Shown here: positions 1 through 64,000 of the stretch, piece by piece | Numbering within the stretch: position 1 is the first letter of the stretch | Layout: the number at the start of each line of letters is the position of its first letter | Source: Phototrophicus methaneseepsis | GTDB lineage: Bacteria > Chloroflexota > Anaerolineae > Aggregatilineales > Phototrophicaceae | Length of the DNA: 64,000 nucleotides | NCBI RefSeq assembly: GCF_015500095.1 | Contig: NZ_CP062983.1 | Span: 1,488,001-1,552,000, forward strand | Reading direction: 5' to 3' | Notes under the pieces: generated by a model | The model's input: the letters and a program-made list of their open reading frames with translations, nothing else | What the model was told of the DNA's origin: nothing | Database searches by the model: none | Program-made: the position numbers and the translations under genes

Positions 1-161
1 TCAATCAACTGGATGAGGGTAAAGCCTTGCATAAGGGTTGTGTCTTCTTCGATACTAGCGTCATTCACGACTTGATTGTGATGTGTCATGGCCCGCCTGA
101 ATTTGGGGAACAAGGCGAGCATATGACGCGCGACTTCATGACTGTCCCAGGTTTCTGCCAT
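1..161 (-). CDS. MarR-like transcriptional regulator, N-terminal fragment cut by window edge
   Basis: Only the first 53 codons are present; the gene runs off the left edge. The ATG at 159-161 has a GGAGA ribosome-binding site just upstream. The visible protein begins MAETWDSHEVARHMLALFPK and contains an FTLIQLI segment, which fits the first helix and the start of the winged-helix domain of MarR-family regulators. A perfect palindrome sits 26 bp upstream, as expected for an autoregulated regulator of this family. The family call is an inference from a short fragment; another small winged-helix family is possible. No target gene can be named, because nothing is divergently transcribed nearby. 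Confidence 0.5.
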   Translation of the reverse strand, partial: MAETWDSHEVARHMLALFPKFRRAMTHHNQVVNDASIEEDTTLMQGFTLIQLI

Positions 162-186
162 TTCATCTCCAACTAGTCAATATCAC

Positions 187-211
187 TGATAATCAAACGG
201 TTTGATTATCA
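187..211. promoter_or_regulatory. Perfect 25-bp palindrome, probable operator of the MarR-like gene
   Basis: Half-site TGATAATCAAAC (187-198) is exactly mirrored by GTTTGATTATCA (200-211) around one central G. An outer pair ATCAC (182-186) and GTGAT (215-219) is also complementary, slightly off centre. The size and AT-rich arms suit a MarR dimer. It lies just upstream of the minus-strand gene that starts at 161, so autorepression is the simplest reading (inference). Confidence 0.7.
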
Positions 212-390
212 ATTGTGATGATAGTCAGTCTAGTTGAGTATTTTAGGAGTGTCAATAGAAGAGGCTTAAGTTTTTACGTATTGTTAACGCATATACGCCT
301 TTTGAGGTACCTTCGTTGCAGCATAGGCCGGTTATAGAAGGTTGTCTATACGAGGAACTATCTATTTGTGTCCCTAAAATCTAAGACCCT

Positions 391-431
391 AAAAAGTACA
401 ACAGCCGCAAATTGATTCGTGCGGCTGTTGT
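391..431 (-). terminator. Rho-independent terminator of the serine hydrolase gene
   Basis: A 12-bp perfect stem, ACAACAGCCGCA (398-409) with TGCGGCTGTTGT (420-431), is followed on the minus strand by ACTTTTTAG. It lies about 70 bp after the stop of the hydrolase gene. The rest of 212-503 shows no convincing gene. Confidence 0.8.
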
Positions 432-503
432 AACGTGGGGGTAAGGAGTATGCAAAATTAGGTGATGGCCTATGAATGAAAACCCGGGATGCATCCTGCT
501 GTA

Positions 504-1874
504 CTAGCTTTCAATTCGATCCAACGGGTAACGGCCCATCCATAAACTGGTGACGTCGCCATTCTGGTCAGTCTCAAAGATCATCAGTTCACCTTGAGAA
601 GAGCCGCCGACCATCTTAAATCGGTGTTCATCGTATGGCTCCAGACGGAAGCTGCCTGCCATATTGCCATCGGCAGGTACGGCTTTTAGCCAGCCATCGA
701 CCACTTTTATTTCGATGCCATCATCGAGTGAACGCAAGGCATAGCGCCCCATATAAGGCTTCCAGCTCTGAAGTTGTTCAGGCGTTGGTTTGGGGATAGC
801 GCGCTTTTCTTCTGCCTCAAAAATGGGGATGAGTGTTCGCAGCATCATGTCTGAAATTTCGACAGGGTTAGTCCCTGTGTTCGTAAAGACCAGCACACCC
901 AACTTTAAGGCCGGGACCATGGCGATATTGGTTGTATAGCCAGGCAATCCGCCGCTGTGCCCGATCACCTTATGGTTCGCGACAGGGCGCATCCCAAAGC
1001 CGATGCCATACCCAACTGTGAAGTTATCGTTAATCAATACGGGGGAATGCATCTCGCGCAGGGTGCTGCTGCCCAGGATTTGGCTGCCGCCAGCTTCTCC
1101 ATCTCGGAATTGTAAGGACATAAATTTTGCCATATCCGCGACGGTGGAATACATCCCGCCTGCGGGTAAGAACCCGTTCTGGTTCCAATGTGGTGCGGGT
1201 GCGAAAGGCTCTCCTCGTGAGGGCAGATAGTAGCTGATGGCATATTCCTCTTCAGAGTAGCGCTCACGGTCAAAGCCTGTTGTCGTCATACCAAGCGGGC
1301 CGAGGATGTGCTCCTGAACGTATTCCACATAAGTCTGGCCTGCAATTTTGCTCAGCGTATGGCCCAGGATAGCAATCGCCAGATTCGAATACTTTGGCTC
1401 GAACATGGTCGGGAGGATCATCTCCAGGTCAGCAAGGCTGGCGATGAGTTCTTCAATTGTTGGCATATTCATATCGCGCCAACCCGCATGTGTGCCTTCA
1501 CGCGGCAACCCAGATGAATGCGATACGATTTGACGGAAGGTTGGCGACTTCGCATCTGGGAAGTTTGATTGAATGGCAAAATCAGTCAGATATTTTGCAA
1601 TGGGGTCATCTAATTGCAGCTTTCCTGCATCACGTAGCTGCATAAGCATCGTTGCGGTGAACAACTTCGTAATTGAAGCCACTCGGTAGACGGTCTTTTC
1701 GTTGGCTGCGATGCCTTTTTCGATATTGGCTGATCCGTAACCCTGATGCCAGATCAAGTCCTGATCAACGACGATACCAACGGACATTCCAGGAATTTGC
1801 CGATCTTCCAGCTCATAAGCTAGCTTGGCCCCAACGAGTTCGATTGCTGCGTGGATTGCATCAGTGATCGCCAT
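504..1874 (-). CDS. Serine beta-lactamase/class C-like hydrolase (CubicO type)
   Basis: The 456-residue protein has the three catalytic blocks of the beta-lactamase/D-Ala-D-Ala peptidase fold: SITK (the SxxK nucleophile motif) in an ASITKLFTATML segment, YSN (YxN) in YSNLAIAILGH, and HSGG in GHSGGLPGYTT, which replaces the usual KTG box. A roughly 100-residue C-terminal beta-rich tail follows, as in many CubicO-type esterases. No signal peptide is visible, so a cytoplasmic esterase or peptidase is likelier than a true beta-lactamase. The ATG at 1874 (MAITDAIH) is chosen over an in-frame TTG at 1967, which lacks a ribosome-binding site; a GAGGGG lies a little far (15 nt) upstream of the ATG. 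It is a single-gene transcript with its own terminator. The substrate is unknown. Confidence 0.85.
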   Translation of the reverse strand: MAITDAIHAAIELVGAKLAYELEDRQIPGMSVGIVVDQDLIWHQGYGSANIEKGIAANEKTVYRVASITKLFTATMLMQLRDAGKLQLDDPIAKYLTDFAIQSNFPDAKSPTFRQIVSHSSGLPREGTHAGWRDMNMPTIEELIASLADLEMILPTMFEPKYSNLAIAILGHTLSKIAGQTYVEYVQEHILGPLGMTTTGFDRERYSEEEYAISYYLPSRGEPFAPAPHWNQNGFLPAGGMYSTVADMAKFMSLQFRDGEAGGSQILGSSTLREMHSPVLINDNFTVGYGIGFGMRPVANHKVIGHSGGLPGYTTNIAMVPALKLGVLVFTNTGTNPVEISDMMLRTLIPIFEAEEKRAIPKPTPEQLQSWKPYMGRYALRSLDDGIEIKVVDGWLKAVPADGNMAGSFRLEPYDEHRFKMVGGSSQGELMIFETDQNGDVTSLWMGRYPLDRIES

Positions 1875-2124
1875 AGTGACAGCTATGTTCCCCTCAATTG
1901 ATCCAACGCTGGAGATTCTAGCAACATAGAGTTCATTTGACAAATAATTGTGCAATATTTGTTGCAAATTTATTTTGAGACTTATTTTTGTTGTTAAGCA
2001 CGCCCATCGTATGACAAAAGGCGGGTAAACTTCATAGAATAGGCATTTTGGTTCATATGGTTAGTAATGGAGATTGATTATAATGAGGTTATTGAACTTA
2101 GATTGAACACAAAGGCTGTTGGGG

Positions 2125-5100
2125 TTGCCCAAAAAACATCATACTCTCGTTCTTGCCATGCTCCTGATGGGGCTGGCCCTGGGAATGACCGTCATCGCGC
2201 AGAATGTCGTTGTTCCGCCAATGCTTGCTCCACAAGATGCGCTGAGCATCACCAGCCCAGAGGTGGGGGAGCCTGATTTTACAATCAATAGCACCGCCGA
2301 TACTATCGACGCAAACCCGGGCGATGGGCAGTGTGCGGATGCGGGCGGCCTGTGTACGCTGCGCGCAGCGATTATGGAGTCGAACGTGCTCCGGCTGACG
2401 CAGACGATTTACATTCCTGCTGGTACCTATTTGCTGACGATCCCTGGCGCGGATGAGGATGCGTCTGCCACGGGTGACCTCGATATCCTGGCCCCGGTTC
2501 TCATCGTGGGCGAAGATCAGGCTACGACAATTATTGATGGCAATAGCCTCGACCGTGTTTTCCATGTTTCATTTGTAGATGATTATCAGTCCCGTGGGAA
2601 CTCTGCTATCACAAGTGTAACGATCCAGGGGGGTAACGCCCCGTATGGTGCCGGCATCCTTCATGAGAAGGGGAAATGGACTGTCCAGTTTTCTATTGTG
2701 AAGGATAATTATGCCTATGGTCAGTATCCATGTGGTTCTAGCGCTGGTGCAGCAGCATATGCTGCCGGTCCAACATCATTTTTATTCTTATATACCACTA
2801 TCACAGAAAATCGCACGCCGAGCATATCAACAAACACTACTTTAGGTGCTATAGCAGGATTAAATGAAGTGCCTGCGCTTATTTATTCATCAGTCTATGA
2901 TAATGAGACAGATTGGGCTGTCGTTCTGGCAAAATCGGATTGCAGTATGGAGCCAGACGAGATTCACACTATCATGCAGTATTCAACAATCGCAAATAAT
3001 GCTGGTGGTGCAATTTATGTATATGACATGTACGCTGATTTGCAGAGCTTCACTGTATCAGGTAATGCACAGGGTATTTTGCTTGATAATCCATCAGATA
3101 CAACCTCGCCTTTGTCAGAGCCTTTTAAAATTGATGCCCTAACAGTAGCAAACAATGGATCCTATGGCCTTAAAATCGATGGCGATTATGATCACGTCAC
3201 AGTTACAAGCAGTATTCTAACTGGACATGCCCAAGATTGTGATGCCTCAGTTGCTCTGGCTCTATCATCCGGATATACCATAGCTTCTGATCACAGTCTC
3301 TATACCCAAGGGGCATGCCCTGTTGAGGATAGTGCAACAAATCTATTTAATACGGATCCCCTGCTACTGCCTTTGGCTGATAACGGAGGTTATACCCTCA
3401 CGCATGCCGTAGCAGAAAATAGCCCTGCTATTGGAAACGGTCTTTGTGGGAATGACCAGCGGGGATATATACCGGTGAGGCCCCTAGCATGTACGACTGG
3501 ATCTTACGAATACAATGACGCAGGAACAGACTTTCCTCCGACTTTAAACCTTTTAGACAGTACCGATTCCAGCTTTGTCATCCTTCCTGATGAACCTATG
3601 CAGCTTACGAGGCGAATCTTCTTTGAAATGCGTGGAGACATGTATGATCCTCTAGGCAATACGGCACCAAATGATGTTACCAATCCTGCAAATTACCTGC
3701 TAGCGATGCCCGGAGCCGATAATACCTTCCAGACCAGTAGTTGTGCGGCAGGTATTCAAGGTGATGACGTTGCGGTGCCAGTCACGAAGATTTTACATGG
3801 GAATCCATGGCCCGTGAATTATGGAGATACAACGCTCGCATCGGGTATATATGGTAGCGCGGGGATGCTAGAATTCGATGCTTTAGCTGTTGGGGGCACA
3901 GAACATTATCTACCTGCGGGTGACTATCGTTTCTTCATATGCGACAATCTGCAAGATGTTAACGGGATTTACCTTGATGGCGACGTTGACTATATGTCTG
4001 GCGGTGAATTTGTACGTGAATTTAATAACATTCAGCTACCGCTGCCGTCAGTTCCCAATTTAGAAGTACACTATGATGATCCCTATACAAATAAGGATAT
4101 TGAACCGGGCGAGTCAACCGAAATTGATGATAATGTGAAATATTTTCGGTTGGTATTCAATGTACCGATGGATGGATATCAGATTACAGATCCTGCCCAT
4201 ATACAGTTCATCCAAGGCGGCAGCAATGGTTATGTGGAAACAGAAAGTTGTGATGCACTAAATGGTGATGATGAGCTATTAACTGTGGATAGTCTGGAAA
4301 CGGGCGAAACCATAGGCGATATGTTCCGCTCTTGGCCGCCATTTTTCGAGGTTCGTTACTATATCGATCAATTGCTTACGCCGAATGCGTATCGTTTCGT
4401 GTTATGTGATAGCTTGATAAGCCGAGAGCATATCCCCTTAGATGGCGATAAAGATGGCATTCCTGGTGGCAACTTTATGGTAGATTTCTATGTTGCGGAA
4501 GTACCCCCCACGCCAACATCTTTTCCGACATTATTGGCTCCTACACTCAATGATGCGTCTGATTCTATAATTGCCTTGAACCTAACTGTACCCTCAGGTC
4601 AACTGGAGCCAGGTACTGTTATACAACTCGAACGTCGACAAGGCCCCAATAGCGAGATCATTGCAAACTTAAATACGGATGTTTCTACATATGTGGATAG
4701 CAACCTGACATGTGCTACACACTATAGTTATCGTACGCGCTTGTTTAATGATGGGGCTAATTTAGGAACATGGTCGCCTTCTCTTGATGTCATTACGGCT
4801 GATTGTATCGCCACTTTGAACGAGACGTTCGGCCTCTATAAAGAAGGTCAATGGCTATTCTACATCGTCAATGGTGAACAGCGGCAAGATGTGCGCTTTC
4901 AGTTTGGACCTCAGGAACCGGGCTGGACGCCGCTTGTGGGCGACTGGAATGGTGATGGAACCCAGGGCATTGGCCTTTATAAAGATGGCACCTTCAAATT
5001 GCGCAGCGTCACCGATGAAGGCGTAGAAGATACCGAGTTTACATATGGCACATCTGGATTTTTGCCAGTCGCAGGCGATTGGAATAATGATGGCAAAGAT

Positions 5101-6273
5101 ACCATTGGCGTCTTTGATGGTACACACTTCTATCTGCGCAATAGCAACGATACGGGCCTTGCAGATGTTGTTGTCAATTTTGGTGAGCCGGGTGGCTATC
5201 CAATTGCGGGTGATTGGGATGGCAATGGCGTCGATAGCGTCGGGTATTTCCTGAATCATCACTTTTACCTGGCTAGGACAGGTCTATCGCCCTCTATCTA
5301 TAGAGATTTTAACTTCCTGTCCGTGGATTGGACGCCCATTGCAGGTGATTGGGATGATGATGGCAATGATTCTATTGGCCTCTACAATTCAGGCCTATGG
5401 CGGCTGCGTAACTTCCTTACTGAAGGCTCGGTCGACTATGGCTTTACCTATGGCGAACGGACAGAAGGCTGGCAGCCTGTTGCTTTTATGAGTGATGCAG
5501 CCACTCTGAATCGCTTGTTTGCGGCTACAGTTCCGGTACCGCGTGTGACGCAAATTCCAGGCCCGACCTTTTCTACGCCAACACCCATGTGGTCCCTTGA
5601 GCTTTGTGAGGCAGATATTACTGTCGAATTTGTCAGCTTCGACCCACTTGGGGATGTTCGCTTTCGTGTCACTAATAATCGCCCCGTTATATCGACCCTG
5701 GAAGGTTTTAACCTGACCTGGCGTCAAATCTCCGGCCTGAGCTTCTCCCGCATGGTTGCTGGGGGCTATAGTGCGAATGATTTTCCTCCAACGGGCTCAG
5801 GGGTTATCGTATGGCTAAATCCAACCGATGGTGATGATATGCCACCCACATCTAGTACAAATGCGGATGATGGCGAGTGGGTAACAGATTTTGCCTTCCC
5901 GGGCTATTCATCAACCTTCCTGCATCTGGATTTTACGGGTATGGGGGCTGCACCATTAGATGATCTGGGTGTATTGCCATCTGATTTTAATGGCTCTTCA
6001 TTTGAGATAAGCTGTGGTGGATCTCTCTCGACCGTTAGCGTGACTTATCCTGGTTTCGCAACAGATAAACTCATGCCGACGTCAACACCCATAACGCCGA
6101 CGAACACGCCTATGCCGACGTCAACACTGGTAACGCCGACGAACACGCCTATACCGTCACCAACACCGGTAACACCAACGGATACGCCTATGCCGACGTC
6201 AACGCCAGTAACACCGACAGATACACCTATGCCGCCAACACCAACGACGACACCAACCCCACTGCCCGCATAG
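2125..6273 (+). CDS. Secreted mosaic protein: CSLREA-like motif, beta-helix, FG-GAP-like repeats, Pro/Thr tail
   Basis: A 1,382-residue exported protein. It starts at a TTG with AAAGG 9 nt upstream; another TTG two codons earlier is possible, and there is no ATG. A signal peptide (KKHH then a hydrophobic stretch to about residue 26) is followed by a CSLREA-like motif (CTLRAAI, about residue 77). A parallel beta-helix-like region with a choice-of-anchor block (PLADNGGYTLTH, PAIGNG, about 410-445) comes next. Then come less recognisable domains, and about 900-1125 four or five FG-GAP/VCBS-like units of the form GDWNGDG..GLY. A further beta domain ends in a 65-residue Pro/Thr tail. This looks like a surface or adhesin-type protein; no LPXTG or other sorting signal is visible, and the ligand is unknown. 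Confidence 0.8.
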   Translation: MPKKHHTLVLAMLLMGLALGMTVIAQNVVVPPMLAPQDALSITSPEVGEPDFTINSTADTIDANPGDGQCADAGGLCTLRAAIMESNVLRLTQTIYIPAGTYLLTIPGADEDASATGDLDILAPVLIVGEDQATTIIDGNSLDRVFHVSFVDDYQSRGNSAITSVTIQGGNAPYGAGILHEKGKWTVQFSIVKDNYAYGQYPCGSSAGAAAYAAGPTSFLFLYTTITENRTPSISTNTTLGAIAGLNEVPALIYSSVYDNETDWAVVLAKSDCSMEPDEIHTIMQYSTIANNAGGAIYVYDMYADLQSFTVSGNAQGILLDNPSDTTSPLSEPFKIDALTVANNGSYGLKIDGDYDHVTVTSSILTGHAQDCDASVALALSSGYTIASDHSLYTQGACPVEDSATNLFNTDPLLLPLADNGGYTLTHAVAENSPAIGNGLCGNDQRGYIPVRPLACTTGSYEYNDAGTDFPPTLNLLDSTDSSFVILPDEPMQLTRRIFFEMRGDMYDPLGNTAPNDVTNPANYLLAMPGADNTFQTSSCAAGIQGDDVAVPVTKILHGNPWPVNYGDTTLASGIYGSAGMLEFDALAVGGTEHYLPAGDYRFFICDNLQDVNGIYLDGDVDYMSGGEFVREFNNIQLPLPSVPNLEVHYDDPYTNKDIEPGESTEIDDNVKYFRLVFNVPMDGYQITDPAHIQFIQGGSNGYVETESCDALNGDDELLTVDSLETGETIGDMFRSWPPFFEVRYYIDQLLTPNAYRFVLCDSLISREHIPLDGDKDGIPGGNFMVDFYVAEVPPTPTSFPTLLAPTLNDASDSIIALNLTVPSGQLEPGTVIQLERRQGPNSEIIANLNTDVSTYVDSNLTCATHYSYRTRLFNDGANLGTWSPSLDVITADCIATLNETFGLYKEGQWLFYIVNGEQRQDVRFQFGPQEPGWTPLVGDWNGDGTQGIGLYKDGTFKLRSVTDEGVEDTEFTYGTSGFLPVAGDWNNDGKDTIGVFDGTHFYLRNSNDTGLADVVVNFGEPGGYPIAGDWDGNGVDSVGYFLNHHFYLARTGLSPSIYRDFNFLSVDWTPIAGDWDDDGNDSIGLYNSGLWRLRNFLTEGSVDYGFTYGERTEGWQPVAFMSDAATLNRLFAATVPVPRVTQIPGPTFSTPTPMWSLELCEADITVEFVSFDPLGDVRFRVTNNRPVISTLEGFNLTWRQISGLSFSRMVAGGYSANDFPPTGSGVIVWLNPTDGDDMPPTSSTNADDGEWVTDFAFPGYSSTFLHLDFTGMGAAPLDDLGVLPSDFNGSSFEISCGGSLSTVSVTYPGFATDKLMPTSTPITPTNTPMPTSTLVTPTNTPIPSPTPVTPTDTPMPTSTPVTPTDTPMPPTPTTTPTPLPA
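6073..6249 (+). repeat. Four 39-bp tandem repeats coding the Pro/Thr tail
   Basis: Units begin at 6073, 6112, 6151 and 6190, with a partial fifth at 6229. Each encodes a 13-residue variant of MPTSTPVTPTDTP. The repeat lies at the extreme C-terminus of the secreted mosaic protein and probably forms an extended, possibly glycosylated stalk. Such arrays commonly change in copy number by slippage. Confidence 0.9.
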
Positions 6274-6279
6274 TGAACC

Positions 6280-6310
6280 AAAAGAGCGTGCCAGGTCGCA
6301 CGCTCTTTTT
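6280..6310. terminator. Bidirectional terminator between convergent genes
   Basis: AAAAGAGCGTGC (6280-6291) pairs with GCACGCTCTTTT (6298-6309). It has A-rich and T-rich flanks on both sides, so it can end both the mosaic-protein gene on the plus strand and the sulfatase gene on the minus strand. Confidence 0.85.
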
Positions 6311-6324
6311 ATGTTTAACTTATG

Positions 6325-7791
6325 CTAGCGTTCATCGGTCTTTTGGGGGACCACATCCGTCGTTTCCTGGTACCACGTGAGTAACCGATCTTGCATGGAT
6401 AGGAGCACATCCCAGTATGTCTCATCATTGATGAGATTGTGTTGTTCGGCTGGATCATAGCGTAAATCGTACAGTTCATCTTGTTCATACAGTCGGCGCA
6501 CATATTTATAGTCTGATGTGCGGCACATAGCAGCCTTAGAGTGTGTACCATCTTCGCGCCCCTGGATGCTCACACGAGGATAATATAGCGCAGCTGGATC
6601 ATAAAATGCGGCGCTTTGCTGTTCCATCGCCTGTTCTTCGCCATAGATGCGCCCACCTTCGCAGAAGACAGCGTCCCGGTGTTCATCTTGTTCCCCAACG
6701 ATGAGTGGCAGCAGCGAACGGCCAAACGAATCGTAACCGGGGTCTATGCTTAGTAAGTCGAACACCGTTGCGGAAAAATCGACAAGTTCAACCAGGGCGT
6801 CGCTGATACGTGGTTTACTGGCTACATTGGCAGGGGGCTTAATTAAGAAGGGCACATTCGTCAGACAGTCCTGGAATGTATTCTGTGTCTTTTCTACTAA
6901 GCCATAATCCCCCGTAAAGTCACCGTGATCGGAGAAGAAGAAAATCGCGGTATCGTCATAGAGGTTGGCCTCTTTTAGAGCAGAAATGACCTTGCCAAAT
7001 TGGGCGTCGACGCGGGCACACATGCCATAATAAGTCGCTCTCAGTTCATCCCAGCGCTTTTCTGTCCAGCCCTGCAAATGCTGACCTTCGGCAATGCCTG
7101 CCAGAATTTGCGGGAACGGCGACCAATCATCTGGTGCGGGGATTCGCGGGGGTAATTGATCTCGCTCAATCATGCTGAACCAGGGATCTTCCACTCCATA
7201 AGGCGGGTGCGGATAACTCAGCGGCAAATAGATACAAAGCGGTTGATCGGCTGGCGCCTGTTTAATTTGTTCGACGGCTCCATCAACCATCGCCCAATCG
7301 CTATCGTAATAGACATCATCCGCGCCTGTTTCTAGCTTACCTGCGAAAAAAGAATAGTAATTATCGCCATCTGGGGCACCGCGCCATGTATCTATGCTGT
7401 GTAGATTGGGGGCGAGCGGGCGCTGTGGCTTGTATTTCACATCGCAGTACGCATCAAAGCCATTCTGAGCAGGGACGAGATCATTTTTGCCGCCCCACCA
7501 GACGAAGTAACCGTTGTCCTTCAGGATTTTGAGCAAAACAGGCTCATCTGGGTGCAGCATATGGAACATAGTGCGGTGGCCGCGCACATGAGGATACCAG
7601 CCTGTCATGAAGGAGCAGCGGCTGGGTGTGCAAACCGGGTTCTGGCAAAAAGCATGCCGGAATGACACCGCGTCCTGCTCGGCGAAGGCATCCAGATGTG
7701 GGGTGACAGCAGCAGGATTCCCCATGTGCCCCATCACATCACCGCGCCACTGATCCGGGTTAAAAATGAGAATATTTGGACGATCTGACAT
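6325..7791 (-). CDS. Type I sulfatase (Cys-type), module A
   Basis: This 488-residue arylsulfatase-superfamily enzyme hydrolyses sulfate esters after its active-site cysteine is converted to formylglycine. The signature is CTPSR with Cys54 in NPVCTPSRCSF, followed by TGWYPH. Metal-binding segments are visible at the N-terminus (NPDQWRGD) and in the middle (FFSDHGDFTGDYG). No signal peptide is present, so it should act in the cytoplasm on imported substrate. The start is the ATG at 7791; a GTG three codons earlier is less likely. It lies downstream of the module A operon but beyond a strong terminator, so it probably has its own promoter. The exact sulfated sugar cannot be told from sequence. 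Confidence 0.9.
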   Translation of the reverse strand: MSDRPNILIFNPDQWRGDVMGHMGNPAAVTPHLDAFAEQDAVSFRHAFCQNPVCTPSRCSFMTGWYPHVRGHRTMFHMLHPDEPVLLKILKDNGYFVWWGGKNDLVPAQNGFDAYCDVKYKPQRPLAPNLHSIDTWRGAPDGDNYYSFFAGKLETGADDVYYDSDWAMVDGAVEQIKQAPADQPLCIYLPLSYPHPPYGVEDPWFSMIERDQLPPRIPAPDDWSPFPQILAGIAEGQHLQGWTEKRWDELRATYYGMCARVDAQFGKVISALKEANLYDDTAIFFFSDHGDFTGDYGLVEKTQNTFQDCLTNVPFLIKPPANVASKPRISDALVELVDFSATVFDLLSIDPGYDSFGRSLLPLIVGEQDEHRDAVFCEGGRIYGEEQAMEQQSAAFYDPAALYYPRVSIQGREDGTHSKAAMCRTSDYKYVRRLYEQDELYDLRYDPAEQHNLINDETYWDVLLSMQDRLLTWYQETTDVVPQKTDER

Positions 7792-7855
7792 AAGAAACAC
7801 AATCCAAGAAGTTATTTTGAATAAAGTATGCCGTAGATGGTAGCGCTAAAATACA

Positions 7856-7883
7856 ACAGGGAGCAACCGCGGTTGCTCCCTGT
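7856..7883 (-). terminator. 28-bp perfect inverted repeat, terminator of module A operon
   Basis: Arms of 14 bp (7856-7869 and 7870-7883) pair perfectly around a GC centre and are followed on the minus strand by TGTATTTTAG. It sits just after the stop of the second sulfatase and before the first. The T-run is short, so a regulatory palindrome is an alternative. Confidence 0.65.
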
Positions 7884-7920
7884 GGATATAACGCATTTAC
7901 CAGTTGTGGGCACTCACAAG

Positions 7921-9396
7921 TTACAGTTCATCCGGGTGCCGTTTGGCTAACTTCTCAGCCGCTGCAGCGCGACCAGTGGCCTTTAAGCGTTCGATATACT
8001 GCGGCAGTCGTCCGCGTGTATAAAAAGGCCCACCTTCACGCATGACAGTCATGAGCGGATCAACATCATACTTGCTGGTGAACATCTGATTTTGCTGCCA
8101 CTCTGCCAATAAGCTCATGGCCTTATCGGCCACATGTGGCAGTTCATCCACCAGATTGGTTTCTTCGTGCGGGTCTTGGGTCAGGTTGTACAGCATGACC
8201 TCATCGAGGTCTTTATAGCCGTCGTGATACGTCCTCAGGCAGATGTAATCATCGCCCTGGTAATCAAAGCGTACCCCTCGCTGGCAGGACCATGTGCCCT
8301 GGCTGGTCACCACGTAATCGCGCCCGCTTTCTTCACCTGTGCGGAACGCCTCCGCGAAGGATTGACCATCCCAGTTATCCGGGACTGTACCGCCGAGCAG
8401 TTCAATGGCTGTAGCGGCCCAATCGAAGTGATAGTGCAGGGCGTTATCGACGCGCTCTGTTTCGCTGATACCCGGCCAGCGGATGAGGAGCGGCACTTTA
8501 CAGGTGATTTCATCGGCTGTTTGATGATCGCCCCAGATGTTCAGTTCACCGATATTCTCGCCATGATCAGCCCCGATGACGATGATGGTGTCTTCATAGA
8601 TGCCTAAATCTCTGAGTTTATCGATAATACGGCCGACCCACAGATCTGCATAGAGGATGCCCGTATCGTAGTTATCGACCCATTTACGCACAGCATCCAT
8701 CGAATCAATGCTGTTGAGGTGGCGTGGTAAGGTCGGGAAGCCTTCCTCACCTGTGAGGCCGTTAGGCTCCTGGGCGCTGTGAGCGCCGAAGCCGTTCCAG
8801 CAGCGCTGCCACATCTCTTCTGTGAACCACTCCGGCAGCGGATCATCCGCGAAGGGCTCGCCAAAATCTTCCGGTGACCGGAAAGGTGTGTGTGGGTCCC
8901 ACAAGTTGATGTGCAGGAACCAGTTTTCGTCCTGTCCGTTGCGCTCCAGCCAATCGAGCGCGACAGGGGCGATTTCGTCCGCGCGTTCACCGCCATTTTT
9001 GCCCGTGTTGTAAATTTCGTTAAAGCTAGCGTACCAGTGCCATGCCGCGTGTCGCTGCCCAAATGGGCTGATGGTGACTGTTTTCATGCCTGTTTTGGCG
9101 AGGGCCTGCATCCAACCTGTGCGGCTGAAGACATCCTGGTGCCCGCGATTGCGCCCCTCAATATAAGGCTGGGACGCGACGCCGCCATGGTTCACGACGC
9201 CAGTATGGAAGCCTGTACGCCCACTCCAAAGGGCTGTGCGCGAGGGCAGACAGGGCGCGTCAGAAATATAGATGTTGGTAAAGCGTGTGCTTTCTTTAGC
9301 CAGTTGATCAATATGAGGGGTCGTGTTGCGATGATAGCCATAGCAACCCATATGGTCGGGCCGCAGGCTGTCAATATCAATATAAAGTAGACGCAT
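7921..9396 (-). CDS. Type I sulfatase (Cys-type), last gene of module A operon
   Basis: A 491-residue sulfatase. The formylglycine motif is CLPSR with Cys49 in DAPCLPSRTALWSGR. Conserved metal and substrate segments include DIDSLRPDHMG at the N-terminus, NLWDPHTPF, and IGADHGENIGE in the second half. The ATG at 9394-9396 has AAAAGGA 7-8 nt upstream. The gene follows the larger sulfatase by only 24 bp and is therefore co-transcribed with the transporter genes. It shares little beyond the family motifs with the other sulfatases here, which suggests different positional specificity on the same sulfated glycan (inference). No export signal is seen. Confidence 0.9.
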   Translation of the reverse strand: MRLLYIDIDSLRPDHMGCYGYHRNTTPHIDQLAKESTRFTNIYISDAPCLPSRTALWSGRTGFHTGVVNHGGVASQPYIEGRNRGHQDVFSRTGWMQALAKTGMKTVTISPFGQRHAAWHWYASFNEIYNTGKNGGERADEIAPVALDWLERNGQDENWFLHINLWDPHTPFRSPEDFGEPFADDPLPEWFTEEMWQRCWNGFGAHSAQEPNGLTGEEGFPTLPRHLNSIDSMDAVRKWVDNYDTGILYADLWVGRIIDKLRDLGIYEDTIIVIGADHGENIGELNIWGDHQTADEITCKVPLLIRWPGISETERVDNALHYHFDWAATAIELLGGTVPDNWDGQSFAEAFRTGEESGRDYVVTSQGTWSCQRGVRFDYQGDDYICLRTYHDGYKDLDEVMLYNLTQDPHEETNLVDELPHVADKAMSLLAEWQQNQMFTSKYDVDPLMTVMREGGPFYTRGRLPQYIERLKATGRAAAAEKLAKRHPDEL

Positions 9397-9420
9397 CGTT
9401 AAATCCTTTTGTATGAAGTT

Positions 9421-11157
9421 TTACGCTCCGGCGACGCGGGGCATCCAAACAGGTTCCATCCCCATTCGCCCGAACAGCAGTGCCTGGACCATCTTTGCGC
9501 GGATGTCTGCATAATCCGCATCATCCCATAGATTAACTGTTTTAGCCGGGTCTGTGATGAGGTTGAACAGTTCATAACGCGCTTCTTGCGGGTGATAGTT
9601 CATCTGGTACGGGCCGCTGTTGTAACTCTTGATATACATCGACGCTGTTTTGTTGGGCCGGGCTTTGGCAGCGTCGCTTAACGGCTCTTCCTTGAGCATT
9701 TCAGCCGTTAAGAATTTTTCCATCAGCGCGGCGCGCAGTTCCGGCTCATCCTGCCACAGGTTGTTCAGCTCGTTCGGGTCTGCTTTGAGGTCGAAAAGTT
9801 CCCCGTAGGCTCGGTTATAGTACACCGTGAGCTTGTAGCGATCATCAATATAGGTCTTGAGATAGAGTGTGGTTGGCTGATGCCGATTCTCGACAATGAC
9901 GTGCTGCCGGCCTATTGTGCTGTCGCCGTTCCAGATGGCTTGTTGATTGTGCCCGGTCATGTCATCTGGAATATCCAGCCCACAATAGCCGAGGAATGTG
10001 GGGGCATAATCGACGAGTGTTTGCAGGGTATCGCTGCGTTGGCCCGCCGGGATTTGCCCTGGTAGCCGGGCAATCATCGGTACTTTGATGCCATCGTCAT
10101 AGTGGAAAGCGCCTTTTGCGATGAGCCCATGCTGGCCGAAGTAATGCCCATGATCGCTTGTGAAGACCACCAGTGTATTTTCTGCGAGCCCAAGCGCATC
10201 CAGGTGATCCACGATACGGCCAATGTACTTGTCCATGCAGCTAATCATGCCATAGTAAGTGGCGATGTTTTTTGCCAGCTCATCGCGATCATGCAAATGC
10301 GAGTGATAGCCATGCATAGCGTTTCCGTTTATCTCCTCCCATCCTGAAAAATCGGGGTTCTCTTGCTGGGTCATCTGGTGAGCAGGCGGGTTCTTATCGT
10401 GCTCGCCAGGGACGACCTGCGGCACTGTGATACTCTCCGGGTCATACATCGTATCCCATGGCTCTGGCACGAGATAATCCGGGTGTGGGTCGAAGAAGCT
10501 GGCCCACATGAAGAAAGGCTCGTCTTTTTCCTTAAAGTCGCTGATGAGCGCATTCGTCCGTTCAGCAATCCAGGCATTGTAATGATATTCTTCCGGGATG
10601 AGCCACTTTCGCCGTTGAGAATCATTATTCCCGGTTGGTGAGCGGAAATAATCACGCCAGTTGGTCAGGCCCTTTTCTTCCATCCACAGCACATAATGCT
10701 GGCCGACATGCGCCTCATCCGTATGATTGCGGGTTAGCTCCACATGGTCGAAGCCGTAAAATGGCCCTTCAAAATCTTGCCAGAAGGTGAAATCTTGCAG
10801 CAGGGGATATGATTCCAACGAGGGGAATTCTTCCGTCCCACGCAAAGGCTGGAAGTGCGCCTTGCCGACCAGCGCCGTCTGGTAGCCCGCTTCCTTGAAG
10901 CGCTCGCCAACTGTTGGCTCATCTTCAGGCAGTTTGGTGCCCAGGGAATAGGCCCCGTTCTGGCTGGGGTACTTGCCTGTGATGAGGCAGGCTCGCGTTG
11001 GCGTACAGGTGGGGTTTGGGCAGTAAGCCCGTGTGAAGAGCGTGCCCTCATCTGCCAATTTATCCAGATGAGGCGTTTGTATCTCCGGGTTGAGACTTCC
11101 TAATGTATTCCAGTGCTGCTGATCAGACGTAATCAGCAGCACGTTGAGCTTTGTCAT
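9421..11157 (-). CDS. Type I sulfatase (Cys-type, CTPTR variant)
   Basis: At 578 residues this is the largest sulfatase here. The N-terminus LNVLLITSDQQHWNTLG carries the metal-binding acid. The active-site motif is CTPTR with Cys51, differing from the classic CxPSR by threonine in place of serine. FTSDHGHYFGQHGL supplies the second metal site. The C-terminal part contains two short blocks on the same theme (LFDLKADPNELNNLWQD and LFNLITDPAKTVNLWDD), the typical sulfatase C-terminal signature, apparently duplicated. The ATG is at 11157. The gene follows the MalG-type permease by 57 bp in the same transcript. The substrate is a sulfated sugar of unknown type. Confidence 0.88.
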   Translation of the reverse strand: MTKLNVLLITSDQQHWNTLGSLNPEIQTPHLDKLADEGTLFTRAYCPNPTCTPTRACLITGKYPSQNGAYSLGTKLPEDEPTVGERFKEAGYQTALVGKAHFQPLRGTEEFPSLESYPLLQDFTFWQDFEGPFYGFDHVELTRNHTDEAHVGQHYVLWMEEKGLTNWRDYFRSPTGNNDSQRRKWLIPEEYHYNAWIAERTNALISDFKEKDEPFFMWASFFDPHPDYLVPEPWDTMYDPESITVPQVVPGEHDKNPPAHQMTQQENPDFSGWEEINGNAMHGYHSHLHDRDELAKNIATYYGMISCMDKYIGRIVDHLDALGLAENTLVVFTSDHGHYFGQHGLIAKGAFHYDDGIKVPMIARLPGQIPAGQRSDTLQTLVDYAPTFLGYCGLDIPDDMTGHNQQAIWNGDSTIGRQHVIVENRHQPTTLYLKTYIDDRYKLTVYYNRAYGELFDLKADPNELNNLWQDEPELRAALMEKFLTAEMLKEEPLSDAAKARPNKTASMYIKSYNSGPYQMNYHPQEARYELFNLITDPAKTVNLWDDADYADIRAKMVQALLFGRMGMEPVWMPRVAGA

Positions 11158-11214
11158 AGCGTCTTTCTTTCTTGGTTGTGATGGCCCATCTTCTGATCAG
11201 TCTGATCGTGTGCC

Positions 11215-12102
11215 TTAGCTCTTAACAGCACCCGCAATGCCTTCGATAAAGTAACGCTGCATGACCAGGAAGAGCAAAATCACAGGGATAATTGCAATTG
11301 TCGCGGCGGCTGCCATCCCACTCCAATCTGTGAAGTATTCCCCTCTAAAGGCATACATACCCACGGAAAGCGTGCGTAACTCCGGACGGGCCAACGTCAG
11401 GACCAGGGGTAGCAGAAAGTCGTTCCAACTGGCGATGAACTGCATAATGACGACTGTCGCAATGATCGGCTTCGACAAGGGTAGCATGATTTGGAAGAAA
11501 ACGCGTAGGAAGCCCGCCCCATCGACAATAGCCGCTTCTTCAAGCTCTTTGGGCAATTGGGAGAAGTAGCCCATAAAGAGCAAGATGAAAATCACATTGG
11601 CACCGCCACTTTGTGCGAGGATAACGCCAAGCAGCGAACCATCTAATTCCAGATTGCTGATTAACTCAAAAATCGGGATGATGGTATAGCCCTTGGGCAA
11701 AAACACCGTTGCGATGAAGATGCCGATCACGATGCGCTTACCGGGGAAGCTGTACCGCCCCAGTGCGTAGCCCATCATGGATGTGGTCATCACCACCAAC
11801 ATGACCGAGCCAATAGCAATCAGGGCCGTATTCAGGAAATACTGGCTGATGTTTGCTTCTACCCACGCTCGTTGGAAGTTCTCAAATGTGAACTGGTCCG
11901 GAATCAGGCTGGTGCCGGAGCGGAAAATTTCGTTATTAGTCTTAAAGGACGCGCTCACCATCCACAGGAAAGGGTAAATCCAGATGAGGGCAATCGGCGT
12001 CAGGATGAGCGTGATGACGATCTCTCGCAGTCGCTTCGCCTGCAAAGCCATACGCTTGGTATGTTCTTCCGGGGTGATTGCTGTGCTTTGTAGCGCTGCC
12101 AT
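11215..12102 (-). CDS. CUT1 sugar ABC transporter permease, MalG type
   Basis: A 295-residue inner-membrane subunit with about six transmembrane helices. The cytoplasmic EAA loop that docks the ATPase is EEAAIVDGAGFLRVFFQIML. The N-terminal layout (WIYPFLWMVSASFKTN) and end are typical of MalG/UgpE-type carbohydrate permeases. Its ATG shares one base with the stop codon of the preceding permease (TAATG), so the two are translationally coupled. It is in the module A operon with the sulfatases, hence the likely cargo is a sulfated oligosaccharide. No ATPase gene is in this operon. Confidence 0.93.
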   Translation of the reverse strand: MAALQSTAITPEEHTKRMALQAKRLREIVITLILTPIALIWIYPFLWMVSASFKTNNEIFRSGTSLIPDQFTFENFQRAWVEANISQYFLNTALIAIGSVMLVVMTTSMMGYALGRYSFPGKRIVIGIFIATVFLPKGYTIIPIFELISNLELDGSLLGVILAQSGGANVIFILLFMGYFSQLPKELEEAAIVDGAGFLRVFFQIMLPLSKPIIATVVIMQFIASWNDFLLPLVLTLARPELRTLSVGMYAFRGEYFTDWSGMAAAATIAIIPVILLFLVMQRYFIEGIAGAVKS

Positions 12103-13115
12103 TAGATATCCTCCCTCGTGGTTTCTGCCGCTGCGATACCTGCCTTCTCACGGTTCGCCCACCGGGCGGCGACGAACTGCAGGATAGCAATGACCATCAC
12201 AGCCAGCCCAAAGAAGACCGCCGCCGCAGAGGCATAACCAATGCGTGGTAGCGTCATGCTGTTTGCTGCGCCGAAGGCTGTGCGATAGATGTACACTTCC
12301 ATCACTTCACTGGCGAAGAATGGCCCACCCTGGGTCATCGTCTGGACCAGCGCGAACACATTCAACGTGCCGACAGCCGTAATCAGCAGAATGACGACCG
12401 CAAAGGGCCGGATTAATGGCAACGTGATGAAGAAGAACTTACGCCACCAGTTGGCCCCATCGACTTCCGCTGCTTCGTAAAGCGTCTCTGGGATCGTCTG
12501 CAAGGCAGCCAGCCAGTAGATCATCGGGTTGCCAAGCCACTTCCAGATTTCGACGCCGACGACAGCAAAGAGCGATACTTTTGGATCACCCAGGAAGTCA
12601 ATCGGCCTATTGACGAGCCCCAGGTCCATCAATGCCAGGTTAATTGGCCCGTTAAACGGGCTTAGGATGAACGTCATGACGATACCCACAATAGCCGTCG
12701 TCGTCACGACAGGGACGAAGAACATCGTCCTGAAAATGGGTGCCAGCCGCAATGCGCGATCATTCAAAACAATGGCGATAATCAGTGCCAGCGTGAGCTT
12801 AATCGGCACGCTCGTCAGCATAAAGACGAAGGAATTCTTAAACGCATTCCAGAATTGCGCATCGCCGATCACTTCCTGATAGTTGGCAATGCCGATGTAG
12901 TACGGCGCGCTGGTAAAGCCGGACCATTGGAAGAACGAATAGTATGCCGATGCGATGATAGGGTAGAGCGTGAACATAGCCGTCAGGATCAGGGATGGCA
13001 GCATGAATACATAAATCCAGCGATTATCCATGATGCGCTGACGTAAGGTGCGTTTGTTGATGTCAGAAGTTATGATACTGCCCGACGTCACATTAGAAGG
13101 AATCGGGATAGACAT
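12102..13115 (-). CDS. CUT1 sugar ABC transporter permease, MalF/UgpA type
   Basis: A 337-residue membrane protein with six predicted helices. The first follows a 35-residue cytoplasmic tail (DNRWIYVFMLPSLILTAMF). The EAA loop is YEAAEVDGANWWRKFFFITL. AGGAG lies 7 nt before the ATG at 13113-13115. It pairs with the MalG-type subunit encoded directly downstream and with the Tat-exported binding protein encoded upstream. Unlike the MalF-type subunit of module B, it has no extra N-terminal helices. Confidence 0.93.
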   Translation of the reverse strand: MSIPIPSNVTSGSIITSDINKRTLRQRIMDNRWIYVFMLPSLILTAMFTLYPIIASAYYSFFQWSGFTSAPYYIGIANYQEVIGDAQFWNAFKNSFVFMLTSVPIKLTLALIIAIVLNDRALRLAPIFRTMFFVPVVTTTAIVGIVMTFILSPFNGPINLALMDLGLVNRPIDFLGDPKVSLFAVVGVEIWKWLGNPMIYWLAALQTIPETLYEAAEVDGANWWRKFFFITLPLIRPFAVVILLITAVGTLNVFALVQTMTQGGPFFASEVMEVYIYRTAFGAANSMTLPRIGYASAAAVFFGLAVMVIAILQFVAARWANREKAGIAAAETTREDI

Positions 13116-13188
13116 GGCTTGCTCCTAGGCTTCACCGAGTGGGTTACAGGGGATGCGTCAAGTGACCGCTCAGAGCGATGATGAGGGG

Positions 13189-13214
13189 CACAGCAGGGAG
13201 AAACCCCTGCTGTG
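13189..13214 (-). promoter_or_regulatory. Intercistronic hairpin between binding protein and permease genes
   Basis: CACAGCAGGG (13189-13198) pairs with CCCTGCTGTG (13205-13214). There is no T-run on the minus strand, so it is unlikely to be a full terminator. Hairpins at this place in sugar ABC operons commonly protect the binding-protein message or reduce permease expression; that role is inferred. Confidence 0.6.
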
Positions 13215-13274
13215 TGGTCCTATGCATGGCTGATCTGCGGTTATGAAGGGCGCTTCACCCTGCCACAGGGTCGC

Positions 13275-14801
13275 TTACGTCAAATCAGCGTAATTTTCTT
13301 CGCTGTAGTCTGCTGTGGGATCCCAATTCGGGAAGACGTAATCATCACGAGAGACCTCAGCACCTTTTTCCTGCGCGGCTGCAATCGCACGATCAAGCTC
13401 TGCATTGCAGCGGTCGCTCAGGTCTTGTAAGGCCCCTGCGATATCCGTGATTTGCTCGGTGTAAATACCCTGGATGATTTCTGGCAAGCTCGGCGTGACG
13501 GCGCGTAATTCTAACGCGACATCGGCAGTTTGCTGGTTGCGGACAATCGGGCTGGGCCCAACGCGAATTTGCTCGTTGAACATCAACAGCGCCTTACGTT
13601 CCAGCTCGTGCATATCGGCAACTTCAATCGCCTCTGCAAAGATAGCCGGGTCTGCTGCGCCAACATAGGTTGCCCAGGCGATCTGGCCTTCTAGGGTGCC
13701 TAGATAGTGGAAGATGTCGCCAGCGATCTGCTTATTTTCCTCTGGTGCATCTGCGTAGATGTGGATTTCGTTATCGCCACCCGGCGCCACCGTTAGCGGG
13801 ATGAGGGTGTCTGGGTCGAGAAGCGGCTGTGAACCAATGTCGAAGTTAAAGTCTGGGTTTTCTCTCAACCAGATCGGGATGTTCCATGGACCCTGCAAGA
13901 TCATACCTGCGGCACCTTGTGGCATACGCGCACGGGCTTCTGGCGCGTTCATAGAGAGCGAACCTGGGAAGACGCTGCCATCATCACGCAAGCGCAGCAA
14001 GACGTTGATCGCTTCTGCAAAGAGGGGATCCGTATAGGGCATTTCGCCTGTGCGCATATCGACGTAGAAGTTGCCGACAGGCATGCAGACGGCCCCAGCC
14101 ATACGAGCAAAGCCCAGGACAATATCGCCCCAACGATTGACCTGATTGCCACCAACGATGAAGCCAAAGTAGCGACCGGCACCATTTTCGGTAATCTTAC
14201 GGGCAACTTCGACGAATTCGTCGGCTGACATGGGGCCGCTGGTTGGGTCGAAGCCGGCTTCTTGCATGTACTCGACGTTGTAGAGCAGGTGCGTGCTGGT
14301 GCGTTTGTTAGATGTCGCAGGGAAGGAATAGGTTTTGCCATCAAAGCCCGTAATGCCTTCGACGAAGACCCCTGGCGGGAAGTTCGCTTTCCATTCCGCA
14401 AAGTTTGGAATGTAGTCATCCAATGCCGCGACCCAGCCTTCGCTAACGGCTTGTGCGAGCGTCACAGCTAATGGCCTCTGGAAGACATCATGCGCTGTGC
14501 CATTGCGCACGCCTAATGGCACAACCTGAGCAATTTCATTCCATGGGAGCGCATCATATTGAACGTGGATGTTTGGGTGTGCTTCCTGGTACTTCTCGAA
14601 GAAGGCATTCCAGAAAACGGCTTTTTGGTCGCCACTATCCACCCATCGGAAGGTTGCATCTGCAGTAGGAAGCTCTGCGCCGGATGGGATGATTTGGATT
14701 GCATCGTCTTGTGCAGCAAGCCGGAAGCCATTCGCAGCCAGGAACATGCCCAGGCTGCCTGCTGATGTCATTTGCAAAAATTTACGGCGGGAAATTTTCA
14801 T
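13275..14801 (-). CDS. Sugar ABC transporter substrate-binding protein with Tat signal
   Basis: A 508-residue family-1 extracellular solute-binding protein. The N-terminus SRRKFLQMTSAGS is a clear twin-arginine motif followed by a hydrophobic stretch, so it should be exported folded; this is less usual for CUT1 binding proteins. The body shows family landmarks such as FEKYQEAHPNIHVQYDALPW and the motif GPWNIPIW. AGAGG lies 5 nt before the ATG. It heads the module A operon and is divergent from the LacI gene, with 364 bp between. Sulfatases in the same operon suggest a sulfated oligosaccharide ligand. Confidence 0.9.
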   Translation of the reverse strand: MKISRRKFLQMTSAGSLGMFLAANGFRLAAQDDAIQIIPSGAELPTADATFRWVDSGDQKAVFWNAFFEKYQEAHPNIHVQYDALPWNEIAQVVPLGVRNGTAHDVFQRPLAVTLAQAVSEGWVAALDDYIPNFAEWKANFPPGVFVEGITGFDGKTYSFPATSNKRTSTHLLYNVEYMQEAGFDPTSGPMSADEFVEVARKITENGAGRYFGFIVGGNQVNRWGDIVLGFARMAGAVCMPVGNFYVDMRTGEMPYTDPLFAEAINVLLRLRDDGSVFPGSLSMNAPEARARMPQGAAGMILQGPWNIPIWLRENPDFNFDIGSQPLLDPDTLIPLTVAPGGDNEIHIYADAPEENKQIAGDIFHYLGTLEGQIAWATYVGAADPAIFAEAIEVADMHELERKALLMFNEQIRVGPSPIVRNQQTADVALELRAVTPSLPEIIQGIYTEQITDIAGALQDLSDRCNAELDRAIAAAQEKGAEVSRDDYVFPNWDPTADYSEENYADLT

Positions 14802-14886
14802 TGAGGCCTCTTTCTATAAGAAAACAATGTAATTTCTAAGAGCGCTTGCACTTTAAAAATTGGCAAGCCCGGCGAGAACGTCCCCG

Positions 14887-14945
14887 AATATCGGTTTCCG
14901 TTATCGTTAACGGCATTGTAGCTCAATCCGATATTGCTGTCAAAA
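14887..14945. promoter_or_regulatory. Nested inverted repeats in the divergent LacI/binding-protein promoter region
   Basis: An outer pair AATATCGG (14887-14894) and CCGATATT (14938-14945) surrounds an inner inverted repeat CCGTTA (14898-14903) and TAACGG (14908-14913). The inner element resembles LacI-family half-sites rich in GTTA/TAAC. The block lies about 90 bp upstream of the binding-protein start and 220 bp upstream of the regulator start, so it is a candidate operator set for the adjacent LacI protein. The remainder of 14802-15165 has no gene. Confidence 0.5.
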
Positions 14946-15165
14946 AGGTCAAATGGCATGGCTAATTGCCTCGTAATGCGCATAATGAAAGAGTCAGTTA
15001 TGTTCCAAAGGACCCTTGTGATGTCCTTGCTCATATCATGCATCTGTCATTGTGATAAAAGCAATGGGTAATGAAAGATATAAGTAAAATACTATATCTA
15101 TAGTTGTTGTATCCAGCAGTTTCATCGGATAAGTTTCAGTTGAAGACGGCCCAATTGGGGAATTT

Positions 15166-16185
15166 ATGGCTAGAGGTCAGGTTACAATCACAGATATTGC
15201 GAAAGAAGCTGGTGTTTCTGCCCAGACTGTGTCGCGTGTTATCAACAATCGGCAGGACGTTAGCGAAACCACGCGACGACGCATTCAGCATATTATTGAA
15301 CGTATGGGGTACCAGCCGAATCGCTTGGCGCAAGGATTGCGTGCCAGTCAATCGCGCACGTTAGGTGTGGTCACGCTCAATGCCAGCCACCCTATCCCAA
15401 TCCGCGCGATGGAAGCAGAAGCCAGCAACCTGGATTACACGGTCGCTTTCTATTCCATAGACCCGGACGATAAAGACGACTTTGCCTCCAAATTCAGCCT
15501 GATTCGTGCGCAGATGACAGATGGTATTGTCGTTATTACACCCCATACGTATATCACCTACGAGATGCTCCTTGAGCATACGCACAATACGCCCCTGGTC
15601 CTGGTAAATTCTCATGTTGACCCAGCGATTCCGTCAGTCATATTCGACCAGGTTTATGGGATCGGTGTGACGACACAACACCTCATTGATTTAGGGCATC
15701 GGCAAATTTGTGAGATTAGCGGCTCAATCGACATTCGTATTGATGGCGCATTACGCCACAAAGCCTTTGTCGAGACGATGCAGCGCAATGGCATTGTCGA
15801 TTTTCTCTCTGTGACAGGGGATCTTACGTCAGAAGGGGGCTATGCTGCCGTTGACGAACTGCTGAGGCAGGATGCGCCTTTTACGGCCATTGTCTGTGCA
15901 ACGGATTCCACAGCGATGGGGGCCATGCACCGGCTGCATGAAGCGGGCCTGCGCATACCGGAAGATGTCTCTATTGTCGGTTATGACGATGCTGAATATG
16001 CGTCTTATCTTTATCCACCATTGACGACGATTCGTCAGGATTTTAACCTGCTAGGACGAACGGCGATTGCTTACTTGAATGAGCTTATCGTGGACGATTT
16101 TTCTGTGCTGGAACAGCGTGTTATCCGGCCAGAATTTATCCTTCGAGAAAGCACAGCGCCGCCTCGTTTGCCGCCTCGCTCATAG
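15166..16185 (+). CDS. LacI-family transcriptional regulator of sulfatase module A
   Basis: A 339-residue repressor. The N-terminal helix-turn-helix is textbook: VTITDIAKEAGVSAQTVSRV, followed by the hinge helix region YQPNRLAQGLRASQSRTLGVV. The remainder is a periplasmic-binding-protein-like effector domain ending with the usual DDAEYASYLYPPLTTIRQD block. GGGG lies 5 nt before the ATG. Divergent placement from the module A transporter makes it the probable local sugar-responsive regulator (inference from position). Effector unknown. Confidence 0.92.
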   Translation: MARGQVTITDIAKEAGVSAQTVSRVINNRQDVSETTRRRIQHIIERMGYQPNRLAQGLRASQSRTLGVVTLNASHPIPIRAMEAEASNLDYTVAFYSIDPDDKDDFASKFSLIRAQMTDGIVVITPHTYITYEMLLEHTHNTPLVLVNSHVDPAIPSVIFDQVYGIGVTTQHLIDLGHRQICEISGSIDIRIDGALRHKAFVETMQRNGIVDFLSVTGDLTSEGGYAAVDELLRQDAPFTAIVCATDSTAMGAMHRLHEAGLRIPEDVSIVGYDDAEYASYLYPPLTTIRQDFNLLGRTAIAYLNELIVDDFSVLEQRVIRPEFILRESTAPPRLPPRS

Positions 16186-16345
16186 CATGCATCCATAGAA
16201 TGCATTGGCCGTACTACTTTTACCCTGGCGCACGGCCCCGATGACATACCCTCGCAGGGGGGATAGATGGTATACAATGGTCGGACGTTCGGGCTAGTGA
16301 TTTGTATATGATTGGCGTGCTGCCACCACATGAAGGCGAATAAGT

Positions 16346-17368
16346 ATGATGCGCAAACGCATATCGCTCATTACGGGCGCAAATGGTGAAGTCGGCCAGG
16401 GGTTGATCCGCGACCTCTCAGATTCCGGTGATGCGCCGCTCCTGGCGCTCGATATTAAACCCCTGAAAGACGAATTACGGCCCAGGGTCATGAACTCGAT
16501 TGAGGGCAACATCCTCGATCAAGACTTGCTGGATTATCTCAACAGTCAGTATGAAATTACGACAGTCTTCCATCTGGCGGCTTTCTTATCAACACGGGCG
16601 GAATTCACGCCGGAAGCAGCTCATCGCGTTAACGTACAGGGGACGATTAACCTGCTGCAACTGGCGATTGAGCAATCTCAGTGGCAGGCTCGCCCTGTTA
16701 AATTCGTCTTCCCAAGCTCGCTGGCGGCCTATGGCTTGCCGGACCTGGAGACGAAAGCCGCCGCGCCGCCGCTCAAGGAAGATGATTATAATCAGCCTAT
16801 TACCATGTATGGGTGCAATAAACTCTATTGTGAGCATATCGGGCGTTACTATGCCAATCACTATCGGCAGCTTGCCCCTCAGCAAGAATCATTTTACGTA
16901 GATTTCCGCAGCTTGCGGTTCCCTGGCCTCATCAGCGCCTATACCGTGCCTTCTGGCGGGACCAGTGATTACGTGCCTGAAATGCTGCATGCTGCCGCCA
17001 AAAAACAGCCTTATGCATCGTTCGTCCGGCCAGATACCACAATCCCCTTTATGGCGATGCCTGACGCCATTAAGTCGTTGTTGGCGCTGGCGGATAGCCC
17101 CAGAGAAGCCCTGACCCAGACTGTGTATAATGTGACCAGTTTTACACTCTCTGCTGAGGCTGCTGCGGAACGGGTGCGCCAGGGCTTCCCCGATGCACAA
17201 ATTACCTTTGCGGAAGACCGTAATCGCCAGCATATCGTCGATACCTGGCCTGCGATGCTGGATGACAGCGCCGCGCGGCGAGATTGGGGCTGGCAGCCGG
17301 ATTATGACGAGGAACGCGCCTTTAACGAGTACCTTATTCCGGTCCTCAAAGAACAATATAGCAGCTAA
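16346..17368 (+). CDS. tdh: SDR-type L-threonine 3-dehydrogenase-like enzyme
   Basis: A 340-residue extended short-chain dehydrogenase. The NAD-binding GANGEVGQG motif is at residues 11-19, and the catalytic YxxxK appears as YGCNK in TMYGCNKLYCEHIGRYY. RSLRFPGLIS and the later TTIPFMAMPDA segment match the epimerase-like threonine dehydrogenases that oxidise L-threonine to 2-amino-3-ketobutyrate. The next gene, 54 bp downstream on the same strand, encodes the enzyme that cleaves that product, which is the main argument for substrate. GAAGG precedes the ATG by 9 nt. A generic NAD-dependent epimerase is the alternative. Confidence 0.85.
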   Translation: MMRKRISLITGANGEVGQGLIRDLSDSGDAPLLALDIKPLKDELRPRVMNSIEGNILDQDLLDYLNSQYEITTVFHLAAFLSTRAEFTPEAAHRVNVQGTINLLQLAIEQSQWQARPVKFVFPSSLAAYGLPDLETKAAAPPLKEDDYNQPITMYGCNKLYCEHIGRYYANHYRQLAPQQESFYVDFRSLRFPGLISAYTVPSGGTSDYVPEMLHAAAKKQPYASFVRPDTTIPFMAMPDAIKSLLALADSPREALTQTVYNVTSFTLSAEAAAERVRQGFPDAQITFAEDRNRQHIVDTWPAMLDDSAARRDWGWQPDYDEERAFNEYLIPVLKEQYSS

Positions 17369-17422
17369 GACATCGCCAGATACACCAACTCAATCACATG
17401 ACATAACACGATAAGGGGCAGC

Positions 17423-18619
17423 ATGATGGATTATGAGGTAGATCGTAAAACGCAGTGGATTGCAGATGAACTCCAGACCCTGCAAGAGAGCGGCTTGTTC
17501 AATCAAATCCCTGTGATCGAATCCGCCATGGGTGGACGTATCCGTATTGGTGGCAAAGAGCTCATCAACTTCTGTGCCAATGACTATCTCGGCCTCGCCA
17601 ATCATCCCCGCTTACAACAAGCTGCCCGCGATGCCATCGAAAAGTATGGCATTGGGCCGGGCGCAGTCCGCTCGATTGCCGGGACGAATGTGCTGCACCA
17701 ACAACTTGAAGAGCGTCTGGCCTCGTTTAAAGGCGCGGATGCGTGCATTACCTTCCAGAGCGGTTTCACAGCCAATCTGGCGACGATCCCGGCATTGGTA
17801 GGGCGTGGGGATGTGATCTTCTCCGATCGTTTGAACCATGCCAGCATCATTGATGGCTGTCGCCTCAGCCGGGCCACCATCGTTGCTTATGAGCACAATG
17901 ATGTCGATGACTTGCAAGAGAAAATCCGGCAGACAACGGAGTATGGTCGCCGACTGATTGTGACGGATGGCGTCTTTAGCATGGATGGCGATATTGCCCC
18001 GCTGCCCGCGATTTATGAGGTCGCCAATGAACATGGCATTATGCTCATGGTCGATGATGCCCATGGCGAAGGCGTCCTGGGGCGTAACGGCCGTGGTATT
18101 GTCGATCACTTCGACCTGCACGGCAAAATCGACGTTGAAATCGGCACGATGAGCAAGGCTTTTGGCGTCGTGGGCGGCATTGTGGCGGGCAAGCGCGTCA
18201 TTATAGATTGGCTGCGCCAGCGTGGTCGTCCATTCTTATTTTCCAGCGCGATGACGATCCCGGATACAGCTGCTTGCCTCGAAGCCGTAGACTTGCTGGA
18301 AAGCTCCGGCGAGTTGGTGCAGGCCCTATGGGCGAATGCCAAGCTGATGAAAGCCGAAATGCAGAAGATGGGCTTCGACATCGGCCACAGCGAAACGCCT
18401 ATTATCCCGCTCATGCTCGGTGATGTGAAGTTGGCGCGGCAATTCAGTAAGGAATTGCTGGAAAACGGCGTCTTTGCAATGGCGATTGGTTATCCAACGG
18501 TGCCAGAAGGCAAGGCGCGTGTCCGTGTGATGAACACGGCGGCACATTCCCAGGCAGATCTCGAAGAAGCCCTGGGAACCTTCCAACTGGTGGGGCGCAA
18601 GCTCGGCGTCATCGACTAG
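17423..18619 (+). CDS. kbl: Glycine C-acetyltransferase (2-amino-3-ketobutyrate CoA ligase)
   Basis: A 398-residue alpha-oxoamine synthase. PLP is expected on Lys245 in GTMSKAFGVVGG. Other family marks are FCANDYLGLANHP near the N-terminus, DGVFSMDGDIAPL and VDDAHGEGVLG. With the upstream dehydrogenase it would convert threonine to glycine and acetyl-CoA in the cytoplasm. AAGGGG lies 5-6 nt before the first of two consecutive ATG codons. 8-amino-7-oxononanoate synthase (BioF) is the main look-alike, but pairing with tdh favours Kbl. Confidence 0.92.
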   Translation: MMDYEVDRKTQWIADELQTLQESGLFNQIPVIESAMGGRIRIGGKELINFCANDYLGLANHPRLQQAARDAIEKYGIGPGAVRSIAGTNVLHQQLEERLASFKGADACITFQSGFTANLATIPALVGRGDVIFSDRLNHASIIDGCRLSRATIVAYEHNDVDDLQEKIRQTTEYGRRLIVTDGVFSMDGDIAPLPAIYEVANEHGIMLMVDDAHGEGVLGRNGRGIVDHFDLHGKIDVEIGTMSKAFGVVGGIVAGKRVIIDWLRQRGRPFLFSSAMTIPDTAACLEAVDLLESSGELVQALWANAKLMKAEMQKMGFDIGHSETPIIPLMLGDVKLARQFSKELLENGVFAMAIGYPTVPEGKARVRVMNTAAHSQADLEEALGTFQLVGRKLGVID

Positions 18620-18859
18620 GCTGCTGCACCGAATGCGTCGCAATGATCAGAAACGTTAATCTTGTTTTAACGCGAAGGTACTAGACAGATGCTCGAATCG
18701 GCATACAATGGGGCCTGTATACATCAAAAGGTGTACACAAACATATAGGAGTCGTTTCTTAAGCTTTCCAACGAGTGCCAGTAACATCGTCCTCTATTGT
18801 TGAAAATTTATTTAAGTCTGTGAAGTTTCACAGGGTTAATCCCGAATTTGGAGGACACA

Positions 18860-19072
18860 ATGATGGATTTCGTGCTAGTCAACAAACTGGCTAAAGAACG
18901 CTACGAGGAAATGCTTGACGAGGCTGCAATTGAACGGCGCGCACACAGCGCAAATGATGAAAGCAACCGTGTGAGCCTGATGGCCCGTATTGAAAATATG
19001 GTTGCAGACATGAAGTTCTGGCGTAAAAGTGCCCGTAAAAACGAGCATCGCACAGCAGTAACATCGAGCTAA
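18860..19072 (+). CDS. Small hypothetical protein, 70 residues
   Basis: GGAGG lies 5 nt before an ATG-ATG start at 18860, and a strong terminator follows 24 bp after the stop, so this is probably a real monocistronic gene. The protein is highly charged and predicted helical (KLAKERYEEMLDEAAIERR, then MARIENMVADMKFW) with a basic C-terminus. There is no signal peptide or cysteine. I do not recognise the family. The 240 bp upstream include a TTTCACAGGG-type AT-rich stretch that could hold the promoter. Confidence 0.7.
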   Translation: MMDFVLVNKLAKERYEEMLDEAAIERRAHSANDESNRVSLMARIENMVADMKFWRKSARKNEHRTAVTSS

Positions 19073-19096
19073 GTACAACCTAGCCTAGAAAATATC

Positions 19097-19121
19097 AGGG
19101 ATGCCGCACGGCATCCCTTTT
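19097..19121 (+). terminator. Terminator of the 70-residue gene
   Basis: AGGGATGC (19097-19104) pairs with GCATCCCT (19111-19118); the middle CGCACG can extend the stem. TTTTGG follows. Confidence 0.85.
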
Positions 19122-19177
19122 GGTTTCAGGTTCTTGATGTGGTGCCAGTCGACATTGCGTTTTTTAAGGAGGTACTT

Positions 19178-19207
19178 ATGGAGCAGGCTCTTTGTTTGTG
19201 GTTATAA
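19178..19207 (+). CDS. Possible 9-codon leader peptide (MEQALCLWL)
   Basis: AAGGAGGT (19166-19173), a perfect match to the anti-Shine-Dalgarno sequence, lies 4 nt before an ATG whose frame stops after nine codons. It is 100 bp upstream of the MFS-HEAT gene, with no terminator between that and the start of that gene. Such a strong ribosome site in front of so short a frame suggests a leader peptide or a decayed gene start. The role is unproven. Confidence 0.4.
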   Translation: MEQALCLWL

Positions 19208-19307
19208 GCGAAAGAGGTGGTACCCTGACAGATAGAGATATGTCCTGTAAGATTTAGTCCGTTCTGGCGATTATTTACTCAGTACTTACCGCGTAAAAGG
19301 ATACCAG

Positions 19308-21572
19308 ATGGCTGCTTCGCCGACGACAACAGAAAAAATCCGCGCTCTACCCTGGAGCCTCGCAGGAGGTGCTGCTAACTCGGTCTTTGCTCAACTGACA
19401 TTTTTTGGCTCGACCTTTATCCTCTTTCTAAGCGAACTCAACATTAGTACCGCCCAGATCGGTTTTTTGCTTTCTTTGCTGCCTTTTATGGGTTTGGTCG
19501 CTTTATTCATTGCACCGACTGTGGCGCGCTTTGGCTTTAAGCGCACGTTTCTGACGTTTTATGTTTTGCGTAAAGTGATTACTGCTTTTCTTATGGCGCT
19601 GCCCCTGGTGATGGTGCAGTTTGGCCCTGAGGCGACATTAATCGCTGCTGCGCTCATCGTCTTTGGCTTTGGCTTATGTCGTGCCATCGCTGAAACAGGC
19701 TACTATCCCTGGGTGCAAGAATTTATCCCAGGCTCCATGCGTGGCAAGTTCTCAGCGACGAGCAACGTCTTCGGCAATTTGGCGGCGATTGCGGCTGTTG
19801 CCCTTGCCAGTTATGTCTTGGCGCTGCCGGGTGGCCTGGAGCGTTTCCAATTCCTCTTTGTCGTTGCTGTGGGGTTTGGCTTCCTGGCAATCTGGTTTTA
19901 TATGCGTGTACCCGGTGGTGCGCCTGCAGACCCGGACGGGGCCCCACCCGCAACGTATGGGGATATGCTGCGCACGCTGCGCGATAACAATTTACTTCTT
20001 TACTTGGCCGGGTTTGCCCTGATTACCTTTGCGACGGGGCCGCTGCACTCTTTTTTGCCGCTATTCATGGAAGAACATGTTGGCCTGACGACAAGCCAGA
20101 TTGTGCTGCTCTCAACGGCGAGTATGGTTGGCGCGCTGATTTTATCGAACCTGCTGGGTTGGTCTGCGGACCGGTACGGTAGTAAGCCCGTGATGCTGGT
20201 CGGGGTGGTGTTCTTCGCCCTGCTGCCCATTGGCTGGATGCTCATGCCGCGTAATAGCCCGTTGAGCCTGCTTTTCGCACTGGGGATTGCTTTCTTCCAG
20301 GGTATTGCCGGTACGGCATGGATGGTTGGCTCTGGGCGTTTGTTGTTCGTCAGCGTGGTGCCAGATGCTGAAAAAAGCCAGTATATGGCCGTTTACTACG
20401 CCGCAATTGGCATTATCGGCGGTGTGAGCCAACTGATCGGCGGTAGCTTGCTCGATGCTTTCAGCTCCATTTCAGGCCAATTCCTGTTCTTGTCGCTGGA
20501 TGCCTTTACGCCGCTGATGATTGCTGGCATCGTCTTACCGCTGCTCAGCTTGTTGGTATTCCAGCGCGTGCGCTCTGATAGTGAAGTCACGGTTGGTGAA
20601 TACGCAGGGATGTTTGTACAGGGCAACCCGATCTATGCCCTGGAGAATCTTGTTCGCTTCTATCGTGCCCGTGATGAGCGTTCCGTCGTCGTCATGACAG
20701 AGAAGCTTGGCAAGGCCAACAGCCCCCTGACTGTCGATGAATTGCTGGAAGCCCTGGCTGATCCTCGCTTTAATGTGCGCTTCGAAGCCATTATTTCTAT
20801 AGCGCGTATGCCATCGCACCCCAGGCTGACGAAAGCGTTAACTGAAATTCTATTGGGTACGGAGCTTTCGCTTAGCAATGTCTCTGCCTGGGCACTGGGC
20901 CGTATTGGCGACCCTGATGCGGTCGCGGCGCTGCGTGCTGGCCTAAATTCAGAGTATCGGTCTATCCGTGCCCACTGCGCGCGCGCATTAGGGACGCTCA
21001 AAGATATGGAGGTTAAGCCGCTTCTGTTGGAGCGCCTCCTCGTCGAAGAAGATAAAGGCTTGCAAATGGCCTATGCGGTTGCGTTGGGTAATCTCCATTC
21101 TGTCGAAGCCATGGCGAAGCTCCATAGCCAGCTCATCCAGACGGAAAATGAAGGCGCGCGCATGGAACTCGCGCTTTCGCTGGCGCGCATTGCTGGCCGT
21201 GAGAGTGAATTCATCAGCTTGCTGCGGCAGATGCGCAGCGACCCAGGGACCGGGGCGGCCCAGGCGATGATTAAGATTCGCCAGCGAGTCAACAAAATCG
21301 CCTCGCCAGAAACGCGTAAGCTCCTAATCGCTGCTTCTGACGCCTTTGCAGTTGATGACCTGGATGGCGGGGCGGCTTACCTCGTTGAACTGGTGCGGGC
21401 GCTGCCTTCCCCAACCGATGCAGATGAAGGGACTTATCGCCTGCTGCATTATTGTGCCGATGACCTTGTCGCGCATAAAGCATCGCGCATTGAGCTGCTG
21501 GTGCTGATGCTGCATGTGCTGCAAACAGATTTCAGTGATTCACCGCATCATACGATTCAACCCGATGCATAG
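19308..21572 (+). CDS. MFS transporter fused to C-terminal HEAT-repeat domain
   Basis: A 754-residue protein. Residues 1-420 form an MFS permease with about 12 helices, including the loop VARFGFKRTF and the mid-protein LLGWSADRYGSKPVML motif. Residues 475-640 consist of HEAT-like helical repeats: LADPRFNVRFEAIISIARM, then VSAWALGRIGDPDAVAAL, IRAHCARALGTLKDMEV and MAYAVALGNLHSVEAMAKL. A normal MFS protein ends near 400-450 residues. With an even helix number the HEAT domain faces the cytoplasm, where it may bind a partner. AAAAGG lies 8 nt before the ATG. The transported substrate is unknown. Confidence 0.88.
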   Translation: MAASPTTTEKIRALPWSLAGGAANSVFAQLTFFGSTFILFLSELNISTAQIGFLLSLLPFMGLVALFIAPTVARFGFKRTFLTFYVLRKVITAFLMALPLVMVQFGPEATLIAAALIVFGFGLCRAIAETGYYPWVQEFIPGSMRGKFSATSNVFGNLAAIAAVALASYVLALPGGLERFQFLFVVAVGFGFLAIWFYMRVPGGAPADPDGAPPATYGDMLRTLRDNNLLLYLAGFALITFATGPLHSFLPLFMEEHVGLTTSQIVLLSTASMVGALILSNLLGWSADRYGSKPVMLVGVVFFALLPIGWMLMPRNSPLSLLFALGIAFFQGIAGTAWMVGSGRLLFVSVVPDAEKSQYMAVYYAAIGIIGGVSQLIGGSLLDAFSSISGQFLFLSLDAFTPLMIAGIVLPLLSLLVFQRVRSDSEVTVGEYAGMFVQGNPIYALENLVRFYRARDERSVVVMTEKLGKANSPLTVDELLEALADPRFNVRFEAIISIARMPSHPRLTKALTEILLGTELSLSNVSAWALGRIGDPDAVAALRAGLNSEYRSIRAHCARALGTLKDMEVKPLLLERLLVEEDKGLQMAYAVALGNLHSVEAMAKLHSQLIQTENEGARMELALSLARIAGRESEFISLLRQMRSDPGTGAAQAMIKIRQRVNKIASPETRKLLIAASDAFAVDDLDGGAAYLVELVRALPSPTDADEGTYRLLHYCADDLVAHKASRIELLVLMLHVLQTDFSDSPHHTIQPDA

Positions 21573-21587
21573 TGGCCTGTTGATAAC

Positions 21588-21621
21588 AAAAAAGCACCTC
21601 ATTTGTTGAGGTGCTTTTTTT
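21588..21621. terminator. Bidirectional terminator
   Basis: AAAAAAGCACCTCA (21588-21601) pairs with TGAGGTGCTTTTTT (21607-21620), five-base loop. It serves the MFS-HEAT gene on plus and the ABC ATPase gene on minus. Confidence 0.9.
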
Positions 21622-21639
21622 GTTTTGAAGATAGGTACT

Positions 21640-22719
21640 CTAGGTCCAGATCAGGGATTGTTCCGTCTTTGGATCGAAGAATTGGGCTTTTTCAGTATTG
21701 AGGTGCAAACCAATGGTATCGCCCGTCTGGATTTCCAGCTTGGGGTCAGCCAGGGCGATAAGCCGGGTATCGCCAACGCGCACATCAATCATATCATCGC
21801 GGCCCAGCGGCTCCACAATATAGACTTCACCGCGAATATCGCTATCCGCATCAACGACGACATCTTCTGGACGGATGCCCATCGTCACAGTATCGCTGTA
21901 TGCCAGTGCGTTTGCTGCGCGGCTGCTATCAACGGACATATGCATATCGGCATTGGTGGCGACGGGGCCACTGCCATTCTGGCTCACATCGACATTGAAG
22001 AAGTTCATCGGCGGGTTACCGACGAAGCCGGCAATGAAGAGCGTCTTGGGCCGTTCATAGAGGCCATCTGGCGTATCGAAGGCTTCCAGCTTACCCTGGT
22101 TCATGACGGCGATACGGTCTGCCATCGTCATCGCCTCAACCTGATCATGTGTGACGTAAATGGACGTAATGCCCAGGTCGCGCTGCAAGTGTTTGATCTC
22201 GCCGCGCATGGTCAGGCGCAGACGGGCATCCAGGTTGGAGAGCGGCTCATCGAATAGGAGTAAATCAGGCTCTTTGACGAGGGCACGCCCCAGGGCGACA
22301 CGCTGCTGCTGACCGCCGGAAAGCTGTGCAGGTCTGCGGTCCAGCAAATGGCCGATGCCCATGACATCTGCCGTACGTTGGACGCGCTGCTGCTGTTCCT
22401 TCTTTGAGACGCCTTTCAGCTTCAGCGGGTAAGCGATGTTGTGGAACACGGTCATATGCGGATAGAGCGCGTAGCTCTGGAAGACCATGCCAATATTGCG
22501 TTCACGCGGCTGCATCTGGTTGACGACCGTCTCGCCAAAGCGAATCGTCCCGGATGACGGTTTGTAGATGCCTGCGACCATTAGCAGGGTCGTGGTCTTG
22601 CCACAGCCAGAAGGCCCTAAGAAAGCGACGAACTCGCCATCCTGGATATCCAGGTCGAGCGCTTCTACAGCGGTGACGCTGCCGAATTTTTTGCTGAGAT
22701 TATCAATGAGGACTTCCAT
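21640..22719 (-). CDS. CUT1 sugar ABC transporter ATPase (MsmX/UgpC/MalK type)
   Basis: A 359-residue ATP-binding subunit. Walker A is GPSGCGKTT, the Q-loop is FQSYALYPH, the signature is LSGGQQQR, Walker B is LLLFDEP and the switch His is in THDQ. The C-terminal 120 residues form the OB-fold regulatory domain seen in MalK/UgpC (MGIRPEDVVV). It is the last gene of its importer operon and the only ABC ATPase in the window, although three CUT1 permease pairs are present. MsmX-type ATPases are known to serve several importers, so it may energise modules A and B too (inference). AGAAGG lies 7 nt before the ATG. Confidence 0.95.
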   Translation of the reverse strand: MEVLIDNLSKKFGSVTAVEALDLDIQDGEFVAFLGPSGCGKTTTLLMVAGIYKPSSGTIRFGETVVNQMQPRERNIGMVFQSYALYPHMTVFHNIAYPLKLKGVSKKEQQQRVQRTADVMGIGHLLDRRPAQLSGGQQQRVALGRALVKEPDLLLFDEPLSNLDARLRLTMRGEIKHLQRDLGITSIYVTHDQVEAMTMADRIAVMNQGKLEAFDTPDGLYERPKTLFIAGFVGNPPMNFFNVDVSQNGSGPVATNADMHMSVDSSRAANALAYSDTVTMGIRPEDVVVDADSDIRGEVYIVEPLGRDDMIDVRVGDTRLIALADPKLEIQTGDTIGLHLNTEKAQFFDPKTEQSLIWT

Positions 22720-22730
22720 AACGTTGCCTT

Positions 22731-24293
22731 CTACGTACTGCCTTTGGTACCACCTGCATAAATATTGAGCAGGTACTCCTGGGCGAAGACGAATAAGATC
22801 AGGATGGGGATGAGCTGATACACGCCAACGGCTGCGACCTGGTTCCAGTTCACAGGCTGCATCGCGCCCGTCAGGTCATTGATGAGCACGGGCAGGTTGC
22901 TGGTTGTCGTGCCCAGCATGAACGTCGCCGGGACGAGGTACGCATTCCAGCCGCTCAGGAATGAGAAGACGCCTAGCGCCAGCAAGCCGGGGCGAATTTG
23001 GGGGAGGATGATCTCGAAGAAGGTCCGCCAGCGCGTCGCGCCGTCAATCATAGCGGAGCGCTCCATATCCCAGGAGATCCCATCGAAGAAGCCCTTCATC
23101 AACCACACGCCCAATGGTAGCTCAAAGGCCACCATGATCAGCGCCACGCCGCCAATTGTGTTATAGCCAAACAGCCCGCCCAACAGCGGCACCTTGCCGA
23201 TATTTTGCATCACGATGAAGATCGGGATCAGCAGCGTAACCGCCGGGAAACTGTGCAGCACCAATGTCAGCGAGAGGAAGCCGCGCCGCCCAGGGAAGTT
23301 CATACGCGAGAGCGCATACCCCGCCATCGAAGATACCAGCAGGACGATGACGGTCATAACGACCGCGATGAGCAGAGAATTCAGCGTGACGCTGATAATA
23401 TCGACTTGCAAGCGCCCGCCGATGGACCCACCCAGGAAGCGCCAGTTATCCAGCGTCAGGCCGCCTATATTGCCAGAAGCATCGACGGGGAGCAGCCCTT
23501 CTGTTCGCTGTGAGAAGGTCGCTAGCAGCAGCCATGCATAGCCGATGAACAAGGGCAGGGAGAACGTCACCAGCAAAATATAAGGCACCCATCCTAACGG
23601 TACGGCCAGCGCTACCAGCGCTGTAATCAGCAGGGCGCCATAACCCGCGATGATCGTGTTCATGTCCACGCCGCTTACCAGGGTAACGGTAACCGGGATT
23701 TGCTGTTCTTCGCCATCACGCAGCAGCCTGAAGCGTAAGATGGCACCTTCTCCAGCCTGGATAATGGCGGTTTCAAGCCCGGCTTTGTCGACGTCATCAC
23801 GCCGAATAGCCGTAATGACGTCGCCCACCTGGATACCGGCTGTTTCTGCCGCGCCACCTGGTTCTAAGCCGGTGACGAGCACGCCATCGTCAGCCTGTTC
23901 TGTCGTGAACTGTACCGATGTTTGGGTACCAAATGCGCCGCTTTGTGTCAGATACTGCTCACCAACGATGAGCGTTTGGGCCACGAGGGCGACCAGAAGT
24001 GTCAGCACAATCGCCAGCAGACGATTATGCCGCATCACATCGCGCACGCGCAGCGCCACGACGATCACCACAGCGAACGGCAGCCCAAAGACCAGCAGAT
24101 CGCTCAGGAGGGTCGTGAAGGATTCTTCTACACTGACAGCCGCTGTTGCCGAGGCCAATATATTGCGGAAGAACCAGCTTAGCGCCAGCATGGCAATCAC
24201 TAGCAAGACGACATCGCGCAACAAACGCAGCAGCGCGGTATTCAGCGAGACAGGTTCAATGGGTTTTTCGGACGTAACCGAGTATGTGCTCAT
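22731..24293 (-). CDS. CUT1 ABC permease (MalG type) with N-terminal helices and PDZ domain
   Basis: A 520-residue permease, nearly twice the usual MalG size. Helices near 26-41, 62-82 and 91-110 precede a PDZ-like domain at about 126-205 (GVLVTGLEPGGAAETAGIQV, then GDVITAIRRDDV). Further helices at 212-232 and 235-257 lead into a standard MalG core. The EAA loop is ERSAMIDGATRWRTFFEIIL at about 411-430. Counting helices places the PDZ domain outside the cytoplasmic membrane. The ATG at 24293 overlaps the stop of the upstream permease by one base (TGATG). It may bind a C-terminal tail of a binding protein or protease, but no partner is shown. Confidence 0.88.
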   Translation of the reverse strand: MSTYSVTSEKPIEPVSLNTALLRLLRDVVLLVIAMLALSWFFRNILASATAAVSVEESFTTLLSDLLVFGLPFAVVIVVALRVRDVMRHNRLLAIVLTLLVALVAQTLIVGEQYLTQSGAFGTQTSVQFTTEQADDGVLVTGLEPGGAAETAGIQVGDVITAIRRDDVDKAGLETAIIQAGEGAILRFRLLRDGEEQQIPVTVTLVSGVDMNTIIAGYGALLITALVALAVPLGWVPYILLVTFSLPLFIGYAWLLLATFSQRTEGLLPVDASGNIGGLTLDNWRFLGGSIGGRLQVDIISVTLNSLLIAVVMTVIVLLVSSMAGYALSRMNFPGRRGFLSLTLVLHSFPAVTLLIPIFIVMQNIGKVPLLGGLFGYNTIGGVALIMVAFELPLGVWLMKGFFDGISWDMERSAMIDGATRWRTFFEIILPQIRPGLLALGVFSFLSGWNAYLVPATFMLGTTTSNLPVLINDLTGAMQPVNWNQVAAVGVYQLIPILILFVFAQEYLLNIYAGGTKGST

Positions 24294-25300
24294 CACAGAA
24301 CCTCGATCTTGGGTTCTGAAACCAATTCGTTGAAGCGGAAGACCCGCATATAGATGAACGCCAGCGCCACGCCGATCACCACCAGCACGACCGAGAAGGC
24401 CGCCCCATAGCCCCACTGCGTATTGCCGAAATAGTTTGACAATGCACGATGATAAGCCGCCAGGGCCCAGACTTCTGTCCGGTTGCTAGGGCCGCCATTC
24501 GTTAAGAGCAAAATCTGCTCGAAGGAGGTTAGCAGCGAGAGCGTCTGATAGGTGATGACGAATAATAAGGGCCAGCGCAGCGATGGCAAGATCACATAAC
24601 GGATGCGCTGCATGATCGTTGAGCCGTCTACCAGAGAGGCATTCATAATATCTTTGGGGATCGACTCAATCGCTGATGTAAAAATAATCATGCCAAAAGA
24701 GACGCCGACGAAGCCATTTACCAGGATGACAAGCACCCAGGTATGGTCGCTGCTGTAATCAACAGGGGCTTGCCCTGCGAGCGTATTAAACCAGTTTAAG
24801 ATGCCAAAAGGTACATCCGCGACGATACGCTCCCACATCATGATATAGATCACAGAACTGGTGATACGCGGCAGCATCCACATCGCGCGGAAGAAAAAGC
24901 CAGCTTTACGTGGAATGTGGGCTGTCAGCAGCGAGACGACCAGCGCCATAGAAATATTGAAGATCGACAGTGTGCACAGCACGTAAAAGATCGTGTTGAA
25001 GAACACTTTCGACGCGAAAGGATCATTGGCGAGCGTCTGATACTGGCGGAGGCCGACGAACTGCCATTCTGCGATGTTCGTGGTGAAGTTATCCGTCGCC
25101 AGGTTGGTCATACTCATGAGCACGACCAATATCATCGGGATGAAGAAAAACAGAACCACCAGGATGCCCGCCGGAGCCAGAAAGCTGTAGGCTGTCAGGT
25201 TAGCGGCGAGGGCACGGCGGCGGCTTCGTTCGTTGGTGTCGGTATCATGCCCATAGGGGGGAGATTGCTCTCCCCCCTGGGTTGTTTGTGTTGATGCCAT
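24293..25300 (-). CDS. CUT1 ABC permease, MalF/UgpA type
   Basis: A 335-residue membrane subunit with six helices after a polar 35-residue N-terminus containing RSRRRALAANLTAY. The docking loop is atypical: IMNASLVDGSTIMQRIRYVIL, with asparagine for the first glutamate of EAA. It is encoded between the binding protein (28 bp upstream) and the PDZ permease (one-base overlap). No clear Shine-Dalgarno precedes its ATG, so translation may be coupled to the upstream gene. Confidence 0.92.
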   Translation of the reverse strand: MASTQTTQGGEQSPPYGHDTDTNERSRRRALAANLTAYSFLAPAGILVVLFFFIPMILVVLMSMTNLATDNFTTNIAEWQFVGLRQYQTLANDPFASKVFFNTIFYVLCTLSIFNISMALVVSLLTAHIPRKAGFFFRAMWMLPRITSSVIYIMMWERIVADVPFGILNWFNTLAGQAPVDYSSDHTWVLVILVNGFVGVSFGMIIFTSAIESIPKDIMNASLVDGSTIMQRIRYVILPSLRWPLLFVITYQTLSLLTSFEQILLLTNGGPSNRTEVWALAAYHRALSNYFGNTQWGYGAAFSVVLVVIGVALAFIYMRVFRFNELVSEPKIEVL

Positions 25301-25328
25301 TAGTTTTGACTGTTTCGTTTGTGAGTAT

Positions 25329-26660
25329 TTAGCGGATGATCACATCAGGCAGCTCGTTCTGGAGCTGTGCGACAGCCAAGTCAACGGCTTCTTGCGGGGT
25401 AGCTTCGCCGGAATGTGCGGCAGTGATACCCGTCCAGTATGCATTGGACCACGCATTCCAGCCCGGGTTATTCGGTGCGGAGGTGGTGTAATCCAGCATA
25501 TAGTGCGCGCCGCTCAGGAAAGGATCAGCCTGATATTCTTCTGATTCGATCTGACTCTTGAGGATACCCAGGTGGAAGCTATCCAGCGCGTGGCGGTTGT
25601 TGGCTTCTGGCGTGGTCACGGCAGCGAGGAGCGCCATAGCCACTTCCGGGTTTTCGCTCTGGCTGCTGATCATATAGCTCAGCGGGTGGGTCAGGGTCAG
25701 GGCTTCGCCGCTGCTCATAGCCGGGAAGAGCATGAAGCCGATATTTTCTTGCAGGTATTCCGCGCCGCCGAGGTCTGCAACGTAGTTACGCGCCCAGTCG
25801 GCCAGATGCCAGATACCACCTTGATCGAAGAGGACGGTCTCGCCAGGGGCGACTTCTGTATAGATGGCGGGGCCTTCCATGCCGATCATATCTTCACGCG
25901 TCACACCGCGTGCGACGAAACTGGCGATCAATTCATAGGTTGCCAGGGCTGCGTCTGTATCAAAGACGACGTTGCCTTCTTCATCAATGACTTCGCCACC
26001 CATACCATAGTAGTAGGTCAGCCAGTCGAAGCCGTTGGACGGACGATGATAGTAGCCTTTGCCGGCTTCTACGACGCCTTCATTGACGGCCTGTTCAGCG
26101 GTATCCAGCATATCTGCGAATGTGAATTCACCAGCCGCAACGCGTTCCGGCAGGCTGTCGATTTCTTCCTGGCTCCAGCCGAGGTCGCTCAGCAGCAGCT
26201 TGCTGTAGAAGATCGGGCGTGCTTCTGCATCCTGCGGCACACCCCAGACTTGCCCGTTCCATGTTTGTGAAACCCACAGATTTTCGACAACGTCTTCAAA
26301 TTCAGGATGTTCAGCAATCATGTCATCCAGCGGAATGATGAAGCCAGCCGGTGCCCATGCGCCGATGTCTTCATGGCCGGAAAGGATGATGTCCGGGGCT
26401 TCGCCAGCTTCTGAGGCCAGCACGAATTCCTGCTTGTAATCGCCCCAGCTTTTGTTGTCCTGGATGAGCGTCAGATTGATATCCACACCCATCTCGGCTT
26501 CGACTTCTTCTTCAACTTCGGCGAAGTTATCACAACGCCAGCCTTCGCCACCTTCAACATTGGCGATACAACGCACCGTGATATCGACGGTATCTTGAGC
26601 ACTCACCATAACGGCTGTCAGTGCCAACATAACAAGTGTTAACAGACTAATTTTCTTCAC
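25329..26660 (-). CDS. Sugar ABC transporter substrate-binding protein
   Basis: A 443-residue MalE-like binding protein. The start is a GTG at 26660 with AGGAG 7 nt upstream; the next codons give a clean signal peptide KKISLLTLVMLALTAVMVSAQ cleaved after the alanine-rich end, with no lipobox. DIILSGHEDIGAWAPAGFI is the family's sugar-pocket region. It heads the second CUT1 operon (binding protein, two permeases, ATPase). The N-terminal mature part has two cysteines (RCIANVEGGEGWRC) that could form a disulfide. The ligand is unknown. Confidence 0.9.
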   Translation of the reverse strand: MKKISLLTLVMLALTAVMVSAQDTVDITVRCIANVEGGEGWRCDNFAEVEEEVEAEMGVDINLTLIQDNKSWGDYKQEFVLASEAGEAPDIILSGHEDIGAWAPAGFIIPLDDMIAEHPEFEDVVENLWVSQTWNGQVWGVPQDAEARPIFYSKLLLSDLGWSQEEIDSLPERVAAGEFTFADMLDTAEQAVNEGVVEAGKGYYHRPSNGFDWLTYYYGMGGEVIDEEGNVVFDTDAALATYELIASFVARGVTREDMIGMEGPAIYTEVAPGETVLFDQGGIWHLADWARNYVADLGGAEYLQENIGFMLFPAMSSGEALTLTHPLSYMISSQSENPEVAMALLAAVTTPEANNRHALDSFHLGILKSQIESEEYQADPFLSGAHYMLDYTTSAPNNPGWNAWSNAYWTGITAAHSGEATPQEAVDLAVAQLQNELPDVIIR

Positions 26661-27238
26661 TTCATTGCTCCTAAGAATGTGTGGGAAGAATCGAGTGTGC
26701 AGCAGCACACATACGACCCCCATTTATGCAAGAATAATGAGAAGTTTGTTTTAAGTAATGTTATTTATGTTGTTAAATGTGCTTTAAGCTATTTGGTTAT
26801 ACAACAGCCTGCGGATACCAGATTTGTATACGAATACCTCCTGCAAGATTTAGTTTTGGCAAGAAAGCGTCGGCTGCGAAGGGGTTTTGCATTGTTGGGA
26901 ACAAACCTATTCTACTGATTTATAACAGAGAATGCTCATAATTCATAATATTACCAATTATTTCATTAGTTAACATGAATGGATGATCTTTTGTGGCATT
27001 CTTATTCAGTGATAGCCGTTTGGAACGGCTTTTTAAGGGAAATAGGCGCTCTAAACGGCTTATGTGAGAACTTTTTGAGTATCTCTTCCAGGAAATAATG
27101 AAATATTAGGAAAGCATTCCCCGTCGCTTTATCCGTGTGCCAGACAATATTCATACGACATACAGGCCGTACTGTTCATCAATACGGCGTTTTTGTATGC
27201 CTTGTAGATCGTTCAAAATAGATCGTTTGGAGGTTCCT
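26661..27238. promoter_or_regulatory. 578-bp divergent intergenic region with two terminator-like hairpins
   Basis: The region separates the minus-strand importer operon from the plus-strand PA14/SH3b gene. Near 26830 there is an interrupted inverted repeat TTGTATACGAATAC, a possible operator. AGCCGTT (27014-27020) pairs with AACGGCT (27024-27030) and is followed by TTTTT. GCCGTA (27166-27171) pairs with TACGGC (27183-27188) and is followed by GTTTTTG. Both hairpins point along the plus strand with no gene before them, so they could be attenuators in a long leader or end a small RNA. Confidence 0.5.
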
Positions 27239-28990
27239 ATGTATCGACATCGAAGGTCGATATTTATCTTGATAACAACCTTATTGACCGCTGCCCTCTT
27301 TGGGACGACAGCCCTAGCGCAGGATGGCATCGTGTGGCAGGGACGTTACTATAATAATGCCAATCTAAATGGCTCCCCTGCTTATACGCGCACAGATAAC
27401 GGCATTAACTTCAATTGGGGCGAAGGCGCGCCCAATGGCCTCAACGCCGATAACTTCTCTGTGCAGTGGGTCACACAGTCTTACATTGAAGCGGGGAATT
27501 ATGTTTTCTCGCTGCGTGCCGATGACTATGCACGCGTGGTCGTTGATGGCAATACTATCATTGACACGTTTGAGACGGGCGAACTTGACGAAGACGTCGA
27601 AGCTGAGCTTTCTCTAACAGCCGATGTGCATACGATTCGTGTTGACTATCAGGAATTGTTTGGTCCTGCGTTTATCTCGTTGAACTGGACGCAAACCGGG
27701 ATTGTGCCCTCACAGCCTGATCTGACGGTCGGCAATTGGACGGCTACCTACTATGACAATGCCTCCTTGCGGGGGAACCCTGTCGTCAGCGTGACGGAAT
27801 CCGCTCCGATGCATTTTTGGGGCAGCAGTGCACCTTATTTAGGTGTGCCTGCGGATAACTTCAGTGCGCGCTGGACGCTCCCTGTTGCAGACCCTGGGAC
27901 GTATGAAGTGAGCGTTGTCGCTGATGATGGTGTGCGTGTCTATATTGATAACACCCTGCTCATTGATGAATGGCATACAGCGACAGGCCAAACATACACC
28001 GAGACGTTTACTGTCGATGCTGAAGCGGTCCGCCGCCTAACGGTTGAATACTATGAAGCTGTGGGCAATGCATCGATTGATTTCAACCTCACACATTTTG
28101 ATGATGTGGGGACGGGGAATTGGTCCGTGCAGTATTATGACAATACGCGCCTGAGCGGCTCGCCTATTTACAGCACTTCAATCAGTTCACCGACGAGTAA
28201 CTGGGGTTCAGGGTCCCCGGCGGCCAGCGTGCCAGCGAATAACTTCAGCGCGCGTTTTGCCTCAACAGCGTATCTGGACGCAGGCGTGCATCGCTTCCAG
28301 GTCCAGGCCGATGACGGTGTTCGCGTGATTGTTGATGGCACGATCGTCATTGATGAATATCATGCTTCGTCGGGTGAGGTCTACCAGGGTGATATCACGC
28401 TGGATGCAGGCTTCCACAACATCGTCGTGGATTACTACGAAGCGGGTGGTCTTGCTTTCTTGAATTACAATCGCTTCCTTGTTGATGGGGGCGGCATTGT
28501 TTCGCCTGTTGTCACCACAGCGACGATTACTGCACCAAGCCTGAACGTCAGGAATGCACCCAGTACGCTCAATGGTGATGTGATCCGCCGTGTTTCTGTC
28601 GGTGAGACGTATGGTGTGGTTGGTCGTACTGTCGATAGTACCTGGTGGCAGATCAACCTGGGCGATAACACAACGGGTTGGGTCTTTGGCCGCTTCGTGG
28701 ATGTCGCTAATCCATCGAGCGTCCCTGCAACGGACCAGGACACACGCCCTGATTTACAACCGACGGGGTATGCTGTCGTTGCAGAGACGAACGTCAATGT
28801 TCGTGCCCAGGCGGCCCAGGGTTCTGCTTTACTGGCTGTGATGAACACGGGCGATACAGCCCAAATCCTGGCGCGCAACGCCAGCGCGACCTGGTGGCTC
28901 GTCAGTTACCAGGGTGTGACAGGTTGGGTCGCTGCGGGGCTGGTATCGGAGCTTTCCGGTATTGATCTGACGCAGATACCCATTGAGTAA
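27239..28990 (+). CDS. Secreted protein with three PA14-like repeats and two SH3b domains
   Basis: A 583-residue exported protein. GGAGG lies 5 nt before the ATG at 27239. A signal peptide ends at about residue 28 (TTALAQ). Three related PA14-like units of about 118 residues span 33-150, 167-284 and 295-412, each with WxxxYYDN near its start and a VVADDGVRVYID-type strand. Two bacterial SH3 domains follow at about 426-488 (LNVRNAPS..WWQINLG..GWVFGRFV) and 511-569 (VNVRAQAA..TWWLVSYQGVTGWV). PA14 and SH3b domains usually bind glycans and cell wall, so a wall-associated carbohydrate-binding role is likely. No catalytic domain is seen. Confidence 0.88.
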   Translation: MYRHRRSIFILITTLLTAALFGTTALAQDGIVWQGRYYNNANLNGSPAYTRTDNGINFNWGEGAPNGLNADNFSVQWVTQSYIEAGNYVFSLRADDYARVVVDGNTIIDTFETGELDEDVEAELSLTADVHTIRVDYQELFGPAFISLNWTQTGIVPSQPDLTVGNWTATYYDNASLRGNPVVSVTESAPMHFWGSSAPYLGVPADNFSARWTLPVADPGTYEVSVVADDGVRVYIDNTLLIDEWHTATGQTYTETFTVDAEAVRRLTVEYYEAVGNASIDFNLTHFDDVGTGNWSVQYYDNTRLSGSPIYSTSISSPTSNWGSGSPAASVPANNFSARFASTAYLDAGVHRFQVQADDGVRVIVDGTIVIDEYHASSGEVYQGDITLDAGFHNIVVDYYEAGGLAFLNYNRFLVDGGGIVSPVVTTATITAPSLNVRNAPSTLNGDVIRRVSVGETYGVVGRTVDSTWWQINLGDNTTGWVFGRFVDVANPSSVPATDQDTRPDLQPTGYAVVAETNVNVRAQAAQGSALLAVMNTGDTAQILARNASATWWLVSYQGVTGWVAAGLVSELSGIDLTQIPIE

Positions 28991-29007
28991 TGATGTAGAT
29001 ATAAAAC

Positions 29008-29041
29008 AAAAAAGCGCGATCCGCAATGGATCGCGCTTTTT
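29008..29041. terminator. Bidirectional terminator
   Basis: AAAAGCGCGATCC (29010-29022) pairs with GGATCGCGCTTTT (29028-29040) and ends both the PA14/SH3b gene and the transaldolase gene. Confidence 0.9.
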
Positions 29042-29061
29042 ATATGTCTATATCGCTTTGC

Positions 29062-30150
29062 TTAGATCGAGGGCTGCACTTGCTTCTGAATCGTGGCGAG
29101 CAATTCATCAAACGGCTTGATGAACTTGTCGACGCCTTCGCGCTGGAGCTGCTCACCCACTTCTAGCAAATTAATGCCATAATCTGTGAGCTTACGAAGC
29201 TGTTCTTCGGCTTCTTCGTAATTCTCGTCCACTGTGCGGGCGACGGTGCCATGGTCAATGAAGGCTTCCAGGGTGCTTGTCGGCATGGTGTTGACGGTAT
29301 CCGGGCCAATCAATGTATCCACGTAAATGGTATCTGGCATGTCCGGGCTTTTGGTGCTGGTGCTGGCCCACAGCGGGCGCTGGACGTGGGCACCGGCGGC
29401 TGCCAATTCTTCCCATGTGTCGCCGCTGAAGATTTCCTGGAAGCGCTTATAAACCTGCTTGGTATTGGCAATGGCGATTTTGCCCTTGAGCTCATCTGCG
29501 CCAACTTCTTCAAGCATCGGCTCTAAAATCACATCCACGCGGCTGACGAAGAATGAAGCCACAGAAGCCACCTTCGAAAGATCGCCGCCTTTGTCCTTAA
29601 ATGCTTTCAGGCCGTCGATATAGGCTGTAGCGACCCTGTTGTAATGATCGAGCGAGAACATCAGCGTGATATTGACATTGATCCCGTCAGAAATCAGGCT
29701 GCGTACAGCTTCGATGCCTTCCGGCGTTGCAGGGATTTTGTACATCACATTGAGGCGATTAACGCGCTCGTGTAAATCCTTGACTTCGTTAATCGTGCCC
29801 TGGGTGTCATAGGCGAGGTGCGGGTTTGCCTCCAGGCTAACGTAGCCATCCAGGCCATTGGTTTCGTCATAGACGCGCTTGAGGTGATCTGCCGCATTCT
29901 GGATGTCTTCCACCGCCAGGGCCTCATAAATGGTCACCGGGTCGTTATTGCCCCGCGCCAGGGCGTTGATCTGTTCGTCATACAGGTCACTCTTGGCGAT
30001 GGCAGCTTCGAAAATACTGGGGTTTGATGTCATACCGCGTAACCCCTGGTCAATCCAGTTATCCAACTCACCGGAATCAAACATATCGCGGCGTAGGTAA
30101 TCTAACCAGATTGCTTGCCCAAGGTCCGCTAAGTCCTGTAACTTCGTCAT
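29062..30150 (-). CDS. tal: Transaldolase
   Basis: A 363-residue enzyme of the non-oxidative pentose phosphate pathway, transferring a dihydroxyacetone unit between sugar phosphates. The Schiff-base lysine is Lys138 in MYKIPATPEG. Other family blocks are GLRGMTSNPSIFEAAIAKS and YVSLEANPHLAYDT. Its length matches the actinobacterial/Chloroflexi long form. The start is the ATG at 30148-30150 (MTKLQDLADLG) with AGGAG 10 nt upstream; upstream in-frame extension lacks family sequence. It is a single gene with its own terminator. Confidence 0.93.
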   Translation of the reverse strand: MTKLQDLADLGQAIWLDYLRRDMFDSGELDNWIDQGLRGMTSNPSIFEAAIAKSDLYDEQINALARGNNDPVTIYEALAVEDIQNAADHLKRVYDETNGLDGYVSLEANPHLAYDTQGTINEVKDLHERVNRLNVMYKIPATPEGIEAVRSLISDGINVNITLMFSLDHYNRVATAYIDGLKAFKDKGGDLSKVASVASFFVSRVDVILEPMLEEVGADELKGKIAIANTKQVYKRFQEIFSGDTWEELAAAGAHVQRPLWASTSTKSPDMPDTIYVDTLIGPDTVNTMPTSTLEAFIDHGTVARTVDENYEEAEEQLRKLTDYGINLLEVGEQLQREGVDKFIKPFDELLATIQKQVQPSI

Positions 30151-30449
30151 GATAATGCGTCTCCTATATGGGTACTTGTTCGGGTTCTTGTGTATGGATA
30201 CTTGCAGGTTGCTTAAAAAATCAACGGTTTTTGACAGCCTATGCTGTGCATCTGGCACCACATGGCTGATGATCAGCCGTACTATGTGTGGGGCGCTCGG
30301 TAGGATCCGTGCGTCTACTTTCATTAAACCACAAGCGACCTCGCTGCTCACAGCGATCTACACGAATGTTAACGTTGCTGGCCGATTATTATCGAAATTC
30401 TTATATCGCCACCCGATGCCGTAAAGTCGATCAGGTAGTTCACAGGCTT

Positions 30450-31637
30450 TTAGACGCCAATGTCAAAGCCGTACTTGTTCATATCAACCAGTAGCCCCTG
30501 CAAAAATTGGTGCGTTGCGCCGATGGCTGCCGCATTTGGCGAGGAGAGAAATGCCGGCTGTATCAGCAGGTAATTTGAGATGAGCGATGGTAAATACTGG
30601 CGAATTTCTGCTTCTAGCTTGCGGTAGCTGTTGGCGGGCATGGTGCTGAGTACGCCGCCAAGCACGAGTGTATCGGGTTGGATGAGGTGGATTAGGTTGG
30701 CGGCAACGATGCCGATGACGCGGTTCACAATACCCAGCACCGTCACACAAACGGGCAGGTCCTGCTCCGCAAAGATACGTTCCACCCGCTGCCGCGGATT
30801 CGTTTCTTCCAGAATAGAGGCATAGGCGCGCTGGTCAGCTTGGCTGAGCTGGCTGATTTCACCATCGAATAACTTATTGATGTTATGGATCGTCAGGCTG
30901 CTATTGACGATTTCCGGCGGTAGATAATCGTGTACAGCCAGCAACCTGGTCGAAATAATCCCGACATTGCCAAACGGCCCTGTATAGATGCTGCCATTCA
31001 AGACGATGCTGGCCTTAATGCCTTCATCCAGGCCCAGATAGATGAGGTTCTTATCAATAGGGCGGTTGGCTGAGCGTATCTCCGCGATTGCCATGGCATC
31101 GACATCGTTTGTGATCTTCGTTGGCAGGCCGACGGCGGCTTGTAAGCGGCTGCATATCGGGAAGTTGCGCCACCCTTCTACGCGCCCGACGGAAATGATG
31201 TCGCCAGATACGGGGTCCGTATAGCCAGGGGCAGCAATGCCAATCCCCAGCAGTTCGCGTTCCGGGTGTTCCCGGCGCAGCAGTGCAATCGTCTCTACGA
31301 TGATGTCGATAACCTGGTTGGGGGTGGGCACTTCTTCCTGGATGATAGCTTGCTCTTGCAGCACGTCCCCATTGAGGTCTGCCACGATGAGGCGCATCCC
31401 CGGTAGCTGGAGATGCACGCCAATGATCGCGTAGAAATGGTTATCAAGGCCAAAGAGCATTGCAGGGCGTCCGCCTGTGGTTTCTGCCTGGCCGACAACC
31501 TGCACCCAGTTCTTCTCAGTTAGCTCCTGTACAGCTTTCCTGAGCGTCGGCAGGCTAACCTCTGTTTTGTTCAGCAGGTCCGCCAGCGACATGGGCGTAT
31601 TCGAGAGTGATTTGATGATCGATGTATGTGTCTGCAT
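30450..31637 (-). CDS. ROK-family regulator lacking the zinc and ExGH motifs
   Basis: A 395-residue protein with an N-terminal winged helix (MSLADLLNKTEVSLPTLRKAVQEL) joined to a ROK sugar-kinase-like fold (LLGIGIAAPGYTDPVSGDII, KITNDVDAMAIAEI). The position that normally carries the GEIGH and CxCGxxGC elements reads GPFGNVGIISTRLLAVHDYL, so the zinc ligands and the catalytic His are missing. It is therefore most likely a pure transcription factor rather than a kinase. It is divergent from the module B operon and is the natural candidate to control it. Confidence 0.85.
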   Translation of the reverse strand: MQTHTSIIKSLSNTPMSLADLLNKTEVSLPTLRKAVQELTEKNWVQVVGQAETTGGRPAMLFGLDNHFYAIIGVHLQLPGMRLIVADLNGDVLQEQAIIQEEVPTPNQVIDIIVETIALLRREHPERELLGIGIAAPGYTDPVSGDIISVGRVEGWRNFPICSRLQAAVGLPTKITNDVDAMAIAEIRSANRPIDKNLIYLGLDEGIKASIVLNGSIYTGPFGNVGIISTRLLAVHDYLPPEIVNSSLTIHNINKLFDGEISQLSQADQRAYASILEETNPRQRVERIFAEQDLPVCVTVLGIVNRVIGIVAANLIHLIQPDTLVLGGVLSTMPANSYRKLEAEIRQYLPSLISNYLLIQPAFLSSPNAAAIGATHQFLQGLLVDMNKYGFDIGV

Positions 31638-32046
31638 AGCTCACTTTGCAAATCTCTTTTGCAAAAATTTTTATAAAAGGTATACTAAAACAAAATTCTT
31701 TAGAAGGGAAACGGAAATTTCAAAATCAGTCTTGAGCGCAGGACGCCAATAGCAGCCCGAAAACAACGACCGTCTCATCAAGCAAAGCTCAAACAAAAAT
31801 CATGAACGAATAGTGCAGGGTCTAAAGGGTCTAAGTAGAAGCCAGCAAACATCGCTAGGCAAGTATTGATGGGCAAGCATCGCCCAGAAAGCATACCAAA
31901 CGACCCCGTAGCGATCAACGATGGTGTTAGGCGGACTTACTACGGAGCGTAAACATCGCAACAAATAAATGGCTTTGTGCAACACCTTAGACCTGAGAAG
32001 CTAGACCGAACAAAAGTTTAAACAGTTTTTTTCAGAACGGACGATT
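31638..32046. promoter_or_regulatory. Divergent promoter region with paired TTTGCAAA-type sites
   Basis: TTTGCAAA (31645-31652) and TTTTGCAAAA (31657-31666) are two palindromes 13 bp apart centre to centre, directly upstream of the ROK start. They are good candidates for its operator. The rest of this 409-bp stretch up to the DUF3604-like gene shows no ORF with a ribosome site and no RNA I recognise. Confidence 0.5.
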
Positions 32047-33570
32047 ATGACAGCACAATCCCGACCGGTGGCGTATCAAGCCTTTGGCTTATTTTATGGT
32101 GATATCCATAACCATTGTAATATGAGCTACGGTCACGGCCCCCTTGAGGATGCTTTGAGAAATGCCCGCCTGCAACTGGATTTCGTCAGTGTGACGATCC
32201 ATGCGGCGTGGCCGGACCTCCCCACAGATGATCCAGAGTTGGGATACCTGGTAGATTATCATAAAGAGGGCTTCCAGAAAGCGCTGAACAACTGGTCCCG
32301 CTACCAGGAAATCACCGAAGCGAACAACGAAGAAGGTCAGTTCGTCACGTTTCCCAGCTTTGAGTGGCATTCTATGAAATACGGCGACCACTGCATCTAC
32401 TATAAAGATACTCACAGCGGCCATATCATCGACGCGCCCGATCTGGAATCCCTGCGCGACTCACTGCGCCAACTGGACGTAGCCTCTTTCGCTATCCCAC
32501 ACCATATTGGTTACAAAGCGGGTTATCGGGGTATCAATTGGGACGCCTTCACGGATGAGATTTCCCCTGTTGTTGAGATTTTTTCGTTTCATGGCTCGTC
32601 GGAGAGCAGCACAGGGCCTTATCCGTATCTTCATTCAATGGGGCCTCGCAACTATCGCAGCACAGCTCAATACGGTTGGTCAGCGGATAACCTTTTTGGC
32701 GTCATCGGCTCTACCGATCACCACAATGCCCATCCGGGTGCTTATGGTTATGGGCGGCTTGCCGTCTGGGCCGATGCCCTGACGCGCGATGGCATCTGGG
32801 ATGCGATCCGCAATCGCCGCACCTATGCCCTGACAGGTGATCGTATCGACCTGGCCTTTGCCCTTAATGATCATATGATGGGCGATGTGGCCCCCGCAGC
32901 CGATGAACGTACCATCCAGGTGAACGTTGTCGGCGGTGATTCGATTGATTATGTCGAAGTGCTGCGTAACAACGAAATCATTCACCGCCAGGATGTCTTC
33001 CCCCAATCCCAGACTACAGGTCGTTATAAAGTCTGTATCGAAATGGGCTGGGGTGAGCGCGATACATATACCGATTGGGATGTGACGCTTTCCGTCGCTG
33101 AAGGGCAAATCATCAGCGTAGAACCGCGTTTCCGTGGGATTGGCCCCACCGAACAAGATGCTGAAGGCCCTTTTGCCTTCTCTGAATGGGCGCAGCAAAC
33201 GCCTGAGACGGTCTGCCTTAAGACGCGCACCTGGAAGAATGAATCCTTACATACCGCTAATACAGAATCCATCTGCCTTGAGATTGAAGGCAGCAGCGAA
33301 ACGCACATCACGGCTCAGGTCAATGGTGTGCCGTATCAGCTATCCCTTGCGGACCTGATGCAGGGCGCGCAGACGTTTTATTTCGGTGGCTTCGTCTCTC
33401 CGTCGATCTGCTTTCATCGTGCCATCCCGCAAAGCGAATATAGCACTCAGTTCGAGTTAAACGACGTTCATAAGGACGCCCCAGGCCGTGATTGGTACAC
33501 GGTGCGCGTCCGCCAACGGAATAATCAGTGGGCCTGGAGTTCCCCAATCTGGGTTGAACCCGCCCAATAA
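32047..33570 (+). CDS. PHP/DUF3604-like metal-dependent hydrolase
   Basis: A 507-residue cytoplasmic protein without a signal peptide. The N-terminal half has the metal-site pattern of PHP-type phosphoesterases and DUF3604 proteins: GDIHNHC (residues 18-24), FPSFEWH, IPHHIGY and IGSTDHHNAHPG. The second half is beta-rich and unassigned. It is the first gene of module B, divergent from the ROK regulator, and precedes the binding protein by 163 bp. A role in breaking down the imported sugar is likely from context, but no reaction can be assigned. Only a weak ribosome site precedes the ATG. Confidence 0.7.
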   Translation: MTAQSRPVAYQAFGLFYGDIHNHCNMSYGHGPLEDALRNARLQLDFVSVTIHAAWPDLPTDDPELGYLVDYHKEGFQKALNNWSRYQEITEANNEEGQFVTFPSFEWHSMKYGDHCIYYKDTHSGHIIDAPDLESLRDSLRQLDVASFAIPHHIGYKAGYRGINWDAFTDEISPVVEIFSFHGSSESSTGPYPYLHSMGPRNYRSTAQYGWSADNLFGVIGSTDHHNAHPGAYGYGRLAVWADALTRDGIWDAIRNRRTYALTGDRIDLAFALNDHMMGDVAPAADERTIQVNVVGGDSIDYVEVLRNNEIIHRQDVFPQSQTTGRYKVCIEMGWGERDTYTDWDVTLSVAEGQIISVEPRFRGIGPTEQDAEGPFAFSEWAQQTPETVCLKTRTWKNESLHTANTESICLEIEGSSETHITAQVNGVPYQLSLADLMQGAQTFYFGGFVSPSICFHRAIPQSEYSTQFELNDVHKDAPGRDWYTVRVRQRNNQWAWSSPIWVEPAQ

Positions 33571-33587
33571 AGGTGTTTTTCATACGA

Positions 33588-33618
33588 CCCGGCCAGTATA
33601 GGCCCGTCGTTTATGAAA
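33588..33618 (+). promoter_or_regulatory. Imperfect intercistronic hairpin upstream of the module B binding-protein gene
   Basis: Interrupted arms TTTCAT, CGAC, GGCC pair with GGCC, GTCG, ATGAAA over 31 bp. No T-run follows, so attenuation or RNA processing is more likely than full termination. Confidence 0.45.
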
Positions 33619-33733
33619 TGATTGATCGGCCATAGTTTGAGAGGAGCCTTCTCTGATCAGAAAGAGCAATCTTACCGATTCGTACAGCACGTTCTTAAAA
33701 GTTCGTAATTTAGTTTTAGTAAAGGATGTCCAC

Positions 33734-35023
<1,290 letters not shown>

Positions 35024-35100
35024 CTCGCTATCCATCGCATCATCTGAGCAAAACAGGTCGTAGGCGTGGCATGACGCGATGACCTAGTTCAAGGTAGTGT

Positions 35101-35131
35101 ATGGGTCTGACAAGTTTTTTGTCGGACCCAT
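35101..35131 (+). promoter_or_regulatory. Hairpin after the module B binding-protein gene
   Basis: ATGGGTCTGAC (35101-35111) pairs with GTCGGACCCAT (35121-35131) with one mismatch. The T-run is in the loop, not after the stem, so it probably stabilises the upstream message or partly reduces permease expression. Confidence 0.55.
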
Positions 35132-35193
35132 CACAATCCTGGTTAGCAAAACCCGGCTAATGAGGATATGAAACGATCAGTTTAGGAGCCACT

Positions 35194-36777
35194 ATGGAAT
35201 CTGCACGGGGACAGACCAATTCAGAAAGTCGGTATCAATCTACGGCTCTTTTTTACAGCATTCTTTTTATACTGATTGGCGTTGCCATACTTATTGTATT
35301 TGCCTTGACTGTCGCGAATCATCCGGCGATCCAATCCATCCTGAATTGGCAGCCCACAGAAGAATCACCACAGCAACCTTCGCTGATTCTGGCTTTTCTG
35401 GATCGATTTGGCATCGTGCTGCCCCTGCTCATCATTGGCCTGGGGACGATATATATTTCAATCGGGGCGCGGCTGCGCTCTCGGCAGATTGGCGCTGCGA
35501 AGTGGGCCCAGATCGTGCTGATGTGGTCTAGCATTGGCGCGGCGATCCTGGCGATTTTAAACAGCATCAACCTGATCCAGACGATCCTGGCACGGGATGG
35601 CACCGGTTTCACACTCTCTGAGGCGCTGCCTGTTCTTTTTCTGATTGGCTTAGCCGTCCTATTGTTCATCGGCTTTATGATGATCAGCCGCATATTGGAT
35701 ACCGTCTTTGCCGGGAACGAAGCCCTGCTGAACTCAGAGACACGCTTTGCATGGAACCTGCTTATTCCGACGCTGCTGATTGTGATTATGGTTGCGGCGC
35801 GCCCCCTGGAGCAGACTTTCATCCGTAGCCTGACGGATAAGCGCTTTGCTGGGCGAGAGGTGCCGAACTTCGTCGGTTTAGATAATTATGCAAATCTACT
35901 CGGCATCCGCTTTGATACCGTCCCCTGCCGTATTGATGACGAAACGGGCGGCTGTGTCGTCCGGGACGATGGTTCAATCCGCTGGGAATCCATCGACCGC
36001 ACCTTATTAGAAGACGGCTATCGGACCCTCAGCAATATTCCACTCCCTGGTGGGGAGGTCGCCCAATCACTAGCCATTAGCGGCCTGGACCGTGATTTCT
36101 TACAGGGCATCCGTACGACGCTCGTCTTTACGCTTTTTTCCGTCTCTCTGGAACTCATCATCGGCCTTTCTATGGCGATGATTGTCAACTCAGATTTTCG
36201 TGGACGAGGTTTTATGCGAGCGGTGATGCTGGTCCCCTGGGCGATCCCAACTGTGATTTCTGCAAGGTTATGGGAATTGATGCTCAAAGATACGAGCGCG
36301 GGTATCGTCAACAAAGTACTGATGGACTTACACGTCATTTCAATGCCGCAGGCGTGGCTTTCCGATCCATCTTTGCAGATTCCGGCGGCGATTATGGTCG
36401 ATGTCTGGAAGACGGCCCCTTTTATGGCGCTCCTGCTGCTGGCTGGCTTGCAGACGATCCCCAAAGATTTGTATGAAGCGGCCTCCGTCGATGGGGCTTC
36501 GCGCGTGCGCACCTTCTTTAACATCACGCTGCCGCTGCTGCGGCCCACGATTGGCGTGGCGCTGGTCTTCCGTACATTGGATGCACTGCGTGTCTTTGAC
36601 CTGTTCAACGTCTTATTCGGGCGTCAGCAGCTTTCAATGGCGACCTATAATTATGAAACGCTCGTCAACAATCAGCAGGATGGCTACGCTTCTGCAGTCA
36701 GTATGATTATTTTCGTGCTGATCTCCATCTTCGCCTTTGTGTACGTCCGCCTGTTGAATGTGGAGACTGATTCATGA
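35194..36777 (+). CDS. CUT1 ABC permease, MalF type with extra N-terminal helices
   Basis: A 527-residue permease. Four additional helices (FYSILFILIGVAILIVFALT; LPLLIIGLGTIYISIG; IVLMWSSIGAAILAIL; VLFLIGLAVLLFIGFMM) precede the usual first MalF helix. A long external loop follows (FVGLDNYANLLGIRFD, with two cysteines), reminiscent of the P2 loop of enterobacterial MalF. The EAA loop is YEAASVDGASRVRTFFNITL. AGGAG lies 7 nt before the ATG. The stop overlaps the next permease start in an ATGA junction. Confidence 0.92.
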   Translation: MESARGQTNSESRYQSTALFYSILFILIGVAILIVFALTVANHPAIQSILNWQPTEESPQQPSLILAFLDRFGIVLPLLIIGLGTIYISIGARLRSRQIGAAKWAQIVLMWSSIGAAILAILNSINLIQTILARDGTGFTLSEALPVLFLIGLAVLLFIGFMMISRILDTVFAGNEALLNSETRFAWNLLIPTLLIVIMVAARPLEQTFIRSLTDKRFAGREVPNFVGLDNYANLLGIRFDTVPCRIDDETGGCVVRDDGSIRWESIDRTLLEDGYRTLSNIPLPGGEVAQSLAISGLDRDFLQGIRTTLVFTLFSVSLELIIGLSMAMIVNSDFRGRGFMRAVMLVPWAIPTVISARLWELMLKDTSAGIVNKVLMDLHVISMPQAWLSDPSLQIPAAIMVDVWKTAPFMALLLLAGLQTIPKDLYEAASVDGASRVRTFFNITLPLLRPTIGVALVFRTLDALRVFDLFNVLFGRQQLSMATYNYETLVNNQQDGYASAVSMIIFVLISIFAFVYVRLLNVETDS

Positions 36778-37616
36778 ATACGCTCATCAAGTTACTCAAA
36801 CGTCTGCCTCTCTATCTCCTGATCGGGCTGGTTGCCTTATATGCGTTGTTCCCGTTTTACTGGGCCTTGAATACCTCCTTTAAATCAGAGAGTGAGATGT
36901 TCGAGAGTGCGACCTATTTGCCAGAAAATCCCACGCTCAAGAATTATGAGTATGTCTTCCGCGATGGCACCTTTTTGCTGGCGCTGCGCAACTCAGCCAT
37001 TGTTTCCAGCGCGGTATCCATCCTCTCGCTGACGGTCGGCTCTTTTGCTGCGTACGCATTGGGGCGGTTGCGCTTTAAAGGGCGGACTATCATTCTCTAT
37101 ATCGTCCTTTCGATGACGATGTTCCCGTCAATCTCGGTGCTTTCCGGCTTATATACGATTGTGCGGGAGTTTGGTGTCTTTGGGACGCCATTGGCGCTCA
37201 TCATAACTTATCCGATCTTCACGCTGCCGTTTACGGTCTGGGTGCTGACGAGCTTCTTCAGGGGGCTCCCTGCTGAAATCGAACAGGCCGCGATTGTCGA
37301 TGGGGCGACACCATTCCAGACGTTCCGCATGATCTTGCTGCCGTTGACGGCCCCAGCCCTGGTGACGACGGGCCTGCTCTCCTTCGTGCAATCCTGGAAT
37401 GAGTATCTGTTTGCGCTTAACTTTACGATTACGGAGCCTTCCGCACAGACGGTCCCGGTCGCGATTGCGCAGTTTAGCGGTAAAGTCGCCCGGCAGGAGC
37501 CGATTGCGGAGATTATGGCGGCGGCGATGATCGTCACGATCCCACTGGTGATCCTCGTGCTGATCTTCCAGAATCGCATTGTTGCTGGCCTGACAGCGGG
37601 TGCCGTAAAGGGTTAG
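36774..37616 (+). CDS. CUT1 ABC permease, MalG type, module B
   Basis: A 280-residue permease with six helices, of ordinary family size. The docking loop is EQAAIVDGATPFQTFRMILL. It begins inside the stop of the larger permease gene (ATGA overlap), so the two subunits are made together. The sulfatase gene follows 36 bp downstream. Its ATPase must come from elsewhere because none is encoded in this operon. Confidence 0.94.
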   Translation: MNTLIKLLKRLPLYLLIGLVALYALFPFYWALNTSFKSESEMFESATYLPENPTLKNYEYVFRDGTFLLALRNSAIVSSAVSILSLTVGSFAAYALGRLRFKGRTIILYIVLSMTMFPSISVLSGLYTIVREFGVFGTPLALIITYPIFTLPFTVWVLTSFFRGLPAEIEQAAIVDGATPFQTFRMILLPLTAPALVTTGLLSFVQSWNEYLFALNFTITEPSAQTVPVAIAQFSGKVARQEPIAEIMAAAMIVTIPLVILVLIFQNRIVAGLTAGAVKG

Positions 37617-37652
37617 TGCGTTTTCACTGTTTAATAAAGGACTCGATTGCCT

Positions 37653-38939
37653 ATGACCAACCTCATTGTCATTGATTGCCATGACCTCGGACAGCATCTC
37701 GGTTCCTATGGTGCGAAGACAGTTGCTTCGCCCAACCTGGACCAAATTGCCGCCAGAGGGGTCCGTTTTGAAAATAGCTTTTGCACATCGCCGCAGTGCA
37801 GCCCCAGCCGTGCAGCGCTCTATACCGGGCGCTATCCGCATTCAAATGGCATGATGGGGCTTGCGCACGATCCCTTTTCCTGGCGCTTACATGATGATGA
37901 AATCTATCTTGCGAAGTATCTCCAGGATGCGGGCTACGAAACAGCTCACCTTGGCATTCAGCATGTGACCGGGTTCGATAATGAAGCGGATGTGCGCGCA
38001 CTGGGCTTTGATCATCTGCTGGAAGGGCACTTCGCGGCAGAAGTCGGGGAATCTGCGGTGGCCTTCCTCAACCAAGCGCACGACAAACCCTTCTTCTTGA
38101 ATGTTGGCTTCTTTGAGCCGCATCGGGATGAGACGGGGGGCTATCATGTTGCGCCGCCTGATGACAGCCTGGGCGCAGATGTGCCACCTTATTTACCCAA
38201 CACGCCGGAAGCCCGCCAGGAATTCACCGAACTACAAGGCATGATCCACGCCATGGATCGCGCTGTCGGGCGCATCTGGGAGACGCTGGCATCGCTCGAC
38301 CTGCTCAAGGATACCTGGCTCATCTTCACAACTGATCACGGGTTGGCAATGCCACGTGCCAAATGCACCATGTATGATCCCGGCCTGGAGACGGCACTCA
38401 TCATGTACGCGGAGCCGTTTGGGTTCACAGGTGGCCGTGTGATTTCTGAACTTATCAGCCATGTGGATTTCACGCCGACGATCCTGGAAGGCCTGGGTAT
38501 TCCCGTGCCGGAGCGCTTGCAGGGGCGCAGTTATTGGGGCCTGCTGCAAGAGGGGGATTATGAACCACGCCAATTCATCATTGGCGAAAAGACGTATCAC
38601 ACGGATTACGAACCGCAGCGTGCCATACGCACAGAGCGGTATAAACTCATCGTGAATCTGGAAGTCGATATTACCAACGTCCCGGCGGATATTATGCATA
38701 GCCCGATTTATCCGCAGATGATCGACCAGTTGACCGTCACACGGCCCTATGTAGAGCTGTACGACCTGGAAAACGATCCGCTTGAGCAGCATAATCTAGC
38801 GGGTACAGCAGATGTGCAATCTATCGAAGCAGATTTGCTGCACCAGCTTAAGGCGTGGATGGTGGCGACAGATGACCCCATCCTACAGGGGCCGATTGCC
38901 TCACCCTATTACGATCGTGCGCTGGCGAGATTGGAGTAA
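37653..38939 (+). CDS. Type I sulfatase resembling sulfamidase (N-sulfoglucosamine sulfohydrolase)
   Basis: A 428-residue Cys-type sulfatase. The motif is CSPSR with Cys49 in CTSPQCSPSRAALYTG. The segment HSNGMMGLAH just after it, and FFEPHRDETGG later, resemble the sulfamidase branch, whose human member has HQNGMYGL and HDPHR at the same places. That would mean cleavage of N-sulfated or related amino sugars; this is a resemblance, not proof. The ATG at 37653 is used; a TTG at 37647 is better spaced from AAAGGA and is an alternative. There is no signal peptide, so the substrate is probably imported by the adjacent transporter. Confidence 0.87.
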   Translation: MTNLIVIDCHDLGQHLGSYGAKTVASPNLDQIAARGVRFENSFCTSPQCSPSRAALYTGRYPHSNGMMGLAHDPFSWRLHDDEIYLAKYLQDAGYETAHLGIQHVTGFDNEADVRALGFDHLLEGHFAAEVGESAVAFLNQAHDKPFFLNVGFFEPHRDETGGYHVAPPDDSLGADVPPYLPNTPEARQEFTELQGMIHAMDRAVGRIWETLASLDLLKDTWLIFTTDHGLAMPRAKCTMYDPGLETALIMYAEPFGFTGGRVISELISHVDFTPTILEGLGIPVPERLQGRSYWGLLQEGDYEPRQFIIGEKTYHTDYEPQRAIRTERYKLIVNLEVDITNVPADIMHSPIYPQMIDQLTVTRPYVELYDLENDPLEQHNLAGTADVQSIEADLLHQLKAWMVATDDPILQGPIASPYYDRALARLE

Positions 38940-38947
38940 ATGCGCTC

Positions 38948-39868
38948 ATGGTCTATGATGCGCTCGTCTATGGGCCGCTCTTCTGCGACCTGATCTTCAC
39001 TGATTTACCGGATATGCCCGTCCTGGGGGAAGAAATCTTCGCCGGGGATATGAAGATCACGGTTGGGGGCAGTGCGATTGTGGCTGCTGCCCTGCACCGT
39101 CTGGGGGCGAAGGTTGGCCTCATTGCGGATTTGGGCAACGACCAGATGAGTACCGTTGTTCAACATCTGCTGGAAGACATGGGCCTGGATACCTCGCTCA
39201 TCCGGCACCACGATTACGCCCTGCCACAACTCACAGTCGCGCTCTCCTTCCCGCATGATCGCGCGTTTGTCACCCGCTTTGAGAAGCCACGCGATCCGCT
39301 GGATCTGGGTGCTGTCCTGGCTGCGAACCCGGCCAGGCATCTACATGTGTGCAGCTTCATGGCGGCATTCGATACCCCGGAAGCGCCCCACATCGCCCAT
39401 GAGCACAATATGTCTGTCTCGCTGGACCTGGGCTGGGATAGTGAGGGCCTGCGTGATCCTAAATTACGCGCTATGATCGCTGAAGTTGATATGTTTATGC
39501 CCAGTCGTTCTGAGTTGTGCCACGTCATGGGAACAACCGATAAACAGGCCGCGCTTGATGCGACTATCAGCCTGATGGGTGAGGATGCCGTCGTCATCAT
39601 GAAGGATGGTAAACATGGTGCACTGGCCCGCACGCATTCAGAGACAATCACTGTCCCTGCGGTGCCTGTCACGCCAGTGGATACCACTGGGGCGGGCGAT
39701 TCGTTCGATGCAGGTTTCATTTACGGGCATACTCAGGGATTCTCATTAGAGACGAGCCTCCAATATGGCAGTATCTGTGGCGCATTGGCGACGACTGCCC
39801 CCGGAGGCGCAACCGCAACACCCACACAGGAGGAAGTACAGCAGTGGCTGTTAAAATTGCAATCATAG
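38948..39868 (+). CDS. PfkB-family sugar kinase
   Basis: A 306-residue ribokinase-like enzyme. The first signature region is GGSAIVAAALHRLGAKVGLIADLGND. The ATP/catalytic signature is DTTGAGDSFDAGF, with the catalytic Asp in GAGD. It follows the sulfatase by 8 bp and overlaps the GH4 gene by 25 bp. In this operon it probably phosphorylates a desulfated monosaccharide in the cytoplasm. Specificity within the family (ribose, fructose, KDG, tagatose-phosphate and others) cannot be read from the sequence. Confidence 0.9.
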   Translation: MVYDALVYGPLFCDLIFTDLPDMPVLGEEIFAGDMKITVGGSAIVAAALHRLGAKVGLIADLGNDQMSTVVQHLLEDMGLDTSLIRHHDYALPQLTVALSFPHDRAFVTRFEKPRDPLDLGAVLAANPARHLHVCSFMAAFDTPEAPHIAHEHNMSVSLDLGWDSEGLRDPKLRAMIAEVDMFMPSRSELCHVMGTTDKQAALDATISLMGEDAVVIMKDGKHGALARTHSETITVPAVPVTPVDTTGAGDSFDAGFIYGHTQGFSLETSLQYGSICGALATTAPGGATATPTQEEVQQWLLKLQS

Positions 39869-41118
39869 GGGGCGGCAGTGCCTATGCCCCTGGCCTTCTG
39901 GGCGCTTTTATCCATAAAGCCCAGGACTTCGACGGGGCTGAACTGGCGCTGATGGACATTGCCGAAACGGAACTGGCGATTGTACATCGCCTGGGTCAGA
40001 AGATGATCGAGGCGGCACATGTGAATTTGACACTGACCGCGCATACAGATTATCGCTCTGCACTGGCAGATGCCGACTACGTGCTGACCACGTTCCGGCA
40101 GGGTGGTTTTGAAGCGCGTGCTCAGGATGAGCGCATTCCTTTACAATACGGCATCATCGGTCAGGAGACGATTGGTCCGGGTGGCTTCTTCTTCGCCATG
40201 CGTACCATTGGCGTTGTTCGTAAGCTGCTGGCAACCATCAAAGAGGTGGCTCCCAGGGCTGTACTCGTCAATTATTCGAATCCGACGCAAATCATCGCGG
40301 AAGCTGTGACGCATTTTTCTGATGTGCCCTGTATTAGCATCTGCGACCAGAGTGACGATGACCAGCGTAAAATCCTGGATGCGCTCAATATCACGCCGCA
40401 GCATGTCGAGTTTGAGTCAGTGGGGCTTAATCATGCCACATGGAGTACGCGCTTTCTGGTCGATGGCGAAGATGGCATCGAATTGATGCTGCGCGGGTGT
40501 GAAGATGTGCTGGCGCGGGACGACATCAGCAATCGCCTTAAGCGCCAATTCATGATGACGCGCGATTTTGGCCGTGTGCCCAACAGCTACATGCAGTATT
40601 ACTATTATCGTCAGGAGACCGTTGCAGAAGCCCAGGCCGCTCCTAAATCACGCGCTCAGGAAATCATGGACCTGATCCCCAGTTACTACGTCCATTTTGA
40701 GGAACAAGCCGCCCAGGACGTCCCCCATGTGACCCATTCTCGCGGTGGTTCAATCTTTGGGGATATGGCCGTAGAGGTGCTGCGTGGGCTTGTGCAGAAC
40801 AACCAGAGCATTCATACACTCAATATTCCCAACCGGGCCGCACTGCCGGATTTCGCGCCTGATCGTGTGGTGGAGGTCCCGGCACGGCTTGAAAGCCGCA
40901 ACGCAACGCCCTTAGCACAACATCCGCTGCCGCATGAGGTGACGGGCTTGCTGCATATGCTGGCGGAATATCAATGGCTATCTGCTAAGGCCATCTGGGA
41001 AGGCGATACGCGCCTCAAAGAACTGGCGCTGGCCTCTAACCCCTTGGTGATGTCCGTCCCGCTGGCGAGAAAGCTCCTCGCAGAGATCGAACCCTTGCAA
41101 AAGCAGTATTGGGGCTGA
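39844..41118 (+). CDS. Glycoside hydrolase family 4 enzyme
   Basis: A 424-residue NAD- and metal-dependent glycosidase of family GH4, which cleaves by an oxidation-elimination mechanism. The NAD-binding GGGSAYAPGL motif is at the N-terminus. NYSNPTQI, the cysteine metal-ligand region ICDQS and GLNHATW are family landmarks. The residue after the metal cysteine is Asp, not the His of galactosidase/glucuronidase types, and resembles some phospho-glucosidase branches. It starts at a GTG at 39844 with AGGAGG 10 nt upstream, inside the end of the kinase gene. Co-translation with the kinase fits a phospho-sugar substrate (inference). Confidence 0.9.
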   Translation: MAVKIAIIGGGSAYAPGLLGAFIHKAQDFDGAELALMDIAETELAIVHRLGQKMIEAAHVNLTLTAHTDYRSALADADYVLTTFRQGGFEARAQDERIPLQYGIIGQETIGPGGFFFAMRTIGVVRKLLATIKEVAPRAVLVNYSNPTQIIAEAVTHFSDVPCISICDQSDDDQRKILDALNITPQHVEFESVGLNHATWSTRFLVDGEDGIELMLRGCEDVLARDDISNRLKRQFMMTRDFGRVPNSYMQYYYYRQETVAEAQAAPKSRAQEIMDLIPSYYVHFEEQAAQDVPHVTHSRGGSIFGDMAVEVLRGLVQNNQSIHTLNIPNRAALPDFAPDRVVEVPARLESRNATPLAQHPLPHEVTGLLHMLAEYQWLSAKAIWEGDTRLKELALASNPLVMSVPLARKLLAEIEPLQKQYWG

Positions 41119-41146
41119 TTTGCTAAGCTCAAAAAAGCTTGATAGT

Positions 41147-41181
41147 AAAAGAGCCATGCTACAAAAAGCGTGGCTCTTTTT
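41147..41181 (+). terminator. Terminator of module B operon
   Basis: AAAAGAGCCATGC (41147-41159) pairs with GCGTGGCTCTTTT (41168-41180), one G-T pair, then further T. Confidence 0.88.
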
Positions 41182-41291
41182 GTTACGTGTGTTGCCTTTT
41201 TACAAAGAAAATCAACACCTTCTGAACAAGTTATGAATATGTACGCCATACCATGAACGTCGTCATCAAATTAAGCCTAGGAGTTCACGGA

Positions 41292-41924
41292 ATGGCAGTC
41301 ATGTCGTCCTCAGTAGAGAAACAGTCTAAAAAATCGAATCAAACCAGGTTGAATGGTTCCAGGTTAAATCAATCCAAATGGAACCTCTTCCTGGATGTGG
41401 CTCTGGCTGGGGCATTTGTCCTCGTGCTGGAGGAGCATTTCACGGGTTTGAACTGGCATGAGCTGATTGGCGTTGGCTTTGCTGTTGGCCTGCTCGTACA
41501 CTTTATCCTACATTGGCGCTGGGTCTTCACGATGACGAAGACTTTCTTCCGCAAGTTGTTCCATGAATCACGCTTGAACTATCTGCTCAACCTCGTGCTG
41601 CTTGTCGATTTAGCGGTCATCATCGTGACGGGTATCGGGATTTCTCGCACGTTGGGCCTGGAATTAGGCCTGGACCGCAGTCTTTCCAGTTCATTTGAAC
41701 AATGGCATCGTCTGGCGAGCAACTTCTCACTGCTGCTTGTCGGTTTACATGTCGCTATCCATTGGAAGTGGATTGTTTCTCATGCACGCCGATATATTTT
41801 CCGCAATCCCTTCCGCTTCCTGTTGCATCGGCAGGCCCCACATCCAGTTGTAGCGCACTCTCTGGTGACTACGCCCATCATCGTGACCCATTCCACACAA
41901 CAATCCCAGGGAGGTCAATCATGA
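41292..41924 (+). CDS. Four-helix membrane protein, DUF4405-like
   Basis: A 210-residue protein with about four helices and paired histidines at helix ends: LVHFILHWRWVFTM, EQWHRLASNFSLLLVGLHVAIHWKWI. This pattern matches DUF4405/cytochrome-b-like proteins that may bind haem. AGGAG lies 8 nt before the ATG at 41292; an earlier ATG at 41253 lacks a ribosome site. It overlaps the next gene in an ATGA junction. A redox role in the membrane is inferred only. Confidence 0.75.
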   Translation: MAVMSSSVEKQSKKSNQTRLNGSRLNQSKWNLFLDVALAGAFVLVLEEHFTGLNWHELIGVGFAVGLLVHFILHWRWVFTMTKTFFRKLFHESRLNYLLNLVLLVDLAVIIVTGIGISRTLGLELGLDRSLSSSFEQWHRLASNFSLLLVGLHVAIHWKWIVSHARRYIFRNPFRFLLHRQAPHPVVAHSLVTTPIIVTHSTQQSQGGQS

Positions 41925-42418
41925 AACGCCGCCAACATCGCAATATGATCGCTATGGTGGTCTTTATTGGGCTGGTCATTGCGGGAGGGATGGCCCTGTT
42001 CGCCACGGATAACTGGGAAAATCCTTTTTCAGCTTTCACCATGCTGACAGGTTCAGGTGGTGAAAGAGGTGAAGGCGGTGACGAGTTTGGCTCGCCAGAT
42101 AGATTTGATCGTGAAGCTTCCGCCGTTGAAATAGTCGTTCCTGAAGATAGCACCACAGCCGCTGAAGTCTCCGATTTAGCCGATTCTGATGCGGAAACCG
42201 TCGTCAGTACCAGCCAGACTTCATCAGAACGCCCTGCAATGGGCGAGGGTATGGGCCAGGGACGTGGCCGTGAGAGCAGCGGCTTTGCTTGGTCGCAGCT
42301 TGGCAGCGTACTCTATAACATTTGGTTCCTCTTTGCGGCGGCGGCCGTGATGATGCTTATCAGTCTGCCGCTTGATGCCTTCCGCAGGCGCAACCGTCAC
42401 AGGCTCGCTACAGTTTAA
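41921..42418 (+). CDS. Membrane protein with two helices and acidic linker, partner of DUF4405-like gene
   Basis: A 165-residue protein. A helix at about residues 9-27 (MIAMVVFIGLVIAGGMALFA) and another near 130-150 (YNIWFLFAAAAVMMLISL) flank an acidic, Ser/Thr-rich linker followed by a Gly/Met/Arg-rich block (MGEGMGQGRGRES). GGGAGG lies 5 nt before the ATG, which overlaps the previous stop. It is probably an accessory subunit of the upstream membrane protein. I do not recognise the family. Confidence 0.75.
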   Translation: MKRRQHRNMIAMVVFIGLVIAGGMALFATDNWENPFSAFTMLTGSGGERGEGGDEFGSPDRFDREASAVEIVVPEDSTTAAEVSDLADSDAETVVSTSQTSSERPAMGEGMGQGRGRESSGFAWSQLGSVLYNIWFLFAAAAVMMLISLPLDAFRRRNRHRLATV

Positions 42419-42463
42419 CGCGTCCCAACTTCATCCAGATCTCCCAAATCTTCATGGTGTAAC

Positions 42464-42498
42464 AAAAAGGCCCGGATAACGACTATCCGAGCCTTTTT
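42464..42498. terminator. Terminator, first of two near-identical copies
   Basis: AAAAAGGCCCGGATA and TATCCGAGCCTTTTT form the stem around ACGAC. It differs from the copy at 43444-43479 at only three of 35 positions. A-rich and T-rich flanks allow use in both directions. Confidence 0.9.
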
Positions 42499-42505
42499 GT
42501 GCAAA

Positions 42506-43213
42506 TTAATTTACCCAATCTTCGCTTAATATGTTACCTTGCGCACCTAATTCAATGATATTTAAGCTACTACAGCCTCCTTCACAGTTATCGGAACGAT
42601 TAAATATGTTGTTTATGAACTCTTGCTTAACTAAATCAATATATTCAGGATAGTAAGCTTCACAGTAACCATTCCCACGAGCATAGAGCGAAACATTATT
42701 GTCTGGTTGAAGGATGACAATAGTTCCTGTATTTTCGTCAGTATCATATAAGGCATCGCTGTTTTCTTTTGGCTCAGCAATACTAAAATCGCCAGAGCAA
42801 ATCCAACCCCATGCTGATGACCTTTCAGGAAAAAATATTGATCCAGAGGGAACGCGTTGACTGGCAGGGAGCGGAGAAACTGTCTCAATGGGTAAATTAG
42901 ATGATAAGTTATTCGCAGTAGGGTCAGTAAGATGTGGCGTTTCTTGTATCGTCGGTGGTAGTGGCGTTGCTGTGACGATAGTGACTCGTGGTGTTTCCTG
43001 AGTTGTTGGTAGAGGTGTTGCTGTAACGATAATAACGGTCGGAGTAGCCTCTGTTGGAGTCGGTGAGTTCGTCGGCGTTTCAGTAAGGGAACTACTATGA
43101 TCATTATCAAGTAGTATCAAAAAGAACGCACTAAGAATGGATATTTTCTCCTCTGGTGATTCAGATGAAACAGGTACTAAAGGGATAATAGCTGCAAAGA
43201 TTACCCCTACCAA
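42506..43213 (-). CDS. AT-rich orphan gene: membrane-anchored Pro/Thr-repeat protein, start unresolved
   Basis: The closed frame from a TTG at 43213 gives 235 residues, but the frame stays open to 43379 and the extension encodes a charged N-terminus plus the rest of a transmembrane helix (IIASLITALIGLVGVIFAAI). That extension has no ATG, GTG or TTG. An ATG at 43347 with AAAGAG upstream lies in another frame and stops after nine codons, so a frameshift or non-standard start is likely. The protein continues with two repeats of a VIIVTATPLPTT-type unit and a cysteine-containing C-terminal domain. Base composition is clearly AT-rich relative to its neighbours. Unknown function; possibly decayed. 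Confidence 0.6.
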   Translation of the reverse strand: MVGVIFAAIIPLVPVSSESPEEKISILSAFFLILLDNDHSSSLTETPTNSPTPTEATPTVIIVTATPLPTTQETPRVTIVTATPLPPTIQETPHLTDPTANNLSSNLPIETVSPLPASQRVPSGSIFFPERSSAWGWICSGDFSIAEPKENSDALYDTDENTGTIVILQPDNNVSLYARGNGYCEAYYPEYIDLVKQEFINNIFNRSDNCEGGCSSLNIIELGAQGNILSEDWVN

Positions 43214-43443
43214 GCCAATTAAAGCGGTTATTAAAGAGGCTATTATTCGATTGCGACCACGTATCTTTTCAAGTTCTATATCGTGTTTGCGTTGTCGTTC
43301 GATGTTCTCATTTTTGTTTAGGTAAGAATCGTCTTCATTGTCTCCATATGTAACTCTTTTTCTTGTATAAACTACATTTTATATAAAAACATTTTATTAC
43401 ATTAATATTTTAATGCAAATTTCTAAACGGAATGCCTCAATAC

Positions 43444-43479
43444 AAAAAAGGCCTGGGTAACGACTATCCGGGCCTTTTT
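43444..43479. terminator. Terminator, second near-identical copy, ends clpB
   Basis: AAAAAAGGCCTGGGTA and TATCCGGGCCTTTTT around ACGAC. It lies immediately after the clpB stop on the minus strand and mirrors the copy at 42464-42498. Confidence 0.9.
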
Positions 43480-43496
43480 GGTGTTGCGATTTAAGC

Positions 43497-46100
43497 TTAG
43501 CTTGCTGCAATCGGTGCGGTGGTGGTGAAGATCAACTGACCGTCGATTTCCTCCACGATGACATGGGCACCATCCGTGACTTTGCCTTCGAGGATATCCA
43601 TCGCCAGCGGGTCCTGTACATAGCGTTGAATAGCGCGCTTGAGCGGACGAGCACCATAAACCGGGTCGAACCCTTTCTCCGAGAGGAACTCGGCTGCTTC
43701 TGGTGTCAGTTCCAGTGTAATGTGACGTTCAGCCAGCAAGTGACGCAGGTGCGCCAACTGGATTTCTACAATGTGGCGGATGTGATCCTGCGTCAGGGCA
43801 TGGAAGATGATAATGTCATCCAAACGGTTCAAGAACTCTGGCCGGAACTGGTGATCCAGTTCGCCCATGACGGCTTGCTTGACGTCCTCTGTCGGTGCAT
43901 CTGCCCCCATGGCCTTGATGATATCGCTGCCGGTATTGCTCGTCATGATGATGACAGTATTCGTAAAATCGACAGTGCGGCCCTGACCATCGGTTAGTCG
44001 GCCATCATCGAAGACCTGCAAGAAGATATTGAAGACTTCCGGGTGGGCCTTTTCGATTTCATCGAACAAGACCACGCTATAAGGCCGACGACGTACTGTC
44101 TCCGTGAGCTGGCCGCCTTCTTCATAGCCAACGTACCCTGGCGGCGCACCAATCAGCCGCGCCACGCTGTGACGTTCGCCATATTCGCTCATGTCGATGC
44201 GAATCATGGCGCTCTCGTCATCAAACAGGAAGTTTGCCAGTGAACGGGCCATTTCCGTCTTGCCCACGCCCGTCGGACCCAGGAATAGGAAGGTACCCAC
44301 AGGGCGGTTGGGGTCTTGCAGGCCAGCGCGGCTGCGCCGAACTGCGGCGGCCACCGCGCGGACAGCATCATCCTGGCCGACGACGCGCTCATGCAGGCGG
44401 TCTTCCATATGCAGCAGTTTCTGCACTTCGCCCTCTAGCAGCCGCGCAACCGGGACACCCGTCCAGCGACTGATGACGTTGGCGATTTCATCGGCATCGA
44501 CCTCTTCTTTCAGCATGGTGCTGCCTTCGGCGCGCATCCGTTCAATTTCAGCTTCGGCAGCCTGCAACTGCTTCTCGAAGTCCGGCAGGGTGCCATAGCG
44601 AATGCGGGCTGCGGCTTCCAGGTTACCCTGGCGCTCGGCACGGTCAAGTTCGATGCGTGCTTCGTCAATCTGTGCCTTCACATTGCGGATATTCTGGATC
44701 GCTTCTTTCTCCGTCTGCCAGCGGGCTGTCAGGGCATTGAGCGTCTCCTTGATATTGGCTAATTCGCCTTCCAGGTCCTTCAAACGCTGCTTAGAGGTCT
44801 TATCACGCTCCTTTTTGAGGGCCTCGCGTTCGATCTCAAGCTGCATCATCTGGCGCTCGACGCGGTCCAGCTCCACCGGGCGGCTGTCGATTTCCATTTT
44901 CAGGTTGGCAGCGGCCTCGTCAATCAGGTCGATTGCTTTATCTGGCAACTGGCGATCTGGCAGGTAGCGATGGCTGAGCGTTGCGGCGGCAATGACGGCG
45001 CTATCCTGGATTCGCACGCCATGATGCACTTCATAGCGCTCTTTCAGGCCACGTAAGATGCTGATCGTATCTTCGACGCTTGGCTCATCCACGAATACAG
45101 TCTGGAAGCGACGTTCCAGCGCGGCATCTTTTTCGATGTATTTGCGATATTCATCCAGCGTGGTCGCGCCGATCATGCGCAGCTCACCACGGGCCAGCAT
45201 CGGCTTGAGCATGTTACCCGCGTCCATAGCGCCTTCGGCAGCGCCTGCACCAACAATCGTGTGCAGCTCATCAATGAAAAGGATGATTTCGCCCTGGCTG
45301 TCGGTAATTTCTTTTAAGACAGCCTTGAGGCGTTCTTCAAACTCGCCCCTGAACTTGGCACCGGCGACCAAACTGCCCATATCAAGCGCTATGAGCTGCT
45401 TATCGCGCAGGCCTTCTGGTACATCGCCATTGATAATGCGCTGAGCCAACCCTTCCACGATAGCGGTCTTACCAACACCCGCCTCACCGATCAGCACAGG
45501 GTTGTTCTTGGTGCGGCGGCTGATGATGTGCATCACGCGGCGGATCTCGTCATCACGGCCAATGACCGGATCCAGCTTACCCTGACGTGCGAGGGCTGTC
45601 AGATCACGCCCATATTTCTCCAGGCTCTGATACGTGCCTTCTGGGTCCTGGGATGTGACTCGTTGCCCACCCCGTATGGCGGTCAGGGCTTGTAGGATGG
45701 CGTTTTCGTCAATGCCATGACGGTTGAGCAGGTCAGAGACAGTCGAGTTATCGACAAGCGCCATCAAAATATGCTCTGTGCTGACGTATTCGTCTTTCAT
45801 ACGGCGCGCTTGCTTTTCCGCATCGTTGAGCACATTGGCTGCCGGGCGGCTGAGGCCAATCTGCGAGGCATCGCCGGAGATGCGCGGCAAATTGCTGAGC
45901 ATGGCTTCTGCATCTGCTAGCAATGCTGTCGGACGGCCCCCTATCTTCGAGATGACTTGCGGCACTACGCCTTCTTTTTGTGCCAGCAAAGCCACCAGCA
46001 AATGAACAGGCTCAATCATGCTGTTGCTGTTTTCAGTCGCCAGCGATTGCGCCTTCATGACGGCTTCCTGGGCTTTATTCGTAAAACGGTTCAAATCCAT
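43497..46100 (-). CDS. clpB: ClpB protein disaggregase
   Basis: An 867-residue AAA+ Hsp100 chaperone that, with DnaK, recovers proteins from aggregates. A Clp N domain (about 1-150, two repeats) is followed by AAA-1 (Walker A GEAGVGKT, Walker B LFIDELH), a long coiled-coil middle domain ([20 protein letters not shown] region) and AAA-2 ([30 protein letters not shown]). Length and domain order are normal. AGGAGA lies 8-9 nt before the ATG at 46098-46100. No CIRCE element is visible in the upstream 200 bp. Confidence 0.97.
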
Positions 46101-46544
46101 GTGCGGTTCTCCTGTGAACAGAATGTCAAACGATCAAGGATGTCATACTGCTCTTTGTAGTCTGGGATGGTCGCTATCAGGCTGTGAGATCAGGGGCAAG
46201 GATGATGGTCTGCGCTGCTGTCCGGCACATCCTGACGTGCGAACGGCGCCTCAAACCCGGGCATGCCCTTCGTGGCGCATTATTACAATACGCCTTCTGT
46301 AAAAAAATTACGTAAATGAGGCATATGAAGAATGTAAGAGACATTTTGCCTGGAGATAGCCGCCTTAGAGCCGCTCTGAAGGTAACAATTTGGAGGCTAC
46401 AACTGCGGCATAGCCTCTCGTGTCATAGCTCAGCAAATAGGCGCGTTATATGACCAACGACAGGTGCCAGATAATCAAATCTGGGTTAGAATAATTTTAT
46501 GTAGAGTGCTGTTTTTGACTATTATTTTTCATGAAAGAACGATT

Positions 46545-46790
46545 ATGGCATGCAAATATTTGTCTCACGTCGTTGATACGCTCCCTGCGGAAAATCTCAA
46601 TCCTACAGCGAATCCTGTTCCGATTCCCGTTTGTCAGTTACGGCGCAATATCGGGCACCGGGGCGTTGCCAGCCGCTGTCAGGCGACTTCACAAGAAGGG
46701 CCTTGCTGGTTGTGGTTAAGTGAGTATGGGCATCCTCGGCGTGACGCAGAGTTCCAGCATGGCGTTGAGCACACATTGGCGGATCACTAG
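46545..46790 (+). CDS. Doubtful 81-residue ORF in the clpB/maturase intergenic region
   Basis: An ATG at 46545 with a weak GAAAGAA upstream opens a frame (MACKYLSHVV...) that stops 24 bp before a plus-strand terminator. It is rich in Pro, His and Cys and resembles no family I know. The 784 bp between clpB and the radical SAM gene otherwise show nothing I can name. The terminator suggests some plus-strand transcript here, coding or not. Confidence 0.25.
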   Translation: MACKYLSHVVDTLPAENLNPTANPVPIPVCQLRRNIGHRGVASRCQATSQEGPCWLWLSEYGHPRRDAEFQHGVEHTLADH

Positions 46791-46813
46791 GCGGCTTTGA
46801 GCGACCATAACCC

Positions 46814-46840
46814 ATCCCCTCATCAATGAGAGGGGATTTT
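46814..46840 (+). terminator. Orphan plus-strand terminator
   Basis: ATCCCCTC (46814-46821) pairs with GAGGGGAT (46830-46837) followed by TTT. No confident gene precedes it on the plus strand. The maturase gene on the minus strand stops 45 bp beyond, so it could also act as part of a convergent end. Confidence 0.6.
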
Positions 46841-46884
46841 GGGCAATGGGTTGTCAGTCGGCTGTGTGGGTTGCGCGCTTGTGA

Positions 46885-48183
46885 TTAGTGCTGGCGTTTG
46901 CCATGACATTTCTTAAACTTAAGGCCGCTGCCGCACGGGCAGGGGTCGTTACGGCCCGCCTTGGCGAAGGCCATTTGCAACTGCTGGTCTTGCTGGCGAA
47001 CCTGGAACATAACATTTGCCGGGGCGCGCTCCTGACGCAGTTGGTCTGCCATATAATTCATCGTCGGGCGCACATGGTTGAAGAAAGCGCGATAGCCTGC
47101 ACATAGATAGTTCAGGCCGGGTTCGCCTGTTGGCGTTTCGATGAAGCGATTTTTAGGACAGCCCCCATTGCAGACAAAGCGCACTTCGCAATCGCGACAG
47201 TATTGCGGCAGTGTATCGCGTTTCGCTTGCCCGAATTGGATTTGCCGATCCTGCACGACAATTTCGCTGAGAGGAATATCAACGATATTGCCCAGCTTAT
47301 AATCCGGCTCCACATAGTGATCGCAGGAATAGACATCGCCATTGTGTTCCATCGCCATGGCGCGACCACATGTCTCCTCGAAGATGCACAGCCCAGGATT
47401 GCTGCCGATATATGCCGCCAGAGAAACGTCGAAAATCTGCACGAAGACGCGGCCCACATCACAACGGACCCATTCCTCATAGATTGAAATGAGGAATTGG
47501 CCGTATTGCTCTGCTGTGACGGAGCGCTCCGTGACGGTGTTGCCTTCCTGATAACCGGTATTGTTATCGCGCTCCACAATGGGTATGAACTGCATAAACT
47601 GCGTGCCGACTTCATCACGTAGAAAACGATATGTTTCCAGCCCGCGATGCATATTCGCGGCATGGACAGTCGTCAGGATGTTGAACTCCACGCCATGTTT
47701 TTTCAGCAGATCGATACCGCGCATGACGCGCTCAAAGGTAGGCTTGCCACCTTTATCTACCCGGTAGTGGTCGTGTATATCCTGTGGGCCATCCAGGCTA
47801 ACGCCAATCAGGAAGTCATTTTCTTTGAAGAAGGCACACCACGCATCATCAAGCGTGACGGCGTTGGTCTGCAGCGAGTTTGTCAGTTGCATACCCGGGC
47901 GCTTATGCTTTTGCTGGTACGCGATGGCCTGTTTGTAAAAATCCAGTCCCATCAGCGTAGGCTCGCCACCCTGCCATGCAAAGGTGACAGCATCCACCTG
48001 CTGGGCGTCGATATACTGGCGAATGTATTCTTCCAGCAAGGTATCGCCCATGCGGAACTTGCTGTTAGGATATAAGCGTTCTTTGGAGAGAAAATAGCAA
48101 TATTCGCAATCTAGATTGCAGATCGCCCCGCGCGGCTTGGTCATGACGTGGAAAGCGGTTGGTTGTTGGGCGGGTAGTGCCAT
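46885..48183 (-). CDS. Anaerobic sulfatase-maturating enzyme (radical SAM, SPASM) with SEC-C tail
   Basis: A 432-residue radical SAM enzyme that oxidises the sulfatase active-site Cys or Ser to formylglycine without oxygen. The SAM-cluster motif is CNLDCEYC (Cys22, Cys26, Cys29). WQGGEPTLMGLDFY and GVSLDGPQDIHD are typical of the anSME group. Auxiliary-cluster cysteines lie in CIFEETCGRAMAMEHNGDVYSCDH and CRDCEVRFVCNGGCPKN. The last 20 residues form a SEC-C zinc motif (DPCPCGSGLKFKKCHG), an unusual but known addition that may bind partner proteins. The four sulfatases in the window are all Cys-type, its expected clients. The ATG at 48181 lacks a clear ribosome site. Confidence 0.93.
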   Translation of the reverse strand: MALPAQQPTAFHVMTKPRGAICNLDCEYCYFLSKERLYPNSKFRMGDTLLEEYIRQYIDAQQVDAVTFAWQGGEPTLMGLDFYKQAIAYQQKHKRPGMQLTNSLQTNAVTLDDAWCAFFKENDFLIGVSLDGPQDIHDHYRVDKGGKPTFERVMRGIDLLKKHGVEFNILTTVHAANMHRGLETYRFLRDEVGTQFMQFIPIVERDNNTGYQEGNTVTERSVTAEQYGQFLISIYEEWVRCDVGRVFVQIFDVSLAAYIGSNPGLCIFEETCGRAMAMEHNGDVYSCDHYVEPDYKLGNIVDIPLSEIVVQDRQIQFGQAKRDTLPQYCRDCEVRFVCNGGCPKNRFIETPTGEPGLNYLCAGYRAFFNHVRPTMNYMADQLRQERAPANVMFQVRQQDQQLQMAFAKAGRNDPCPCGSGLKFKKCHGKRQH

Positions 48184-48504
48184 TGGAGATAAAACTTTCT
48201 TTTTTCAACGACGATTTACTATTTGTTCAGGCCGATATAGCGCTCCTGTAGAGCGCGTAGGATTGGCAAACGATAATTTCAATGATTCATTTCATTGCAA
48301 GCTTCAACGTGTAGCCTTAACTTACCCAAACTCTGCCTTTGCCGATAGTACCAGACGGCTCACACAATCGAATCGGTATGTTAACGATACCATAAGGATA
48401 CTTTAGCATAGATGAGTTGGTATTGTCGCCTCGTTTTTAGCGGTGTAGGATTCCGTAACTGATGTAACTTGTTTACTTAAATACGTCGATGAGATTATTT
48501 CACG

Positions 48505-49329
48505 ATGATGAACCCACCTGAAACCCCTCCTGTGATCTTCATTATGACGGATGGCGTGCGCCCGGATGCCATCGCCACCGCCAATACACCTGCTCTGGAT
48601 CAGCTTAAGCAGCGTGGTGCTTATACCATGCAGGCTCAATCTGTGGTGCCTTCGATTACGCTGCCGTGCCATATGTCCATCTTCAACAGCGTCCCGCCTT
48701 CCCGCCATGGCATCCTTGAAAATCACTATCATCCATTGGCTCGGCCTGTTACCGGGCTGGTTGAGCACCTGCATCGCAAGGAACTGCGCAGTGGTATGTA
48801 CTATAACTGGGATTTTTTGCGTGATGTCTGCCGTCCCGGCTATCTGCACACCAGCTTTTACGTCAATACGGCTTATAACATCAACGGTGATGAAATCATC
48901 GTGGATCATGCCTGCGAAGCAATTGCCGCGAATATGGCGGATTTCCACTTTGTCTACCTAGGTACGGCGGATACGGTCGGCCATGCGATGGGCTGGATGT
49001 CCGATATGTACTTGCTGCAAGTCGAGATGCTCGATAGCCTGATTGGCCGTGTGCTGGAAGCTGCCCCTACCCAAAGCCACATCCTCGTTCATAGCGATCA
49101 CGGCGGCCATGAACGTGACCATGGCACGGAAATGCCGGAAGATATGACCATTCCCTGGTTCCTGGTTGGGCCTTCGGTCCGCCAGAATTATGAAGTTCAG
49201 CAGCCTGTTTCTTTACTGGATACTGCGCCTACGATTGCGGCGCTCTTTGGTTTACCGTCCCATCGGGATTGGGAAGGCCAACCTGTGACAGAAGCTTTTA
49301 TCAACCAAGGCGATGAACAAGCCGGGTAG
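48505..49329 (+). CDS. Alkaline-phosphatase-superfamily phosphodiesterase/pyrophosphatase-like enzyme
   Basis: A 274-residue enzyme of the type I phosphodiesterase/nucleotide pyrophosphatase branch. The metal acid is in FIMTDGVRPDA. The nucleophile is Thr52 in PSITLPCHMS, which distinguishes it from sulfatases (no CxPSR). HSDHGGHERDHGTEMPED provides the second metal site. No signal peptide is visible. It is divergent from the sulfatase-maturase gene, with 321 bp between holding a GGTAT/ATACC inverted repeat at 48375-48391 and no gene. The substrate is unknown. Confidence 0.85.
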   Translation: MMNPPETPPVIFIMTDGVRPDAIATANTPALDQLKQRGAYTMQAQSVVPSITLPCHMSIFNSVPPSRHGILENHYHPLARPVTGLVEHLHRKELRSGMYYNWDFLRDVCRPGYLHTSFYVNTAYNINGDEIIVDHACEAIAANMADFHFVYLGTADTVGHAMGWMSDMYLLQVEMLDSLIGRVLEAAPTQSHILVHSDHGGHERDHGTEMPEDMTIPWFLVGPSVRQNYEVQQPVSLLDTAPTIAALFGLPSHRDWEGQPVTEAFINQGDEQAG

Positions 49330-49345
49330 CTGATAAAATAAAATA

Positions 49346-49376
49346 GCCCTCTAAGGGCAGGGTGTCCTTAGAGGGC
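49346..49376 (-). terminator. Terminator of the 127-residue gene
   Basis: GCCCTCTAAGG (49346-49356) pairs with CCTTAGAGGGC (49366-49376) and is followed on the minus strand by TATTTTATTTTA. Confidence 0.85.
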
Positions 49377-49406
49377 CGGATCGCATGAACTTCATGCGCT
49401 CATTGC

Positions 49407-49790
49407 TTATTTGACTTTGACGCTGCCGCTAACCACGCTCTTGCGACGATAGTCTTTCAACCATCCGTAACGCAATGGATCGTTCAACAGCAACTCATCG
49501 AGCGCATTTGCATCATAAGACGTACACTCGCCTTCGCTGACGAGGACCGCATAGCCTTCGTCATCTTTCCAACTGCCCCCACGCTCAATCAGCAGCGTTT
49601 CAACCTGATCGCGTGCTTCATTCATCTTCTCGCGCAAATGGTCGATACGGTCCCGATAACCTCGGATTTCATCAACAAGCTCAACGAGCTGCTGATCTTG
49701 CAGGTGCTGGCCGTTGTTATTTTTAGTCTGCTCTTTTTCCATACTTTTCAGCATGTGATGTCGCCTGCAAAACTGTTTTTGATTCGTCAT
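49407..49790 (-). CDS. Hypothetical coiled-coil protein, 127 residues
   Basis: The N-terminal half is a predicted coiled coil (DQQLVELVDEIRGYRDRIDHLREKMNEARDQVETLL). The C-terminal half holds a compact motif GGSWKDDEGYAVLVSE followed by LDELLLNDPLRYGWLKDYRRKS. I do not recognise the family with certainty; the shape is reminiscent of small phage-type or DNA-associated proteins, but that is not evidence. The ATG at 49788 has no ribosome site, and internal ATGs at 49754 and 49742 are possible starts. It has its own terminator. Confidence 0.65.
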   Translation of the reverse strand: MTNQKQFCRRHHMLKSMEKEQTKNNNGQHLQDQQLVELVDEIRGYRDRIDHLREKMNEARDQVETLLIERGGSWKDDEGYAVLVSEGECTSYDANALDELLLNDPLRYGWLKDYRRKSVVSGSVKVK

Positions 49791-49976
49791 TATTATACAT
49801 CTGTAAAGTTAGAATAAGATATGATTTTCGTACACTTGTTCTGTATTTTGATTGTGAGAAGCTTCTCAGGTTTTTCTGAGGTGCGCTTATCTATTTCCAA
49901 CACTGATAATACGGAGAAATAAGGCTGCTATCGTTTAATAAGGGGGAATCGTAAATAGACCAGATAAGGAGCTCTT

Positions 49977-50525
49977 ATGGCAAAGCGTATTGCTGTACTC
50001 CTGACAAATGGTTTTGAACAAGTTGAAATGACTGAGCCGAAAAAGGCTCTTGAACAGGCCGGTATGCAAGTGGACCTCGTTTCGCCGGAAAGTGACACGA
50101 TCCGCGGTTGGAACCATACCGAATGGGGCGACACCTTTAAGGTTGATGTCCCGCTGAATCAGGCGAAAGCATCTGATTATGACGGTTTGGTCCTGCCAGG
50201 TGGCGTCATGAATCCAGATCATCTGCGTCGTGATGAGAACGTACAGCAGTTTGTGCGTGCCTTCTTCGAGGCAGGTAAGCCAGTGGGTGCTATCTGTCAT
50301 GCGCCCTGGACGCTTATTGATGCTGGCGTCGTAAAGGGCCGCAAACTCACGTCTTATCACACGCTGCAGACGGACCTGAAAAACGCGGGTGCAAACTGGG
50401 TTGATCAGGAAGTCGTTGTGGATCAGGGGTTGGTGACAAGCCGTAACCCGGATGATCTGCCAGCCTTCAATGCCAAACTGATTGAAGAATTCCGGGAAGG
50501 CGTGCACGAAGGCCAACACGCTTAA
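49977..50525 (+). CDS. DJ-1/PfpI-family protein (type 1 glutamine amidotransferase-like)
   Basis: A 182-residue protein with the nucleophile elbow AICHAPW (Cys107, His108) and the N-terminal acid in NGFEQVE. This is the PfpI/YhbO pattern; members act as stress-related deglycases, glyoxalases or peptidases. AGGAG lies 6 nt before the ATG. It is the first of a run of small stress-type genes on this strand. Exact activity cannot be assigned. Confidence 0.9.
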   Translation: MAKRIAVLLTNGFEQVEMTEPKKALEQAGMQVDLVSPESDTIRGWNHTEWGDTFKVDVPLNQAKASDYDGLVLPGGVMNPDHLRRDENVQQFVRAFFEAGKPVGAICHAPWTLIDAGVVKGRKLTSYHTLQTDLKNAGANWVDQEVVVDQGLVTSRNPDDLPAFNAKLIEEFREGVHEGQHA

Positions 50526-50552
50526 CGGACAATCATAGAAACGCTAAAGGTG

Positions 50553-50580
50553 GCATGCCTCTCAGGAGGCATGTCGCTTT
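50553..50580 (+). terminator. Hairpin after the DJ-1/PfpI gene
   Basis: CATGCCTC (50554-50561) pairs with GAGGCATG (50566-50573) across TCAG, followed by a weak T-rich stretch TCGCTTTC. Confidence 0.5.
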
Positions 50581-50663
50581 CAATAGGACTAAAGACTCTA
50601 CTAAGCCTAGCACATGCCTGAAGCCACTTATGACCAAGTGACCCACCAGAGAGGGATTGCGCC

Positions 50664-51614
50664 ATGATCATTAAGAAGATGCGCCGTGAACTAGAGAAGT
50701 TGATTGAATCAGAGCGATTCACGGAAGTGAGCCAGGAAACCTCCGTCTACCTCCGGCAGCAGCTCCATGACCAGGGCGAAGAAGTCCGCCAGGTGACCGA
50801 TGTGCTGCATGGTAAGCAGCTTGGCCACGCCGTACATCCCATTCTGACGGCCTTCACCGTAGGCAATTGGACCTCGGCCATCTTATTCGATGTTCTTGGG
50901 TTTATTACATTTTCCCGGTCAACACGGCGCGCAGGGGATACTCTGACAGCTTTAGGCGTTTTATCAGCTTTTCCCTCAGCGCTCACGGGTATGACCGATT
51001 TCTCCACGATCCAGAAAAACTCTGCCAATTATGGGGCCGCCCATGGCCTCATCAATGGGCTGGCCCTTTTCTTCTATATGGGGTCTGTTGTAGCCCGCCT
51101 GAGAGGTCAGCGGTTTAGGGCGCTGTGGCTAGCTATGATCGGATTTGGGGCGGTGACGCTCAGTAGTTGGCTAGGTGGCGAAATGGTCTATGGGCAGAAG
51201 GTCGCTGTCAACCGAGCACAGGTCAAAGGTGCTGAAGATTGGAGCGCTGTCCTACCCATTGATGACTTGCCAATGTCAACGCCGACGCGCGTCGAAGTCG
51301 GCGAAAATCCCGTCCTCTTATTCCGCAATGATGAAGGCATTTTCGCCATCCATAACGTGTGTAGTCATGCTGGTGGCCCGCTGGATGAAGGCGAAGTCGT
51401 GAATGAGGTTTGTATCGTATGTCCCTGGCATGGGTCGGTATTCGATATGCGCGATGGGCATATCGTCCACGCGCCAGCAACGGTCGATCAACCACGCTAT
51501 CAGGTGCGTGAGCGCGATGGTCAGATCGAAATCCGCAAGTGGGATGAGTCGCTTATTCCCTCAGAAGAGAGCTTTTTGTATGGTGCTGCCGCACCAGAGC
51601 CAGAAGTGCTATAG
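50664..51614 (+). CDS. DUF2231 membrane domain fused to a Rieske [2Fe-2S] domain
   Basis: A 316-residue protein. Residues about 50-175 form a four-helix DUF2231-like domain (HAVHPILTAFTVGNWTSAILFDVLG with paired histidines). Residues 205-292 are a Rieske domain with cluster ligands Cys233/His235 (CSH) and Cys253/His256 (CPWH). It may move electrons at the membrane, with the iron-sulfur domain on the same side as the C-terminus. AGAGGG lies before the ATG at 50664. Partner unknown. Confidence 0.9.
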   Translation: MIIKKMRRELEKLIESERFTEVSQETSVYLRQQLHDQGEEVRQVTDVLHGKQLGHAVHPILTAFTVGNWTSAILFDVLGFITFSRSTRRAGDTLTALGVLSAFPSALTGMTDFSTIQKNSANYGAAHGLINGLALFFYMGSVVARLRGQRFRALWLAMIGFGAVTLSSWLGGEMVYGQKVAVNRAQVKGAEDWSAVLPIDDLPMSTPTRVEVGENPVLLFRNDEGIFAIHNVCSHAGGPLDEGEVVNEVCIVCPWHGSVFDMRDGHIVHAPATVDQPRYQVRERDGQIEIRKWDESLIPSEESFLYGAAAPEPEVL

Positions 51615-51689
51615 AAGCGCGATCGCTGGCTTAGATCGTCCTCTGGGCGATCAAACATTGTGTTACAGGATATGGACAGGAGATGTACC

Positions 51690-51917
51690 ATGCCTTACAA
51701 AACAGTCAGAGAACTACCGGATAGCGTCAGGGATAATCTCCCCAAGCACGCTCAGGTGATTTACCAGGAAGCGTTTAACAGCGCCTGGGACCAATATAAA
51801 GACCCGGAGGACCGTCGTGGTGATGATAGCCGCGAAGAAGTCGCCCACAAAGTCGCCTGGTCCGCTGTCAAAAATGAATATGAAAAAGATTCTTCCGGCA
51901 AATGGAAGAAGAAATAA
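51690..51917 (+). CDS. ChaB-family protein, copy 1
   Basis: A 75-residue ChaB-like protein beginning MPYKTVRELPDSVRDNLPKH, with the family's second block SREEVAHKVAWSAVKNEYEK. ChaB was once linked to cation transport but its role is unclear; many members are stress-associated. GGAG lies upstream of the ATG at 51690. A second ChaB gene lies 0.9 kb downstream. Confidence 0.9.
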   Translation: MPYKTVRELPDSVRDNLPKHAQVIYQEAFNSAWDQYKDPEDRRGDDSREEVAHKVAWSAVKNEYEKDSSGKWKKK

Positions 51918-51963
51918 GCCGCCTCTCTTAAAGGCCCCTAAACAACTTTAAAGACATAAAAGC

Positions 51964-51995
51964 ACCCCCTTATCTCCTCAGATAAAGGGGTTTTT
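51964..51995 (+). terminator. Terminator after ChaB copy 1
   Basis: CCCCTTATCT pairs with AGATAAAGGGG (one bulged A) and is followed by TTTTT. Confidence 0.88.
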
Positions 51996-52134
51996 GTAGG
52001 TTTAAACATATTATGAGTGAAACTATATGCTCTTTCATCATCGCTAACACATTACCAACACAATTACCAAGCTTGTCGTCATTTTCAGGCTTTATGCTGT
52101 AGGCAACAGTAAGTTGAAATAAGGAAAATATCTC

Positions 52135-52353
52135 ATGGCTACTAGTGATAAATGGGAACAAATTAAAGGTAATTGGAAACAGTTTACAGGCCAGGTTCGT
52201 GAACGTTGGGGTGAACTCACCGACGACGAAGTCATGCAGATCAACGGCGAACGTGAGCAGCTCGAAGGCAAGATCCAAGAGCGCTATGGCATCGCCCGCG
52301 AAGAAGCGCGCGAACAGGTGAATGATTGGCTAGAAAAGAACAAAGTGCGCTAA
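52135..52353 (+). CDS. CsbD-family stress protein
   Basis: A 72-residue CsbD-like protein: KWEQIKGNWKQFTGQVRERW, GELTDDEVMQINGEREQLEG, KIQERYGIAREEAREQVNDW. It is charged, helical and without cysteines, typical of general-stress proteins whose biochemical role is unknown. AAGGA lies about 9 nt before the ATG, and it has its own terminator. Confidence 0.95.
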   Translation: MATSDKWEQIKGNWKQFTGQVRERWGELTDDEVMQINGEREQLEGKIQERYGIAREEAREQVNDWLEKNKVR

Positions 52354-52377
52354 GCCAAACCTGGTTGACAATGCTGA

Positions 52378-52410
52378 AGTGGGCGCTCTAACCAGAGCGC
52401 CCGCTTTTTA
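52378..52410 (+). terminator. Terminator after the CsbD gene
   Basis: A stem of about 12 bp, GGGCGCTCT with AGAGCGCCC plus flanking pairs, followed by TTTTT. Confidence 0.92.
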
Positions 52411-52500
52411 TCTACATCCAGATATTACCGTCAGAGTTCATAAATTCAGAGTTCATAAATACAGTGCACGGATAGTAATACAAGCGAGGTTGGGAGTCTC

Positions 52501-52737
52501 ATGATTACAGGGTTTGATGTTGGCACACAAGTTAAATGGAATGATGAAAATACCCTGACGACCGGGGTTATCCGAAAAGTATTTTATCAGCCGGAAACGG
52601 TCGAGGTTGATGGGCAGACATTCCGGGTAGAGGTGTCTGATCATTCGCCAACTTATCTGGTCCAGCACCATACCGGTGAACTATTAATCCTGCCTCACCA
52701 AGCCGTATTCTTAAAAGACATGAACCCTCATACCTAA
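52501..52737 (+). CDS. DUF2945/HVA1-like Tudor-fold small protein
   Basis: A 78-residue protein: FDVGTQVKWNDENTLTTGVI, then EVSDHSPTYLVQHHTGELLILPHQAVF. The pattern fits the hypervirulence-associated Tudor domain family (DUF2945), often encoded near CsbD and ChaB genes. GGGAG lies 5 nt before the ATG. Function unknown. Confidence 0.75.
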   Translation: MITGFDVGTQVKWNDENTLTTGVIRKVFYQPETVEVDGQTFRVEVSDHSPTYLVQHHTGELLILPHQAVFLKDMNPHT

Positions 52738-52842
52738 ATGCTGGGCCTGCTTACACAGTGCATGGAGTGCCGAGTTTTAAGAAAATCGTCCATTTACAAA
52801 GCTGTCATGCACGATACGTTAAAAAAGCCAAAGGATAGCAAG

Positions 52843-53064
52843 ATGTATAACAACGTGAGTGAACTACCGAGAGAACTCCGCGATTCACTGCCACCAGAAG
52901 CCCAGGATCTATATCTGGAAGTGTATAACACCGCTTGGCAGAACTATGAGGAACGCGAAGAAGTTGAGGACAATGGCGACCGCGAAACCGTTTCGCATAA
53001 CGCAGCCTGGGATGAAGTTCAGAAGGAATTCGTTCGACAGGGCAATGCCTGGGAACCTCGCTAA
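52843..53064 (+). CDS. ChaB-family protein, copy 2
   Basis: A 73-residue paralogue of the gene at 51690 (VSELPRELRDSLPPEAQDLYLEVYNTAW; ETVSHNAAWDEVQKEF). AAAGG lies 7-8 nt before the ATG at 52843; the upstream in-frame extension has no family sequence. The two copies differ enough that duplication was not recent. Confidence 0.9.
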   Translation: MYNNVSELPRELRDSLPPEAQDLYLEVYNTAWQNYEEREEVEDNGDRETVSHNAAWDEVQKEFVRQGNAWEPR

Positions 53065-53086
53065 ACCCAATTGAACAGGATACCCC

Positions 53087-53121
53087 AAAAGAGATGTGCT
53101 ACAGGCTGGCATATCTCTTTT
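53087..53121 (+). terminator. Terminator after ChaB copy 2
   Basis: AAAAGAGAT (53087-53095) pairs with ATCTCTTTT (53113-53121), with an inner GTGC/GGCAT extension. Confidence 0.7.
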
Positions 53122-53291
53122 AATCTCTCATAGCCAAACCCCTTATGTGATTCCAGATAGGCGCCACGTGAGCACAACCTAAGCAGCAGCCCACAATTCT
53201 GATGCCACATCTACAATGATATCAACTGAGATTGAGGGCTTTGTGCCATACTCATTCTATAAAGACTCAAAAAATAAAGAGGAGGTCAATT

Positions 53292-54086
53292 ATGGCTTTT
53301 CGTTTAGATCATATTGTCATTGGTGTACACGATTTAGAACCCGCTATGACAAGCTACCGCGCTTTGGATTTTAAAGTGCTGGAGGGCGGCCAACACAGTA
53401 CCGGGACCACGCATAATGCGCTGATCGTATTTGAAGATGGGACTTATCTGGAACTGCTGGCACCCACGGGTAAGAATGTCTCTTCGGAAGTGAAGAAGAG
53501 TGATTTTCTGTCTTTTGTGCATAAGCAGGAAGGCTTGAGCGGCTTTGCGCTGACAGCGAATAATCTAGAAACTGTCGCGGAGAGCCTCAATAGCCAGGGC
53601 ATTAAGACATCGCCCGTTGAAGAAGGTGTGCGTACGCGCCCGGATGGGGCACGTCTGCAATGGCGCTTGCTCCGGTTGGAAGACCAGCCCTCTGTTTTCT
53701 TCATTGAAGACGTGACAGATCGGGATCTACGCTTATCGAACGACCAGACTGCTTATAACCACGAAAATTTTGTGCGTGGTATCGAAGGTCTGGAAGTGCT
53801 GGTATATGGCCTGCAAGATAACCTTGAGTTCTTTAACGCGCTATTCGGCACAATGCCTCAGGTCCAGGGTAATCGCGCTGTATACCAACTAGAAAATGCC
53901 CACATAACGCTCATAACGGCTGAAAATGACGCTCAGCGCGGTTTATTGGGCGAGCGTGACTTTGTACCCTATAACGTGACGCTCAAGACGCAGGACGATA
54001 ATCGTCAGCGCGACTTCCCACTGAATCAGACGCATGGTGTGCGCTTCAATCAGTCCTTACAGGCTGACCTCGAAGCAGGCAGCTAA
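53292..54086 (+). CDS. Glyoxalase-like (VOC-fold) protein
   Basis: A 264-residue protein with an N-terminal vicinal-oxygen-chelate domain: FRLDHIVIGVHDLEPAMTSY, GGQHSTGTTHNALIVFEDGTYLELLAP. It matches the glyoxalase-like PF13468 group. A second, weaker half follows after about residue 150 (NFVRGIEGLEVLVYGLQDNLEFF). GGAGG lies 6 nt before the ATG at 53292. Metal-binding His in LDHIV is present. The substrate is unknown. Confidence 0.87.
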   Translation: MAFRLDHIVIGVHDLEPAMTSYRALDFKVLEGGQHSTGTTHNALIVFEDGTYLELLAPTGKNVSSEVKKSDFLSFVHKQEGLSGFALTANNLETVAESLNSQGIKTSPVEEGVRTRPDGARLQWRLLRLEDQPSVFFIEDVTDRDLRLSNDQTAYNHENFVRGIEGLEVLVYGLQDNLEFFNALFGTMPQVQGNRAVYQLENAHITLITAENDAQRGLLGERDFVPYNVTLKTQDDNRQRDFPLNQTHGVRFNQSLQADLEAGS

Positions 54087-54198
54087 GATAGCCGTTACTA
54101 GGGAAATAGGCCAACTGGGCATGGCATAATTAACTATGTGACCCATGTGTGACAAAGGGTTATTGCCTAAACTAAAAATGTGATAACCCTATCACTGT

Positions 54199-54245
54199 AA
54201 GGGCATTGTGAGAACTTGATTCTCTGCGGTGCCCTTCTTTGTTTT
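54199..54245 (+). terminator. Probable terminator of the glyoxalase-like gene
   Basis: AAGGGCA (54199-54205) pairs with TGCCCTT (54230-54236), with an inner GAGAA/TTCTC stem, and is followed by CTTTGTTTTC. Confidence 0.6.
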
Positions 54246-54288
54246 CCTATAAGGTTTAAAGGGCACCTGCCTTATTGGGCTACGATCC

Positions 54289-54708
54289 CTAATCCTCGAT
54301 ATGCGCTTCTTTAATGCGCTTCAGCACATATAGCACAATCCAGACTGCGATAGTCGTTAAAAGGCCCAGGACCCATGCGCCTGCGCCCACAGCCATACCC
54401 ACAGCCGCCGTCACCCAGATGCTGGCCGCAGTCGTCAGGCCATGGACTTCATCATTATCTTTAAAGATGACGCCTGCCCCTAGAAAGCCAATCCCACTGA
54501 CAACCGCAGCAGCGACACGGGATGTATCGCTGCCAGGGAAGCCATTCTGGGAGAGGACGGTGAAAAGGCAGGCACCCACAGCCACCAGGATGTGGGTGCG
54601 CAGGCCAGCGGCCTTACCGCGCTGTTCACGATCATAGCCAATGACCACGGCGAAGGCGCCGGCAATCAGCATATCGACGAACAGAAAGACTTGTTCACTT
54701 TCACTCAT
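54289..54708 (-). CDS. MgtC/SapB-family membrane protein
   Basis: A 139-residue protein with four or five helices. Family marks are VVIGYDREQRGKAAGLRTHILVAVGA and SGIGFLGAGVIFKD, followed by GLTTAASIWVTAAVGMAVGAG. MgtC proteins affect growth at low magnesium and ATP synthase activity; many environmental homologues are of unknown role. It begins 3 bp after the stop of the SIMPL gene, so the two form a tight operon. Confidence 0.93.
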   Translation of the reverse strand: MSESEQVFLFVDMLIAGAFAVVIGYDREQRGKAAGLRTHILVAVGACLFTVLSQNGFPGSDTSRVAAAVVSGIGFLGAGVIFKDNDEVHGLTTAASIWVTAAVGMAVGAGAWVLGLLTTIAVWIVLYVLKRIKEAHIED

Positions 54709-54711
54709 CGC

Positions 54712-55701
54712 TTAGTCCGAGATGATGCTGTACGTCAACTCGACCTGTAGGGAAATGCTGAGCTGGCCGCTTTCGATGCGGGCGGAATCAGCCATCATAT
54801 TGCCAGCAGCTTCTGGGACTGGGCCAATACCACCACCCTGGAATTCTGTGACTTTGATGACGCTGCCTAAGGAAACACCAAGCAGCTCCGCCAGATGTTG
54901 GGCATTCGCCTGTGCGTTGGCAACTGCACCTGTACGCGCTTGACGCATCAGTTCTGTCGGATCAGACAGTGTGAAGTTCAGGCCGAAGATGTTGTTCGCG
55001 CCATTTTCAACGGATGCATTGATGACGTCTTCAACCTGGCTGATATCGCGCACAAGCACGCGGACGCGGTTGCTGACGTTGTATTGTGTGCTTGGTTCCG
55101 TGGCATCCGGGCCCATGAGCTGCTGCTGGGTGTAGATATTCAATCCGGTTGTCTGGATATCTGCACGAGAAATGCCCAGGTCAACCAGTGCATTGATGAT
55201 GTCGTCAATGGTGCTGTTCGCTTCTGCGAAGGCATCGGTGACGGTATCACTGGTGATTTCAACGCCGATTTCAATATTGGCACGGTCTGGTGCGCCTGAC
55301 GCACTGCCGGAGCCTGTTACTACCAGTGTACGCCCTGTATCACCAACCACTGGGGGCGGGTTGATCGGTGTCGGGGTATCCGGGAAGGGTGTTGGTGTTT
55401 CTGTCATCGGCGTGGATGAATCCGATGCAGGTACGGGCGTTGCTGTATCCATGTCTGCAGGCTCTTCGAAGGGTGTGGGTGTCTCTGTACGGAATGAAGG
55501 CTGTTCAATGACTGTTGCTGTAAAAGTGACAGTTTCTTCAACAGGTGTGGCTGTGTCAGGTGCAACCGTTGGTGTTTCTTCCAGTGGTGTGGCGGTTGGT
55601 GTGGGGTCTTGTGCCATGACGATGCTGCCAAATACCAGCGCAAGAGCGACCATCATCACCGCTATCATGCTGAACGTCCGACGATTTGTTTGCAAGAACA
55701 T
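54712..55701 (-). CDS. Secreted SIMPL-domain (DUF541) protein with Pro/Thr linker
   Basis: A 329-residue exported protein. A signal peptide (MIAVMMVALALVFGSIVMAQ) is followed by about 85 residues rich in TPTP/ETPT. A SIMPL domain follows from about residue 123 (RTLVVTGSGSASGAPDRANI, DLGISRADIQTTGLNIYTQQ). SIMPL proteins form periplasmic-type oligomers, and their role is unknown. AGGAGG lies 9 nt before the ATG at 55699-55701. Tight coupling to mgtC suggests a joint envelope function (inference). Confidence 0.9.
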   Translation of the reverse strand: MFLQTNRRTFSMIAVMMVALALVFGSIVMAQDPTPTATPLEETPTVAPDTATPVEETVTFTATVIEQPSFRTETPTPFEEPADMDTATPVPASDSSTPMTETPTPFPDTPTPINPPPVVGDTGRTLVVTGSGSASGAPDRANIEIGVEITSDTVTDAFAEANSTIDDIINALVDLGISRADIQTTGLNIYTQQQLMGPDATEPSTQYNVSNRVRVLVRDISQVEDVINASVENGANNIFGLNFTLSDPTELMRQARTGAVANAQANAQHLAELLGVSLGSVIKVTEFQGGGIGPVPEAAGNMMADSARIESGQLSISLQVELTYSIISD

Positions 55702-56132
55702 ACGCTATAACCTCCTATTTTTATTGTTATATCGTGTTGTAACTTTCTCGTGGCATCCAAGATGCCCCTACTTAACATGACGTTTAAACAGGTATCAAAA
55801 GTTCCCAATGTAATCTGTTTCTTTATATGCTACTTATTTTATGAGAAGTGCCAGGCTGCCGAATCGGCTGCTTCTGGTGCCTTTACTAGCCCATATGACC
55901 TATATTTTGTGTGTTTGATGATGTTTATGAGGCGATCTAACGGAAGGCGCACTGGCAAATATGCAAAAAAAGACCACGCGTGAAGGATGCGCGGTCCCTG
56001 ATGAAAGGAAGTTGACGCTTCAGGATTGTTGCACCTCCATTTGTAACATTCAGTATCTGGAACGACATGATACGAATGGTTTGTTTATGCATAGGACAGT
56101 TCACCTATAGAGACCCATTATCCTGATGGTGA
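55702..56132. other. 431-bp intergenic region with one terminator
   Basis: Contains the promoter side of the SIMPL gene and, at 55965-55996, the PP2C terminator. An open stretch on the plus strand at 55750-55983 lacks a ribosome site and family similarity, so I do not call a gene. Confidence 0.6.
55965..55996 (-). terminator. Terminator of the PP2C phosphatase gene
   Basis: On the minus strand GACCGCGC pairs with CGCGTGGTC around TCCTTCA and is followed by TTTTTTT. It lies about 140 bp after the stop codon. Confidence 0.8.
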
Positions 56133-56900
56133 TTAAGCGGCCCGTATTTTGACGACAATAACGGCGATATTATCGTGACCGCCGGCGTCATTTGCTTTTT
56201 TAACGAGCGCTTCTGCGATGTCCTGGGCTGTCGCATCCGATGCTGCCATCGTCTGCATATCTTCCTGGTCCACCTCTTTATAAAGGCCATCAGAGCACAA
56301 GATAAGCGTATCGCCCTGGTCGAGCGAGAGCTTGAATAAATCCTCGTCAACAGGGTCGTCCTGGCCGATGGACTGCGTTAACACGTTGCGATATGGATGC
56401 TGCTCAATTTCAGCTTCTGCAATTGCCCCTGCTGTTGCCAGCATCTGGGCAAAGCTCTGATCGACTGTTACTTGCTTGATCGTATCTTCGCTAAAGATAT
56501 AAGCGCGGCTATCGCCCACATTGGCAATATACGCATCTGCACCGACGACCAACGCCGCTAGTAGGGTGGTCCCCATATTAGATTGTGCATCATTCTGACG
56601 CAGGACCACGCGCTTATTGGCTGCGGAGACGGCCTGATGCAGCCACGTCTCATAAGCTTCTGGCTTATCTTCCAGCAAGTTATTGACGAGGTGTTCAACC
56701 ACTGCATTGACAGCAATCTGGCTGGCAACTTCGCCATTTTCATGCCCGCCCATTCCGTCTGCAATCACGTAGATGCCCACTGGGTGATTATCGGCTTCCT
56801 GGCCTGGACGAATGGTCGTCGCTGCCAGGCTATCCTGATTATTTTCGCGTCCCATCCCTTTATCGGAATGCCAGCCCACATCATGTATCCATTCAGGCAT
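56133..56900 (-). CDS. PP2C-type Ser/Thr protein phosphatase
   Basis: A 255-residue phosphatase of the bacterial PrpC/Stp1 type. Metal-binding motifs are GRENNQDS, VIADGMGGHENGE, NVGDSRAYIF, ILCSDGLYKEV and AGGHDNIAVIVV. It has no transmembrane segment or extra domain. TGGAG lies 9 nt before the ATG at 56898-56900. No Ser/Thr kinase gene is in the window; the partner must be elsewhere. Confidence 0.95.
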   Translation of the reverse strand: MPEWIHDVGWHSDKGMGRENNQDSLAATTIRPGQEADNHPVGIYVIADGMGGHENGEVASQIAVNAVVEHLVNNLLEDKPEAYETWLHQAVSAANKRVVLRQNDAQSNMGTTLLAALVVGADAYIANVGDSRAYIFSEDTIKQVTVDQSFAQMLATAGAIAEAEIEQHPYRNVLTQSIGQDDPVDEDLFKLSLDQGDTLILCSDGLYKEVDQEDMQTMAASDATAQDIAEALVKKANDAGGHDNIAVIVVKIRAA

Positions 56901-57277
56901 GAGAATGACTCCATTTTAGATGAATGAGGTATAGAAAGATCTGCTATCGAAGTCCTTTACAATATAGTTCAGGATAGTTTGGCGGGGTTGCAAGATGCCT
57001 GAGGCCCATATATGAATTGCATAGGCGTTCGTTAAAGAAAGCTGTACGCGCGCTCATAAAGCCATCATAAAGCGTGATATGTAAAAAGAGGCAGATACAA
57101 AAATGGTCACGAGGGGGACCGTGACCATGAGCTTGGCTTATTCCGTGGGGGTAAGCCAGCTTAAAGATGGTGTGGTATTTTCAAAGTCTAGCGCATTCAA
57201 ATAGGGTGCAACTGAGCCAGATTTCCTATTTCCTATGAGCCACCTTGGTGACAAAACGGGCTTTTGCCCTTAGGCGT
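56901..57277. other. 377-bp intergenic region with one terminator
   Basis: The only structure seen is the minus-strand hairpin at 57098-57128 that ends the following gene. No gene or RNA is recognised. Confidence 0.6.
57098..57128 (-). terminator. Terminator of the oxidoreductase/86-residue gene pair
   Basis: ATGGTCACG (57103-57111) pairs with CGTGACCAT (57120-57128) and is followed on the minus strand by TTTTTG. It lies about 150 bp after the last stop. Confidence 0.8.
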
Positions 57278-57538
57278 TCAGGAAATTGCGGCCTCATCTC
57301 CGAAGGTCTCACGATAGAGTTTGAGAATATCTGCTTCCGTCAGGGTTTTCATTTCGACAGAAACGACATCCTGAGAGACGGTTGCCGTCGGCGGGTAAGC
57401 TGTAGAAGTTCGCACGAGTAGCTCATCGTCGGCTGTTCGCTCCAGCGTGAAGGACATATTGGCTGGTAGTGCACCCGCTGATTTCAGTTCGAGAATCATA
57501 TTCTCAATATCGAGTGTTTCCAACTTTTTCTTCTTCAT
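57278..57538 (-). CDS. Hypothetical protein, 86 residues
   Basis: A small soluble protein beginning with a run of lysines (MKKKKLETLDIENMILELKS), then a beta-strand-rich middle (MSFTLERTADDELLVRTSTA) and a helical end (TEADILKLYRETFGDE). AAGGGAA lies about 9 nt before the ATG. It follows the oxidoreductase gene by 55 bp on the same strand and ends with a terminator, so co-transcription is likely. I do not recognise the family. Confidence 0.75.
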   Translation of the reverse strand: MKKKKLETLDIENMILELKSAGALPANMSFTLERTADDELLVRTSTAYPPTATVSQDVVSVEMKTLTEADILKLYRETFGDEAAIS

Positions 57539-57593
57539 CCTTGTTTCCCTTTATCGCTTGCCAAAGAAGGGACTGTCTACTCGTTAAGCGGGC

Positions 57594-58829
57594 TTAAGTA
57601 GATTGATCAGCCGTTCTTTGCGCAAGTTGATCGAGCATTCTCATATCGAAGCTTGTCGGTTCCATAATCCATTTTTGTGCATTCTGGCGCTCATCATCGG
57701 GTCGATTGAGCAATAGGCTGCCAATCAACCGATTATCGCGTAACCACCAGACACCAAAACTGGGGTCTTCCGTAAATGATCCAATATGGACGGCTTGTGT
57801 TGCATCTTCCGTCTCACCCCAGAATTCATAGGACAGATCGAAAATGTCAGAGAAGAAATAGCGTAATGTCGAGAAGGACTCTTTTTCCTGCCCCAGCATA
57901 TGCCTTGCGACATAGCGAGCCTGATCAACCGCATTTTGCCAGTGCTCTACCCGGCGACGTTTTTCAAAAATACGGTCGAAGAAATTGGCCACATCGCCAG
58001 CAGCGTAAATCCCGTCAATCGTCGTCATCAGATGCTCATTAACGATAATCCCATCGTCAACATCCAGTTGAATGGGCCGCGCTAAATCCACATTAGGCTC
58101 GGCACCAATCCCAACAATGACGGCATCAGCTTCGATGTCATTGCCCACTTCTAACTGCACCCTGACACCTTTTTTGCTGGTCTGGAAGCCGACAACCTTA
58201 TTATGACGGATGAAGGTCACGCCGCGTGCTTCATAATACTTCTCAAAGAAGCTAGATAGATCCTCTGTGAAGAACCGCGACATCAAGCGTTCTTCAGGGA
58301 AAACGACTGTGACTTGCGCACCTTCGGTTGCGGCGGCTGCGGCAGCTTCCATGCCAATATAGCCGCCACCGATGATTGTGATCCGTTCGACCAAGTGAAA
58401 CTGCCTGCGTATTTCTTTAGCGTCGGAAAGTGTGCGCAGATAATAGATGTTTGGCAAATCATGGCCGGGGACATCCAATCGCCTGGGGTGCGATCCTGTG
58501 GCGATCAACAGCTTTTCAAAGACAAAAGAATCGCCATGGTCTGTTTTCAAGATGCGGTTGACGGGGTCAATGTCTTCAACAGTGGTATATAAATACACTT
58601 TGATGCCGTGTTTATGATAAAAATCAAGTTTATTGATATGCAGATCGCTGCTTTGCTCATCCCCTGTTAAAAAGTCCTTAGAGAGCGAGGGCCGTTCATA
58701 GGGCAGAGTGTTATCTGCTGTGATGATGGCAATATCGTCGCTGTTAAAGCCATTAACTTTAGCGAACTCCTGCACAGCGTAGCCTGCAACAATACCACCA
58801 CCCAATATGATGTATTTGAAGCGCTTCAT
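57594..58829 (-). CDS. FAD-dependent pyridine nucleotide-disulfide oxidoreductase (ferredoxin/rubredoxin reductase type)
   Basis: A 411-residue flavoprotein. The FAD-binding ILGGGIVAGYA motif opens the protein, a second GxGxxG appears in IIGGGYIGMEAAAAA for NAD(P)H, and GIYAAGDVANFFD is the C-terminal FAD motif. There is no CxxxxC redox disulfide, consistent with the group that reduces ferredoxin, rubredoxin or monodehydroascorbate. The C-terminal region (EFWGETEDATQAVHIGSF, GVWWLRDNRLIGSLL) fits the reductase dimerisation domain. The start is the ATG at 58827-58829. A natural acceptor is not encoded nearby. Confidence 0.9.
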   Translation of the reverse strand: MKRFKYIILGGGIVAGYAVQEFAKVNGFNSDDIAIITADNTLPYERPSLSKDFLTGDEQSSDLHINKLDFYHKHGIKVYLYTTVEDIDPVNRILKTDHGDSFVFEKLLIATGSHPRRLDVPGHDLPNIYYLRTLSDAKEIRRQFHLVERITIIGGGYIGMEAAAAAATEGAQVTVVFPEERLMSRFFTEDLSSFFEKYYEARGVTFIRHNKVVGFQTSKKGVRVQLEVGNDIEADAVIVGIGAEPNVDLARPIQLDVDDGIIVNEHLMTTIDGIYAAGDVANFFDRIFEKRRRVEHWQNAVDQARYVARHMLGQEKESFSTLRYFFSDIFDLSYEFWGETEDATQAVHIGSFTEDPSFGVWWLRDNRLIGSLLLNRPDDERQNAQKWIMEPTSFDMRMLDQLAQRTADQST

Positions 58830-59147
58830 TCCTATTTGTCCTCTGACAACGCCAATTGCTAGCACATATGTGATCTTATAATCTAAAGTAACAATTGGGT
58901 TGTATAGACGAGCTTTTATGGTGTCTAACGTCTATTAGAACATGAGAAACTTGTGTTCGGCTGAATCAACTGTAGGAAATACCATAGTGATAGAGATGGT
59001 TAGCTCATCTTCTGCTTATTCGCTGCTCATATAAAATTCAAAGCTAAAGACACCGTACAGCCGGGAAGTACGGTGTTAGGGAAGGTATCCTTGAGGGAAA
59101 ACTGCTTGATTCAGAGCAGCGCGAAGGCCTTATACGAACGCGATGTC
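58830..59147. other. 318-bp intergenic region with one hairpin
   Basis: ACACCGTAC (59050-59058) pairs with GTACGGTGT (59068-59076); on the minus strand it is followed by CTTTAGCTTTG, a weak terminator for the response regulator gene. Upstream sequence of the oxidoreductase is AT-rich. No gene seen. Confidence 0.55.
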
Positions 59148-59801
59148 CTAAGGCTGCCGGAGGTCATCATTTTCTACAAGACCTGTGCGTAACGCCAGTG
59201 AAACAGCTTCCGTACGGCTGCCCGCGTTGAGCTTGGTCAATATCTTGCTCACATGGTTTTTGACAGTCGAACGGCTGATCGTCAGGCGCTCAGCGATCTC
59301 TGGGTTGGTATCCCCGGCGACGAGATATTGCAGGATTTCCAGTTCGCGCGGCGTCAACTGATAATCCATCTGCGTTTTATCACGCTGCATGAGCACACGT
59401 GCGGCCTCCGGCGAGAGGATAGGGTCACCCCTGTATGCGGCACGTATCGCCTGTGCCAGGTCATCAATGAGGACGTTTTTGAGCAAATAGCCGATAGCAC
59501 CTGCTTTGATGGCCCCGTTCACAAGTTCATCGTCTTTAAAGTTCGTCAGGGCGACGATAGCCGTATGTGGTGAGACCTTTTTAACGCGCTCTATGACGGT
59601 CAGGCCGTTGATGCTATCTGATAGGATTAAATCCAGCAGCATGACATCAGGTTGATATTGTTGACATAAGAGAATTGCGGTACGGCCATCTTCTGCTTCA
59701 GCGAGATGTTCAATATCATCAAACGTCTCCAGAGAGACTTTCAGGCCACGCCGGACCAGATCATGGTCATCAACAGTAATGACAGTAATTTTGTGTTTCA
59801 T
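59148..59801 (-). CDS. NarL/FixJ-type response regulator
   Basis: A 217-residue regulator. The receiver has the acidic pair in VDDHD, the phosphorylated Asp57 in VMLLDLIL and Lys108 in GYLLKNV. A LuxR-type helix-turn-helix spans about 148-205 (LTPRELEILQYLVAGDTNPEIAERL, STVKNHVSKILTKL). Its ATG overlaps the stop of the upstream histidine kinase gene by four bases (ATGA), so the pair is cognate. The target genes are unknown. Confidence 0.95.
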   Translation of the reverse strand: MKHKITVITVDDHDLVRRGLKVSLETFDDIEHLAEAEDGRTAILLCQQYQPDVMLLDLILSDSINGLTVIERVKKVSPHTAIVALTNFKDDELVNGAIKAGAIGYLLKNVLIDDLAQAIRAAYRGDPILSPEAARVLMQRDKTQMDYQLTPRELEILQYLVAGDTNPEIAERLTISRSTVKNHVSKILTKLNAGSRTEAVSLALRTGLVENDDLRQP

Positions 59802-61684
59802 CGCTCATTTCCACGTGTGTTGACTTCAAGTTGAACTTCAGAGCCTGCGCCTGGTTCACTTCGAATGGTCAGCTTAATATTAGCCTCTTTTGCTCTTTCA
59901 TGCATATTATTCAGGCCCATGCCGCGATTCAAACAATCCGAGACATTAAACCCAATCCCGTTATCGCAGACGCTCAGGGTGACGATCCCTTTCTGGCTGG
60001 TTAAAGAAATATTGACTGTGTCTGCCTTGGAGTGCTTAATCGCGTTGCTTACAGCTTCGTGGGCAATATAGTACAGGTTGCGCTGTTGGGCTTTCGTCAG
60101 CGTTTCAACCGGTTGGATATTTGTTTCGATGTTGATTTGCTTGCGTCCCAGCACGCTCTGTGCCAGTTGATGGAGCAGCTCAGAAATACTGTACTGGCTG
60201 ATCGCTTCTGGACGCAGCTCCAGGAGTAGGGTACGCGTCTCTGCCAGGGCCCCGCGTGTGAGCTGATGCAGTTCAGCCAGGAATTTTTCCGCTGAATCAG
60301 GGTTCGTGCGCCATAGGCGCGGAATTGCCTCCGCCATCACTGTGGCGGAAAACAAAGCCTGTGTGACGGAATCGTGTAAATCTCGTGCCAGGTGGTGTCG
60401 TGCTTCCTGGTTAGCGACTTCCTGCACTTTTTCATAGAGGCGGGCATTTTCAATAGCGATAGCCGTCAGATCGGCCAGGGCGACCATACGATCTGTGTCT
60501 TCATCGCTATAGTATCTTTGCTGCTTGCTATAGATGTTGAGGAAGCCAATCACTTTCCGCCGCAGCAAGATCGGCACACCCACGTGAGATCGAATCGCCA
60601 TCTCCGAGTTAAAAAGGTGCTTCAGATCGGTTTCTTCGATCATTGTATCGACAACGACGGGCTTTTTTGTCTGGCGCATTTTTTTTAGCAGGTCCACATC
60701 ATCCAGCGGGACCTTACTCTTAAGCGGCGGAGAAACAAGCTCTTTGATGGTATAGCCCACACGTCGTTCAATGGAAATCTGGCGGCCATGGACGAGTATG
60801 AGATTGGCGTAGTCGTAATCGACCACACGCGCCAAATTGCTAAACAGGCGATCAAAGACCTCCTGTAGATCGAGCGTGCTCACCATTGTCAAAGCAATAT
60901 CTCGTAAAACCTGGGCAAACTCGCGCTGTTTACGCTCTTCCTCCTGGATGCGCTTTTGCTCAGTAATATCGGTGATCACGATCACAGCCCCATAACTGTC
61001 TTCATCCCGGTACAGTCCTTCGACCCGTAGCAGGGCTGTCATTTTATGATTTGGCTGGATTTTTAATGTGACTTCGCCTCGGTAGGGGATGCCTTCTCTG
61101 GCATTTTGGACCAGATGTTGAATATCAATATCTCTGAAGATGGCATCGAAGGGATTCCGCTGAATCTGTAAGGGCTGTGCATCGAGCATCTGTTTAGACA
61201 CTTCATTGCTATAGCGCACCTTATTTTCAGAATCCACCATGAAGATGGCATCACTGGTGCTGTCCATAGCCGTACGCAGCTCTTTGGAAATTTGCAAGTT
61301 CTGGCTGTTCTCAATAGAGAGCTGGCGCGTGCGTAAGAGCGTGCGAATACGCCGGGTGAGTTCTTCGCCCTGTACGGGCATTGCGATAAAATCATCGACG
61401 ATTTCCGCGATTTCTGGGGGCATTGCACGCAGTTCTTGCAACTTCCCTAAATAGAGGATAGGTAAAAAGAGGGGTTCTGCCTCCCGGCGTTTGGTGATGA
61501 GTTTGCGGCTAAACTTTTGAATACCTAAATAGTCCACAATATAGAGATCCGTTTGCAGATCATGAGGCGGATTCTCGCTGTATTCAGCCAGCATCAACCG
61601 TGTTCGCCACCATGTTTCCAGCCAACTTTGCATGATGGCGAGGTTTGCCTGGTGATCAATTCCTAACGCGATCATCACTCCCAT
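59798..61684 (-). CDS. NarL-family sensor histidine kinase with REC-like, PAS and GAF domains
   Basis: A 628-residue soluble kinase with no transmembrane segment. Residues 3-120 look like a degenerate receiver domain. A PAS domain follows at 134-250 (SDAIFMVDSENKVRYSNEVS, ending ITDITEQKR). A GAF domain spans 256-420. The HisKA_3 box is ARDLHDSVTQALFS with His437, and the ATPase domain has HEAVSNAIKHS (N box) and DNGIGF. The ATG at 61684 is used; a TTG five codons earlier and an ATG three codons later are alternatives. It senses an internal cue. The KaiC-like gene ends 66 bp upstream on the same strand. Confidence 0.93.
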   Translation of the reverse strand: MGVMIALGIDHQANLAIMQSWLETWWRTRLMLAEYSENPPHDLQTDLYIVDYLGIQKFSRKLITKRREAEPLFLPILYLGKLQELRAMPPEIAEIVDDFIAMPVQGEELTRRIRTLLRTRQLSIENSQNLQISKELRTAMDSTSDAIFMVDSENKVRYSNEVSKQMLDAQPLQIQRNPFDAIFRDIDIQHLVQNAREGIPYRGEVTLKIQPNHKMTALLRVEGLYRDEDSYGAVIVITDITEQKRIQEEERKQREFAQVLRDIALTMVSTLDLQEVFDRLFSNLARVVDYDYANLILVHGRQISIERRVGYTIKELVSPPLKSKVPLDDVDLLKKMRQTKKPVVVDTMIEETDLKHLFNSEMAIRSHVGVPILLRRKVIGFLNIYSKQQRYYSDEDTDRMVALADLTAIAIENARLYEKVQEVANQEARHHLARDLHDSVTQALFSATVMAEAIPRLWRTNPDSAEKFLAELHQLTRGALAETRTLLLELRPEAISQYSISELLHQLAQSVLGRKQINIETNIQPVETLTKAQQRNLYYIAHEAVSNAIKHSKADTVNISLTSQKGIVTLSVCDNGIGFNVSDCLNRGMGLNNMHERAKEANIKLTIRSEPGAGSEVQLEVNTRGNER

Positions 61685-61750
61685 GGGTAAATCCAACAAG
61701 CTAGATTGTCAGATAGAGTATTGCCCGTTACAAACGACGCCAATGAGGTG

Positions 61751-63208
61751 CTAGTCAATTTCCGGGTTCGTAATATCATAGCCCTGGGAAGATAACCCAC
61801 CGAGAATGCCGCGCAACCCTTTCAGGGGTTCGCCGACCTTAATGCCATCTTCTGTGAATTCGATCTCTCGCATGGACTTTTCAAAATCGCTCACACGCTT
61901 CTTCAATACGCCGATAGCACGTCGCAACTCACTCTTGGATTCAAAATAGCGCAGGAAGACGATGCTATCCATAAGATAACTGATGTTAATTTCTGTCGCC
62001 TGGAAAGCGTCAATAATCCGGTGCACTTCATTAACAAGGATGGTTGTAACGCCCATATGACGCAAATACTTCGACTGCGTGTGAAGATGTCGGATGAGTT
62101 GATCGCCCTGTAAGGACATCTCATAGCCGGAGACGCTATCAATCATGACAATCCGGGCATTCAGGTCTTCCACTTCGTGGGTTACCATGGCTGCGAATTC
62201 ATCCTGGGTAAAACGAAGCGGCTCAATTTGCACAATTTGTAATCGCCCCTCATCAATCATATCACGCACGGGGATATTGAGCGCAACCGAGCGTTCGATG
62301 AGGGTACGCTCGTCCTCTTCAAAAGTGAAAACAACCGAGCGCTCGCCGCGTGTGGCAGCCGCACTCATAAACTGCATGCCCAGTGTGGATTTGCCCACGC
62401 CCGTTGGCCCTGTGAACAAGGTGACAGTCCCACGCTCTAACCCACCATGTAACATCTTATCAATCTGCGGAATACCGGAGGAAATCACTTCTGTTTCAAA
62501 AACGCGGTGAGATTGTTCCGGTTCCACAAGGCGCGGATAAACCTTCATACCTGTATCCGTCAGCCGGACGGTGTGGGGACCATAGCGAAAACCGGACCCT
62601 CTGAATTTGGGAATAACCAGTTCGCGTTTGTTGCGGCCTGATGTCAGGTGAATGATGCCATCTGCGGCAAAGGTCAATTCACCATCGGATTCACTGTCAT
62701 TTTCTTCAGATGTAATCAGCAGGGTTACGCCACGCTTAACCACGTATTCCATCATCGACATCACAAAGCGACGAAACTCAATCGGGTTATTGGTGACGTA
62801 GTAGAGCTGTGTGATCGCATCAATGAATATACGCTCTGGGCGAACTTTATCGAGCATTTCTGTGATTTTTTCCGCTAGGGGGCCGCGCTCGATTTCGCTC
62901 GGCGAGAAGACCGTATATTGGGTCATATCTGTGAAGATATCCATCCCAGGCGATAAATCCAGGAATGTAATATGGGAGGTATCAATGCTGAGGTTTTCAG
63001 CATTATCAATGATTTGTGATGGCTTCTCGCCAAAAGTAATAAATAAACCATTATCACTATGGCTGAGGAAATGTAAGCCTAGTGTCGTTTTGCCTGATCC
63101 TGCTGAGCCCCTCACTAAATATGTACGACGGGGTATTAAACCCCCGTGTAAAATGATATCTAAGCCCTCAATACCAGTAGACAAACGATTATTTTGGTGC
63201 AGTGCCAC
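61751..63208 (-). CDS. KaiC-like two-domain RecA-family ATPase
   Basis: A 485-residue protein with two RecA/KaiC domains. Walker A motifs are GSAGSGKT (34-41) and GPTGVGKS (267-274). The second domain keeps the paired catalytic glutamates (Glu297, Glu298 in FTFEEDER), whereas the first reads FGEKP, losing one. The region matching the KaiC phosphorylation site reads NISYLMDS (408-415): the serine is kept as Ser410 but the next threonine is tyrosine. RGILGG near the end is KaiC-like. It begins at a GTG at 63208 with GAGGGGG upstream. No KaiA or KaiB is present, so it is better seen as a signalling ATPase than a clock. Confidence 0.9.
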   Translation of the reverse strand: MALHQNNRLSTGIEGLDIILHGGLIPRRTYLVRGSAGSGKTTLGLHFLSHSDNGLFITFGEKPSQIIDNAENLSIDTSHITFLDLSPGMDIFTDMTQYTVFSPSEIERGPLAEKITEMLDKVRPERIFIDAITQLYYVTNNPIEFRRFVMSMMEYVVKRGVTLLITSEENDSESDGELTFAADGIIHLTSGRNKRELVIPKFRGSGFRYGPHTVRLTDTGMKVYPRLVEPEQSHRVFETEVISSGIPQIDKMLHGGLERGTVTLFTGPTGVGKSTLGMQFMSAAATRGERSVVFTFEEDERTLIERSVALNIPVRDMIDEGRLQIVQIEPLRFTQDEFAAMVTHEVEDLNARIVMIDSVSGYEMSLQGDQLIRHLHTQSKYLRHMGVTTILVNEVHRIIDAFQATEINISYLMDSIVFLRYFESKSELRRAIGVLKKRVSDFEKSMREIEFTEDGIKVGEPLKGLRGILGGLSSQGYDITNPEID

Positions 63209-63316
63209 AGAATCCCCCTCTGTGTTACGATGTGACGGCTTATGATACCGACCGTTCCCTTTTACAAGACCTGTTCTAGAGATAGTATAGCTGTTAACAT
63301 AACATGAGAACAGCAT

Positions 63317-63710
63317 TTGTTAACTTAGAGGAATTATACTGTGACATTTGACATGGGCCTATAAGTAGTCCAATTGACCTATAGCGAATAGTTATATCAG
63401 CCTATCAGGGTTGTCACGTAATTACATTAACGTAGTAAATAAAATTAGAAGTGGTTTATGGTCATTTGCAATGGGCCAGACTGCCTATTTATAATGCATC
63501 ATCTGGGTGTCTCGTAAACTTCATTTACAATTTAATATTTATGATAAGAAACGTAAATGCTCGCCGTGAAGCTCGTCAAAATGAATGTAATAAAGCAGTC
63601 TGTTGGGCAAACTGTGTTTTTTGCATTTCAAACACATTGCGTAGGTTAGCATAAGGCGTGAACCGGACAGATTTAAAATCTGGACTTATGAGCGAGGCAA
63701 ATAGCCCTCA
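63317..63710. promoter_or_regulatory. 394-bp divergent region with a 15-bp palindrome
   Basis: It lies between the KaiC-like gene (minus) and the diacylglycerol-kinase-like gene (plus). CAGATTT (63668-63674) and AAATCTG (63676-63682) form a perfect inverted repeat 28 bp before the plus-strand ATG. Two GTTAAC sites (63293-63298 and 63319-63324) flank the minus-strand leader. The frame at 63451-63654 has no support as a gene. Confidence 0.45.
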
Positions 63711-64000
63711 ATGACCACAATGACTAGTATGAAAAATGAACATAGGAATCTCACCCACAAATCAGTCCACATCGTGACACGGACGAATAACGCACGCAAT
63801 CACGCTTTGGGTAATGTACTTAAAAATATCTTCTATACGGAACAGCACACCTGGCAGCTCCATGAATGGGATCGATGGGGAGATGGCCTGGGTGCCATTA
63901 CATCGGCCCTGACAAGTGGCGCTGATTTAATTGTTGCATATGGCGATCATACCCTGATCTCAGATGTCGCGAACAGTATTTATCTGCATGATGTACCACT
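63711..64000 (+). CDS. Diacylglycerol-kinase-like protein, N-terminal fragment cut by window edge
   Basis: The first 96 codons are visible; the gene continues past the right edge. The segment GADLIVAYGDHTLISDVANS aligns with the nucleotide-binding GGDGT region of the diacylglycerol/sphingosine kinase (DAGKc) fold, where the usual form is VVAGGDGTVNEVANG. Here GGDGT is YGDHT, so the glycines that bind ATP are altered. The upstream part VHIVTRTNNARNHALGNVLKN corresponds to the family's first strand. The ATG at 63711 is chosen; ATGs at 63720 and 63729 are equally possible and no good ribosome site is visible. It may not be an active kinase. Confidence 0.5.
   Translation, partial: MTTMTSMKNEHRNLTHKSVHIVTRTNNARNHALGNVLKNIFYTEQHTWQLHEWDRWGDGLGAITSALTSGADLIVAYGDHTLISDVANSIYLHDVP

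Follow-up and report, generated by a model that had tools for sequence, protein, structure and literature searches.

Three helices precede the P2 domain in MalF, a membrane subunit of the maltose importer. The first outer loop of its partner MalG reportedly contacts the binding protein MalE in Escherichia coli, going by a paper title (Daus 2007). In the Ugp system, the glycerophosphodiesterase (GDPD) is UgpQ. To our knowledge, PDZ domains are normally absent from the membrane subunits of MalG-type importers. In E. coli, MalF has a periplasmic P2 domain (residues 91-271) that makes contact with MalE (PMC3150292). Here, we describe an operon of Phototrophicus methaneseepsis (Chloroflexota), found in a 64,000-nucleotide stretch of its genome (the window), whose MalG-type permease carries an N-terminal PDZ module.

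The operon has the order malE-malF-malG(PDZ)-malK and lies on the minus strand throughout. It encodes a MalE-type binding protein of 443 aa, whose signal peptide has no lipobox (25329-26660); a MalF-type partner permease of 335 aa (24293-25300), without a P2 domain by profile search; the MalG-type permease of 520 aa (P0001; 22731-24293); and a MalK/UgpC-type ATPase of 359 aa (21640-22719), also assigned by profile search. The frames of malG and malF overlap, base 24293 being common to the start of the former and the stop of the latter. The frame, strand, and length of malG are exactly those of the preliminary description. Elsewhere in the window, the gene at 19308-21572 (plus strand) encodes an MFS transporter that continues into HEAT repeats at its C-terminus, with MFS_1 and HEAT_2 both scoring above cut-off, and sulfatase-like genes and a family 4 glycosyl hydrolase lie near two further ABC operons (6325-11157, minus strand; 37647-38939 and 39844-41118, plus strand). 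The sulfatase assignment is confirmed by Pfam for both genes scanned (9421-11157 and 37647-38939).

The permease identity proposed earlier for the malG product is borne out by its core domain, its operon partners, and its core fold. Pfam finds BPD_transp_1 at residues 321-507 (E 4.3e-13; 49.8 bits against a cut-off of 26.4), and the NCBIfam MalG model matches the core with an E value of 6.8e-31, its 107.9 bits falling short of the cut-off, which is 261. Upstream of the core, PDZ (PF00595; residues 132-179, E 1.8e-7) and PDZ_2 (PF13180; residues 131-203, E 3.5e-7) both exceed their curated cut-offs, the PDZ_6 match stays below its own, and NCBIfam models of Deg/HtrA proteases match residues ~99-206. 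The Pfam matches of the 520-aa protein include no protease domain such as the trypsin-like one of HtrA/Deg. In the whole genome there are 10 matches to PDZ_2 and 123 to BPD_transp_1. The nine PDZ_2 matches outside this protein have coordinates that overlap none of the 123, so the other importers of this genome lack a PDZ. A second permease in the window, a MalF-type protein of 527 aa (35194-36777, plus strand), has some four extra hydrophobic stretches before its core, as judged by eye, and no PDZ match.

Within P0001, three additional transmembrane helices (residues 17-51, 59-89, and 91-116; 23946-24245, minus strand), placed by predicted secondary structure and charge bias, are followed by the PDZ domain (residues 123-207; 23673-23927, minus strand), then by a fourth extra helix (residues 211-230; 23604-23663, minus strand), seen in the AlphaFold2 model, and finally by the standard MalG core (residues 236-520; 22734-23588, minus strand), which begins with TM1 (residues 236-260). 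The core is recognized by Pfam and by fold, and PDZ-less relatives align only from about its start. The AlphaFold2 model was built on 43 aligned sequences and has a mean pLDDT of 68.7. Over residues 21-220, block values are 79-93, except for 68 at residues 51-60; over the PDZ region (121-210) they are 85-93, with the PDZ strands and helices running from 123 to 207. The pLDDT falls to 64 at residues 221-230 and is poor in the core, presumably because the alignment is shallow. In VIA-align comparisons, residues 123-207 superimpose on the PDZ domains of HtrA2, DegQ, and HhoA with Z scores of 14.8-15.6 and rmsd values of 1.0-1.2 Å over 80-84 residues at 24-32% identity. The core matches E. coli MalG (Z range, 15.2-16.3) with a Z score of 16.3 and 3.0 Å over 158 residues, longer alignments covering 236-259 residues at 4.8-6.1 Å, and Foldseek likewise returns the MalG fold. 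The PDZ fold named in the preliminary description is thus upheld by Pfam, AlphaFold2, and VIA-align, with the domain limits moved from about 126-205 to 123-207; extra helices are indeed present, as stated there, in the number of four (three before the PDZ and one after) instead of three.

A cytoplasmic N-terminus together with the helix count would place the PDZ domain outside and leave MalG TM1 in its normal orientation. Charges averaged over 43 rows (the window protein and 42 homologous PDZ loci) agree: the loop at 83-93 has 3.3 Lys plus Arg against 0.8 Asp plus Glu, as expected inside, and the loop at 44-62 has 0.6 against 2.8, as expected outside. The 20-residue N-terminus is uninformative by charge (2.0 against 3.1). 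Helix count and positive-inside bias both support the earlier placement of the PDZ outside the membrane, and they lead us to infer that it is extracytoplasmic and near the translocation path.

The protein is a genuine, conserved domain fusion found in one group of Chloroflexota. A genome scan from which the best 80 of 577 relatives were kept, so that its 42/38 split is not a frequency, returned the full module in 42 loci and a core-only match in 38. Many of the 42 are close relatives, and a single subclade holds 23. All 42 come from other genome records, and in each of these loci from the best 80 of 577 relatives one frame runs continuously through the junction. Homologues splitting into two genes, which the preliminary description named as the sign of a misjoin, number 0 of 42, with L016 and L049 cut by contig ends. 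At E≤0.001, 42 of the 43 rows match PDZ_2 and all 43 match BPD_transp_1. PDZ-less frames are 290-315 aa long in 34 of the 38 core-only loci; in the four longer ones the frame overlaps malF (L054, L071, and L079) or has an insertion (L083). Among the best 80 of 577 relatives, the gene order E-F-G-K is alike in PDZ and PDZ-less loci wherever the contig shows it, and the 42 PDZ loci include malE in 40, malF in 41, and malK in 39. Two contigs begin after malE (L016 and L041), two end early (L014 and L049), and L020 has no malK within 6 kb after malG. The expectation of a conserved fusion that always accompanies the same binding-protein gene therefore holds for 40 of 42 loci, the other two being those whose contigs begin after malE.

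A survey of 396 genomes of the class, with at most 7 candidates scored per genome, detected the full module in 13, all of them in the order of the window genome: 12 of 28 genomes of its family, 1 of 9 from other families of the order, and 0 of 359 elsewhere. All carriers have it in frames of 519-589 aa, so that no free-standing module was seen in these 396 genomes. An assembly or annotation artefact that joined two genes, with these 13 genomes and the 42 continuous frames among the best 80 of 577 relatives against it, has negligible probability, and misjoined genes are ruled out. In the order as a whole, 19 of 81 genomes have a close match to the core, 18 of them in frames of 519-596 aa, seven of which were called fused from frame length alone; the one exception, G396, has a PDZ-less gene of 369 aa. 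Strict confinement to the order may be called into question by loci labelled Thermoflexus (L019 and L040) and Bacteroidetes (L044), all from metagenome bins with labels as deposited. A phylum-wide sample of 400 genomes had the module (E≤1e-20) in one, the window's own; it says little about the frequency of the module because none of the other carriers known from the class survey turned up in it.

In a tree of the MalG core (80 rows, L049 left out, unrooted), the PDZ rows form one side of a single branch with support of 92/80, just short of the program's star. Next to them, at the end of a very long branch, is L083, which is PDZ-less; its gene equals that of G396 in length and Pfam scores and may be identical to it in sequence. 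One change on this tree would be enough to explain the split between PDZ and PDZ-less permeases; since the tree is unrooted, we can only infer that this was a gain rather than a loss of the module.

The partner permease differs from E. coli MalF as well. Against the MalF model, the match of the window's MalF is confined to positions 280-517 of 520, beyond the stretch occupied by P2, which indicates that this protein has no P2 domain. Similarly short MalF proteins are encoded in PDZ-less relatives (325 aa in L053 and 304 aa in L084), so lack of P2 is no peculiarity of the PDZ clade. In MalG itself, the alignment gives the first outer loop a median of 25 residues in the 43 PDZ rows against 18 in the 38 PDZ-less rows, with exceptions on both sides (20 in one PDZ row and 27 in one PDZ-less row). 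The PDZ-less sister proteins L139 (1495-2604, minus strand) and L083 (1415-2524, plus strand) are also altered in this loop, by a partly hydrophobic insertion of ~70 residues, and the loop change may therefore predate the PDZ. That MalE docking has moved from MalF to MalG by way of an HtrA-type PDZ on a four-helix anchor, allowing PDZ-controlled capture or gating by another extracytoplasmic protein, appears rather doubtful to us.

If the PDZ domain has a partner, MalE is the candidate that we tentatively favour, being the only other exported protein common to all PDZ loci able to show it (40 of 42, among the best 80 of 577 relatives). Its C-terminus, suggested in the preliminary description as a peptide ligand, finds no support in a comparison of the tails or in the MalE fold model. 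The tails, compared by eye, are similar in PDZ and PDZ-less operons; residues 431-443 have a pLDDT of ~96 in the MalE model and are thus predicted to be ordered; and the last residue is Arg, Lys, or Gln in every PDZ locus where the true C-terminus is visible. Charge complementarity is likewise absent, both proteins being acidic, with mean net charges of -50 for MalE and -5 for the PDZ. The C-terminus of MalF ends in a hydrophobic residue and so bears a closer resemblance to a PDZ ligand, but PDZ-less operons share it and, in the topology of MalF, it is expected to be cytoplasmic. In one PDZ operon (L010, 3619-4955), MalE is encoded in two overlapping frames, possibly through a frameshift, and on contig C23 of G400 it is also in two pieces.

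The domain could alternatively recruit some other extracytoplasmic protein, such as an HtrA-type protease, a surface enzyme, or a cell-wall protein, through its C-terminal peptide and so couple import to it; the preliminary description had named an envelope protease or a surface assembly. The HtrA-type fold speaks for this, as do five positions that appear groove-like by reading (126, 127, 129, 173, and 177) and keep their character across the 43 rows; 127, 173, and 177 are hydrophobic in all 43, their assignment to the groove again being by reading. Position 126, however, is Ser in 42 of the 43 rows where HtrA domains have Gly, a loop match likewise made by reading, and no protease or surface gene is common to the flanks of the 42 PDZ loci within 6 kb on each side, though such a partner may be encoded elsewhere. 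Overall, we consider this recruitment unlikely. Among frames of at least 130 aa within the same 6 kb, no neighbour beyond malE, malF, and malK is common to more than 22 of the 42 loci, the commonest flanking clusters being GDPD (22 loci), the fatty acid desaturase family (15), the Meth_synt_2 family (14), and aldo/keto reductase (10), each named from a Pfam scan of one member.

Identity to the window protein averages 66% in the core, 48% in the PDZ, 26% at residues 21-115, and 23% at residues 207-235, so the PDZ has been kept while its membrane anchor drifted. This bears on the idea that the module serves structure or assembly, stabilizing MalG or its insertion with no exchangeable ligand. The window protein P0002 and the MalF proteins of Caldilineaceae loci have extra hydrophobic N-termini without a PDZ (as judged by eye), which indicates that the group tolerates N-terminal additions and would suit such a role, but a mere scaffold is harder to square with a PDZ that is better conserved than the helices holding it; a purely structural function is on the doubtful side.

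The binding proteins bring in a further alternative, in which the PDZ stands in for a lost lipid anchor and tethers a freely secreted MalE. As read by eye among the best 80 of 577 relatives, all 35 PDZ loci with a readable signal region encode a MalE devoid of a lipobox, as against a Cys where a lipobox would have one in 24 of the 26 PDZ-less loci whose N-terminus is visible; the PDZ-less exceptions are L077, which has an N-terminal hydrophobic anchor, and L084, and L053 is non-canonical. The split is, however, genome-wide. The lipobox is absent from all 30 binding proteins read of the 40 listed in the window genome, and from all 8 read of 21 and all 7 read of 30 in two other PDZ carriers (G232 and G400, respectively); it is present in all 8 read of 40 and all 7 read of 49 in G443 and G444, the Caldilineaceae genomes of the PDZ-less loci L057 and L059. 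The PDZ-less G396, of the same order as the window genome, has it in none of the 16 binding proteins readable of 19. The link between PDZ and lipobox is thus not specific, since other binding proteins of those genomes show the same split, and, with this control failed (all binding proteins read from genomes of the order are without a lipobox, whether a PDZ is there or not), anchor replacement is very improbable. SBP_bac_1 proteins are without a lipobox in all those read from four genomes of the order, though the window genome has matches to Lgt and LspA.

As for the cargo, a GDPD gene (PF03009; the single member scanned has an E value of 5.3e-31) directly follows malK in 23 of the 35 PDZ loci that have at least 1 kb to inspect, among the best 80 of 577 relatives. 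In two more (L022 and L043), it overlaps malK by one base more than the adjacency cut-off. With these slight overlaps counted, it is adjacent in 22 of 22 testable loci of one subclade and in 3 of 13 outside it (L010, L018, and L047). Of 32 PDZ-less loci among the best 80 of 577 relatives, 6 have a GDPD gene on the same strand within 3 kb, and in 2 of these it is adjacent; the query for this search was a single PDZ-clade protein, so that the result leans towards that clade. No GDPD gene lies beside the window's own operon. The GDPD of L033 (8630-10072) has an N-terminal stretch, ~250 residues long, without a Pfam match at E≤1e-5, and BLAST finds relatives of this stretch in 30 of the 80 loci kept as best of the 577 relatives. 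A diol/glycerol dehydratase (one member scanned) forms a flanking cluster in 6 loci. In the window, UgpC is the top-scoring model for the ATPase, though its 423.2 bits do not reach the curated cut-off (432); for the binding protein it is the MalE model, with a score well short of cut-off. Gene context and profile scores weakly suggest a glycerophosphodiester rather than maltose as the cargo; of the "sugar permease" in the preliminary description, the permease stands and the sugar is doubtful, given the GDPD neighbours.

The reading that we tentatively favour, and hold to be possible if short of probable, is a type I ABC importer of the MalFGK2 type in which an acquired PDZ module on MalG would dock MalE in the manner of P2, with cargo of the glycerophosphodiester type. 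MalG would have gained the membrane-anchored module in the ancestor of this Chloroflexota clade, and the PDZ would keep the cognate MalE close to the permease through a P2-like protein-protein contact, probably of a surface or strand type and not by capture of the MalE C-terminus. More loosely, the cargo may be a glycerophosphodiester or a related phospho-compound, which the GDPD encoded next door in some relatives might cleave inside the cell. P2-like docking is suggested by the shared MalE, the MalF without P2, the longer MalG loop, the conservation of the PDZ over its flanks, and the hydrophobic positions read as a groove; it is weakened by a MalE tail that is not PDZ-specific and is predicted to be ordered, by the acidity of both partners, by the short MalF of PDZ-less operons, by the exceptions in loop length, and by the other importers of the genome, which have no PDZ. 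If true, docking of MalE by a PDZ on MalG would be a new kind of docking module for ABC importers. The PDZ-less sister operons offer natural controls for studying the acquisition of a docking domain and its effect on the capture of the binding protein.

Searches of the open-licence PMC literature found no paper on a PDZ domain carried by an ABC permease, and as far as that literature goes the fusion appears to be undescribed. Its components do have known counterparts. From ~277 or 279 to 518, the core matches the MalG/SugB chains 2r6g_G and 8ja7_B by sequence, and the core does so also by fold, but those chains have 274-296 residues and no PDZ module. The PDZ has the fold of its counterparts in HtrA2, DegQ, and HhoA but, unlike in the HtrA/Deg proteases, is fused to a permease and accompanied by no protease domain. 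The operon resembles the Ugp importer of glycerol-3-phosphate and glycerophosphodiesters in the best match of its ATPase (UgpC) and, in part of the relatives, in the GDPD gene after malK; it differs in that the UgpC score is below cut-off and the binding protein is closest to the MalE model. E. coli MalF with its P2 domain, finally, has a comparable order of parts, in which helices lead into a folded outer domain and the core helices come after it; in the present operon, that outer domain is a PDZ carried by MalG, next to a MalF without P2.
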